Below, piece by piece: positions 1 to 38,094 of a DNA stretch of 38,094 nt (within the stretch, counting starts at the first letter, position 1; each line of letters begins with the position of its first letter). Origin of the DNA: Planctomycetota bacterium (GTDB lineage: Bacteria; Planctomycetota; MHYJ01; WSZJ01); the NCBI GenBank assembly GCA_021413805.1, contig JAIOPR010000053.1:1-38094 (forward strand), written 5' to 3'. The notes under the pieces were generated by a model, which saw nothing but the letters and a program-made list of their open reading frames with translations, was not told where the DNA came from and did not search any database. Both the position numbers and the translations under genes were made by a program.

Positions 1-1606
1 CAACCATGCCGCGGCCGAACCAGGCCGTCGCCGCGACCGTGGCGCTGACGAACGCGAGCGACAGGATCAGGTTCAGGGTCCCGCCGAAACCGGAGACGAT
101 CTTCGAGGGATTGTCCTCCCGGAAGTCCGGGAAAATCGCCCCGAGCCCCACGGAAAGGCCGCTCAGCCCGAAGCAGATCGCGAGCGTGGCGAACGCCTGC
201 AGGGCAATGGTAGGTCCCGGGGCCTGCAGCATCGCGCTGGAAGTCAGGATCAGCGTCTCGGAAACGACCACGGCGCCGAAGAAGCAGAAGAGGAATTTCC
301 CGAGGAGGATAGTGCCGCGGCTGGTGGGGGCGACGCCGAGGAGCCAGAATCGCTTTCCCTCGAGGGAAAGCTGCGGGAAGACGAACCTGGTGGTGAACGT
401 GGAGAGCGTGAGCGAAGTGGCGCAGAGATTCAGCAGGGCGATCAGCGCCTTCCACATCGGGTAGCGGAGGTTGTAGGCGAACCCGCGCAGGTTGAGGAAG
501 TAGACCGCGAGGAGCCCGAAAAAAATCAGGAACTGCGACCACTGGACCGGGTCGCGCATGAACGACCGCAGGTCCTTGAGCATCAGCAGCCGCAGCCGGG
601 CCGGCACGAAAAACAGCACCGCGTTCCACGCCGCTTCCAGCACCCGCGACTCCGGGAAGTTCTTCCGCCGGTCGGAGGCCTGGGCGGCGCACCACGACTC
701 GAAAAACCAGCGGCGGGCGAGGACATACCCCATGCGTGTGAGGAAGAGGGCGTTGCCGAGGATGGCGAGGCCGAAGCGCACGACATCCGAGGTGGCTCGC
801 GACGCCTCGACCGCAGGGTCGAGTCCGGGCATGAGGGCCGCGGGATGTGTCGCATCGGCGAGCGCCGAGATCCCGCCCGCGACCCAGAAGGACGGGCAGA
901 GCGGCGATTGCGCGAACTGGAGATTTGACAGGACGGCGCGCATCCACTGCTGCTGAAGCGGGAGCGCGTAGCCGCGGAGCGAAAGGATCTGGTAGATAAC
1001 GAAAAGCGCGAGGCCGAGGAGCGCCCCGCCGGCGATCACCATGATGCGTCGGCGGAACCGCGGGGCGAAGCGGGCAATGAAGAGGGCGACAAGGTTGCCG
1101 AGTGCGGCCGGGATGAAAATGAACATCCCGATGAGGACCGCGGCGCCGGCGTAGAAGGTGAACCCGAGGTGCAGAGTACGGCCGTACGCGGCCATGAGCG
1201 GTGTGCCCAGGAAGAGAAACGCCCAGGAGGAGAACCAGAGCGTCTCGACGAACTTGTAGATGTAGAGGTGTTCTTCCAGGACCGGGGAGGACATGAGGAA
1301 CGAAGTTTCCGCCGACCGGAACAGCGAGGTCCACGAGATGATCGCGTTCGAGAAGACGAGCATCAGCCCGAGGAAAAAGAAAAAGATCGCAAGGAGGTAC
1401 TGGGTCAGCTCCCTCGCGGCGTCCGGCTCCGCGGCCACGTGCGTGAACGCTTCGTCGAACAACTTGTACAGCCCGAACCAGAACGCCAGCCCGAACGTCG
1501 CGACGACGCCGACCTTGAACCACGACCGCTCGCCGCGCAGCAGCCGGTTCCGGAGGTCCGTGTACCGGAGCCAGAGCAGGAGACCGGGGCTCGCCGCGCC
1601 GCTCAT
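1..1606 (-). CDS. ABC transporter permease, C-terminus cut by window edge
   Basis: Membrane half of an ABC transporter, probably an ABC-2-type exporter; the substrate is unknown. I translated it from the ATG at 1606, which overlaps the stop of the upstream ATPase gene (ATGA), and it stays open for 535 codons to the window edge. The product starts MSGAASPGLLLWLRYTDLRN and has many hydrophobic segments, for example around residues 35-50, 75-95, 125-145, 155-180 and 195-215. Further membrane segments follow in the second half (near LIFFGLLAVYFLNL and LLGKFLFCFFGAVVV), giving roughly ten or more. The overlap and the neighbouring ATPase make transporter function very likely. The family is inferred from topology and context, not from a diagnostic motif. 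Confidence 0.8.
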   Translation of the reverse strand, partial: MSGAASPGLLLWLRYTDLRNRLLRGERSWFKVGVVATFGLAFWFGLYKLFDEAFTHVAAEPDAARELTQYLLAIFFFFLGLMLVFSNAIISWTSLFRSAETSFLMSSPVLEEHLYIYKFVETLWFSSWAFLFLGTPLMAAYGRTLHLGFTFYAGAAVLIGMFIFIPAALGNLVALFIARFAPRFRRRIMVIAGGALLGLALFVIYQILSLRGYALPLQQQWMRAVLSNLQFAQSPLCPSFWVAGGISALADATHPAALMPGLDPAVEASRATSDVVRFGLAILGNALFLTRMGYVLARRWFFESWCAAQASDRRKNFPESRVLEAAWNAVLFFVPARLRLLMLKDLRSFMRDPVQWSQFLIFFGLLAVYFLNLRGFAYNLRYPMWKALIALLNLCATSLTLSTFTTRFVFPQLSLEGKRFWLLGVAPTSRGTILLGKFLFCFFGAVVVSETLILTSSAMLQAPGPTIALQAFATLAICFGLSGLSVGLGAIFPDFREDNPSKIVSGFGGTLNLILSLAFVSATVAATAWFGRGMV

Positions 1607-2346
1607 TTCTTCCCTTCTTCCGCTTCGGCCGCTTCCACGATGCGGAAGAAAATATCCTCGAGGTTTTCGGGCGCCCCGGCCTTGGCGCGCAGGGCGTCGA
1701 TGGTGCCCAGGGCGACGAGCTTGCCGTGATTGAGGATGCCGATCCGGTCCGCGGTCTGTTCCGCCACGGAAAGGACGTGCGTGGACATGAAGATCGTCGT
1801 GCCGCCGGAGGCCAGGGCCCGCAGGATGCCTTTCACCTGCCTCCCCGTCTGCGGATCGAGGCCGACGAGCGGCTCGTCGAGCAGGATGACCTGGGGTTTG
1901 TGGAGAAGCGTCGACGCGAGGGCGACGCGCTGTTTCATGCCGTGGGAATACGTTTCGGTGAGCTCGTCGATCCAGTCGGACATGTCGAACAGACCGATCA
2001 GCCGTTCCATCTCCGCGCGGGTCGGGCCGATGTCGAGCCCGTAGAGCCCGGCGACAAACCTGAGAAACTCGCGCCCGCTCAGCTTGTCGTACAGGTACGG
2101 CTGGTCCGGTACGTACGCCAGCAGCCGTTTCGCGCCGATCGGGTCCGCCCCGATGTCAATTCCGCCCAGCAGCACCCGCCCTTCGCTCGGCCGCAGCAAC
2201 CCCGCCGCCATTTTGAGAGTCGTCGTCTTCCCTGCCCCGTTCGGCCCGAGAAACGCGAAGAATTCGCCCCGCGGAATCGTCAGGGTCAGCGGGTGAACCG
2301 CCACCTTCGTCCCAAACCGCCGCGTGGCCTGCTGGAATTCGATCAT
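1603..2346 (-). CDS. ABC transporter ATP-binding protein
   Basis: Cytoplasmic ATPase of 247 residues that powers the adjacent permease. It has a Walker A GPNGAGKTT near residues 35-43, a Q-loop region around VPDQPYLYDKLSGREFL, the signature YSHGMKQRVAL, a Walker B VILLDEPLVGLD and the switch histidine in STHVLSV. The length is typical for a single-domain ABC-2-type ATPase. Its ATG overlaps the stop of the upstream gene by 4 bp and its own stop overlaps the permease ATG by 4 bp, so the four genes look translationally coupled. Function as an ABC ATPase is certain from the motifs; the cargo cannot be told. The C-terminal tail after the switch region resembles gliding/exporter ATPases. Confidence 0.95.
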   Translation of the reverse strand: MIEFQQATRRFGTKVAVHPLTLTIPRGEFFAFLGPNGAGKTTTLKMAAGLLRPSEGRVLLGGIDIGADPIGAKRLLAYVPDQPYLYDKLSGREFLRFVAGLYGLDIGPTRAEMERLIGLFDMSDWIDELTETYSHGMKQRVALASTLLHKPQVILLDEPLVGLDPQTGRQVKGILRALASGGTTIFMSTHVLSVAEQTADRIGILNHGKLVALGTIDALRAKAGAPENLEDIFFRIVEAAEAEEGKK

Positions 2347-3173
2347 TTGCCTGGCGCGGAAACGGGTTCCCGCCTCATGAACATGGGCAGGCCGGCGGTG
2401 AAGGGCACCTTTTCCTGCAGGATCGCCCCGTCTTCGCCGATCCAGGCGAGGGCGTCGTAGCGGTCTCCGCGAAGGGAAACGACGAACGCGTTCCGCTTCA
2501 CCCCGAGAATCTCGATCTCTTCCATCCTCTCGACGCGCGCCATGAGGGGCTTCGACTTCACGTCGCTTCCGAAGACGGCCGACATCGGGTCAAGCCGGTT
2601 CACGGTCCATTCCCGGCCGATCCGGAGGTTTGAAGGGGCGTGGAACGGGGAAAGCCCGGTGGAAAGGGCCATGGCGCTGTCGAAATACAGTTCGCGCCTG
2701 TCGGGTTCCTTGCTCAACGGGGTCTGGATCTGGACGACGAGGGTGGTCTCGTCGCGCACGACGCCGTTCATGACGAAGTCACCGAGCCCGGTGCGGATGA
2801 GGATGTCGTGGGTCTTCACGCGAAAGCGGGAGTCGAGGAGCGTGGTGGTGCGGATGGTGAGTTCGGACCCGATGGAAAGCGCGAGCGCGGACAGGTCAAC
2901 GGTGGTTTCGTTCTGGATGGCATAGGCCGCGTCCCCGGGGTGGGTTGCGGACATCGGCGACACGGACGTCCGGCTGACGCCGATGCGCATCTCGCCCTTC
3001 TGCCCCTGCAGGAAGATCCCCATCTGGGTTTCTTCCTCCTCGAGGTGGTAGAGCCCTTCGGCGTAGGTCGGGTAGTACTGCTGGAGCAAACCGGGCATGA
3101 CCTTATCGCGGACGAGGAGTCCCATCGTGATGGCCCAGAACGCGACGATCGTCCAGGTCCAGACCCGGCTCAT
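2343..3173 (-). CDS. Membrane-anchored protein of unknown function in ABC operon
   Basis: 276-residue protein with one hydrophobic segment at about residues 6-22 (an uncleaved anchor or signal) followed by a soluble, probably extracytoplasmic, beta-rich region. I do not recognise a named domain. The C-terminal third (REWTVNRLDPMSAVF..., then MEEIEILGVKRNAFVVSLRG...AWIGEDGAILQEKVPF) looks like the repeating strands of cell-surface or transglutaminase-associated proteins, but this is only an impression. It sits between a methyltransferase-like membrane enzyme and an ABC ATPase with ATGA overlaps on both sides, so it is probably made together with the transporter. A role as an accessory or substrate-handling subunit is inference from context. 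Confidence 0.8.
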   Translation of the reverse strand: MSRVWTWTIVAFWAITMGLLVRDKVMPGLLQQYYPTYAEGLYHLEEEETQMGIFLQGQKGEMRIGVSRTSVSPMSATHPGDAAYAIQNETTVDLSALALSIGSELTIRTTTLLDSRFRVKTHDILIRTGLGDFVMNGVVRDETTLVVQIQTPLSKEPDRRELYFDSAMALSTGLSPFHAPSNLRIGREWTVNRLDPMSAVFGSDVKSKPLMARVERMEEIEILGVKRNAFVVSLRGDRYDALAWIGEDGAILQEKVPFTAGLPMFMRREPVSAPGK

Positions 3174-3895
3174 GGGGCCGCCTTCTCAGCAGGCGCGGAC
3201 GCGGATTCGATGGGGTTCGGTTCCTTCTTCTCTTTCCCGTAGATGATCCGCTTCGCGAGCTTGAAAACCCACGGCGTCACGATCATCGCGACCGCAGTCC
3301 AGAACGCGTAAGCGGCCAATCCCGGGTGCAGGAGGACCGGGTAGCCCTTCACGGACCACTTGTTCCCGCCCTGCGCGTCGATCATCAGGTCCTTCGCGAG
3401 AAACATGAGCGCGAACGCGAAATGGCGGAGCTGGCGCGGGACTTCGCGGTTCCGGTAGAGCGCGGCGTAATTGAGCGAGCCGCGCACATGGGGGTACTTG
3501 GGGAAGATCGAAGGAATGTAGCGGGGCACTTTGTCGAGGTAGTCCTGGTAGGCCGGCCCGTGGATACGGAGGAGCTCGTCTTCCTCGGAGAGGGTCCGCG
3601 GGTAGAGGACGAACCCGTAGAACCCGATGAACCAGGCGATGGGGACCCACGGGTTCCACGCGATGACGCAGAAACCGGCGTCGGTGAGGAAATTCGAAAC
3701 ATAGAAGGGGTTGCGGACCCAGCGGTACGGGCCGGCGATGGTGAGGACCTGGGTCTTGACGAGGGTCCCGGCGGCGATGAAGTGAAGGATCTGGCCGAGG
3801 GCGATGAGGATCGTGCCCACGATGAGGGAGGTGTGAGTCGGGTCGCCGACGATGAAGAGGACGAGGATGAGGATGCGGCGAAGCAAGGTGCGCAT
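3170..3895 (-). CDS. Isoprenylcysteine/phospholipid methyltransferase-like membrane protein
   Basis: Integral membrane protein of the ICMT/PEMT-like family (S-adenosylmethionine-dependent methylation of lipid or prenyl groups). The family signature is visible: GPYRWVRNPFYVSNF, then a hydrophobic pair of segments (GFCVIAWNPWVPIAWFIGFYGFVL), an EEDELLRIHG motif and YQDYLDKVPRYIP. These correspond to the catalytic C-terminal part of the family. A further C-terminal extension has another membrane segment (YAFWTAVAMIVTPWVFKLA) and a Lys/Glu/Ala-rich tail. The start is uncertain: ATG at 3895 (MRTLLRRILIL) gives 241 residues, while an in-frame TTG at 3928 would add 11. First gene of the four-gene minus-strand operon. 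The substrate is unknown. Confidence 0.8.
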   Translation of the reverse strand: MRTLLRRILILVLFIVGDPTHTSLIVGTILIALGQILHFIAAGTLVKTQVLTIAGPYRWVRNPFYVSNFLTDAGFCVIAWNPWVPIAWFIGFYGFVLYPRTLSEEDELLRIHGPAYQDYLDKVPRYIPSIFPKYPHVRGSLNYAALYRNREVPRQLRHFAFALMFLAKDLMIDAQGGNKWSVKGYPVLLHPGLAAYAFWTAVAMIVTPWVFKLAKRIIYGKEKKEPNPIESASAPAEKAAP

Positions 3896-3978
3896 CTTGG
3901 GGAACTGGAAGGATCGGCGATCGGGCAAAGGACGGCCCCCTGGAGGACGAGGAGAGATAAGGTGGGAGGGCTAAGGCA

Positions 3979-4027
3979 ACGGACGAATGATCAATGATCA
4001 ATGTTCCATGTTCAATGATCAATGTTC
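3979..4027. repeat. ATTGATCAT-type short repeat cluster
   Basis: The intergenic region between two divergent genes holds iterated AATGATCAATG and CAATGTTCC units: CAATGATCAATGTTCC-like copies occur twice within about 45 bp, and TGATCA is palindromic. The 18-mer acggacgaatgatcaatg at 3979-3996 recurs exactly, inverted, at 20476-20493 in another intergenic gap. AT-rich units like this in a high-GC genome look like a dispersed intergenic repeat. The rest of 3896-4136 shows no gene or clear promoter to me. Confidence 0.7.
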
Positions 4028-4136
4028 CGCTCCGTGGGGTTTCATGGAATGTTGTCGGATGGTGCCCCTTGGGTTGATGATTCCGGACCCGGTGCGTGAG
4101 CGTCCGGCCCTGGACGGCATCACACCGGCGGAACCC

Positions 4137-5006
4137 ATGACACTCCCCCTCGACGCGTTTTACACGGCGCTGGCGTCCACTTGCGGCACTTCCCTCCCGC
4201 TGGCCCGGTCACTTTCGTCCTGCGGCCGCCCGGACCTGGCGCTGCTCGCGGATGGGCGGACGCTCGCGGAGATTCTCGAAGCGGGGAGATTCCCGGCCAT
4301 CGACGTGGCGGTGGTCCGTGCAGCCGAGGCCTCGGGGCGGCTGGAAGCGGCTTTGAAGAGCCTGGCACGCCGGGCGAGTGAAGCGAAGATTCTCCGGCGC
4401 AAGCTGACGGCGATCCTGGTCTACCCGATGTTCGTCGCGCACGGCGTGGTCATCGCTCCCTGGATTATCCAGTGGATTGTCGGGCGGCCTTCCTTCGTCA
4501 TGCTCCTTTGTGACCTCGCTGCGATCTGGATCCTGTTCTTCGCCGCGCGCGCCATGCTCCGCAGCCCGCTCGGCGAACGCCTGCCCGTCGCCGGGCCGAT
4601 CCGCCGGGGCGTGGCCCTCGCCCGCTTCTGCGACACCCTCTCCGGCGCCCTCGACGCCGCGCTTCCCAACCGCCGGGCCATCGAACTGGCGGCGGACGCT
4701 GCGGGGGGAGGAACCGGGGCCAGGGCGCGGGTGGCTGCCGCGGGAGACGTCAACCGGCCGCTGGTCGAAATCCTCGCGCCGGTGCTGCCTCCGCTGAGCA
4801 TCGAGATGCTGCGCGCCGGCGAGGAATCGGGCAATGTGGACAAGGCGCTGGCGAATCTCTCGACGCGTCACTTCGAGGATGCGATTCACGCGCTCAACGT
4901 GGTTGTCGCGGTGCTTCCCGTCGTGCTGTTTCTCTTCGTGGTCGCGCTCGCGGTCCTGCAGATGATGGCGATCGGTCTGCCGACGGGTGCGCGTGCCCTG
5001 CCGTAA
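4137..5006 (+). CDS. GspF/PilC-like inner-membrane protein (type II secretion F domain)
   Basis: 289-residue membrane protein with two type II secretion system F-like domains. The first, at about residues 1-125, includes the helical region FPAIDVAVVRAAEASGRLEAALKSLA and a membrane segment VYPMFVAHGVVIAPWII. The second, at about 160-285, includes VLPPLSIEMLRAGEESGNVDKALANLS and the terminal segment VVVAVLPVVLFLFVVALAVLQMM. The paired (A/G)EESG-type motifs are typical of GspF/PilC platform proteins, which assemble pseudopili. It is shorter than the usual ~400 residues. ATG 4137 is chosen because the sequence upstream in frame (from 3987) is repeat-derived. No other secretion or pilus gene is in the window, so it is an orphan here. 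Confidence 0.78.
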   Translation: MTLPLDAFYTALASTCGTSLPLARSLSSCGRPDLALLADGRTLAEILEAGRFPAIDVAVVRAAEASGRLEAALKSLARRASEAKILRRKLTAILVYPMFVAHGVVIAPWIIQWIVGRPSFVMLLCDLAAIWILFFAARAMLRSPLGERLPVAGPIRRGVALARFCDTLSGALDAALPNRRAIELAADAAGGGTGARARVAAAGDVNRPLVEILAPVLPPLSIEMLRAGEESGNVDKALANLSTRHFEDAIHALNVVVAVLPVVLFLFVVALAVLQMMAIGLPTGARALP

Positions 5007-5009
5007 CGA

Positions 5010-5555
5010 TCACCGGCCCAGCAACGCCGCCACGTCCGCCCGCGTCCGCTCCGCATCGTAAAACCGCCCGGGGCACGCCACCCCGCGCTTCTTCTCGCTC
5101 TCCGCCAGGATCTCCGTCGGCGGGATCAGCTTTTCGCGGCAGAGGCGCACCAGAAGCGCTTCGAGTGCCGCCTGCTGTTTGCGCGTCGGTTTCTCGCGGT
5201 CGAGGTCGCCGACGAGGCAGATTTCGATCACGTCGCGGTTCTGCCCCGCCCGTTCCAGCTTCCAGCGGGGCCCTTCTTCCACCAGCCCGTCCGCCGTTTC
5301 CGTCCCGTTCCCGATCACGAAATGGAACGGCGCGCCGCCGTCTGCAGAGTGGGCGAGGTCGATCGACTTGAGGCTCCCTTTCCTCGCCCGGTTGGAATGG
5401 ACCAGGATCCCGGCCCAGGGGCGCGCTTTCCCGGCGTCACTGGTAACCGGTTGCATGGCGACGGGGTATGGCATGGCGTCGTTGTGGAAGACGACCAGGA
5501 CCGCCAGCAGCGTGGCGGTGATCAGGGCGACGAGCAGGAAATCGAAGAGGCGCAT
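5010..5555 (-). CDS. N-acetylmuramoyl-L-alanine amidase-like (PGRP fold) protein, degenerate site
   Basis: 181-residue protein with an N-terminal hydrophobic segment (MRLFDFLLVALITATLLAVLVV) and a PGRP/amidase_2-like domain. Family landmarks are GILVHSN (H53, first zinc-ligand position), FHFVIGNG, EICLVGDLD, PTRKQQAALEALL and CPGRFYD (C161, last ligand position). The second zinc histidine, normally in a G-H-R-D context before the CPG motif, is missing: the aligned stretch is ILAESEKKRGVACPG with Glu152 there. Catalysis is therefore doubtful; it may bind peptidoglycan, or the Glu may serve as a ligand. ATG 5555 was chosen because it begins the signal/anchor; the longer upstream frame has no recognisable protein. 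It lies 62 bp downstream of the P-type ATPase gene. Confidence 0.75.
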   Translation of the reverse strand: MRLFDFLLVALITATLLAVLVVFHNDAMPYPVAMQPVTSDAGKARPWAGILVHSNRARKGSLKSIDLAHSADGGAPFHFVIGNGTETADGLVEEGPRWKLERAGQNRDVIEICLVGDLDREKPTRKQQAALEALLVRLCREKLIPPTEILAESEKKRGVACPGRFYDAERTRADVAALLGR

Positions 5556-5617
5556 GCTCTTCTGATTTCGGCGGAAAGGGCGGGCGGGCTGAAGGCAAAC
5601 GCGGCGCGGCGGCCATT

Positions 5618-8308
5618 TCAGGCATGCGAACGGCCGATGAAACGCCGGACGAGCTTGGTGATCTCGAGCACGGAGACAGGGATGAACGCGACGCCGAGCA
5701 CAGCGAGGCTTTCGCTCCAGGAGAGCATTCCGGTGTGGAGGAAGCGCTCGAGGATTCCCGAGTGGTGGCTGAAGACCTGGAGGGCGACGATGGCGACGCC
5801 GACGAGGGCCAGGCGCAGGTTCAGGAACACGCCGACCTCCCACAGGACCCGGGTGCGGCTGCGGGCGGAGAACGAGCGGAGGACCTCGGCGATGACCAGG
5901 GTGGAAAAGGCGTACGTGCGGGCTTTTTCGAGGGACCCGTCGTGGAACAGTCCCCACGCGAAGGTCCCGAGGGTGCACGCAGCGTCGAGGAGGCCTGTCA
6001 TGACCATGGCGCCGAGGAACTGCGGATCAGCGATTTCCGAGCCCGGTTTGCGCGGCGGCTGCTTGAGCAGGTCGCGGTCCGCCGGGTCGGTGGCAAGGGC
6101 GAGCGCAGGGAACCCGTCCGTCACGAGGTTGATCCACAGGAGCTGGATCGGGACGAGCGGAAGAGGCCAGCCGGCGATGACGGCCACGGCCATGACGAGA
6201 ATTTCGCCGAAGTTCCCCGAGAGCAGGTAGAGCAGGGTCTTGCGGATGTTCTCGTAAATCCCGCGGCCTTCCTCGATCGCGGCGACAATCGTGGCGAAAT
6301 TGTCATCCGTGATGACCATGGAGGAAGCTTCCTTCGCGACGTCCGTTCCGCTCTTCCCCATCGCGATCCCGATGTCGGCGGTCTTGAGCGCGGGGGCGTC
6401 GTTGACGCCGTCCCCGGTCATGGCGACGACGGCGCCGCGCGACTTCCAGGCGCGGACGATCCGGAGCTTGTGCTCGGGGCTGACGCGGGCGAACACGCCG
6501 ATGGAATCGACGCGCGCGGCGAGTTCGGGGTCGCCCAAAACCTGCACCGCCGGCCCCGCGAGGACTTCCGACTCTGCGGAAGCGATCCCGAGTTCGCGCG
6601 CAATGGCGAGCGCCGTGCCGGGATGGTCCCCCGTGATCATGACCACGCGAATTCCCGCCGCCCGGCAGGCGATGACGGCGGCTTTCGCTTCAGCACGCGG
6701 AGGGTCCTGCATCCCGGCCAGGCCGAGGAACGTCAGCCCTGACTCCGGATCAGCGGCCGAATCCTTGCGCGAAAGAGCCAGCACCCGCAGCCCGCGGCCG
6801 GCGAGAGCTTCGTTTTTCGCGGCGATTTTCGAAACATCGTCCGGGGTCATCGGCCGCGCGCCCCCCGACGCAAGGACCGCCGTGCAGAACGGGAGGATCG
6901 CTTCCGGCGCACCTTTCACATACGACCGCGGCCCGGCGGAAGCGCGGCGGACGACGGACATGCGCTTCCGCGTGGAATCGAACGGGTGCGTTTCGATCAC
7001 GGGCTCCGCCGCGTCCAGGGCGTCGAATTTGATCCCTGCCTTGAGCGCCGCGGCGAGGAGGGAGCCCGCGGTCGGGTCGCCGGCGACCTCGGTGCGGCCG
7101 TCGCGTTCAACGACACGTGCGGTGGAACACGCGACGGCGGCGGTCAAGGCGGCGAAGAGCGGGTCGGTGGCGGCCAGCACGACGGGCGCCCCGGCTCGTT
7201 CAAACCGGCCCGTGGCTGCGTACCCTTCGCCCGTCACGGCAAGTTCATCGTCGAGGGCGACCAGCGTCCGCACCGTCATCTGGCCGACGGTCAGCGTGCC
7301 GGTCTTGTCGGTGCAGATGACCGTGGTCGCGCCGAGCGTTTCGACGGATGCCAGCCGGCGCACGAGCGTCCCGCGCTTCGCGAGGCGCCACACGCCGAGC
7401 CCCAGGGCGATGGTCACGACGGCGGGAAGGCCCTCCGGTACCGCCGCGACGGCGAGACTGACCGACGTCAGGAGCATCTCCAGCGGCGGAATGCCGCGCA
7501 GGAGCCCGAGCAGGAAAACGATCGTGACGAGCGCGAGGCACCCGTAGACGAGCACTTTCCCGAACGCCCGCAAGCGGGCCTGAAGCGGCGTTTCCTCGTC
7601 CGCCGCCGCGGCGACGAGCCCGGCGATGCGCCCGAATTCGGTGGAAGCGCCGGTGGCGACGACGAGGCCTTCGCCGAGGCCGGAAGCGACGTTGGTGGCG
7701 GTCCAGGCCATGCCGAGGCGATCCCCGACGGCGGCGTCGGGCGCCGCGACCGAATCAGCGTTCTTCTCCACGGCCTCGGATTCGCCGGTCAGAGCCGCTT
7801 CGGCCGTCTGGAGCCCGGAAGTGCGGATGAGGCGGAGGTCCGCGGGGATGCGGTCGCCGGCCTCGAGGACGACGGTGTCGCCGGGGACGAGGTCGGCGGC
7901 GGGGATGACGAGATTGCGTCCGGCGCGGCGGACGCGGGCGGTGGGCGACGACATTTTCCGGAGGGCGGCGAGGGCATTGGCGGCGTTGCGCTCCTGGACG
8001 AAGCCGACGATCGCGTTGAGGACGACGATGGAGACGATCGCGATGGCATCGGTGAGTTCTCCCATGGCGCCGGCGAGGATGGCGGCCGCCATGAGGATGG
8101 CGACCAGGAGGCTCGCGAACTGGGAAGCGAACATGCGGAGCGCAGAGGGGCCCGTGGATTCGGGCAGGCTGTTCGGCCCGTGCTGCGCCAGGCGCCGCGA
8201 CGCATCGTCATCGGAAAGGCCCTGTTCCCTATCCGCCCCCAGCGCCGCCGCCGCTTCAGCCGGCGACAGCGCGTGCCAGACCGGCAAGGGTGGTCCGGCG
8301 GCTTTCAA
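5618..8308 (-). CDS. SERCA-like calcium-transporting P-type ATPase
   Basis: P2A-type ATPase of about 896 residues. It begins with the cation-ATPase N-terminal domain (WHALSPAEAAAAL...GLSDDDASRRLAQHGPN). It then has TGES at 174-177 (actuator), PEGL at 291-294 in membrane segment 4, DKTGTLT with the phosphorylated Asp334, KGAPE (nucleotide binding) and TGDGVNDAPALK (hinge). The ion-site residues of SERCA are all recognisable: Glu in PEGL, Asn and Glu in SGNFGEI (M5), and Asn, Thr and Asp in NLVTDGFPA (M6). It should pump Ca2+ out of the cytoplasm. No ATG fits; TTG 8308 is chosen because GGAG lies 7 bases upstream (TTG 8287 is the alternative). The very long frame upstream to 9787 is not coding. 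Confidence 0.93.
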   Translation of the reverse strand: MKAAGPPLPVWHALSPAEAAAALGADREQGLSDDDASRRLAQHGPNSLPESTGPSALRMFASQFASLLVAILMAAAILAGAMGELTDAIAIVSIVVLNAIVGFVQERNAANALAALRKMSSPTARVRRAGRNLVIPAADLVPGDTVVLEAGDRIPADLRLIRTSGLQTAEAALTGESEAVEKNADSVAAPDAAVGDRLGMAWTATNVASGLGEGLVVATGASTEFGRIAGLVAAAADEETPLQARLRAFGKVLVYGCLALVTIVFLLGLLRGIPPLEMLLTSVSLAVAAVPEGLPAVVTIALGLGVWRLAKRGTLVRRLASVETLGATTVICTDKTGTLTVGQMTVRTLVALDDELAVTGEGYAATGRFERAGAPVVLAATDPLFAALTAAVACSTARVVERDGRTEVAGDPTAGSLLAAALKAGIKFDALDAAEPVIETHPFDSTRKRMSVVRRASAGPRSYVKGAPEAILPFCTAVLASGGARPMTPDDVSKIAAKNEALAGRGLRVLALSRKDSAADPESGLTFLGLAGMQDPPRAEAKAAVIACRAAGIRVVMITGDHPGTALAIARELGIASAESEVLAGPAVQVLGDPELAARVDSIGVFARVSPEHKLRIVRAWKSRGAVVAMTGDGVNDAPALKTADIGIAMGKSGTDVAKEASSMVITDDNFATIVAAIEEGRGIYENIRKTLLYLLSGNFGEILVMAVAVIAGWPLPLVPIQLLWINLVTDGFPALALATDPADRDLLKQPPRKPGSEIADPQFLGAMVMTGLLDAACTLGTFAWGLFHDGSLEKARTYAFSTLVIAEVLRSFSARSRTRVLWEVGVFLNLRLALVGVAIVALQVFSHHSGILERFLHTGMLSWSESLAVLGVAFIPVSVLEITKLVRRFIGRSHA

Positions 8309-8389
8309 GCGGGCGCTCCGGGATCGAGGGGGGAAGGGACCGAATTGTCTGCAAGGGATAGAATAGGGGCAACACAGGAGATTGGCACC

Positions 8390-9067
8390 ATGGCGCAAGG
8401 AATCCCGGCCCGGCCGAACGGCACAATGCAGGCACGCCCCGAGTGCGGCTGCGCGGTGAAAAACCACGTCCCGCGGCTGGTGGTCCTGACCGGCGGCCCG
8501 GGCGCGGGAAAGACGGCCGTCCTGGAGGTCATCCGCCGGCGTTTCTGCGAGCACGTCGTCGTGCTGCCGGAGGCGGCGAGCATCCTGTTCGGGGGCGGAT
8601 TCCCGCGGCGCGATTCGCTTCCGGCCCGGCGCGCGGCGCAGCGGGCGATTGTGCGGGTGCAGCGGGAACTGGAACGGATGGCGATCGAGGAAGGCAATGC
8701 CGGGGTTATCCTGTGCGACCGCGGGACGCTGGATGGTCTGGCTTACTGGCCGGGGGATGCGGCGGATTTCTGGCGGGAACTGGATTCCACTCCCGCCGCG
8801 GAATTGGCCCGGTATTCCGCCGTGATTCACCTGGGAGTTCCGCGGGACGGCCACGGATACGGCCACAGCAATCCCGTCCGCACTGAGTCCGCCCACGAAG
8901 CCGCCGCGATCGACCTTCGAATCGAGCAGGCCTGGTCCGCCCACCCGAGACACTTCGAAATCCCCAACACCGCTGACTTCCTCGAGAAAATGCGCCAGGC
9001 GCTTGAACGCATCCGGGCGGAAGTTCCTGAATGCTGCCGGTCGAACGCGATCCCCGCGACAGCCTGA
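8390..9067 (+). CDS. AAA-family ATPase/kinase-like P-loop protein (AAA_28 type)
   Basis: 225-residue cytoplasmic P-loop protein. Walker A is LTGGPGAGKTAVLE at about residues 29-42. A conserved LPEAAS...GGGFPRRD segment, Walker-B-like GVILCDRGTLDGLAYWP and NPVRTESAHEAAAID follow. This order (GGPGAGKT, PEAA, CDRG, E-A-hydrophobic helix) matches the small AAA_28/NadR-like ATPase family. Its substrates are poorly known and it may act as a nucleotide or metabolite kinase. ATG 8390 is supported by AGGAG at 8376-8380. It is divergent from the calcium ATPase (81-bp gap) and convergent with the RND pump gene (17-bp gap). No partner gene suggests its pathway. Confidence 0.82.
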   Translation: MAQGIPARPNGTMQARPECGCAVKNHVPRLVVLTGGPGAGKTAVLEVIRRRFCEHVVVLPEAASILFGGGFPRRDSLPARRAAQRAIVRVQRELERMAIEEGNAGVILCDRGTLDGLAYWPGDAADFWRELDSTPAAELARYSAVIHLGVPRDGHGYGHSNPVRTESAHEAAAIDLRIEQAWSAHPRHFEIPNTADFLEKMRQALERIRAEVPECCRSNAIPATA

Positions 9068-9084
9068 CCGGGACAGGCCGGCGC

Positions 9085-12000
9085 TCAGGTCCGCACGGCC
9101 GCTGCCAGGCCCGGCGGAATTGTCTCCTCCGGGACGGGCACCAGCAGCCGCTTCTCCATGATCTTCCGCCCCAGCAGGAGGAACAGCGCCGGGGTCACAA
9201 ACTGGTCCAGCAGTGTGGAAGAAATGAGCCCGCCGATCACGACGATGGCGAGCGGATGAAGGATTTCCTTCCCGGTCTCTCCTTTGCCGAGCGCCAGCGG
9301 GACCAGCCCGATCCCGGCCGTGAGCGCCGTCATCAGCACGGGCGCGAGCCGCTCGATCGAGCCACGGATGATCATCTCGCGGCCGAAAACTTCGCCTTCG
9401 TGCCTCACCAGGTGGATGTAGTGGCTGATCATCATGATCCCGTTTCGCATCACGATCCCCGTCAGCGTGATGAAACCGATCAGCGAAGCGACCGAAAGCG
9501 TGCGGTCGCCGAACCACCAGACGGCGAGAACGCCGCCGACGAAGGCGAGGGGGAGATTGACGAGGCACTGAAGCGCGGCGAGCCACGATTCGAGCGCGCG
9601 GGACAGAAGGAGGAAGATCGCGATCAGCGCGAAGATCGAGAGGACCGCGATCCTCTGCCCCGCGGCGCGGCGCGCTTCGAACTGGCCTCCGTACTCGACG
9701 CGATACCCTGCGGGAAGCTTGAGCCCGGCCTCGAGGGCGCGGATGTCCGCGACGACGGAATCGAGATCGCGGCCCGCGACGTTGCACTGCACCGCGACCC
9801 GGCGCTGCGCCCCTTCCCTGTTGATCGTGTTCGGGCCCGTTGACCTCGCGACGTCGGCGACCGCCGCCAGCGGGATTCGCGCGCCGCCCGGCGCCACGAG
9901 GAGCGTGCGTTCGATGATCTTCGGGTCGCTCCGGGCCGCTTCGTCATACCACACCAGCATGTCGATGGAGCTGTCGCCCTGCAGCACCTGAGAGACCGTC
10001 CGCCCTTTCAGCGCCGTCTCCAGGACCTCCGCCACGTGCCCCGCGGAAAGCCCGTACAGCTTGAGCTGGTCGCGGCGGATGCTGACGCGGACCTCGGGGA
10101 CGTTGAACTGCCGCTCGACCTGCAGGTCCACCACCCCGGGGACCTGCGCCATGCGGTCGGAAAGCACGGCGGCGCGGTCGCGAAGCACCTCGAGGTCCGG
10201 CCCGTAGATCTTCACCGCGAGCTGCGCCCGCACGCCGCTCATCAGGTGGTCGATCCGGTGCGAAATCGGCTGCCCCAGGTTCACGACGGCCCCCGTCATG
10301 TACGACAGCCGCTCCCGGATGTCCGACATGACCTCGTCCCGCGGCCGCCCCGGTTTCAGCACCACTTCGATTTCCGAACTGTTCACGCCCTCCGCATGTT
10401 CGTCCATCTCCGCCCGCCCCGTCCGCCGCGCCGTCGAGACGATCTCGGGGACCTCGTGCAGAAGCGCTTCCGCCGTCGCGCCGAGGCGGTTCGATTCGGC
10501 AAGCGAAGTGCCGGGCTCGGCGATGACGTTGACGGTGAAGGTGCCCTCGTTGAAGGGCGGCAGGAATTCGCCGCCGAGGTGAAAGAACGCGAACGCAGCG
10601 ATGGAGACGCCGATCGCGGGCGGAATCAGGACAAGCCCGGGGAACCGCAGGGCGACGCCGAGGATGCGCCGGTCGGCGGATTTGAGCCAGCGGAGAAGCG
10701 CGGGATCGGCGCGGGGCTCCGTGGCCTTGGCGTGTCCCAGAAGGGCGTACGACAGCGCCGGCGTCACCGTCAGGCTGACCAGCAGCGAAGAGAGCAGCGC
10801 GGTGAGATACGCGTACCCGATCGGCGCGAACAGCCGCCCTTCGATCCCCGCGAGGAACATCAACGGGACCAGCGCCACCGCGATCACGAGCGTCGCGTAG
10901 ACAATCGAATTGCGCACTTCGGCCGAAGCGCGGTACACGACGAGCAGCGGGTTCTCCGGCGCGGCCTTCCCCCGGTTCTCCCGGAGCCGGCGGAAGATAT
11001 TCTCGACGTCCACGATGGAGTCGTCCACGAGCTCGCCGATCGCCACGGCGATCCCCCCGAGCGTCATCGTGTTGATGGAGAGCCCGAACGCGTGGAAAAC
11101 GGCGAGCGTCACGACGAGCGAGAGCGGGATCGCCGCGAGGTTCACGACGGACGTGCGCACGTTCCAGAGGAAGATCAGCAGGATGATGACGACGAGGATC
11201 GTGCCATCGCGAAGAGCGTTCAGGACGTTGTGGATCGACGCGCGGATGAAGGATTCCTGGCGGAAGAGGCGGTTGTTGAACTCGATGTCGGGGTTGGCGG
11301 CCTGGAGTTCGGCGAGGGCAGCATCCACCTCGGCGGTCAGGCGGACGGTGTCGGCCTCCGGCTGCTTCTGGATCGAGAGGATCACCGCGGGCTTGCCGTC
11401 AACGCTTCCGTCCCCCCGTGCGACGGCAGGGCCGAAAGCGACATCGGCGACGTCGCGGACGAGGACGGGGGCCGGGGTGCGCGGGGAGACGACGGCGTCG
11501 CGGACATCGTCGAGCGAGTCGGCGCGGCCGGTGATGCGTATGAGGGACTCGGTGTTGGGCTCGATGAGGAAACCGCCGGCGACGTTGGCATTCGAGTCGC
11601 GAACGGCCTCGGTGAGGTCCTCCAGCGTGACGTCGTGGCGGCGAAGGCGTTCCGGGGTTGTCGTCACCTGGATCTGGCGCAGGCCGCCGCCCATCACCGT
11701 GACCTGCGAGACGCCGGGAACCGACAGGAGCCGCGGCCGCACGGCCCACTCGGCCTTCGACCGGATGTCGATCGGCTTCGCCGACCCGTCCTTCGACGTC
11801 ATCGACACGAGGAGAATTTCCCCCATGATCGAGGAAATCGGCGCCATCTCGGGGCGCGCTTCCACCGGCAGGCGGTCCCTGACCTGGGACATTTTCTCGC
11901 TCACGATCTGCCGGTCGCGGTAGATGTCCGTACCCCAGTCGAATTCGATCCAGACGATCGACAGGCCGACGCCGCTCGCCGAACGGACGCGGCGGACGCC

Positions 12001-12231
12001 GGAAGCGCCGTTGACGGAAGTCTCGATCGGGAATGTCACCAGCCGTTCGACTTCCTCGGGCGCCAGCCCGGGCGATTCCGTCATCACCGTCACCGTCGGC
12101 CGGTCCAGGTCGGGAAGCACGTCGATCTTCATCCCGGCCGCGGTCCACACGCCGTAGACCGACAGCGCCAGCGCGGCCACGAAGACGAGGCCGCGGTGCG
12201 TGAGGGAGAAAGCGATCAGCCTGTTCAGCAT
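9085..12231 (-). CDS. Heavy-metal RND efflux pump (CusA/CzcA family)
   Basis: Inner-membrane proton-driven exporter of 1048 residues, the standard HME-RND length. It has an N-terminal membrane segment, the porter region with DVLPDLDRPTVTV and FPIETSVNGASGVRRVRS, the TM block with GGIAVAIGELVDDSIVDVEN at 392-411, and the second half with GGEFLPPFNEGTFTVNV and a TM block containing LTGIVMRNGIM. The TM4 motif keeps Asp403 and Glu410, equivalent to the conserved CzcA Asp/Glu pair, but has Ala where CzcA has its extra Asp. In this it resembles CusA, which suggests monovalent Cu/Ag rather than Zn/Co/Cd. Specificity remains inference. Last gene of the six-gene operon, 3 bp after the adaptor. Confidence 0.93.
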   Translation of the reverse strand: MLNRLIAFSLTHRGLVFVAALALSVYGVWTAAGMKIDVLPDLDRPTVTVMTESPGLAPEEVERLVTFPIETSVNGASGVRRVRSASGVGLSIVWIEFDWGTDIYRDRQIVSEKMSQVRDRLPVEARPEMAPISSIMGEILLVSMTSKDGSAKPIDIRSKAEWAVRPRLLSVPGVSQVTVMGGGLRQIQVTTTPERLRRHDVTLEDLTEAVRDSNANVAGGFLIEPNTESLIRITGRADSLDDVRDAVVSPRTPAPVLVRDVADVAFGPAVARGDGSVDGKPAVILSIQKQPEADTVRLTAEVDAALAELQAANPDIEFNNRLFRQESFIRASIHNVLNALRDGTILVVIILLIFLWNVRTSVVNLAAIPLSLVVTLAVFHAFGLSINTMTLGGIAVAIGELVDDSIVDVENIFRRLRENRGKAAPENPLLVVYRASAEVRNSIVYATLVIAVALVPLMFLAGIEGRLFAPIGYAYLTALLSSLLVSLTVTPALSYALLGHAKATEPRADPALLRWLKSADRRILGVALRFPGLVLIPPAIGVSIAAFAFFHLGGEFLPPFNEGTFTVNVIAEPGTSLAESNRLGATAEALLHEVPEIVSTARRTGRAEMDEHAEGVNSSEIEVVLKPGRPRDEVMSDIRERLSYMTGAVVNLGQPISHRIDHLMSGVRAQLAVKIYGPDLEVLRDRAAVLSDRMAQVPGVVDLQVERQFNVPEVRVSIRRDQLKLYGLSAGHVAEVLETALKGRTVSQVLQGDSSIDMLVWYDEAARSDPKIIERTLLVAPGGARIPLAAVADVARSTGPNTINREGAQRRVAVQCNVAGRDLDSVVADIRALEAGLKLPAGYRVEYGGQFEARRAAGQRIAVLSIFALIAIFLLLSRALESWLAALQCLVNLPLAFVGGVLAVWWFGDRTLSVASLIGFITLTGIVMRNGIMMISHYIHLVRHEGEVFGREMIIRGSIERLAPVLMTALTAGIGLVPLALGKGETGKEILHPLAIVVIGGLISSTLLDQFVTPALFLLLGRKIMEKRLLVPVPEETIPPGLAAAVRT

Positions 12232-12234
12232 CGG

Positions 12235-14412
12235 TTACCTCAGCGATCCCAGGGCCACGTCGAGCTCGTCCAGCCCGCTGACCGCCACGCGGTCCCCCGG
12301 GAACAGCCCCTGCAGGATCTCCACGTCGCGCGTCCCCCGCCGCCCCGGCACCACGCGCTGCCGCCGGAACGTGTCCCCGTCCTGCAGGAACACGTACCAC
12401 GCTCCCCCGGACGGCCATAGCGCTTCCGGCGGCGCCGCAATCGACCGCTCCGCCGGCTCCGCCGTTACCACGAGAAGTTCCGCGACCATCCCCTCCCGCA
12501 GCTCGCCCCCCGGGTTCGCCACGTCTGCCCAGATCGCCAGCGCATTTCCCGTCCCCACCGCCGGTGCCGTCGCCGAAACCACCGCCGTCCACTTGAGCTC
12601 CGGATACGCCGCCGGCTTCAGGACCGCCCGGCGTCCCTTTGCAGGCGCCCCTCCCGCAAGCACGGCTTCGGAAAGCGCGCCTTCTGCCCGAAGCGCCGTC
12701 GGGTCGGCGATTTCGAAAAGCTGTTCTCCGGCATCGACGACCTGGCCGAGGGAGAGGTCAGCCACGATGACGACCCCGGCGTGCGCGGCACGGACGATGA
12801 CGACATCCTGCGACTTGCGCGCGGACACCGCGGCCGCCACTTCCGATGCCGGCACCCCGACGGCCGCGAGCTTCGCCCGTAATCCCTGCTCCACCACACG
12901 CTCCGACCGCAGTTCGGCCTCAACGCGCAGAAGCTCCTTGCGCGCGGCGATCCCCTTTTTCTCGAGATCCCGCAGCGCCTCGACGCGCTTGTCGAGAAGC
13001 GCCGCGCGGGCTGCGCTTCGGATCAGGTCCACCTCGACCGCCCGGACCTCCGCCGATTCCAGTTCGGCCAGCGGCGCGCCGGCCTCGACGCGATCGCCGG
13101 GGAAGGCGAGGATCTTCCGCACCTTTCCGCCGGCAAGGGTTGAAACGAACCCGGCCGATCCGGGAAGGAAACGGAGCGTCGCGGGGAGGCGAAGCACCGA
13201 TTCGACGGGACGCAGGTCCACGTCGGCGAGGCGCACGCCCTGTTCGCGCAGCTGCTCGATGTGGACGTCGAGCCGTCCCTCGGCGAAGAGAGATGAAAGC
13301 TCGCGCGAGCCGGCGACGACGACCGCTTCGCCCGCCTTGAGCCCGGTGCGGATTTCAATTTCCGCCCCGAGCCGAACGCCGGGCAGCACGGCCTGGCGCC
13401 GGTAGTGGCCGCCGTCGAGCGCGACGAACACGAACCGTTCGAGTCCCTGGTGCGCGACCGACGCGAGCGGCACGATGATGCCGTGCGCGGAACGACGGAT
13501 GATATCGAGTCGCCCCGGCGTTCCCGGCCGGAGTTCGGGCGCGGCACCGAGACGCGCCGCCACCATCAGGGTGCGCGTCCTCGGGTCAACCCGCGCCGCC
13601 ACGCGGTCCAGCGTCGTGTCGAAGGACTTCCCCGGAATCGCCTCAAACGTCGCCCGCGCCGCCCGGCCATCCACCGCGTCCCCCGCGAACAATTCCGGCA
13701 CATCCGCTTCGACCCACAATTCCCGGTCGTCGTCGATCTCGAACAGGTGCCGGTCCGGCGTCACCGTCTGCCCCGGCGCCACGTCCACGTGCACGACAAT
13801 CCCGTCACCGGGCGCCAGCACCGGAAGCAGCTTGACGGGGTCGCCGCCGGCGCGCATCGCCGCCAGGGCCGCGTCCGAAACCCCGGCCAGCGTGAGGCGC
13901 TGCTCCGCCGCCGCCGCGGAAATCCGCCGCTCGTCCACCGCGCCCCGAAGCGCCTCCAGCTCCTGCTCGGGGAGAATCGAGGGCGTCAGCGACTGGGCGC
14001 GCTTGAGGTCGTCCTCGGAAACCTTGAGGTCGTCGCCGGCCTGGCGCCATTGAAGCGCGAGCGATTCCAGCTCGAGCGACTCGATCACGGCCAGCGTGTC
14101 CCCCGCTTTCACGCGGTCGCCCACCGCACCGTTGACCTCGGTCACGATTCCCGTCGCCCTCGCGCTGCCGAAGGACCGGGCTCCCGGGGCCAGCGCGGCG
14201 CGCGCACTGACGGGAAGCAACTCTTCGACAACGCCTTCGCGCGCCGGCGTCGACGTGATCCCGAGCGCCTTCTCGGTGCGCGGATCGAGCTGCAGCAGGT
14301 CCCCTTCCACGCGGACACCTTTCGCCTCCAGCGCCTTGTGCCCCTCGTGGGCGAGGAGAACCAGTGAAGCGGCGAGCGCGACGGCGACAGCGGCCAGCGG
14401 GGGGCGTTTCAT
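12235..14412 (-). CDS. Tandem (fused) RND periplasmic adaptor protein
   Basis: 725-residue exported protein made of two complete membrane-fusion adaptor units; a normal adaptor is about 350-420 residues. An N-terminal signal segment (ALAASLVLLAHEGHKA) precedes unit 1. Unit 1 has lipoyl halves at about 86-115 (ATGIVTEVNGAVGDRVKAG) and 195-228, a helical hairpin between them, a barrel and a membrane-proximal end near 375 (GLKAGEAVVVAG). Unit 2 has lipoyl halves at about 420-450 (GGKVRKILAFPGDRVEAG) and 535-570 (VVDAGEQLFEIAD), a hairpin at 455-525, a barrel and an end near GLFPGDRVAVSG. It should bridge the RND pump and the outer-membrane channel. Its ATG overlaps the stop of the channel gene by 4 bp. 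A fusion or frame error is unlikely because one frame is open throughout. Confidence 0.88.
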   Translation of the reverse strand: MKRPPLAAVAVALAASLVLLAHEGHKALEAKGVRVEGDLLQLDPRTEKALGITSTPAREGVVEELLPVSARAALAPGARSFGSARATGIVTEVNGAVGDRVKAGDTLAVIESLELESLALQWRQAGDDLKVSEDDLKRAQSLTPSILPEQELEALRGAVDERRISAAAAEQRLTLAGVSDAALAAMRAGGDPVKLLPVLAPGDGIVVHVDVAPGQTVTPDRHLFEIDDDRELWVEADVPELFAGDAVDGRAARATFEAIPGKSFDTTLDRVAARVDPRTRTLMVAARLGAAPELRPGTPGRLDIIRRSAHGIIVPLASVAHQGLERFVFVALDGGHYRRQAVLPGVRLGAEIEIRTGLKAGEAVVVAGSRELSSLFAEGRLDVHIEQLREQGVRLADVDLRPVESVLRLPATLRFLPGSAGFVSTLAGGKVRKILAFPGDRVEAGAPLAELESAEVRAVEVDLIRSAARAALLDKRVEALRDLEKKGIAARKELLRVEAELRSERVVEQGLRAKLAAVGVPASEVAAAVSARKSQDVVIVRAAHAGVVIVADLSLGQVVDAGEQLFEIADPTALRAEGALSEAVLAGGAPAKGRRAVLKPAAYPELKWTAVVSATAPAVGTGNALAIWADVANPGGELREGMVAELLVVTAEPAERSIAAPPEALWPSGGAWYVFLQDGDTFRRQRVVPGRRGTRDVEILQGLFPGDRVAVSGLDELDVALGSLR

Positions 14413-15743
14413 TTCGCGAACTCCGACAGCGGGCGCCCGACCGCGGCTTCCAGATCGGCGAGCGCGTCGGCGTAAGCGGCCTCGGCTTCCACCGCTTCGC
14501 CCTGTACCGACTGGAACGATTCCTGGGCCCGCAGGAGTTCGGAGATGGCAACTTCGCCGGCAGCGTACGCCGAGCGGACGTCGTCGATATTGCGCGAAGC
14601 GGACGGAAGGATTTCCTTTTCGTAGAGCGCGAGGACGTCGCCGGCCGCGCGGAGTCGCGCTTCGGCCGCGGAGACATCGCGCCCGACTTCGGAGGCGAGG
14701 GCGGCGTGAAGGGCGATGAACCGGCGGCGATCGGCCTCGGCTTCGGCGATTTCGCCGCGGCGGCGGTTGATGATGGGAAGGGTCAGGGAGAGGCCGAACT
14801 TCACGGAGTGCTCAGAGGTGCGGAAGTCCACGCCGTCGCCCTCGATCCGGTCGCGGCCGAATTCGTAACCGATTCCCACGCCGAGATCGGGGGCGGCCTC
14901 GGCTTCCGCCAGCCGGGCGCGAGCGTCCGACTCTTCGGCGGCGGCATTGAGGGCGGCGAGGTCGGAGCGGTTCCCCTGGGCCGCGGCGAGGGCCTTCGAG
15001 AGGTCCACTTCGGGGCGGTCCGCGGTGAAGTGATCGGAGAGGTTCCAGGTCGCCGGGACCTCACCGGGAACGAAAGCCATGAGGACAGCGCGGGCGGAAG
15101 CGGCCTCTCCTTCGGCACGCCGGACACCGGCGCGGGCCTGACCGGCGCCGACCTTCGCGAGGTTCACGTCGATCGCGGCCGCCTGGCGGGCGTCGAACCG
15201 CGCGGTCGCGACCTCGACAACTTTGTCCGCGGTCTCGGCAGCTTTCCGGGCGATTTCTACGCGCCGTTCGGCCGCGACGGCCGACCAGTAGGCCCGCCGG
15301 GCCTTCCCGCCGAGATCGCGCCGCATGTCTTCGGCTTCCGCGGCTGATCGCGTGATTCCCGCGTCGGCGACGGCCTCGCGTTTTCCCACACGCCCCCCGA
15401 GTTCAAAGGTCTGGTGGAGACCGATCCCGAGCGTCGTCGTGTCCCCGTCCACGCTCTGCGCGCCGTCGAACGAAACCTCCGGGTTCAGCGGGTACGTTCC
15501 CGCCGTCACCCGCCGCGCCCGCGCCGCTTCCAGGTCCTCCAGCGCCGCGAGGACGCGGCCGTGGCGGCTGATCGAGGACATGACCTCGGCGAGCGAGAGG
15601 CCGTCGGACCAGTCGATGGCCGCGGGAGCCGGCGCAGCTTCGCCGGGCCGGGCGTCCGGCGGGCGTTCGGTGAATGCCCGGGGCGCGGGGGAAGCGCACC
15701 CCGCGAGGGTGACGGCGGCGATCGCGGCACAGGTTTTCATCAT
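14409..15743 (-). CDS. TolC/CusC-like outer-membrane efflux lipoprotein
   Basis: 444-residue outer-membrane channel subunit for the RND system. The start chosen is the first ATG of an ATGATG pair, preceded by GGAGG 7 bases upstream. The signal ends in a lipobox LAGC with Cys16, so the mature protein is probably lipid-anchored. The rest is a long, Ala/Glu/Arg-rich alpha-helical coiled-coil array in two homologous halves with LSLTLPIINRRRGEIAEAEA, a typical outer-membrane efflux motif, near residue 305. Another landmark is LHQTFELGGRVGKREAV near residue 115. It lies 19 bp after the cytochrome gene and overlaps the adaptor gene by ATGA. Together the three form the tripartite pump. Confidence 0.9.
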   Translation of the reverse strand: MMKTCAAIAAVTLAGCASPAPRAFTERPPDARPGEAAPAPAAIDWSDGLSLAEVMSSISRHGRVLAALEDLEAARARRVTAGTYPLNPEVSFDGAQSVDGDTTTLGIGLHQTFELGGRVGKREAVADAGITRSAAEAEDMRRDLGGKARRAYWSAVAAERRVEIARKAAETADKVVEVATARFDARQAAAIDVNLAKVGAGQARAGVRRAEGEAASARAVLMAFVPGEVPATWNLSDHFTADRPEVDLSKALAAAQGNRSDLAALNAAAEESDARARLAEAEAAPDLGVGIGYEFGRDRIEGDGVDFRTSEHSVKFGLSLTLPIINRRRGEIAEAEADRRRFIALHAALASEVGRDVSAAEARLRAAGDVLALYEKEILPSASRNIDDVRSAYAAGEVAISELLRAQESFQSVQGEAVEAEAAYADALADLEAAVGRPLSEFAK

Positions 15744-15762
15744 GGCAACTCCTCCGAAGTTT

Positions 15763-17049
15763 TTATTTCTCATGGGGGCACTTCTCTCCCGTCAGGTGCA
15801 TCCCGCGGCACCGGCACTGGCCGGCGACGTCCACCATCGCGCAGACGCCGATTCGCACGCTGCACGGGCACGCCCGGTCGGGCCGCGGGACGGACAGCGA
15901 GCGGATGTGCTCAACCAGCGCGTCAACGTCTTCCCGCGACAACGTTTCGAACGCCGGCATCGAGCCCGAAAGGTTCCAGTGCAGCCCGCCCCGCGCGATC
16001 ACTTCCCGCAGGTACTCGTCGGACAACGTGTTCATCCGGTCCCCGTCCGCGAAATTCCGGGGGCGGAAGGGCCCTTCGACGATCCCGGGGCCCAGGCCGC
16101 GGCCGGTCGCGCCGTGGCACCGCGCACAGTTCGCGAGGAAGAGCGTGCTCCCGGCGTTCTTCGGCGGGTTTCGCAGCACCGCCTCCGCCTCGATGACGTT
16201 TTCCTCGTACCCCGCCAGGGATTCGCGCAGGCGCGTTTCCGAGGCCTCGATCACGCTCCTCAGGATCCGCTCGGCCTCCGGGGCTCCTTCCAGCACCCCG
16301 CGCCCCAGGTTCTCAAACCACCGGTCCACCGCTTCCGGCTCGATCCCCCGGACCCGCACCCGCTTGTGCGTCTCCGCCGACACCAGCCGCGCGTCCGGCC
16401 CGAACGCGAGCGACATCCCGATCCGCACGCCTGCGACTTCAGCGGACGGATACATCATGTACCCGGCGATCCCGCCCTTTTCGTCCTGCAGCCCGTGAAC
16501 CGCCACCCGACGAACGCCGCCCCCGGCACGGGCCAACCGCTCGTCAGACAGGATCGTCTCGCGGTCCACCACCTTCGCGTGCGGCGGCGCTCCCGACGGC
16601 ACCGGCGGAGCGAGGGTCCGCACGTAGGCCACCAGGGCCCATATCTGAAGCGCATCGAACCGGTCGTCCCAGCGCGGCATCAGCTTCGAGCGGCCGACCT
16701 CAGGCCCGCCGCCGCGAATGGCCTCGAACAGGTTCTCGTCGCTGCGAGCGTTCATGTAGGAAGCGTCGGAATGATCGCGAGGGCGGGGCCAGAGCGAGGC
16801 GGCGGCCGGGCCGTCACCCGCGCCCCCCGTGCCGTGGCAGGTCGCGCAGTGGACCTGGTAGAGCGCCCTCCCCGCGTCCGGATCGCCGGGCAGCACGCCG
16901 TGCCGCACGCGCTCCTCCAGCCAGACGACCGCCGGGGGACGCGCCTCCCGCACCGGCTCGGCGGCCCGCCTCCCCCACGGCGACAACGCCACCGCGGCGG
17001 CGACCAGCACCGCACCCACCACGAGCACGCCGCCCGTGCGCGCCTTCAT
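15763..17049 (-). CDS. Di-heme cytochrome c with central unknown domain and Cys-rich tail
   Basis: 428-residue exported cytochrome. An N-terminal signal/anchor (VLVVGAVLVAAAVALSP) is followed by a cytochrome c domain with CATCH (C68, C71, H72) and a distal Met candidate in KLMPRW. A second cytochrome c domain has CARCH (C308, C311, H312) and GSMPAF. Between them, residues ~155-270 form a heme-free region (GGIAGYMMYPSAEVAGVRIGM... ) that faintly recalls FMN-binding periplasmic domains. After the second heme domain, residues 394-428 carry six Cys and two His in CxC, CxxxxxxxxCRC and CPHEK patterns, a likely metal-binding tail. The start ATG 17049 overlaps the upstream stop (ATGA). The position inside the metal-efflux operon suggests periplasmic redox coupled to metal handling; this is inference. 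Confidence 0.85.
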   Translation of the reverse strand: MKARTGGVLVVGAVLVAAAVALSPWGRRAAEPVREARPPAVVWLEERVRHGVLPGDPDAGRALYQVHCATCHGTGGAGDGPAAASLWPRPRDHSDASYMNARSDENLFEAIRGGGPEVGRSKLMPRWDDRFDALQIWALVAYVRTLAPPVPSGAPPHAKVVDRETILSDERLARAGGGVRRVAVHGLQDEKGGIAGYMMYPSAEVAGVRIGMSLAFGPDARLVSAETHKRVRVRGIEPEAVDRWFENLGRGVLEGAPEAERILRSVIEASETRLRESLAGYEENVIEAEAVLRNPPKNAGSTLFLANCARCHGATGRGLGPGIVEGPFRPRNFADGDRMNTLSDEYLREVIARGGLHWNLSGSMPAFETLSREDVDALVEHIRSLSVPRPDRACPCSVRIGVCAMVDVAGQCRCRGMHLTGEKCPHEK

Positions 17050-18011
17050 TTCGCCGGCTCCACCCGCGGAAACCGCGACAGATCCCGCACAATGTCCCAG
17101 CGGAATTTCAGGTGGCACTTCAGGCAACTCTCTTCGTCCAGCTTGCGCATCTGCGCCCGGACCCCCGCGTAGTCGCCCTTCGCCCCCAGCGCCCCCAGCG
17201 CCGCCAACGGCGCGGCCAGATCCTCCCCGTAACGCACGAACTCCGGCTTGTCCTCCTCGTTGACGTGAAGCATGAATTGCGGGAGCCGCTTACGTTCGTC
17301 CTCGATGCGCCCGACGGAAGCGGCGATCGCGGCGCGGTCGGGCTTTTCCTTCTCGATCTCGACGCCGAGGGCAAGCCACTCGCGGCCGAAGCGGCGCATG
17401 ACTTCGTGCTGGCGGGCCATGTCGAACGGGCGGTCCTCGGGCGCCGGGGGCGGCGCGGCGACGGGCTTGAAGGACCCGATCAGCCTCACCGGGTCGCCCG
17501 CGGCGGTCGTTGCCTCGACAACAAACCTGGTTTCTTCTTCGCGTTCCGCGAGATGAAGCGCTCCATAGATGCGCCCCGAAACCGGCTGGAGGCGGACAGC
17601 GACCTCGCGGGGGGCGTGATCGCGGTCCACGTCGTAGAAGTGGACGACGGCGTCCTTGAGCTCGACCGGCGAGGACTCGTCCACGCCGTCGCCCTTGCGC
17701 GGGGCGAACAGTGCGCGCAGCCGCACTTCGGTCCCGACCGCCGGGGATCCGGGGTCGATCGTGACGACGAAGGCCCCCGCTCCCGACCATCGCTGGATGC
17801 GGACCACCGACACGTATTTCGCCGGGTCTGCGACAAACTGGGCGTGCTCCGACTCCTGGCAGAACCAGTATTTCTTCCCGAGATAGTCCGCCGTCGCCGG
17901 GGCGTGCTCGGGATCGATCATCATCCCGCAGACGGGGTCGCGCACGGGATCGTGCGCGAACGCGACGGCCGGGATGAGGGAAAGCGCCAACGAGAGCGTG
18001 AGCTTCCACAC
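17046..18011 (-). CDS. Exported YHS-domain protein with C-terminal cytochrome c'-like domain
   Basis: 321-residue exported protein. GTG 18011 is chosen: it follows CAGGTG and opens a clean signal peptide ending AVAFA|HDP; GTG 18029 is an alternative. Residues 21-67 are a YHS/TRASH-like metal-binding domain (DPVCGMMIDPEHAPATADYL, then YWFCQESEHAQFVADPAKYV). The middle (about 70-190) is a beta-rich region of unknown type. Residues ~198-321 are helical and end with CLKCHLKFRWDI (C296, C299, H300), the C-terminal heme site pattern of four-helix cytochrome c'. YHS domains occur with copper and heavy-metal transport, so it may sense, bind or deliver metal in the periplasm. Second gene of the operon. 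Confidence 0.85.
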   Translation of the reverse strand: MWKLTLSLALSLIPAVAFAHDPVRDPVCGMMIDPEHAPATADYLGKKYWFCQESEHAQFVADPAKYVSVVRIQRWSGAGAFVVTIDPGSPAVGTEVRLRALFAPRKGDGVDESSPVELKDAVVHFYDVDRDHAPREVAVRLQPVSGRIYGALHLAEREEETRFVVEATTAAGDPVRLIGSFKPVAAPPPAPEDRPFDMARQHEVMRRFGREWLALGVEIEKEKPDRAAIAASVGRIEDERKRLPQFMLHVNEEDKPEFVRYGEDLAAPLAALGALGAKGDYAGVRAQMRKLDEESCLKCHLKFRWDIVRDLSRFPRVEPAK

Positions 18012-18072
18012 GGGAGCACCTGGGTACACGGGGACCGCGAAATAAAAACATCGACGCGGAATGCCCGGCGCG

Positions 18073-18450
18073 CTAGATCAGCAGCGTCCTGTGAAGCGTG
18101 AACAAGGGAATGTCCGGTCCTCGCCCTGGCGGCCCCTCAAACGGCGCCGGGACCACCGTCAAGCCGGCATGGAGAACTTCAACAACAGCCGGCGCATCGA
18201 TTTCCGGCAGCGGAACCTGGAGCGCCGGCTCGTCCAGGACGGCGACGTGCCCGCCATCCGAGCAGCAGCACTCATCCCGGGCCGGCGCGGGAGACTTCGG
18301 CTCGTGCTCGTCGTGCTTCGCACAACAGGAGCGCACCGGCTTCTTCCCCGCTTCCGCCACCTGCGCCATCGACGCCGCGCACACGCTCGAAGCGACCTGG
18401 GCCGCGAAGAACGCGAGGGCGACGAGAGGCGATAGCCGGCGGAACTTCAT
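18073..18450 (-). CDS. Small exported Cys/His-rich protein, first gene of metal-efflux operon
   Basis: 125-residue protein with a signal peptide (MKFRRLSPLVALAFFAAQVASSVCA). It is followed by a Cys/His cluster, SCCAKHDEHEP...RDECCCSDGGH at about residues 41-68, then a Pro-rich tail. Seven cysteines, including CC and CCC, with interspersed His and acidic residues suggest metal binding; I know no named family for it. ATG 18450 is chosen over GTG 18459 because AGGG lies 8-12 bases upstream. It starts the operon, 61 bp before the YHS/cytochrome gene. A role as a periplasmic metal chaperone, sponge or sensor is inference. The cluster could also be structural disulphides. Confidence 0.72.
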   Translation of the reverse strand: MKFRRLSPLVALAFFAAQVASSVCAASMAQVAEAGKKPVRSCCAKHDEHEPKSPAPARDECCCSDGGHVAVLDEPALQVPLPEIDAPAVVEVLHAGLTVVPAPFEGPPGRGPDIPLFTLHRTLLI

Positions 18451-18531
18451 GGGAGCCACCCTACAGGAAGGCGTGGGGACAGGGCAAGCGCGAACCTCGC
18501 GCCACCCTTGAGAACGGCCCTGGAGCGCCGT

Positions 18532-19509
18532 TCATTCCTGATTTAGCAAAGTTTTCACTTCTCCGAAGGCCGCTTCCTCCAGCAGCCGGGCGGCATGACG
18601 CATTCCTTCCTGCGGAGTTCGGGCAATCGGCCGCACCCCGCGCGGTTTTCCCGTCACCGTCCCGCACAGGGCAACACATGGCACAGCGGCTCGCTTCGCC
18701 GCCCTCATCACCGCCCACGGAGCCTTTCCCTCGCGCGTCGTCCGGTCCCACTTGCCTTCCCCCGTCAGGACGAGGTTGCAATGACGCAGCGCGTCATCAA
18801 AGTGAAGCGCCCTAAGGACGAAATCCGCGCCCGGCAAAAGCCGCCCCCCGAGCGCCGCGATCATGAAACCGATGCCACCCGCCGCGCCGGATCCTTTCGT
18901 TCGCGCCGGCTTTCGAAAAAAGGGCAGGCGCGCAAGGTGACGGAAGGTCCGCTCGAAGCTTCGGACGTCGTCCTGGGACGCACCTTTTTGGGGCCCGAAA
19001 AGCCTGGGCGCGTCCAGAAACAAGGTGGCCACATCGAAGAGGCCCAGAAGCTTCAGAAAACCTCGCTTCTTGTAGAGCGCTTCGCCGAGGTCCACTCCGG
19101 CGTTGACTGTCGCGGAACCACCCAGGGCGATCGTGATCTTTCGTGCGCCGTGGTCCACCGCATGGAGGACCATGTCGACAACTCCCTGGATGGTCGCCTT
19201 CGAGGGATCGCGCCGGAGCGTTCGTGCCAGCCCGACCTGCGCGACTTCCACGATCGCTTCGCCGCCGCGCCGCCGATACTCGACTTTCAGGCGCTCGTGG
19301 TATGGCCCCGTCGCCGTCATCTTCACGCGCTTCCCCCCCAGCACCGCCGCCGTCCCGTCGCCGCCATCGGCGACCGGGAGAAGAACAGGTTTCGCGCCGG
19401 CCCGGCGTACCCCGCGAGCCATCGCGCGCGCCGCTTCCATCGCCGTCAGCGAGCCCTTGAACGCGTTCGGCGCGCAGAGCACCACGAATTTGCGGGGCGG
19501 ACGTACCAT
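18532..19509 (-). CDS. Glycerate kinase family protein
   Basis: 325-residue cytoplasmic kinase of the glycerate kinase (GarK/GlxK type) family, which phosphorylates glycerate. Landmarks in order are CAPNAFKGSLTAMEAARAM (N-terminal), PVADGGDGTAAVL, EVAQVGLARTL, ITIALGGSATVNAGVDLG, LFGPQKGAS, GSGAAGGIGFMI and LVLTGEGKWDRTTREGKAPWAV. It is about 50 residues shorter than typical members, and the family's ATNDGG motif reads ATVNAG, so an essential-looking Asp is replaced. Start ATG 19509 has GGAG 9 bases upstream. It is divergent from the HDAC-like gene with only 6 bp between start codons, so each leader lies inside the other gene. The substrate could differ from glycerate. Confidence 0.88.
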   Translation of the reverse strand: MVRPPRKFVVLCAPNAFKGSLTAMEAARAMARGVRRAGAKPVLLPVADGGDGTAAVLGGKRVKMTATGPYHERLKVEYRRRGGEAIVEVAQVGLARTLRRDPSKATIQGVVDMVLHAVDHGARKITIALGGSATVNAGVDLGEALYKKRGFLKLLGLFDVATLFLDAPRLFGPQKGASQDDVRSFERTFRHLARLPFFRKPARTKGSGAAGGIGFMIAALGGRLLPGADFVLRALHFDDALRHCNLVLTGEGKWDRTTREGKAPWAVMRAAKRAAVPCVALCGTVTGKPRGVRPIARTPQEGMRHAARLLEEAAFGEVKTLLNQE

Positions 19510-19515
19510 GCCGCC

Positions 19516-20403
19516 ATGCTCCTCTACACGCACCCGGACTGCAACGGGCACGTCACGCCCATCGGGCACCCTGAGTCGCCTGCCCGGCTTGAAGCGATCG
19601 TGAAGGCGATCGGCCCCGCGCACGAAGGCTGGGAATGGACCGAGCCGCGGGCGGCGAAGCGCACGGAGTTCGCGGAGATCCACACGGCGCAGCACGTTGA
19701 GCGAGTGGTTTCGGCGTGCGAAGAAGCGCCCTCGGAACTCGACGGGGACACGCCGACCTCTTCCGGGTCCCTCCGCGCCGCCCTTCTCGCCGCCGGTGCC
19801 GCGCGGGACGCCGCCCGGTCCGCGCTGGCCGGCCGCCCCGCCGCCGCGCTGGTCCGCCCGCCGGGGCACCACGCCACCCGCGACCGGGCGATGGGCTTCT
19901 GCCTCTTCAATAATGTGGCCCTCGCCGCGAAGCAGGCAAAGCGCGTCCTGATCGTGGACTGGGATGTGCATCACGGAAACGGCACGCAGGACATTTTTTA
20001 CGAGGATCCGGACGTCCTCTATTTTTCGACCCACCGGTGGCCGTTCTATCCCGGGACCGGGGCGCGCTCGGAGACCGGAAGCGGACGCGGCCTGGGATTC
20101 ACGATAAACGCGCCGTTCCCGCACAACACGAAACCGGAGACGTTCAAGTCGGTGTTCGCGGAAGTGATCGGCGGCCCGTGCCGCAAGTTCGATCCCGAGC
20201 TTGTCCTGATTTCCGCGGGGTTCGACGCATGGAGGGCCGACCCGATCGGCGGGTTGAACCTGGAAGTCGAGGACTTCGCGGAGCTGACGAGGATCGTGAA
20301 GACGCTGAAGCGGCCGGTGGCCAGCGTGCTGGAAGGCGGGTACGACCTGGAGGCATTGCCGCAATGCGTCATGGCGCACCTCGAGGAACTGGCGCGGGCT
20401 TAG
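19516..20403 (+). CDS. Histone deacetylase family protein (acetoin-utilisation/APAH type)
   Basis: 295-residue zinc hydrolase of the HDAC superfamily. Bacterial members deacetylate acetyl-lysine or acetylpolyamines. The active site is complete: HPESPARL (N-terminal), VRPPGHHA (general-base histidines), DWDVHHGNGTQ (metal Asp and His), STHRWPFYPGTG, SAGFDAWRADPIGGLNL (second metal Asp) and LEGGYDLEALP. Length is normal. Start ATG 19516 begins the canonical LLYTHPDC strand. No strong Shine-Dalgarno is visible, consistent with a very short or absent leader given the 6-bp distance to the divergent kinase start. No polyamine or acetoin gene lies nearby, so the substrate is unknown. Confidence 0.93.
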   Translation: MLLYTHPDCNGHVTPIGHPESPARLEAIVKAIGPAHEGWEWTEPRAAKRTEFAEIHTAQHVERVVSACEEAPSELDGDTPTSSGSLRAALLAAGAARDAARSALAGRPAAALVRPPGHHATRDRAMGFCLFNNVALAAKQAKRVLIVDWDVHHGNGTQDIFYEDPDVLYFSTHRWPFYPGTGARSETGSGRGLGFTINAPFPHNTKPETFKSVFAEVIGGPCRKFDPELVLISAGFDAWRADPIGGLNLEVEDFAELTRIVKTLKRPVASVLEGGYDLEALPQCVMAHLEELARA

Positions 20404-20475
20404 TTCGCCACATGAACGAGTCCGCCCCCTCGCATTCATCCGTTGTTCATCGAATATTGAGAATTGAAATTTGCG

Positions 20476-20493
20476 CATTGATCATTCGTCCGT
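20476..20493. repeat. Second, inverted copy of the ATTGATCAT intergenic repeat
   Basis: The reverse complement here is identical over 18 bases to 3979-3996 (acggacgaatgatcaatg). It lies in the 145-bp gap between the HDAC-like gene and the CPPC thioredoxin/PDZ gene, inside a wider AT-rich stretch (20450-20500) unlike the surrounding GC-rich DNA. An AAGGTG motif is also shared about 10 bases to one side of both copies. Confidence 0.7.
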
Positions 20494-20548
20494 TCGTATG
20501 TCACCTTGTCCGCCTTCGCCACCCCCCGTCCCCCTTCGAGCCTCCCCC

Positions 20549-21838
20549 ATGAAACCCCTCTGCCTCGTCGCCTTCGCCTTCCTGCTCGCCCTTTCCGCCG
20601 CGCTTCTCTCGACCGCCGGCGATCCCGCGGCAAAGGCAAAGGCGGCGAAAGACACCGCCGAGCTTTCGCCCGCCTGGATCTACGACGACCTCCCCGCCGC
20701 GGTCGAGCAGGCGAAGAAAGAAAACAAGCCGCTCCTCGCCGTCTTCCGCTGCCCGCCCTGCAAGGAGCTGAAGTCCTTCGACGAGAAAGTTGCGAAGCTC
20801 GACGGCGAGCTCGCCGAGATTTCGAAATCATTCGTCTGCGTCCGCCTGATCCAGATGCGCGGGCTGGACACCGCGGTCTTCCAGTACGATTTCGACCAGA
20901 CCTGGTCCGCGATGTTCCTGAACGCCGACATGACCGTGTACGGGCGTTACGGCTCGCAGGCCGGGGGCGGCGACAAGACCGAGATCCTCTACTCGGTCGC
21001 CGGGCTCAAGGCCGCGATGGAACGCGCCGCGGCGATCCACAAGGCGTACCCCGGCAACAAGGAAACGCTGAAGCCGAAGCAGGGGAAGGCGTACCCGTGG
21101 AAAACCGCCGAGTCGATGCCGTCGCTCCAGGAGCGCTACAAGGACGACAATTTCCCGAAGAACTGCATCCACTGCCACATGGCCTGGAAAGGCGTGCGGC
21201 GCAGCATGCTCATGCAGAAGACGCCGCTTCCCGATTCGCTCATCTACGTCTACCCCTTCCCGGATTCATTCGGGATGCGGATGGACGCGGTGGACGGGGT
21301 GAAGGTTACTGAAGCGGTGAAGGACTCGCTCGCCGCGAAGGCCGGACTGGCTGCGGGGGACGTGGTCGAGACGATCGGCGGAGCGCCCATCGTTTCGCTC
21401 GCGGACATCCAGTTCGCTCTTCAGAATTGCGCCGACAATGAGTCGCTGAAAATCAGCGTGGCGCGCGGTGCCGAAAAGAAAACATTCACGGTCGCGCTGT
21501 GCGGCGATTGGCGCAAGTCGACCGAGATCTCGTGGCGCGAATCGGCGGGCGACCTGCGCCCCGGGTTTCCCTCGGGCCCGCTGACGGCCGAAGAGCGGAC
21601 GGCGGCCGGGGTGAAGGAAGGCGGCCTCAAGATCCTGCGGATGCACGAGCGGAGCAGTGGCAGGAAACTTGGGTTTGTGGAGGGCGACATCCTTGTCAAA
21701 GTCGGGGGCGAACCGGTTCCCGCGACCGAGAAGGAATTCCTCGCGCTTCTCCGGCAGAAGTTCCTGCTGGGGCAGAAGGTGAAGTTCGAGCTGGTGCGGG
21801 ACGGGAAGAAGACGGAGCTGTCGATCGACATTCCATGA
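20549..21838 (+). CDS. Secreted thioredoxin-fold/CXXCH/double-PDZ protein, cysteine (CPPC) form
   Basis: 429-residue exported protein. After a signal peptide (LVAFAFLLALSAALLSTAGD) comes a thioredoxin-like domain with VFRCPPCKELKSFD (C68, C71) and the family-specific MRGLDTAVFQYDFDQTW. A CIHCH heme-type motif follows (C206, C209, H210). Two PDZ-like domains complete it, at about 241-335 (AAKAGLAAGDVVETIGGAPI) and 345-429 (KLGFVEGDILVKVGGEPV). It is probably a periplasmic thiol-disulphide protein that may bind heme c. NCBI uses a family name of the type Trx7/PDZ domain-containing (seleno)protein for such proteins, as I recall. Start ATG 20549 begins the signal peptide; the frame upstream to 20471 runs into the repeat. 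Its paralogue 530 bp downstream has UGA at both active-site Cys positions. Confidence 0.87.
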   Translation: MKPLCLVAFAFLLALSAALLSTAGDPAAKAKAAKDTAELSPAWIYDDLPAAVEQAKKENKPLLAVFRCPPCKELKSFDEKVAKLDGELAEISKSFVCVRLIQMRGLDTAVFQYDFDQTWSAMFLNADMTVYGRYGSQAGGGDKTEILYSVAGLKAAMERAAAIHKAYPGNKETLKPKQGKAYPWKTAESMPSLQERYKDDNFPKNCIHCHMAWKGVRRSMLMQKTPLPDSLIYVYPFPDSFGMRMDAVDGVKVTEAVKDSLAAKAGLAAGDVVETIGGAPIVSLADIQFALQNCADNESLKISVARGAEKKTFTVALCGDWRKSTEISWRESAGDLRPGFPSGPLTAEERTAAGVKEGGLKILRMHERSSGRKLGFVEGDILVKVGGEPVPATEKEFLALLRQKFLLGQKVKFELVRDGKKTELSIDIP

Positions 21839-21982
21839 GAGCGTGAGAAACATTCGCCCTACGGCCCGCGACACCAGCCCATCCGGCGCGCGAGAGGTGT
21901 TCGGAGTGGAATCTGATTTTTCGAGGCGCGCCGGACGGGCCGGCGCCGCGTGCCTGCGGGCGACTGTTTCTCACGCTCTCAT
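21835..21982. repeat. Long imperfect palindrome A, arm starts at stop codon
   Basis: 148-bp inverted repeat. The left arm begins ATGAGAGCGTGAGAAACA at 21835 and contains the stop codon of the CPPC gene. The right arm (21963-21982) is its reverse complement and is followed by TTCGTTGC. Inner arm segments also pair: ATCCGGCGCGC with GGCGCGCCGGA, and CGGCCCG with CGGGCCG. The apex is AT-richer (around 21905-21930). It is homologous to palindrome B after the paralogue (23658-23810). It could form a DNA cruciform, an RNA hairpin or terminator, or be a mobile palindrome. Confidence 0.85.
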
Positions 21983-22020
21983 GCTTCGTTGCCGAAAGCT
22001 TGCGGCCGATCCGAAAGCTG

Positions 22021-22059
22021 TCAGACCAGCGCGAGGAGTTTGAGGGTGTTGTAGGCGAT
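22021..22059 (-). pseudogene. Possible transposase C-terminal relic
   Basis: On the minus strand these 39 bases read IAYNTLKLLALV followed by a stop. This resembles the helical C-terminus (AYNxLxLL) common in IS4- and IS1380-type transposases. The frame is closed by a stop 3 codons upstream of the Ile, so at most a relic remains. The match is short and could be chance; its position beside palindromes A and C is the main reason to note it. Confidence 0.25.
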
Positions 22060-22116
22060 GGCTCCTCAAACACCGAAAACCTCGGAATGGATCACAACTC
22101 GACGGAATATGTGAGT

Positions 22117-22234
22117 CAGAGCGTGACAAAAATCCGCGCGGGTCGGGCGGAGTCGGCCCTCCACCGAAAGACCTTTCCACTAACGATCCCTGGGCCGACG
22201 CAGCCAGACACGCCGGATTTTTGCTCACGCTCTG
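22117..22234. repeat. Long imperfect palindrome C
   Basis: 118-bp inverted repeat. The left arm starts CAGAGCGTGACAAAAATCCG (22117-22136). The right arm is the reverse complement of CAGAGCGTGAGCAAAAATCC-G (22214-22234), with a 1-base indel. Inner arms GTCGGCCC (22152-22159) and GGGCCGAC (22192-22199) pair. The outermost GAGCGTGA matches the arm ends of palindromes A and B, while the interior differs. Confidence 0.8.
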
Positions 22235-22370
22235 AGTTCGCGACGCCACAACCCATTGCGGGAACAGGGATTACGGCGCCTCTTTTCAGCGGCAGCATTC
22301 CCGCGTTCCGGGTGTAACACTTCCCTGACTTCCCCGTCCTTTCGTTAACCCGAAAAGGACTCCACCCCCG

Positions 22371-23663
22371 ATGCTCCGCTCGCGCTGCTTCGCCACCGTC
22401 GCCCTCGCCGTCTTCCTTACCGCCTCGTCCGCGATGCGCCTCACCGCGGACGACAAGCCCGCCGACCGCCGGGCCAAGGTCGGCGACGACCCGAACATCT
22501 CGAGCCAGTGGATCTACGACGACATTCCCACCGCCATCGCCCAGGCAAAGCGCGACAACAAGCCGCTCCTCGTCGTCTTCCGGTGAGTGCCCTGAGCGAC
22601 TTGCTTCAAGTTTGACGGGCAGGTTGCCCGTCTCGAGAACGGAACCGAGGAACTGGCGAAACAGTTCGTGTGCGTCCGCGCCGTCCAGATGCGCGGCGTC
22701 GATACCTCGATCTTCCAGTTCGACTTCGACCTGACGTTCTGCGCGTTCTTCCTGAGCCCCGACCTCACCATCTACGGGCGCTACGGGTCCCGCAAGGACG
22801 CCACCGACACGCAGTTCAATATCGAAGCCTTCAAGACCGCGATGTCCCGCGCCCTCGACATCCACAAAGGCTTCCCCGCCAACAAGGCCGCGCTCGCACC
22901 CAAGACCGGCAAGGCCTACGAATGGAAGCTGCCCGAGACCATGCCGTCCCTCGAGCAGATGTTCCGGAACCCGAATTTCCCGAAGGGCTGCATCCACTGC
23001 CACCACGTGTGGCGCGGCGTGCGGCGGTCCATGCTGATGGAGAAGAAACCGCTTCCGGCGAACCTCCTCTACACGTACCCGATGCCGGACGCAATCGGCA
23101 TGACGGTCGACCCGGCCAGCGGCATCAAGGTCTCCGCGGTCGCGGCGGGGACCCCGGCGGCGAAGGCGGGCGTCCTGCCGGGCGACACCCTCGAGGTCAT
23201 CAACGGGCAGCCGATCGTCTCCATCGCCGACGTCCAGTGGATCCTGCAGAACTCCCCCGACGCCGCTTCGCTGAAAATCGAAGTCACCCGCGGCGCCGAA
23301 CGCAAAACCCTCACCGCCACCCTCGCCGGTGAATGGCGCAAGGCCGCTGACTTCACCTGGCGCACTTCCTGCGGCGACCTCCGCCTCGGGATGCTGATGA
23401 TCGCGATGTCCGACGATGAACGCAAAACCGCCGGGATCAAGGCGGGCGGCCTCAAGGTCAAGAACGTCTACAAGAACGGCGCCGCCACGAACGCCGGCTT
23501 CCAGAACGGCGACCTCGTCATCGGCGTCAACGGCCAGCCCATGCAGGCCACCGAGGCCGAGTTCCTTGCCTACGTCCGGCAGAAGCTCACCCTGGGCGCC
23601 AAGCTCAAGCTGACCATCGTTCGCGGCGGGAAGCGCCAGGACATCCAGGTGGACGTCCCCTGA
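22371..23663 (+). CDS. Putative selenoprotein: thioredoxin-fold/CXXCH/double-PDZ with in-frame UGA at both active-site positions (U-V-P-U)
   Basis: One frame of 430 codons, interrupted only by UGA at 22584-22586 (codon 72) and 22593-22595 (codon 75). Read as selenocysteine, the site is VVFR-U-V-P-U-ATCFKFD. It aligns without gaps to VFR-C-P-P-C-KELKSFD of the paralogue at 20549-21838. The rest is collinear and well conserved: signal peptide, MRGVDTSIFQFDFDLTF, CIHCH (C207, C210, H211), PDZ 1 (AAKAGVLPGDTLEVINGQPI) and PDZ 2 (NAGFQNGDLVIGVNGQPM). Strong hairpins follow the UGAs (22588-22632). It is probably a periplasmic diselenide/dithiol redox protein. A conventional gene finder would split it into a 71-residue fragment and a start near 22668. 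The alternative is a double nonsense pseudogene, which fits poorly with exact Cys replacement and an otherwise intact frame. Confidence 0.85.
22588..22632 (+). promoter_or_regulatory. Bacterial SECIS-like hairpins after the two UGA codons
   Basis: Two mutually exclusive hairpins. Hairpin 1: TGCCC (22588-22592) with GGGCA (22617-22621), an internal loop, then ACTTG (22599-22603) with CAAGT (22607-22611), loop CTT. Hairpin 2: GACGGGCA (22614-22621) with TGCCCGTC (22625-22632), eight perfect pairs, loop GGT. The loop of hairpin 2 starts 26 nt after the second UGA and 35 nt after the first. It has G in the first loop positions, as described for bacterial SECIS elements that bind SelB. The CPPC paralogue has no such hairpin in the same place. 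The SelB-binding role is inferred. Confidence 0.7.
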
Positions 23664-23810
23664 GCGCCTGAGAAACCGTCGCCCTGCGGCCCGCGACACC
23701 AGTCCGTCCGGCGCGCGAGAGGTGTTCGCAGCGGATTCTGGGGTTTTCCAGGCGCGCCGTCCGGGCCGGCGCCGCGTGCCTTCAGGCGACGGTTTCTCAC
23801 GCGCTCAGGG
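23658..23810. repeat. Long imperfect palindrome B, arm starts at stop codon
   Basis: 153-bp inverted repeat after the UGA-containing gene. The left arm CCCTGAGCGCCTGAGAAACC contains the stop codon TGA (23661-23663). The right arm ends 23810 with the complementary GGTTTCTCACGCGCTCAGGG. Inner arms GGCGCGC/GGCGCGCC pair. It is about 80% identical to palindrome A by eye, and the homology continues ~35 bp beyond the right arm (TTCGTTGC...AGCTTGCG.CCGAT). It sits between convergent genes, so it could act as a bidirectional terminator. Confidence 0.85.
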
Positions 23811-23867
23811 TTCGTTGCAGAGAGCTTGCGACCGATCTGAAAACGGAAATCACATTCCCGGCCCGGC

Positions 23868-24767
23868 TTAGAACAGGTTTCCCTTCGCCTTCGCCCGCAC
23901 GATCCGGTCCGCCAGTTTCACCGCCTCGATCATCGACGTCGGGTCCGCCTTGCCGCTCCCCGCGATGTCGAACGCCGTCCCGTGGTCCGGCGACGTCCGC
24001 ACGAACGGCAGACCCAGCGTCACGTTCACCGCGGTCTTCCAGGCCAGCGCCTTCACAGCCACAAGCCCCTGGTCGTGGTACATCGCGACCGCACCGTCGA
24101 AATCGCGTTTTGCGAAGAGCGAGTCCGCGGGGTGCGGCCCGGTCGCGTCGATGTTTTTCTTTCGCGCCTCCTCGATCGCCGGCCCGATCACCTTGATCTC
24201 TTCGCGCCCGAAAATCCCACCCTCCCCGGCATGCGGGTTCAGCCCGCACACCGCGATGTGCGGCCGCGATTTCCCGAACCACTCGCGAAGCGCCGCGTCC
24301 GTCCGTTCGATCGCCGACAGCACCGCTTCGCGCGTCACCGCCATCGGCACTCGCTTGAGCGGGATGTGGATCGTCACCAGGCTCACGAACAGGTCCCCCG
24401 CGCTGAACGCCATCACCGGCCGGCGCACCGCGCAGACCTTCGCGAAAAATTCCGTGTGCCCCGGAAACGGCTCCCCCGCCAGCTTCAGCGCCTCCTTGGA
24501 GATCGGCGCCGTCACCACCGCGTCCGCTTCTCCGCCCTGGCACATCCCGGCGGCCATCCGAAGCGCCGCCATCGCCGCGGCGCCGGCTTCCGCGCAAGGC
24601 CCGCGGCGTTTGGGAAGAGCCTCACACGCGGTCTCGATGTCGGCGTGGAACGCACGCGGTCCCACGAGCCGGGCGTGCGGAAAAGCCTTCTTCGCGGCGG
24701 CGGCGATCTCGGGACCGACCCCTAGCGGGTCGCCGAGCGTAATCAGCAGGCGCGGGGCGCGGGGCAT
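23868..24767 (-). CDS. pdxA: 4-hydroxythreonine-4-phosphate dehydrogenase (vitamin B6 synthesis)
   Basis: 299-residue PdxA-family enzyme. It oxidises 4-phosphohydroxy-L-threonine with NAD(P)+ in pyridoxal phosphate synthesis and acts as a cytoplasmic dimer. The N-terminal ITLGDPLGVGPEI matches the family GDPAGIGPE. The three metal-binding histidines are visible in PGHTEFFA, NPHAGEGG and MYHDQGLV. TLGLPFVRTSPDHGTAFDIAG is the classic C-terminal signature. It is slightly shorter than the usual ~330 residues. It follows the FHA gene by 10 bp, so it is probably the last gene of a yebC-FHA-pdxA operon. PdxA-like paralogues (PdxA2, DTD1 type) exist, so the pathway assignment is good but not certain. 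Confidence 0.92.
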   Translation of the reverse strand: MPRAPRLLITLGDPLGVGPEIAAAAKKAFPHARLVGPRAFHADIETACEALPKRRGPCAEAGAAAMAALRMAAGMCQGGEADAVVTAPISKEALKLAGEPFPGHTEFFAKVCAVRRPVMAFSAGDLFVSLVTIHIPLKRVPMAVTREAVLSAIERTDAALREWFGKSRPHIAVCGLNPHAGEGGIFGREEIKVIGPAIEEARKKNIDATGPHPADSLFAKRDFDGAVAMYHDQGLVAVKALAWKTAVNVTLGLPFVRTSPDHGTAFDIAGSGKADPTSMIEAVKLADRIVRAKAKGNLF

Positions 24768-24777
24768 GGCCGGGGAC

Positions 24778-25146
24778 TCAGGAAGCGAATTCCATCCGGA
24801 ACGTCTCGCGCCGGCCTAGCCGCAGCTCGTACGGCTTCAGCTGCAGGTCCGTGATCGTCATCTTCTCGACCTTCTTCCCGTCGAGAAAAGTCCCGTTCGA
24901 GCTCAGGTCCTCAACCTCGATCGAGTCGGGCTTGATGAACCGGACCCTGACGTGCTTGCGCGACACCGTAAGCAGCCCCTCGTCTTTCTCGCGCGCCTCC
25001 GGCTCCATCAGCGAGTACGCCTTGCAGGCCTTCAGCGAAATCTCGCACCCACGGCTCCGGCCGACGACAACATCCTGCCCGGACTCGATCGTGAAGGTTT
25101 CATCCTTCACGATGCCCGCCACGCCTTTGAGCAGGATCCGGGACAT
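24778..25146 (-). CDS. FHA-domain protein
   Basis: 122-residue protein that is essentially one forkhead-associated domain, which binds phosphothreonine. Hallmarks are VVGRSRGCEISL (strand 3-4 with the conserved GR.), LLTVSRKHVRVRF (SRxH) and VEDLSSNGTFLDGKKV (SSNGTxxNG-like). The remaining C-terminal strands are ITDLQLKPYELRLGRRETFRMEF. There is no membrane segment or second domain. ATG 25146 has a good AGGAG about 8 bases upstream and lies 17 bp after yebC. The phosphorylated partner and any kinase are not in the window. It is probably a cytoplasmic adaptor in Ser/Thr-kinase signalling. Confidence 0.9.
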   Translation of the reverse strand: MSRILLKGVAGIVKDETFTIESGQDVVVGRSRGCEISLKACKAYSLMEPEAREKDEGLLTVSRKHVRVRFIKPDSIEVEDLSSNGTFLDGKKVEKMTITDLQLKPYELRLGRRETFRMEFAS

Positions 25147-25163
25147 GAGCCTCTCCTCGCGGA

Positions 25164-25907
25164 CTATTCCGCCGGGACGAACCCGCGCGGCAGATTGAAA
25201 TTCGAAGCGATCTCGTTGACGTCGTCGTGCTCCTCGAGCGCTTCCATGAGATTGACGGCCTTCTGCGCCTTGTCGAAATCCAGGTCGATGCGGTCCTTGG
25301 CGATGCGCGGGATGCCGGCGGTGACAGGTTCGATCTTCTTCGCCTTGAGCGCGTTGACGACCGTCGCGAAATCCGCCGGCGAGCAGGTCACTTCGTAGCC
25401 CTCTTCGACCGGCTGCACATCCTCCGCGCCGATCTCCAGGCCCAGCTCCATCGCCTTGTCGTCGTTCAGCGTGCCCTTCGGGATCAGGATCACGCCCTTC
25501 TTGTCGAACATGAACGCCACGCAATTCCTGTCGCCCATCTTGCCGCCCTTGGACTCGAAGATCTTCCGGATCTCGGAGACGGTGCGGTGAATGTTGTCGG
25601 TCAGCGCGTCGGCCACGATGGCGATGCCGCCCGGGCCGTACCCCTCGTACGTGACTTCCTCGTAATTCACGCCCTCGAGTTCGCCCGTTCCCTTCTTGAT
25701 CGCCTTCTCGACCGTGTCCTTCGGCAGGTTGCACGCGCGGCCCTCCTCAAGCGCGTACGCCAGCTTCAGGTTCATCTTCGGGTCGCCGCCGCCTCGCTTC
25801 GCGGCCGCCATGATCAGCTTCACGACCTTCGAAAACGCCTTGCCCTTCTTCGCGTCGGTGGCGGCTTTCTTGTGCTTGATCGTCGCCCAGTGGCTGTGGC
25901 CGGACAT
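25164..25907 (-). CDS. yebC: YebC/PmpR (TACO1) family regulator
   Basis: 247-residue member of the YebC/TACO1 family. Members have been described as DNA-binding regulators and, more recently, as factors that help ribosomes through difficult sequences. The N-terminal signature MSGHSHWATIKHKKAATDAKKGK is exact. It is followed by KLIMAAAKRGGGDPKMNLKLAYALEEGRACNLPKDTVEKAIKKG, EEVTYEGYGPGGIAIV and LTDNIHRTVSEIRKIFESKGGKMG. Length is typical. AGGAG sits 6-7 bases before the ATG. First gene of a likely operon with the FHA and pdxA genes. Confidence 0.96.
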   Translation of the reverse strand: MSGHSHWATIKHKKAATDAKKGKAFSKVVKLIMAAAKRGGGDPKMNLKLAYALEEGRACNLPKDTVEKAIKKGTGELEGVNYEEVTYEGYGPGGIAIVADALTDNIHRTVSEIRKIFESKGGKMGDRNCVAFMFDKKGVILIPKGTLNDDKAMELGLEIGAEDVQPVEEGYEVTCSPADFATVVNALKAKKIEPVTAGIPRIAKDRIDLDFDKAQKAVNLMEALEEHDDVNEIASNFNLPRGFVPAE

Positions 25908-25948
25908 GCGATTCTCCTGTTTGTCGAAACGGCGGAATTCTGGAAGAG

Positions 25949-25954
25949 ATTATA
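25949..25954 (-). promoter_or_regulatory. Candidate -10 element upstream of yebC
   Basis: A perfect TATAAT on the minus strand in otherwise GC-rich DNA, 41 bp before the yebC ATG. I see no good -35 hexamer at the usual distance (best near CTTCCC), so this is a partial promoter call. Confidence 0.45.
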
Positions 25955-25996
25955 CCGCGAGAGGGCCGGCGGGAAGCGATACGAACAGCGCGGGTG

Positions 25997-26947
25997 TCAG
26001 CGCTTCGACTTGGAAGAGCCTCCCGGGGGGTGCGCGCGGGTCGTGGGGAGAGAGGCGAACGCGAGCTTGGGGACGGGCTTGCCCGAGGCGGCCTTTGCGG
26101 GCGGATGGAATCCAGGTTTCGCGGTGCCGTGAGCCGGTGCGCCCGGCTTGGCAGGACCGTGGTGCGACCCGTGCTTCGGCGCGGGAGCAGGAGTCTCAGG
26201 AACGGGCGGCGGCGGGGGCGGCGGCGGCGCCAGCTTGGCCGCTTCGGCCGCAGCTTTACGCGCCTGTCCATCGGGGCAATCCGCGAAGAGCGGGCAGCGG
26301 GCGCAGGCAGGATCCTTCTCGAGGCAGACCTCGGAGGCGAAGGCCTCGAGAACGCGGTACGAATCGGACGCTTCGCGAGTAGTAATTCCCTCGCTCAGCG
26401 TTTTCTCGAGCTTGGGGAACTCGTGCTTCAGTTCGACGTGGCCGAGGCGAAACAGGAGGCGGCCGACGGTGTCATCGACGGGGAGTTTGCTGTAACCGAA
26501 AGCCGAGAAGAGGTAATCGGCGACGACCTGGGCGGGGAGGCCGAGTTTGCGGGCCATGTAGACGCGGGTGTCTTCGGCGTCGTCGCGGGTGAGGTCCTCG
26601 AGCTTGAACTTGTGGGCGTCCGAGAAGGTGCGACCGAGGGAGCGGATGATCTGCTCGGCCTTCTGGAGCGGGTTAAGGACGTTGTGGGCCTTGAGGACGT
26701 CGCCGATTTCGAGGACGGAGGAGACGCGGACTTCGTTCCACCCGGCGAACTGGGCGCTGATATCGTGCATAGCGGCCGCGGCGCGGCGCTCGGGATTTTT
26801 CTGGGCGAGGATGACGTAGACGAGGTGTTCGGTGGAGGACTTGCCGTGCTTGATGTGATTGGGCTTATAGCGACGCTGAAGCGACTTGACGAGGTTTCGG
26901 ACGGCCTTGCGGGTCGAAGCCGCGTCCTTAGCGCCTTTGATTGACAT
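25997..26947 (-). CDS. Endonuclease-III-like (HhH-GPD) iron-sulphur protein with Pro/Ala-rich tail
   Basis: 316-residue DNA-repair-like protein. Residues ~35-205 follow the HhH-GPD fold (EHLVYVILAQKNPERRA, LNPLQKAEQIIRSLG, LPVDDTVGRLLFRLG). A four-cysteine iron-sulphur loop matches the endonuclease III spacing exactly: C208-x6-C215-x2-C218-x5-C224. Asp158/Asp159 can supply the conserved catalytic Asp. The hairpin normally holding the catalytic Lys (LPGVGxKTA) reads KLGLPAQVVADYLF, so the Lys is not evident; it may be a monofunctional glycosylase or act differently. Residues ~240-316 are low-complexity, with a run of eight prolines, many Ala, Lys and His, and no known role. A sigma-70 promoter lies just upstream. 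Confidence 0.8.
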   Translation of the reverse strand: MSIKGAKDAASTRKAVRNLVKSLQRRYKPNHIKHGKSSTEHLVYVILAQKNPERRAAAAMHDISAQFAGWNEVRVSSVLEIGDVLKAHNVLNPLQKAEQIIRSLGRTFSDAHKFKLEDLTRDDAEDTRVYMARKLGLPAQVVADYLFSAFGYSKLPVDDTVGRLLFRLGHVELKHEFPKLEKTLSEGITTREASDSYRVLEAFASEVCLEKDPACARCPLFADCPDGQARKAAAEAAKLAPPPPPPPPVPETPAPAPKHGSHHGPAKPGAPAHGTAKPGFHPPAKAASGKPVPKLAFASLPTTRAHPPGGSSKSKR

Positions 26948-26991
26948 AAGCCTAGGCTAGCTCCCGAGTTAGGGACTTTTTCGAAGGGAGC

Positions 26992-27019
26992 ATTATAGCC
27001 CGCGGCGGGAAAGAGTCAA
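26992..27019 (-). promoter_or_regulatory. Sigma-70-type promoter for the endonuclease-III-like gene
   Basis: Minus strand: TTGACT (27014-27019), 16-bp spacer, TATAAT (26992-26997). Transcription would start near 26985, giving a leader of about 38 nt before ATG 26947. A second TATAAT lies upstream at 27064-27069 without a clear -35. Confidence 0.75.
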
Positions 27020-27085
27020 GGCTAATCAGCAGGGTTGAGAAAGCGTTGAAAGCGCTTCAAACCATTATACAGTAATGATTTACAG

Positions 27086-28285
27086 CTACCGCCTCCACGG
27101 GTCCGTCCCCATGTCCAGAACTTCCCCGGCGCCTTCCTGAAAATCCTTCCCCGAGAAGCTCATCGTCTGCTGCGAGACCACGTTCCAGGCCACCCCCGCC
27201 GACAGCATCGAGGCCACCAGCGACGAACCGCCGTAACTCAGGAAAGGCAGCGTAATTCCGGTAATCGGGGCGAGCCCGATCGTCATTCCTATATTCACGA
27301 AAATCTGTGTGGCAAATCCCGCGGACATCCCGGTCAGCACCAGCCGGCTGAACGGATCCCGGGCCCGGTAGGCACCGAGCACCATCGCCATCAGCAGCGT
27401 CAGGTACAGCGCCAGCACGAGCGACGCGCCCAGGAATCCCCACTCTTCGCCGATCACGGAGAAGATGAAATCATTGTGCCGCTCCGGCACGAACGCGTCC
27501 GATCCCTCCTGCTCCGACTCGCCGAACCCGCGCCCCGCCCAGCGGCCGGACCCGATCGCACGCTGCGACTGCACCAGCTGGAACCCCGCGTCCTGGCTCA
27601 TCGCCTGCGGGTTCAGGAAGGCCTCGAAGCGCTTCTTCTGGTACTCCTTGAACCCGAACTTGTACGCCAGCGGCGTCCCGATGAGGAGCGCGATGAACCC
27701 GAACGCGATGTAACGCTTCCGGCACCCCGCCACCCAAAGCATGGCGACGAACATCGCCGGGAAGATCAGCGCGGTGCCGAGGTCGGGCTGGAGCAGGATG
27801 ATCGCGAACGGCACGAGGGCGATCGCCGCGGGGGCGAGGAGGCGCGTGAAGCGGTCCGGCGCCTTGCGCCACATGAAAAATCGCGCGAGCGTGAGCACGA
27901 AAAACAGTTTCATGAATTCGCTGGGCTGGATCGAGATCGGCCCGAGCACGAACCACGAGCGCGCGCCATTGCGGACGCGGCCGAGCACGAAGAGGACGGC
28001 GAGCACGCCGAGGCACGCGCCGTACAGGGAATAGCCGGCCGAGCGGATGCGCTGCGGACGCAACCTCGACACGACAAAGGCCACGATCGCGCCGACGATC
28101 GCAGCGACGCACTGCTTCCCGAAGAACGATTTCAGCGCGACGGTCGCCGCCGCGTGCATCCCGCCCTCGGTCGGCAATTTCACGGGCGCCGCTTCGTAGA
28201 TCGACGTCAGCCCCACGCCAACCAGGAGCAACACCGAGAGAATGATCGGGATCGACGGCGAAAAGAGTTTTCCGGGAAGCGTCAT
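27086..28285 (-). CDS. rodA: Rod-shape peptidoglycan glycosyltransferase RodA
   Basis: 399-residue SEDS-family polytopic protein that polymerises lipid II for lateral wall growth with the class B PBP2. About ten membrane segments are visible. Signatures include RNGARSWFVLGPISIQPSEFMK, LLQPDLGTAL, PERHNDFIFSVIGEEWGFLGA with the essential Asp (here D272), and LPFLSYGGSSL near the C-terminus. The ATG overlaps the PBP2 stop by 4 bp. Last gene of the mreB-mreC-mreD-mrdA-rodA operon. The C-terminal ~20 residues after the last membrane segment are soluble. Confidence 0.96.
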   Translation of the reverse strand: MTLPGKLFSPSIPIILSVLLLVGVGLTSIYEAAPVKLPTEGGMHAAATVALKSFFGKQCVAAIVGAIVAFVVSRLRPQRIRSAGYSLYGACLGVLAVLFVLGRVRNGARSWFVLGPISIQPSEFMKLFFVLTLARFFMWRKAPDRFTRLLAPAAIALVPFAIILLQPDLGTALIFPAMFVAMLWVAGCRKRYIAFGFIALLIGTPLAYKFGFKEYQKKRFEAFLNPQAMSQDAGFQLVQSQRAIGSGRWAGRGFGESEQEGSDAFVPERHNDFIFSVIGEEWGFLGASLVLALYLTLLMAMVLGAYRARDPFSRLVLTGMSAGFATQIFVNIGMTIGLAPITGITLPFLSYGGSSLVASMLSAGVAWNVVSQQTMSFSGKDFQEGAGEVLDMGTDPWRR

Positions 28286-30630
28286 CGCGGCTCCCCCGCC
28301 GGCGAACTGCCGGGTTCCTGAGAAGGGCCTTCGGCCGCCCCCGCGTCGCCCTCGTCGTCCGTCGAGTCCGCAGGCGCCGACGGAGGCGTGTTGTCGTAGT
28401 TGGAAGTCGGCGTCGTGGGCTTCAGCACGTCCCCGGGAAGCTCCACTTCCGGCCAGATCGCGTGCAACAGCCGCGCCGCCACCGTCGCCGGGACGTGGCT
28501 TCCCGCCCCGCCGTGCTCGACCATCACGCAGAACGCGTACTTCGGGTCGTCGTACGGCGCGTACCCCGCGAACCAGCCGTGGTGCTCTTCGGCCCGAGCG
28601 CGAGAACTCGACTGGGCGGTGGAAGTCTTGCCGGCGGCCTTGAAAAAACGGAGCCCGCTCTTGTAAGCGGTCCCGAACTCCTCCATCGTCACGGCCTGCA
28701 ACCCGGAGCGAATTTCGTCGAGGGTGGACTGCTTGAGGTTGAGCTCCTCGTAGCGCGGTTCCGAGTCCAGCCGCATCCGGGGAACCGGCAGCCGGCCGGT
28801 CGCGAGGCCCGCCATGACGCGCGCGCCCTGAAGAGGCGTCACGAGCATTTCGCCCTGGCCGATCGAATTGTTCAGCGTGTCCGCCAATCCCCAGCGCCCG
28901 CCGCCGTGGGCGCGACGCCAGACGGGCGAGGGAACCTGACCAGCGGCCTCGCTGGGAAGGTCAATGCCGCTTCGACGCCCTACGCCGAAACGGGCGGCCA
29001 TTTCGGCGATCGAATCGATGCCGGCGCGGTTGCCTACTTCGAAGAAGACGCAGTTGCACGAGCGCGCCAGCCCTTCGCGCAGATCGAGCAATCCGTGGGC
29101 GCCGCCAAGCGAAGCGATCCAGCACCCGAATTTTTTCTTCTCCGGGTAGTAGTAGCCGCGGCATTCGAATTTGTCCTGCGCGGTGACTTTCCCATTCTCC
29201 AGCGCCGCGGCCGCGGTGATCGCCTTGAACCACGATCCCGGTGGATACCGCCCCGACACCGCGCGGTTCAGCATCGGCGCCGCCTCGGCGTCGGTCAGGA
29301 GCTGCCATTCTTCCTTGCCGATCGGCGGCATCAGCCAGTTCGCGTCGTAGCCGGGAGCGCTCGCGAGCGCGAGGACCTCGCCGGTCTTCGCGTCGAGCAC
29401 GACGATCGATCCTTTCAGCCCGAGCGGGAGCGTGTCGAGCAGCTCTTCTGCTTTCCTCTGCAGTTTCATGTCCAGGGTCAGGCTCACGTCCTTCCCCGGC
29501 ACGGGTTCGAAGCGCTCCACAACCCATTCGCGCTTGGTGATGGCGTTTTTCGCGCGCCGTTCGATTCCGCGCTCGCCTGCCAGGATCTCCTCGTACTCCA
29601 GCTCGATCCCGCTTCGCCCCACCCAGTCGCCGTAGAAGGCGCCACGGAACTCGAGGCGCTCGTATTCCTCGGGGGTGATGGTGCCGGCGAGGGCGGGGTT
29701 GACGCGGTCGGGCCAGTGGACGGTGCGGCCGTCTTTCGCCGCTTCCGCCTCCATCTGGCGCCGGAATTCCTTTTCTTCCTCCGTCAACTCCAGGCCCATC
29801 TCGCGCCGGAAGACTCCCGCTTTCTCGAGGCGCGCGTACTCGTCCTCCGAAGTCTGGCCGACGTAGCCGATCGCCTGGCACGCGCCGCGCCCGGCCGGGT
29901 ACATGCGCTTGGTGCGCGAGCGGATTTCCAGCCCCGGGAACTGATCCTCGTCGATCGCGACCTCGCTGACCTGGTCGTAAGTGAGCCCCTGCCAGAGGCG
30001 CTGCGGCTGGCGCCACTCCTGGCGCACCATCGTGCGGCGGTCGCGCGCCCCCACGGGCTTCCCCGGGATGCTGCACCGCGCCTGCACCGCGCGATCCGCC
30101 AGCTTCAGCGCCCTCACCGCCTTGAGGTACATCTGCGCCGGCTCCGTCCGGGGCGCCACGCCCCCGGCGCGCAGCATCGCCCCGATCTGCTCCTGGTCCG
30201 GCACCACCAGCGTCTTCCCGTCCGCACCCAGCACGCTCTTCATCGGGTAAACCCGCTGTTTCAACATCACGGCGCACTGGCGGTCATCAAACCCCGCTCC
30301 CGCCCCCACCAGCGCCAGAACATCCCGCATCACCCGCGCAAGCCGCCCGTAGTCCAGTTCCGGCTCCCGGCCCTTCTGCCGCGGCAGCTCGAAATCCGCC
30401 GGCACGAAATCCACGTCGAAACACCGCTCCTCCCCCGCCAGCGGCTCCCCGTTCCGGTCAAAAACCCGCCCGCGCGGCGTCGGGACCACTTCCACCCACG
30501 TCCGCGTCATGTCCCCGCGCGAACGGAATTCCTCCGCGTCCAGGATCTGCATGTAGAACAGCCGCGCTTCCAGCGCCCCGAATGGGAGCAGGAGGAGGAA
30601 ACTGAAGAGCGCCACGCGAAGCTTCGTCAC
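28282..30630 (-). CDS. mrdA: Penicillin-binding protein 2 (elongasome transpeptidase)
   Basis: 782-residue class B PBP that crosslinks lateral wall peptidoglycan together with RodA. An N-terminal membrane anchor (VALFSFLLLLPFGALEARLFYMQI) is followed by the pedestal domain (TPRGRVFDRNGEPLA) and the transpeptidase domain. Catalytic motifs: SxxK at S466-K469 (GSWFKA), SxN at S524-N526, and KTGT replaced by KTST at 668-671. It is about 150 residues longer than E. coli PBP2. The extra length is mainly in the pedestal (about 70-330), plus a Ser/Pro/Asp-rich, probably disordered, tail of ~45 residues. Start GTG 30630 overlaps the mreD stop; the longer frame to 30828 is not coding. Confidence 0.95.
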   Translation of the reverse strand: MTKLRVALFSFLLLLPFGALEARLFYMQILDAEEFRSRGDMTRTWVEVVPTPRGRVFDRNGEPLAGEERCFDVDFVPADFELPRQKGREPELDYGRLARVMRDVLALVGAGAGFDDRQCAVMLKQRVYPMKSVLGADGKTLVVPDQEQIGAMLRAGGVAPRTEPAQMYLKAVRALKLADRAVQARCSIPGKPVGARDRRTMVRQEWRQPQRLWQGLTYDQVSEVAIDEDQFPGLEIRSRTKRMYPAGRGACQAIGYVGQTSEDEYARLEKAGVFRREMGLELTEEEKEFRRQMEAEAAKDGRTVHWPDRVNPALAGTITPEEYERLEFRGAFYGDWVGRSGIELEYEEILAGERGIERRAKNAITKREWVVERFEPVPGKDVSLTLDMKLQRKAEELLDTLPLGLKGSIVVLDAKTGEVLALASAPGYDANWLMPPIGKEEWQLLTDAEAAPMLNRAVSGRYPPGSWFKAITAAAALENGKVTAQDKFECRGYYYPEKKKFGCWIASLGGAHGLLDLREGLARSCNCVFFEVGNRAGIDSIAEMAARFGVGRRSGIDLPSEAAGQVPSPVWRRAHGGGRWGLADTLNNSIGQGEMLVTPLQGARVMAGLATGRLPVPRMRLDSEPRYEELNLKQSTLDEIRSGLQAVTMEEFGTAYKSGLRFFKAAGKTSTAQSSSRARAEEHHGWFAGYAPYDDPKYAFCVMVEHGGAGSHVPATVAARLLHAIWPEVELPGDVLKPTTPTSNYDNTPPSAPADSTDDEGDAGAAEGPSQEPGSSPAGEPR

Positions 30631-31130
30631 GCGAGCATCTCCCGCTCCGGCGCCCACCCGGCGACGCCGCGGATTTTCGCGAAGGGCTTCGCGGCGAGCG
30701 CGCCGACGATCGCGGTGAAGAGCGCGACGGCGAGCGTGTGGCCGACGGCGCCCCAGAATCCCATCCCGTAGCGGATCGCCAGCACGACCCCGTAGGGCGC
30801 GTGCGCCGAGCAGGCCGCGATGAAGCACGCGATGCCCATCCCCACCGGCCGCGACGGGAACAGGCCGCCGCGGAGCAGGTTGGTCAGAAGCGCCGCGAGG
30901 AGGAACGTCAGCGCGAACGGCCCCGGGCCGCTTCCGCCCGTCAGGTCGCGCATGAGGCCGAGCGTCCAGCCGGCGATGCAGGCGGTGTTGCGCCCGGTGC
31001 GAAGCGCAATGGCGGCGAGGACGATGATCCCGACGTCCGGCACGGCGTGGCCGATGGCAAACAAGGGCACGACCGCGAGCTGGGAGACAGTCGCGAGGGC
31101 GGCGAGGAATGCGAAGACGATCCAGTTCAA
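30627..31130 (-). CDS. mreD: Rod shape-determining protein MreD
   Basis: 167-residue inner-membrane protein, one of the elongasome scaffold components. It is mostly hydrophobic with about five membrane segments, for example WIVFAFLAALATVSQLAVVPLF, VGIIVLAAIAL, FALTFLLAALLTNLLRGGLF and TLAVALFTAIVGAL. The conserved GLMRDLTGGSGPGPFAL matches the MreD loop (G-x-x-x-D). No ATG suits. TTG 31130 is chosen because AAGGA lies about 7 bases upstream and the product then starts right before the first membrane segment; upstream codons overlap mreC. Placed between mreC and mrdA as usual. Confidence 0.88.
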   Translation of the reverse strand: MNWIVFAFLAALATVSQLAVVPLFAIGHAVPDVGIIVLAAIALRTGRNTACIAGWTLGLMRDLTGGSGPGPFALTFLLAALLTNLLRGGLFPSRPVGMGIACFIAACSAHAPYGVVLAIRYGMGFWGAVGHTLAVALFTAIVGALAAKPFAKIRGVAGWAPEREMLA

Positions 31131-31152
31131 GCGGTGTCCTTCCGCGCGACGC

Positions 31153-31926
31153 TCACTGCTTTCCCAGCAGGACCAGCACATGCCTCAGCGATTTCGAGTC
31201 CGCGCGCGGCCGCACCACGATCTCGCCGTAAACGCCCGCGCCCTTTCCGCCTTTCATGACGTCGCCCACCAGCAGCCCCGCGGGCCACCCGCGCTCGGGA
31301 TCGGCGACCGTCACGATCACCCAGCCTTCCGTGACCGGCTCCCGGTCCAGCACGTATTCCAGCCGGCACATCCCGTCGCCGCTTCCAGCCAGGATTCCCG
31401 TCGCCCCCGCCCCCGCGCCCTTCTTCACCGCCGCCGCCTTCATGCGGAACGCCGGGTCGTTCACGAGCCGGACCCGCGAAATGGTTTCGCCCGCTTCGAA
31501 AATCCTCCCGACAACGTTCGGGCCCTCGACGACCACCATGCCCTGCCGGACGCCGTCGCGCGTTCCCCTGTCGATCATGAGGGTGCCGTGCCACGTCGAA
31601 GCGTCCTCGCCGAGAATCACGGAAGCCGGGAGGACGCGCGGCGAATCCGCAATCCCCGCTTCGCGGTACGCGCTCACTTTCTTCAGCAGCACTTCGAACT
31701 CCCCCGCCTTTCGCTGCGACTCGAGCAGCGCCGAAAGCAGCTCGGCGTTCTCGGCCTGCAGGCGCTTCACGTCCTCCCCGCCGCCGCGCCACTCGGAGAG
31801 CGGGCGGAGGATGGCGAAGGGCGCAAAGCGCGGCCCGGTGGGAAGACGCGACTGCAGGAGGATGAGCGCTCCCGCCGCCATTGCGAGCGCGGCGGGGACG
31901 GCCCATGTCCAGTGGAGGCGGCGCAC
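31153..31926 (-). CDS. mreC: Rod shape-determining protein MreC
   Basis: 257-residue bitopic protein that links MreB to PBP2 in the periplasm. A short cytoplasmic N-terminus and one membrane segment (WAVPAALAMAAGALILL) precede a coiled coil at about residues 50-90 (EDVKRLQAENAELLSALLES). Beta domains follow with VILGEDASTWHGTLMIDRGTRDGV and GMVVVEGPNVVGRI, typical MreC motifs. Start is GTG 31926 with GGAGG six bases upstream, 12 bp after mreB. The C-terminal GEIVVRPRADSKSLRHVLVL is also family-like. Confidence 0.93.
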   Translation of the reverse strand: MRRLHWTWAVPAALAMAAGALILLQSRLPTGPRFAPFAILRPLSEWRGGGEDVKRLQAENAELLSALLESQRKAGEFEVLLKKVSAYREAGIADSPRVLPASVILGEDASTWHGTLMIDRGTRDGVRQGMVVVEGPNVVGRIFEAGETISRVRLVNDPAFRMKAAAVKKGAGAGATGILAGSGDGMCRLEYVLDREPVTEGWVIVTVADPERGWPAGLLVGDVMKGGKGAGVYGEIVVRPRADSKSLRHVLVLLGKQ

Positions 31927-31938
31927 GGCGAGCCTCCG

Positions 31939-32997
31939 TTAGTCGATGTCTTCCGAGGACTCGATGCTGTCCCGCAGCCGGTCCAGGTTGTCGAGGATGA
32001 CGCCCGTGCCGCGCGCGACCGCCGTGAGGGGGTCGTCGGCGATCGTCACGGGAATGTCGATCTCCCGCATGATCGCCTGCTTGATGCCGCGGAGAAGAGC
32101 GCCGCCGCCGGCCAGGGTGACGCCGCTGTCGACCAGGTCCGCGCTGATTTCCGGCGGGATCTGCTCGAGGGTTTCCTTGATCGCCTTGATGATCCGTGAG
32201 ACGGGATCGAGGAGCGCGGTCCGGACCTCGGCGCTCGACACCACGATGCTCCGGGGCATCGACGTCACGACGTCGCGGCCGCGGACCTGCATCTGGAGTT
32301 CCTTCTCGAGCGGCGACACGGAGCCGATCTCGATCTTGATCTTCTCGGCCGAGTTTTCGCCGATGTACAGGTTGTAGTTCTCTTTGCAGTGCTTGATGAT
32401 CGAGTCGTTCAGCTCGTCGCCGGCGACCCGGATCGACTTGCACGCAACAACGGCTCCGAGGGACAGGACGGCGATTTCGGAAGTACCGCCGCCGATGTCG
32501 ACGACCATCGACCCGGTCGGCTCCTGGATCGGCAGGCCGACGCCGATGCCTGAAGCGATGGGCTCGGGGACGAGGAAGACCTGGCGGGCGCCGGCGCGTT
32601 CTGCGCTGGCGAGCACCGCGCGCTTCTCGACGCCCGTGATCCCGCTCGGGTGCGCCACGATGACGCGCGGGCGGAACCAGCCCTTGCGCTTGTGGATCTT
32701 CTGGATGAAGTACTTGATCATCGCTTCGGTGATATCGAAGTCAGCGATGACGCCGTCCTTCATGGGCCGGATGGCCTCGATGTTCCCAGGGCATTTCCCG
32801 AGCATCTCCTTGGCGGCGCTGCCGACGGCCTGGCCGTTCATGAGGATCTGGTTGGTGCCTTTTTTGACGGCGACCACGGAGGGCTCGTTGAGGACGATGC
32901 CCGCCCCGCGCACGCAGACGAGCGTGTTGCAGGTCCCGAGGTCGATACCCATATCGGTGCTGAACACACCGATGACGCGGTCGATAAGACTGATCAT
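31939..32997 (-). CDS. mreB: Rod shape-determining protein MreB (bacterial actin)
   Basis: 352-residue actin homologue that forms membrane-associated filaments guiding lateral wall synthesis. Actin-fold motifs are MGIDLGTCNTLVCVRG (phosphate 1), HPSGITGVEKRAV, VVDIGGGTSEIAVLSLG (phosphate 2), AGDELNDSIIKHCKENYNLYIGE and TLAGGGALLRGI (adenosine). ATG 32997 is chosen: GAGGGG lies 6 bases upstream and the protein then starts at the usual place (MISLIDRVIG). The longer frame to 33090 overlaps the promoter. First gene of the elongasome operon. Confidence 0.97.
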   Translation of the reverse strand: MISLIDRVIGVFSTDMGIDLGTCNTLVCVRGAGIVLNEPSVVAVKKGTNQILMNGQAVGSAAKEMLGKCPGNIEAIRPMKDGVIADFDITEAMIKYFIQKIHKRKGWFRPRVIVAHPSGITGVEKRAVLASAERAGARQVFLVPEPIASGIGVGLPIQEPTGSMVVDIGGGTSEIAVLSLGAVVACKSIRVAGDELNDSIIKHCKENYNLYIGENSAEKIKIEIGSVSPLEKELQMQVRGRDVVTSMPRSIVVSSAEVRTALLDPVSRIIKAIKETLEQIPPEISADLVDSGVTLAGGGALLRGIKQAIMREIDIPVTIADDPLTAVARGTGVILDNLDRLRDSIESSEDID

Positions 32998-33060
32998 GGC
33001 TATCCCCTCTCCGAGATGCCTTGAATTGAAGCGGCAGCCGCCATGCGGCCGTCGGCAAAG

Positions 33061-33090
33061 ATTATACTTTATAAAGTGTAAAACTGTCAA
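33061..33090 (-). promoter_or_regulatory. Sigma-70-type promoter of the mreB operon
   Basis: Minus strand: consensus TTGACA (33085-33090), 18-bp spacer, TATAAT (33061-33066). The start would lie near 33054, giving a leader of about 57 nt. The spacer contains the perfect palindrome ACTTTATAAAGT (33067-33078), extendable to 16 bp with one mismatch, a possible operator. Confidence 0.8.
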
Positions 33091-33148
33091 GCAGCGCAGC
33101 GGAATTAGTGCATACCCAAAGTGTTTCGCCGTAAGGCGTTAGGTGGCA

Positions 33149-33186
33149 GTGCGGAAAAGTCTCCTTTTCAGCACTTTTCTGTTTCC
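33149..33186 (+). other. Hairpin followed by T-rich run, function unclear
   Basis: GTGC-G-GAAAAG-TCTC-CTTTTC-A-GCAC followed by TTTTCTGTTT on the plus strand, terminator-like in that direction. No plus-strand gene precedes it. On the minus strand it lies between the cyclase-like gene and mreB but lacks a U-run. A small CGCC-GTAA-GGCG hairpin is at 33128-33139. It may stop antisense transcription or belong to a small RNA; neither is shown. Confidence 0.3.
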
Positions 33187-33226
33187 AAGAATCTCCGCGC
33201 GGCCTCGTGGCGAAGATGTCACCCCC

Positions 33227-34831
33227 CTACTTGCGATGCTCGTGCCCCGAACCGTCCAGCGGCGGTCTCTCGCCGCGCCGGTAAGGCTCCGGATTCAGCT
33301 CGAAGGCCTGCAGGTGCTCCTCCGAACAGAAGTAATAGATAACAGGCGGCTCGCCCTTGCTGAAATTCGTGTTCGACAGAATCTCCAGGTCGCAGGCCGT
33401 GCAGCGAACCCTCAGCACCGGGCCCTTCCCTGTGTTCTCCGCACGCGAAATCGCCAGCGGGTTCTCCTTCAGATCATTCCAGTTCGAACGCGAAATCTGC
33501 AGCCGGCAGCGCGACTGCATCGTGATGCAATTCCACGCCGTCGCCACCTCGCGACCGAAAACTTTCGCGTGAGGCCCCACCGGGTCCCACGATCCCGCTT
33601 CCGGCCCGCCCTTCCGCTGATGCTCCCCCAGGAGCGGCACGATCGACGCACGCCACTGGTTCCAGACCTCCGGCGCCATCGCAAACGAACGGAACGTCAT
33701 CCCCTCCCAGAACCACGAGCACTCGTTCGCGATGTCGTCCGTCCACTTCGCCGCCACACTTTTCAGTTCCGCGGGAAGAACGCTGGCCGCCGGCCGCGGC
33801 GCCGCGGAGGTCCCGACCTCCGGGTGGCGCGACGGCCTCCCGATCTCGTAGTTCGGATTCCAGACCGGCGGGTGAGACAGAAGCGCCGGCGCGGCCTCCT
33901 TCATCTGCCGGGCGCTGCCCTGGTTGAAGGTGTACACAAAGGCGATCATGCACTGCGGGGTCGAGATCGATCCGCGGAACCAGTACTCGCCGTCCTCCGA
34001 ATATCGGTACCCCACCAGCGCTTCCGTCTGCCCCTCCTGAACCCGCTTCATCGCAGCCCCCACCCCGTCGAACCACGCCTTTTCTCCCCGGACGCTGTGC
34101 TTGCCGAAAACATAGCGAAGCGCCGCGAGCAGGGACAGTTCGTCCATGTTGATCGACTTCGGGTTCAGGAAATCAAATCGCGCGGGTTTCGTCAGCGGGT
34201 CATCCGTCACGAATTTCAGCGCCGCTTCCGCAGCGGGAAGCGCCTCCGCGCGCCGGCCGATCTTCACGGCGTCGGTGACGGGCACGCCGTTGTCGTCGAG
34301 GATCGCGGACGCGACGATCTCGAGGAGGGCGAGCGTGCCCCAGAGATGGTTCATCCGCTCGAGGTGGCCGCGCCTGGCCGACTTCTCGCGCTCGGCAAGA
34401 GACGCCGCTTCTGCCTCTTCACCGGCCGGCACCAGCGCGCCGCACCGCGTGGCCGCTTGTTTTTCGAGAAGCCAGAGCCATCCGCGCAGGACCGTTTCCC
34501 GGTAAGGGCCCGTCCACGGGGAATTGCCGTCCCCGACAAACGCGAGCAGCGCGAGCGAGGTGGCCATCACGTCGCTCGCGCTCGCCGCGTCCGGCTCGTA
34601 CAGCGACTCGAACCCGTGCCCCGGTCCCCCGCTGTTCTTCCAGCTGCCGTCCGCCTCCTGGTGCCGCGCCAGCCAGCCGAGGGACTGGGCGACCGACTGC
34701 CGCTCCTGCTTGTCGAGCTGCTCGAGCGTGTACGACGCCGGCGGCGAGGACCACGCGGGACGCGAACCGAACGTCGCAATCGCGACGATCGCACCACCCA
34801 GCAGGAACGTCGCGGCGGCAAGGCGCTTCAT
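33227..34831 (-). CDS. Exported squalene-cyclase-like (prenyltransferase repeat) protein with YHS-type C-terminus, copy 2
   Basis: 534-residue exported protein. The signal peptide is MKRLAAATFLLGGAIVAIATF...AWS. The body has alpha/alpha-toroid repeats as in squalene cyclase/prenyltransferase families, clearest at SLGWLARHQEADGSWKNSGG (about 50-70), SLALLAFVGDGNS and GTLALLEI. It has no obvious DXDD cyclase motif, so catalysis is doubtful. The C-terminus has VRCTACDLEILSN and YYFCSEEHLQAFELNPEPY, a YHS/TRASH-like pattern of Cys pairs that may bind metal. It is closely similar over its whole length to the gene at 35025-36632 (tandem duplication). ATG 34831 starts the signal peptide with AGGGG upstream. 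Function unknown. Confidence 0.82.
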   Translation of the reverse strand: MKRLAAATFLLGGAIVAIATFGSRPAWSSPPASYTLEQLDKQERQSVAQSLGWLARHQEADGSWKNSGGPGHGFESLYEPDAASASDVMATSLALLAFVGDGNSPWTGPYRETVLRGWLWLLEKQAATRCGALVPAGEEAEAASLAEREKSARRGHLERMNHLWGTLALLEIVASAILDDNGVPVTDAVKIGRRAEALPAAEAALKFVTDDPLTKPARFDFLNPKSINMDELSLLAALRYVFGKHSVRGEKAWFDGVGAAMKRVQEGQTEALVGYRYSEDGEYWFRGSISTPQCMIAFVYTFNQGSARQMKEAAPALLSHPPVWNPNYEIGRPSRHPEVGTSAAPRPAASVLPAELKSVAAKWTDDIANECSWFWEGMTFRSFAMAPEVWNQWRASIVPLLGEHQRKGGPEAGSWDPVGPHAKVFGREVATAWNCITMQSRCRLQISRSNWNDLKENPLAISRAENTGKGPVLRVRCTACDLEILSNTNFSKGEPPVIYYFCSEEHLQAFELNPEPYRRGERPPLDGSGHEHRK

Positions 34832-34870
34832 GGAATGATCCCCTGGTTCGTGGACGTAAACTGAGGGATC

Positions 34871-34890
34871 GCAAGCGGTGTGCCGCGAAG
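34871..34890. repeat. 20-bp motif upstream of cyclase-like copy 2
   Basis: gcaagcggtgtgccgcgaag occurs here, about 40-60 bp upstream of ATG 34831, and identically at 36697-36716 upstream of the paralogue. A second shared block (cgcgttacgg...gaaacc) lies further upstream in both. This may be a conserved leader or operator, or a remnant of the duplication. Confidence 0.7.
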
Positions 34891-34971
34891 GTCTGCCGGG
34901 GAAGCGTCCCGGCGCTGTTACCGGCGAAGCGCGCGTTACGGCGGGGAAACCCAGCAGCCCGCGCGGTATGC

Positions 34972-35004
34972 AAATAAAAAGCGCGAGGCCGGGGCCCCGC
35001 GCTT
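34972..35004 (-). terminator. Intrinsic terminator after cyclase-like copy 1
   Basis: Minus strand: AAGCGCGGGGCC pairs with GGCCTCGCGCTT (one G-U pair), followed by TTTTTATTT. It lies 20 bp past the stop of the gene at 35025-36632. It separates the two paralogues into distinct transcripts. Confidence 0.85.
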
Positions 35005-35024
35005 GTACTTGCCTTCCCGCTGAA

Positions 35025-36632
35025 CTACTTGTGGCCGCCGTGCCCCGACCCGTCGATCGGCGGATGCTCGCCATTCCGGTACGGCACCGGGTTCAACTCG
35101 AAAATCTGCATGTGTTCTTCGGTGCAGAAGTGATAGATCGTGCTCCCCTCACCCTTGCTGAACGGCCCGTTCGAGAGAATTTCCATCTCGCAGACCGTGC
35201 ACTTCACTTTCTCCACCGGCGCGTTGTCGAGCATCTCCTTGCGCGACCGCCACCGGGGATCCTCTTTCAGGTCCTGCCAGTTCGAACGCGAGACCTGAAG
35301 CAGGCACCGCGACTGCAGCGTGATGCAGTTCCACGCCGTCGCCACTTCGCGCCCGAAGACTTTCGCATGCGGTCCCATCGGGTCCCACGACCCCGCCTCG
35401 GGGCCGCTTCTCCGCTGGTGCTCGTTCAGGAGCGGCACGATCGAGGAGCGCCACTTGTTCCACACGTCCGGCGACACGGCCGCGAAAGACCGGAACGTCA
35501 TCGCCTGCCAGAACCATGAGCACTCGTTCGCGATGTCGTCCGACCACTTCCCCGCCACGCCTTTCAACGCGTCGGGAAGCTCGACGGTCACGGGCTTCGG
35601 CGCACCCGCCGTTCCCGCCTCAGGATGGCGCGAGGGACGGCCGATTTCGTAGTACGGGTTCCAGACGGGCGGATGAGCCAGGAGCGAGGGCGCGGCCGCC
35701 TTCATCTGCGCCGCGCTGCCGTTGTTGAACGTGTAGACGTAGGCGATCATGCACTGCGGCGTCGAGATCGATCCCCGGAACCAGTACTCGCCATCCTCGG
35801 AATACCGGTACGCGACCAGCGCTTCCGTCTGTCCTTCCTGCACATGCTTGATCGCGTCTTTCACGCCCCCGAACCAGTCCTTGTCGCCCATCACTCCCTG
35901 CTTGCCGAAGACATAGCGAAGTGCCCCCAGGAGGGACAATTCGTCCATGTTGATCGTTTTTTCGTTCAGGAAGTCGAACCGCGCGGGCTTGGTCAGCGGA
36001 TCGTCCGTGACGTACTTGAGCGCGGCTTCCGCGCCGGGAAGCGACGCAAGGCGGCGCTTGATCTTGTCCGCGTCCTTGATGGGAGTGAGCTTGTCATCGA
36101 ACACCGCGGAGCCGACGACCTCGAGAAGCGCCAGCGTCCCCCAGAGGTGATTCATCCGCGCGATGTGGCCGCGCTTGGCCGCTTTTTCGCGATCCGAAAG
36201 CGAAGCCCCCTCGGATTCCTCGCCGACCGGGACGAGGGCGCCGCACTTGGTGGCGGCCTGCTGCGCGAGCAACCACTGCCACGCGCGCGTCACCGTTTCC
36301 TGGTAAGGACCCATCCACGGCGAATTTCCGTCGCCGACGAACGCGAGAAGCGCAAGGGACGTGGCCATCACGTCGCACGACTTCGCCGCGTCCGGCTCAT
36401 AGAGCGCTTCGAACCCGTGCCCGGGCCCGCCGCTGGCCTTCCAGCTCCCGTCGGCTTCCTGGTGCCGCGCGAGCCAGCCGAGCGACGAAGCGATCGACTG
36501 GCGTTCGAGCTTGTCGAGCTGGTCGAACGAGTACGACGCCGGCGGCGCGGACCATGCCGGCGATGCCGAAAAAGTAGCGATGCCGACGGCGGCGCCGCCG
36601 AGCAGGATGGTCGCAGCAACAAAACGCTTCAT
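35025..36632 (-). CDS. Exported squalene-cyclase-like (prenyltransferase repeat) protein with YHS-type C-terminus, copy 1
   Basis: 535-residue exported paralogue of the next gene. The signal peptide is MKRFVAATILLGGAAVGIATFSASPAWS. Toroid repeats include SLGWLARHQEADGSWKASGG, SLALLAFVGDGNS, GTLALLEVVGSA and SLLGALRYVFGK. A long conserved middle contains GYWFRGSIS-like EYWFRGSISTPQCMIAYVY and NECSWFWQAMTFRSF. The C-terminus has VKCTVCEMEILSNG and YHFCTEEHMQIFELNPVPY, with two Cys pairs plus His-rich residues like a YHS/TRASH metal site, ending SGHGGHK. ATG 36632 has AGGAG seven bases upstream. A possible promoter (TTGCCT, 18 bp, TAGACT) lies about 25-55 bp upstream. Function unknown; surface or periplasmic binding is a guess. 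Confidence 0.83.
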   Translation of the reverse strand: MKRFVAATILLGGAAVGIATFSASPAWSAPPASYSFDQLDKLERQSIASSLGWLARHQEADGSWKASGGPGHGFEALYEPDAAKSCDVMATSLALLAFVGDGNSPWMGPYQETVTRAWQWLLAQQAATKCGALVPVGEESEGASLSDREKAAKRGHIARMNHLWGTLALLEVVGSAVFDDKLTPIKDADKIKRRLASLPGAEAALKYVTDDPLTKPARFDFLNEKTINMDELSLLGALRYVFGKQGVMGDKDWFGGVKDAIKHVQEGQTEALVAYRYSEDGEYWFRGSISTPQCMIAYVYTFNNGSAAQMKAAAPSLLAHPPVWNPYYEIGRPSRHPEAGTAGAPKPVTVELPDALKGVAGKWSDDIANECSWFWQAMTFRSFAAVSPDVWNKWRSSIVPLLNEHQRRSGPEAGSWDPMGPHAKVFGREVATAWNCITLQSRCLLQVSRSNWQDLKEDPRWRSRKEMLDNAPVEKVKCTVCEMEILSNGPFSKGEGSTIYHFCTEEHMQIFELNPVPYRNGEHPPIDGSGHGGHK

Positions 36633-36696
36633 GGGAATCTCCTGGGTGTCGATCACTCCAGTCTAGAGCCAGTCCCTGCATCAAGGCAACAGGGTT

Positions 36697-36716
36697 GCAA
36701 GCGGTGTGCCGCGAAG
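36697..36716. repeat. 20-bp motif upstream of cyclase-like copy 1
   Basis: Identical to 34871-34890 (gcaagcggtgtgccgcgaag), here about 65-84 bp upstream of ATG 36632 and upstream of the suggested promoter. Confidence 0.7.
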
Positions 36717-36780
36717 CGCGCCCTGCAACCTGCCCTGCGAGTGTTTCTGGCGCTTCTCGCGTTACGGGAACGAAACCTCG

Positions 36781-37524
36781 TTACCAGCCCTTGATCGTGG
36801 CCGGCGCGTCATCCTCGGGTTCTTGCACCTCGGTTCCCTCAACGACATCCGGGGGCGCGACGTATCCCAGCCCCTGGTTGAGGGAATTCGCAAGCGATCC
36901 CGACTCCGTTCCGGCTTCCGGCGGCGCCAGATAGTCAACGCCCTGGTTCATCGCGCCTTCGGGCTCCAGGTCGATCTGCCGGATGACCTGCACGATCTTG
37001 CCCAGTTTTTCCTGCGGGATGTCAACCAGCGCGGTGCTCGCGTCCGCCTCGAACGCCGCCACGACATCCTTCGCCTGAATCTCTTCGCAGATCCTCAGCC
37101 GCAATACTTTTGCCTCACCGAGCGTCCCATCCCGAAGCGCTGCAACGCTTGCCCCGACTTCCGGCGCCCCGCGCTCCAGTTCAGCGATCCTCGCGTACGC
37201 CCGCGCCAGTTCACCCTTCGACGCCTCCAGCTCCAGGGCCGGATCCGCCCGCTGCACGGCCGGCGCTTCCGATCCCGCACGCTGCTCCCTTTCCTTCGCG
37301 AGATCGCTCTCGAGAAGAGCCACGCGATCCTTCATCCCTCGGAGCTCTTCCGCGTGCGCCGCTCGAAGCTGTTCCATCTCCGCTTCGCGCTCCATCCGCA
37401 ACTCCGCTTCCGCACGGCACCGAAGCGTCCATTCCAAGCGCGACTGATGAACGAAGCCAAGTGCCAGGAGGGCAGCGAGCGCAAGTCCAGCGAGAATTCC
37501 GGCGCGGCGCGAAGCAGGGCTCAT
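36781..37524 (-). CDS. Membrane-anchored coiled-coil protein of unknown function
   Basis: 247-residue protein with one N-terminal membrane segment (AGILAGLALAALLALGFV, about 8-25). A long charged coiled coil follows (about 30-120: RCRAEAELRMEREAEMEQLRAAHAEELRGMKDRVALLESDLAKE...). The C-terminal part is acidic, Gly/Pro-containing and carries two related motifs, NQGVDYLAPPEAGTESG and NQGLGYVAPPDVVEGTE. The repeated NQG-x-x-Y-x-APP looks like a short peptide repeat, and an NQGYGV string also occurs in the 61-residue protein next door. GGAG lies 8 bases before the ATG. I recognise no family; a structural or scaffolding role is only suggested by shape. Confidence 0.75.
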   Translation of the reverse strand: MSPASRRAGILAGLALAALLALGFVHQSRLEWTLRCRAEAELRMEREAEMEQLRAAHAEELRGMKDRVALLESDLAKEREQRAGSEAPAVQRADPALELEASKGELARAYARIAELERGAPEVGASVAALRDGTLGEAKVLRLRICEEIQAKDVVAAFEADASTALVDIPQEKLGKIVQVIRQIDLEPEGAMNQGVDYLAPPEAGTESGSLANSLNQGLGYVAPPDVVEGTEVQEPEDDAPATIKGW

Positions 37525-37587
37525 GGCGGTTCTCCGGGTTTTGGTGTCCGGAGATAGGACGCCGCGTGCGGGCGAAAGTTCAGGGAC

Positions 37588-37619
37588 AAAAAAAAGGCCC
37601 CTTCCTTTCGGAAGGGGCC
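37588..37619 (-). terminator. Strong intrinsic terminator
   Basis: Minus strand: GGCCCCTTCC-GAAA-GGAAGGGGCC, ten perfect pairs with a GNRA loop, then eight T. It ends the transcript of the 61-residue gene and separates it from the coiled-coil gene. Confidence 0.95.
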
Positions 37620-37638
37620 CTGTCGGAAACGAGAGGAC

Positions 37639-37824
37639 TTACTTCGGTGCGGGAGCGGCCGCGGCGCCACCTGGAGCGCTCATCAGCCCGCCGAACGTCA
37701 CGCCGTAACCCTGGTTCAGTTCCATCATGTTGAAGACCACGCCGCCGATCATGAAGCAGAAGCACACGATCAGCAGGAACGTGTAGACGTTGTTGGCCGG
37801 TTTGACATCGTCCGGGGTTGCCAT
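37639..37824 (-). CDS. Small single-span membrane protein
   Basis: 61-residue protein: a short polar N-terminus (MATPDDVKPANN), one hydrophobic span (VYTFLLIVCFCFMIGGVVFNMM, about 13-34) and a Gly/Ala/Pro-rich tail. GAGGA lies about 9-10 bases before the ATG, and a strong terminator follows the stop by 20 bp, so it looks like a real gene. It contains NQGYGVTFGG, reminiscent of the NQG-x-x-Y repeats in the neighbouring coiled-coil protein, hinting at a shared role. No known family recognised. Confidence 0.75.
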   Translation of the reverse strand: MATPDDVKPANNVYTFLLIVCFCFMIGGVVFNMMELNQGYGVTFGGLMSAPGGAAAAPAPK

Positions 37825-37870
37825 CGTCGTTTTTCCTCTTTAGCTTTTGGTTGAAGGTTGGGGCCGACGA

Positions 37871-38094
37871 CTAGTCGAACACCCGGGTGGAGACATTGTC
37901 GCCCTGCTGGACCGCGTCCTTGCGGAAGTCGGTCAGCTCACGGCAAGCCGCCCAGCCATCCTCAACCTTGTCCACGACCAGCTTGGAAACGTACTGGCTG
38001 CCGCGGTACACGGTGAACTTGTAACCGACCTGGACCTTATCCTTGCCACCCACCGAGATCAGGATCAGGTTGACCTTGTCGCTCACGCCCAGCA
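37871..38094 (-). CDS. C-terminus of a coiled-coil/surface-type protein, N-terminus beyond window
   Basis: The frame is open to the window edge (74 codons plus stop; LGVSDKVNLILISVGGKDKV...). The visible part is a compact beta-rich module with VQVGYKFTVYRGSQYVSKLVVDKV and a final GDNVSTRVFD. This pattern (VGxxFTVYRGxxYVxKxxV...GDxV) is one I associate with the C-terminus of membrane-linked coiled-coil proteins in planctomycete-like genomes. It could start at GTG 38086 as a 71-residue protein, but the module appears to continue upstream. It lies 46 bp before the 61-residue gene and is probably cotranscribed with it. Confidence 0.65.
   Translation of the reverse strand, partial: LGVSDKVNLILISVGGKDKVQVGYKFTVYRGSQYVSKLVVDKVEDGWAACRELTDFRKDAVQQGDNVSTRVFD

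Follow-up and report, generated by a model that had tools for sequence, protein, structure and literature searches.

A metal-efflux operon of Planctomycetota with a tandem periplasmic adaptor and two linked cytochromes

The window, that is, the whole stretch of 38,094 nucleotides that was analysed, is a contig of a Planctomycetota metagenome-assembled genome and contains six genes packed tightly on the minus strand between positions 18450 and 9085, in the 5' to 3' order small Cys/His-rich protein, YHS cytochrome, di-haem cytochrome, TolC, CusB and CusA. A six-gene set of pump and cytochromes had been proposed at this place in an initial annotation, and all six open reading frames were found on the minus strand together with both of the gene overlaps it had given: 17046-17049, in which the start codon ATG 17049 of the di-haem gene and the stop of the YHS gene form an ATGA, and 14409-14412, between the CusB and TolC genes. 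A glycerate kinase gene on the same strand ends about 80 bases upstream of the set, a P-type cation ATPase gene (Cation_ATPase_N/C type) follows downstream, also on this strand, and a scan of the neighbouring genes gave no metal regulator. Upstream of the operon, on the opposite strand, positions 20471-21838 encode an exported thioredoxin-like and PDZ protein with a CxxCH motif. The features of the operon are the following:

9085-12231, minus strand: CusA/CzcA-family RND permease (HME-RND), from TIGR00914 and alignment to E. coli CusA
12235-14412, minus strand: tandem periplasmic adaptor, a single chain with two modules of the CusB/HlyD type, from family profiles and sequence comparison
14338-14349, minus strand: HEGH motif of the adaptor (aa 22-25), directly after the signal peptide
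14409-15773, minus strand: outer membrane efflux protein of the TolC/CusC type (PF02321, OEP, 137.8 bits)
15763-17049, minus strand: di-haem cytochrome c, 428 aa, from class I cytochrome c profiles and AlphaFold
15766-15879, minus strand: Cys-rich tail of the di-haem protein (aa 391-428), six Cys and two His, from comparison of relatives
17046-18029, minus strand: YHS cytochrome with signal peptide, YHS domain, Ig-like domain and cytochrome c'/b562-type four-helix domain, from profiles and AlphaFold
17085-17420, minus strand: cytochrome c'/b562-like haem bundle (aa 204-315), from CLKCH at aa 302-306 and fold matches
17463-17807, minus strand: Ig-like domain (aa 75-189), from a fold match to H. 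pylori CrdA
17808-17945, minus strand: YHS domain (aa 29-74), PF04945, 35.8 bits against a cut-off of 30.3
18073-18450, minus strand: small exported Cys/His-rich protein, 125 aa from ATG 18450, from its position and Cys/His clusters

By family profiles, the pump is a genuine tripartite efflux system of the HME-RND (CusA/CzcA) type, the permease scoring 765.4 bits against TIGR00914 (cut-off 701.45) and 466 bits against the structure of E. coli CusA (3k07). The earlier term CusABC-like therefore stood as far as a tripartite RND pump is concerned. It did not stand in its Cu(I)/Ag(I) sense, since alignment to E. coli CusA and relatives showed that the three-methionine site M573/M623/M672 of E. coli CusA (named in PMC8092243) corresponds to N568/S618/H662 in the permease, with E625 kept as E620. 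Because the methionine triad is replaced, the pump is not a typical Cu(I)/Ag(I) exporter. The N568/S618/H662 pattern, E620 and the TM4 motif, GELVDDSIVDVEN, are common to the close relatives in genomes G002 and G003, and much of this also occurs in G025 and in two pump-only relatives; a second, divergent pump of G025 (L033) has the canonical methionines. Two class assignments were rejected, namely the CusA-type Cu(I)/Ag(I) class (HME4), given the missing triad and the finding that none of the six proteins has a CusF-type domain (though the role of CusF may fall to another protein), and the HME1/HME2 (Czc/Cnr) class, for which a passage of PMC3637150 gives DFG-DGA-VEN as the TM4 motif. For HME3b the literature passages gave no TM4 motif, and the pump was not assigned to an HME class on their basis. 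The metal of the pump cannot be named from sequence.

The adaptor has 725 aa and gave a match of 203 bits to RND_mfp. It contains two modules, aa 72-373 and aa 398-713, the first of which resembles ZneB/CusB, while the second aligns over MacA, and as judged by these comparisons two CusB-like modules are naturally fused in tandem here. This had been overlooked in the initial annotation, as had the loss of the Cu(I) methionine triad from the permease. A Planctomycetota-wide search recovered such double adaptors in full length from 10 genomes and as a contig-edge fragment from an eleventh (G004), the other matches being single-module proteins. HEGH or HAGH was found straight after the hydrophobic stretch of the signal peptide and a small residue in all ten full-length tandem adaptors. 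Since the motif adjoins the signal peptide, the mature adaptor probably begins with His, its N-terminus being judged by a sequence rule and not by a signal-peptide program, and the HEGH sequence is a candidate metal site. The TolC-type protein is probably a lipoprotein, with an internal ATG as its start codon.

The YHS cytochrome has its likely start at GTG 18008, and its signal peptide ends in AxA followed by a His, the predicted mature N-terminus. This His is predicted in 6 of 6 pump-linked YHS cytochromes and in none of the 6 pump-free ones. Cys34 and Cys57 of the YHS domain are conserved; the third TRASH cysteine is missing from the pump-linked domains of the genus and of G025, and the full C-x22-C-x3-C TRASH pattern is kept in the pump-free copies. 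The Ig-like domain of the AlphaFold model could be superimposed on CrdA (9ll4_A) with Z 12.2 over 105 aligned residues, rmsd 2.4 and 9% identity, but it carries neither Met nor Cys ligands and lacks the Met motif of CrdA. The C-terminal bundle agrees with the earlier description as cytochrome c'-like in its CxxCH, invariant among YHS cytochromes, and in the fold of its AlphaFold model, which matches cytochrome cb562/c' with Z 12-14, a value only moderately specific for a helical bundle; against the cytochrome c' profile PF01322 it scored 19.4 bits, under the gathering score of 26.5. Position 211 is Met in most copies and His208 is invariant; either may be the axial ligand of a bound haem, position 211 falling, from the aligned ranges, where cytochrome b562 has its axial Met.

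In the di-haem cytochrome the listed reading frame begins at TTG 17127, the likely start being ATG 17049, and the protein is either membrane-anchored or exported. The two class I cytochrome c domains (aa 55-150 and aa 296-387) gave 86.8 bits to PF13442 and 80.2 bits to PF00034, and in both the CxxCH and the distal Met-Pro (M124, M364) are invariant. CxxCH together with a distal Met is the usual ligand set of electron-transfer cytochromes. Between them, aa 153-293 form a domain whose nearest folds, in the AlphaFold model, are NqrC/RnfG (Foldseek E 0.13, probability 0.75-0.82; 8rb9_G Z 10.2, 120 aligned). Membership of the FMN-binding NqrC/RnfG family was rejected, since the likeness is one of fold, no Pfam match was obtained and the covalent flavin attachment motif (S/T-G-A-T type) is absent from aa 153-293. 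Pfam likewise gave no real match when the isolated middle domain and the isolated Ig domain were searched. The models of this protein and of the YHS cytochrome were built from 10-11 sequences only, with pTM 0.74 and 0.45, respectively. The Cys-rich tail, predicted earlier along with the two haem domains and found here, is present only in the three same-genus operons and in G023, being absent from G025 and from the pump-free copies.

The first gene, noted before as encoding a small Cys/His-rich exported protein and indeed present from ATG 18450 to 18073, specifies the clusters CC-K-H and ECCCSD-H. Its product has no Pfam match and no confident NCBIfam match; relatives occur at the same position in L031 and L032, and a small protein of the CCC type in G023 (L036). 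It is a probable periplasmic metal-binding protein.

A check of the gene order in other genomes, suggested in the initial annotation, showed it repeated in two further genomes of the genus: G003, like the window's own genome G000, has all six genes in order, and G002 has the same order but lacks TolC in the operon. In these two other genomes the identity of the cytochromes and pump proteins is 49-83%. Two further Planctomycetota lineages carry the arrangement. G025 has the order YHS cytochrome, di-haem, CusB, CusA, with TolC last, and a second pair of YHS cytochrome and di-haem genes followed by a TolC-like reading frame at a contig end. G023 has it split over two contigs, one with small protein, YHS cytochrome and di-haem genes, ending in a TolC-type N-terminus right after the last of these, the other starting inside a TolC gene and continuing with tandem CusB and CusA; an exact overlap between the two was searched for and not found, and we infer that they join into one operon. 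Of 392 Planctomycetota genomes, 9 encode the full-length YHS cytochrome, and the di-haem protein is encoded in these same 9; the trees of the two proteins split alike into a pump-linked and a pump-free clade, with support of 100/99. A peptide-pattern scan of the whole GTDB gave full-length relatives in G002 and G003 alone; as G023 and G025 escaped it, it does not exclude other phyla. The plasmid search yielded no full-length YHS cytochrome, its matches being YHS domains from copper ATPases and the like.

In the CusA tree the cytochrome-linked pumps are scattered among pumps without cytochromes, which forces at least two changes; the module was therefore gained or lost more than once, and the pump works without it. 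Five other Planctomycetota genomes (G041, G178, G044, G226, G123) have the pump without these cytochromes, and G001 and others have the related cytochrome pair without the pump. As each occurs alone, the cytochromes are an accessory module and not an obligatory part; the earlier view that they are built into a metal-efflux operon thus held for their linkage in several lineages, their own clade and their own sequence features, but not as a fixed composition. In four genomes of the genus (L037, L039, L040, L041) the pump-free pair has a yidC-type gene for a membrane insertase and further housekeeping genes as its neighbours.

Other proteins take the place of the cytochromes beside the sister pumps. 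The double-adaptor pumps of G041, G178 and G044 (L091, L092, L093) are followed by His-rich exported helical proteins, some with an HMBD (heavy-metal-binding) domain, and in G226 the gene immediately preceding that of the double adaptor (L095, 10895-13549) encodes a P-type ATPase of the copper type that carries two YHS and two HMBD domains. Periplasmic metal handling is thus the constant theme of this neighbourhood, in agreement with such a role for the slot. A separate observation concerns G023, where in both YHS genes near the pump (L036 4923 and L094 7052, each on the reverse strand) an in-frame TGA coincides exactly with the position of the second conserved YHS cysteine. With a tRNA-Sec (75 bits) in the same genome, selenocysteine is likely in these proteins; the hairpins downstream of the TGA are no stronger than those of shuffled sequence. 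YHS selenoproteins have already been listed (PMC9312934, PMC2398784).

The operon was compared with several known systems. It shares with CusCFBA of Escherichia coli (HME4, Cu(I)/Ag(I) efflux) the tripartite RND pump with adaptor, outer membrane channel and periplasmic metal-binding accessories, but differs in the absence of the Met triad, in that no CusF domain was found, in the fused adaptor and in the two haem proteins of the operon. A further likeness is to the ZneCAB/CzcCBA-type divalent cation pumps, the permease resembling ZneA and the first adaptor module ZneB; from these pumps the operon is set apart by GELVDDSIVDVEN in place of the TM4 motif given in the PMC3637150 passage, by other accessories and by the adaptor fusion. 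In TriABC-OpmH of Pseudomonas aeruginosa, too, two distinct adaptor modules serve one RND pump (PMC8277102), but these are the products of two separate genes in a drug pump, whereas here both lie in one chain of a metal pump. The CrdAB-CzcBA efflux system of Helicobacter pylori (PMC12319023, PMC9182242) is a metal RND pump whose operon includes the exported Ig-fold protein CrdA; the Ig domain described here shares that fold, but CrdA is a single-domain protein with a Met-rich site and no haem, and here the domain is fused to YHS and cytochrome domains. Kusta0087/Kusta0088 of Kuenenia also pair a c'-type four-helix cytochrome with a class I partner, yet are single-domain proteins, no YHS, Ig or NqrC-like domain occurring in the matched chains. 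The open-access literature searched, an incomplete set, gave no description of the combination of pump, YHS cytochrome and di-haem protein.

The reading we favour, if with some hesitation, is that of a tripartite HME-RND exporter for heavy metals, belonging to a Planctomycetota subtype whose double adaptor is fused, and equipped with its own periplasmic proteins for metal capture and electron transfer. In the periplasm the small Cys/His protein and the YHS cytochrome would capture a thiophilic or borderline metal, copper being the likeliest, the latter through the YHS cysteines and the mature N-terminal His. The haem of the four-helix domain would exchange one electron with the bound metal, and the di-haem cytochrome would relay this electron between that haem and the respiratory chain, in one direction or the other. 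Once in the valence accepted by the pump, the metal would be delivered to CusA by way of the HEGH N-terminus of the double adaptor and leave through TolC. Oxidation of Cu(I) to Cu(II), with the electrons passing towards a terminal oxidase, would be the weakly preferred direction. In favour of this reading are the conserved gene order, the shared occurrence and matching clades of the two cytochromes, the haem-ligand motifs of the class I domains, the CrdA fold, the predicted N-terminal His residues and the metal-handling proteins beside the sister pumps; against it are the replaced Met triad, the missing Met motif of the Ig domain, the third TRASH cysteine lost from the genus and G025, and the scatter of cytochrome-linked pumps in the CusA tree.

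It is also conceivable, though on balance unlikely, that export proceeds with no redox coupling at all, the YHS cytochrome acting as a metallochaperone analogous to CusF with an incidental haem, the di-haem protein buffering or sensing metal by its Cys tail, and the pump exporting a divalent or soft cation as delivered. The N-terminal His and Cys sites would suit such a hand-over, and the sister tandem-adaptor pumps have haem-free accessories with HMBD, YHS, His-rich and helical domains nearby; homology of their haem-free bundles to the haem bundle is, however, unproven (hhalign probability 12%), and the invariant CxxCH and Met-Pro of the di-haem protein and CxxCH of the YHS cytochrome are hard to explain without electron transfer. 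Some functional link in metal handling, with or without a redox step, is nevertheless likely.

A poorer account of the locus, by analogy with the anammox proteins Kusta0087/Kusta0088, is that the cytochromes serve a respiratory or stress function, such as the handling of NO or peroxide, and merely share the transcript of the pump. The folds do match the Kusta0087/0088 chains (6r6m_A, Z 13.4; 6r6m_B, Z 11.8), though many other cytochromes score alike, and the related pair that stands alone near housekeeping genes would suit this account. Against it, the pump-linked copies form a separate clade with a mature N-terminal His, have the Cys tail in two of three lineages and are linked to the pump in all three. 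The YHS domain, moreover, is frequent on copper-type ATPases. A fortuitous neighbourhood, for which the pumps and related pairs found apart might be quoted, is highly improbable and largely rejected because the arrangement recurs in three lineages (the genus, where the order is kept, G023 and G025), the ATGA overlaps also speaking against it.

It is tempting to take the favoured exporter with its own capture and electron-transfer proteins one step further and to speculate that the pump-dedicated cytochromes change the valence of the metal, with the respiratory chain as sink or source, before the double adaptor hands it over; this stricter form is possible, but we would regard it as rather doubtful. 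The coupling of a metal redox change or of respiratory electron flow to export, put forward in the initial annotation, is compatible with the predicted parts and plausible but unproven.

HME-RND efflux is already known; what is new is the double adaptor and the dedicated cytochromes. The natural tandem adaptor offers a ready test of the trimer-of-dimers model of RND adaptors because its sequence would fix both positions of each dimer. In the well-studied cases of Gram-negative copper defence, multicopper oxidases oxidise periplasmic Cu(I) and Cus exports it. A redox-coupled exporter, if true, would replace the multicopper oxidase (CueO/PcoA) route used elsewhere, and with cytochromes of its own such a pump would tie metal efflux directly to respiration.

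Follow-up and report, generated by a model that had tools for sequence, protein, structure and literature searches.

Two in-frame UGA codons and paired downstream hairpins in a predicted double-selenocysteine Trx7/PDZ gene family of Planctomycetota

Results and Discussion

Organization of the Trx7/PDZ gene at 22371-23663

The window, the whole 38,094-nucleotide stretch of Planctomycetota DNA that was analysed, carries on its forward strand (the strand of the genes, domains and hairpins of the window described below) a gene for a predicted Trx7/PDZ double selenoprotein of 430 amino acids (22371-23663). In agreement with the preliminary description, the frame is interrupted solely by two UGAs, at codon 72 (UGA1, 22584-22586) and codon 75 (UGA2, 22593-22595), and the coordinates given there are correct. 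With both UGAs read as selenocysteine (Sec) at positions one and two of the redox motif, the site reads F-R-U-V-P-U-A-T-C, including the Cys noted previously three residues past the second UGA (U-A-T-C). Since the gene itself terminates with a TGA stop codon, UGA is not globally reassigned in this host.

The product starts with a probable Sec-type signal peptide, MLRSRCFATVALAVFLTASSAMRLTAD (22371-22451), as judged by sequence inspection (Arg in the n-region and a hydrophobic core), followed by a Thioredoxin_7 domain (PF13899, Pfam match, 22509-22760), the sequence C-I-H-C-H (Cys207-His211, 22989-23003), a predicted c-type haem attachment motif, and two PDZ domains (PF17820, 23130-23285; PF13180, 23400-23657). 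Thioredoxin_7 plus PDZ is the architecture of family NF041199, in which membership requires 300 bits or more against the curated HMM. The window protein scores 369.5 bits, and the suggestion that the family might already be catalogued as Trx7/PDZ was correct. The AlphaFold2 model of the protein is confident (mean pLDDT 90.5). A PDB search by sequence and fold gave matches covering only the PDZ part, of the HtrA/DegP/RseP type, and an Rfam scan of the window gave no matches.

Upstream lies a tandem paralogue (20549-21838), 50% identical to the 22371-23663 product over 423 residues. As claimed before, its C-P-P-C motif (Cys codons 20750-20752 and 20759-20761) stands at the same place as the UGA pair, each UGA corresponding to one Cys.

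Census of the two redox sites

Family searches were made in 149 and 392 genomes, and the family was present in 51 and 123, respectively. The census set consisted of 130 distinct genes extracted from one phylum (Planctomycetota), with both sites mapped: UxxU in 68, CxxU in 32, CxxC in 30 and UxxC in none. When UGA was aligned as U, the check proposed in the preliminary description, each site was Cys or Sec (a Cys codon or UGA) in 130/130 homologues, and no other residue was found at either site. Beyond what had been described before, UxxU turned out to be the commonest form in the phylum sampled, and a pair of RNA hairpins and a haem motif were recognized. The 68 UxxU genes come from many genera and have full-length frames; with TGAs recurring at these two positions in 68 distinct homologues, the UGA pair of 22371-23663 is far beyond chance.

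On a tree built by FastTree with both redox columns left out, parsimony gave about 20 changes at site 1 and 4 at site 2. A scan of named genomes using the window protein as query detected no relative, and the same scan using a narrower family alignment detected 19 loci, nearly all in Planctomycetota MAGs.

Two hairpins downstream of the UGA pair

The window RNA directly 3' of UGA2 folds into two adjacent hairpins, A and B, with a joint energy of -17.7 kcal/mol, which was equalled by only 1 of 200 shuffles. Hairpin A (22598-22612) has a 6-bp stem and the loop CUU, the stem starting 11 nt and the loop 17 nt after UGA1 (the stem starts at 9 nt in the family), and is selected in UxxU genes only (see below). 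Hairpin B (22614-22632), the predicted bacterial SECIS (bSECIS), has an 8-bp stem and the loop GGU, with an energy of -13.2 kcal/mol, the distance to its loop being 26 nt from UGA2 and 35 nt from UGA1. Hairpin B is absent from the tandem paralogue.

The published criteria for bSECIS elements are a loop of 3-9 nt, a stem of 4-16 bp, G in the first two loop positions, a loop 16-37 nt from the UGA and an energy of -7.5 or lower (PMC13188914). Hairpin B agrees with this model in every respect, that is, loop size, stem length, loop G, spacing and energy, while hairpin A deviates from it in the window in loop G (CUU) and in energy, being weak by itself (-2.7 kcal/mol). The same difference is seen throughout the family: the SelB loop signature G[GU] is present in hairpin B of 68/68 UxxU genes and in hairpin A of 10/68. 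We therefore take hairpin B to be very likely the SECIS, and hairpin A is probably an accessory element rather than a second SECIS.

Just past hairpin B, at about 22634-22653 in the window and at the corresponding place in the other UxxU genes, the RNA has less structure than synonymous shuffles do (z 4.9), as though misfolding were being avoided.

Selection and covariation of the hairpins

Synonymous codons were shuffled within each gene, keeping the protein and the codon usage of that gene, and mean folding energies were compared. For hairpin A, the mean energy in UxxU genes was -5.4 against -2.5 in shuffles (z -12.3), while CxxU genes gave -1.6 against -1.9 (z 0.9) and CxxC genes z -1.3. 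For hairpin B, the corresponding z values were -28.9 (UxxU), -10.7 (CxxU) and -1.0 (CxxC); this hairpin is under selection in both Sec forms and absent in CxxC genes. A stem-pairing score agreed with the folding-energy result, and a control hairpin site farther downstream showed no excess. Hairpin A was first noticed on the initial 70 genes; in the repeat set of 61 later-fetched genes, some of which are close relatives of the initial set, it gave z -10.0 in 25 UxxU genes and z 1.2 in 17 CxxU genes.

The covariation score of hairpin A, calculated on the stated structure, was reached by 0 of 500 shuffles in UxxU genes and by 321 of 500 in CxxU genes. For hairpins A and B jointly, UxxU genes showed changes on both sides in 12 of 15 pairs. 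RNAalifold on the ungapped UxxU alignment recovered only three base pairs of B and no pair of A, and on the ungapped CxxU alignment nothing. The poor recovery in UxxU genes is due to pairing registers that shift by one or two bases and to the many unpaired cells, and since B was recovered partly or not at all, we relied on the shuffle tests and the counts on the stated structure.

After removal of shared ancestry, by taking 16 independent UxxU/CxxU pairs on branch-disjoint paths of the tree, hairpin A was stronger in the UxxU member in 13, weaker in 1 and tied in 2 (p = 0.0012); hairpin B showed no difference between the members (p = 0.29). The sequence statistics thus show that both sites are conserved as Cys or Sec only, that hairpin B is selected together with UGA2 and that hairpin A is selected together with UGA1; we hold with good confidence that hairpin A has a function linked to UGA1. 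Because a clear hairpin A is missing in 4 of 68 UxxU genes, it is not strictly required.

These four genes would be accounted for if hairpin B alone served both UGAs, as its position 35 nt from UGA1, still within the range of 16-37 nt, would allow, the pairing at A then reflecting a constraint at the level of the protein or of codons. Such a constraint is hard to reconcile with the excess of A over shuffles that keep both protein and codon usage, with its disappearance in CxxU genes despite a near-identical protein context, and with its covariation in UxxU genes only, and we consider this explanation quite improbable. A different relation, in which A is a second full SECIS that binds SelB for UGA1 while B does so for UGA2, would agree with the one-to-one tracking of UGA1 by A and of UGA2 by B; moreover, the distance of 16-17 nt from UGA1 to the A loop falls within the published range, close to its lower limit. 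The A loop lacks G[GU] in 58 of the 68 UxxU genes, in all of which B carries it, the energies of A (-5.4 on average and -2.7 in the window) are weaker than the threshold of -7.5, and the 'UGC' seen in A loops is largely the codon of a conserved Cys. Two full SECIS elements are therefore possible but less likely, and the accessory role of hairpin A is preferred.

Selenocysteine machinery of the host

The host MAG (4.57 Mb in 377 contigs, 81.7% complete) was examined for the four sel genes, as had been proposed. SelA (553 bits), SelB (340 bits, including the C-terminal part) and SelD (355 bits) were found, SelD itself being a Sec protein with one in-frame TGA (CAG-U-ASKL). For selC, the sole UCA copy in this 82%-complete MAG is a tRNA-Sec candidate (G000:C376:10876-10975, L002) that scores 41.9 bits, short of the Rfam cut-off (47). 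It agrees with selC of the congeners in the 3' half but not in the 5' half, with the acceptor and D-arm, and thus looks decayed in sequence. The congeners carry a canonical tRNA-Sec(UCA) in 4/4 cases (72-77 bits). The expectation of a complete Sec apparatus was accordingly borne out for selA, selB and selD; for selC it holds in the congeners, and the host copy presumably arose by decay of a duplicate or through faulty assembly, the functional gene then lying in the 18% of the genome that the MAG lacks.

Twenty genomes with U-form genes were checked for both SelB and selC: SelB was above the cut-off in 17, a good selC was above the cut-off in 15, and at least one of the two in 19, the remaining genome having a SelB fragment at a contig edge. 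A single-contig genome with the CxxC form only (G045) has neither SelB nor selC.

The Cys/Sec-only sites, the host selA, selB and selD and the Sec-containing SelD support the UxxU selenoprotein reading proposed in the preliminary description, and both UGAs very probably encode Sec in the real protein. One might regard the gene as a decaying pseudogene, or the TGAs as sequencing errors, given the decayed UCA selC copy of the host and the Cys at both sites of the tandem paralogue. Against this, the same TGA pair stands in 68 full-length genes from many genera, the SECIS and the active-site residues are conserved, and SelD of the host likewise uses Sec; we consider the idea extremely improbable, and at the family level the pseudogene reading is refuted by conservation. 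It is very improbable, too, that some other mechanism decodes the UGAs as Cys or Trp, for instance a tRNA-Cys with UCA anticodon. tRNA-Sec-like tRNA-Cys species with this anticodon exist in other phyla (PMC7609411), and the host itself encodes a tRNA-Cys(GCA) similar to tRNA-Sec as well as a diverged paralogue of SelB; the anticodon of the host tRNA is, however, GCA and not UCA, the UCA tRNA of the congeners is a standard tRNA-Sec, and selA and selD are present. As a decoder of the UGAs, the GCA tRNA is ruled out by its anticodon.

Some additional features of the sel genes were observed. The tRNA-Sec-like tRNA with a GCA (Cys) anticodon (G000:C10:4768-4858, L001, L225; also L226, L227 and L228) has a long variable arm, a long D stem and U73, is found also in G003, G008 and G016, and is similar to the tRNA-Cys of selC* type described from other phyla (PMC7609411). 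The second, diverged full-length SelB (G000:C338:2411-4312, L006) shares 42% identity with the host SelB; its GTPase motifs are altered (GLSGHGKS, DLPGSD, SRVD), whereas its C-terminal region is intact. It is a possible GTPase-impaired SelB paralogue, and a partial relative (49% identical) occurs in G012. Two or three SelB genes each seem to be present in G033, G054 and G056. Contig G000:C243 carries two selD genes; one contains Sec (CAGUASKL), and the other belongs to a frame of 737 aa, possibly a fusion.

A model for decoding of two nearby UGAs

To our knowledge, the mechanism by which bacteria insert two Sec at nearby UGAs is not settled. Our explanation as a whole, which we regard as likely, is that the gene encodes an exported UxxU redox protein, read with a SelB-dependent SECIS (hairpin B) and an accessory hairpin A that aids UGA1. 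SelB would bring Sec-tRNA-Sec to both UGAs, and hairpin B would be the SECIS it binds, the SelB-B contact being deduced from the bSECIS features. Hairpin A, lying between UGA2 and B, would have an accessory role, on which efficient decoding of UGA1 depends. With UGA1 in the ribosomal A site, hairpin A could fold and thereby shorten the path from UGA1 to B, by our estimate from 35 nt unfolded to roughly 20 nt-equivalents folded, as compared with 26 nt for UGA2; folded hairpin A may also pause or slow the ribosome. With UGA2 in the A site, hairpin A would be melted and B would be at its normal distance. The absence of UxxC fits a SECIS B that is set for UGA2, UGA1 being an add-on.

That the second Sec travels with an extra hairpin suggests how one recoding signal could serve two stop codons. 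With a probability somewhat better than even, we propose an undescribed type of cis-element in bacteria: a small hairpin, located 3' of two Sec codons and 5' of their SECIS and gained and lost with the first UGA, which would let one SelB-bound SECIS decode UGAs 9 nt apart, the product being a periplasmic redox protein with diselenide, haem and PDZ domains. The family represents a natural experiment, with about 20 changes by parsimony at site 1 and four at site 2, and with hairpin A tracking the first UGA and hairpin B the second; the question is therefore directly testable using small reporters.

The CxHCH motif and predicted function of the protein

CxHCH was present in 130/130 homologues, 124-153 residues past the redox motif, and in an alignment of 70 sequences the invariant residues include both redox sites and C207, H209, C210 and H211. 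In an exported protein, CxHCH is a standard motif for attachment of haem c. The window protein agrees with the criterion for c-type cytochromes (CxxCH in an exported protein), its export being judged from the N-terminus, and the host encodes cytochrome c assembly proteins. Pfam cytochrome models did not match the CxHCH region of the window protein. With the motif and assembly proteins at hand but no Pfam cytochrome match, haem attachment at CxHCH is predicted from the sequence, and the motif could alternatively bind a metal.

The two active-site Sec can in principle pair, giving a diselenide in U-V-P-U. We infer that the protein may be a periplasmic dithiol/diselenol oxidoreductase, in which electrons would be exchanged between the diselenide and the haem, with the PDZ domains attaching it to partners.

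Relation to known systems

In an inventory from 2026, NF041199 is entered as a CxxU family with a single Sec (PMC13188914). The window protein belongs to the same family by HMM score and has the same domain order, but differs from the listed form in having two Sec (UxxU), the listed form not being part of the HMM definition; it also has hairpin A and the conserved CxHCH, which is absent from the family name. An entry in the GOS metagenome, 'putative secreted serine protease MucD', with two CxxU reads (PMC2398784), was probably the first sighting of this family, and the old name is probably explained by the restriction of PDB matches to the HtrA-type PDZ part. In the open literature searched, we found no paper that describes UxxU or the haem motif in NF041199, or hairpins that each belong to a different UGA.

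We know of no CxHCH motif or PDZ domains in SelL, to which the window protein can be likened by motif alone. SelL is described as a Prx-like protein with a diselenide-bonded UxxU (Shchedrina et al. 2007, cited in PMC2398784); the window protein has the same motif, able to form a diselenide, and its domain is placed by Pfam in Thioredoxin_7. Further double-Sec proteins of bacteria include a Prx-like UxxU protein, the metal-binding NF041115 (UxxU), FmdB (UxxU) and a ferredoxin-thioredoxin reductase with two Sec (PMC13188914, PMC2398784). In these proteins, as here, two redox Cys are replaced by two Sec, but the families are different.

For hairpin A, the closest known idea is the eukaryotic SRE, for example of SELENON, an accessory stem-loop just 3' of the Sec UGA that raises Sec insertion and is separate from the SECIS, which is located in the 3'-UTR (PMC8704476). 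Unlike the SRE, hairpin A is bacterial and is placed 3' of both UGAs and 5' of the SECIS, and any effect on Sec insertion is putative.

With the present results, what was an obscure one-Sec entry can be seen as a redox family widespread in Planctomycetota, with double Sec and predicted haem. They also provide an annotation rule for such genes, the frames of which are broken by ordinary gene callers at the first UGA.

Gene neighbourhood and the tandem copies

The gene order glycerate kinase, Trx7/PDZ and pdxA is common to two congeners (G001 and G002), with yebC in addition in G002. In G002, both tandem Trx7/PDZ copies are UxxU, including the copy syntenic with the C-P-P-C paralogue of the host. 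For this reason, the C-P-P-C copy of the host is best read, as far as the compared sequences indicate, as an in-place change from Sec to Cys.

Around both genes of the window, three long imperfect palindromes with arms of 44-64 nt were observed (21834-21983, 22116-22235 and 23653-23815). They have common ends, AGAGCGTGA...TCACGCTCT, and resemble MITE-like or terminator-like elements.
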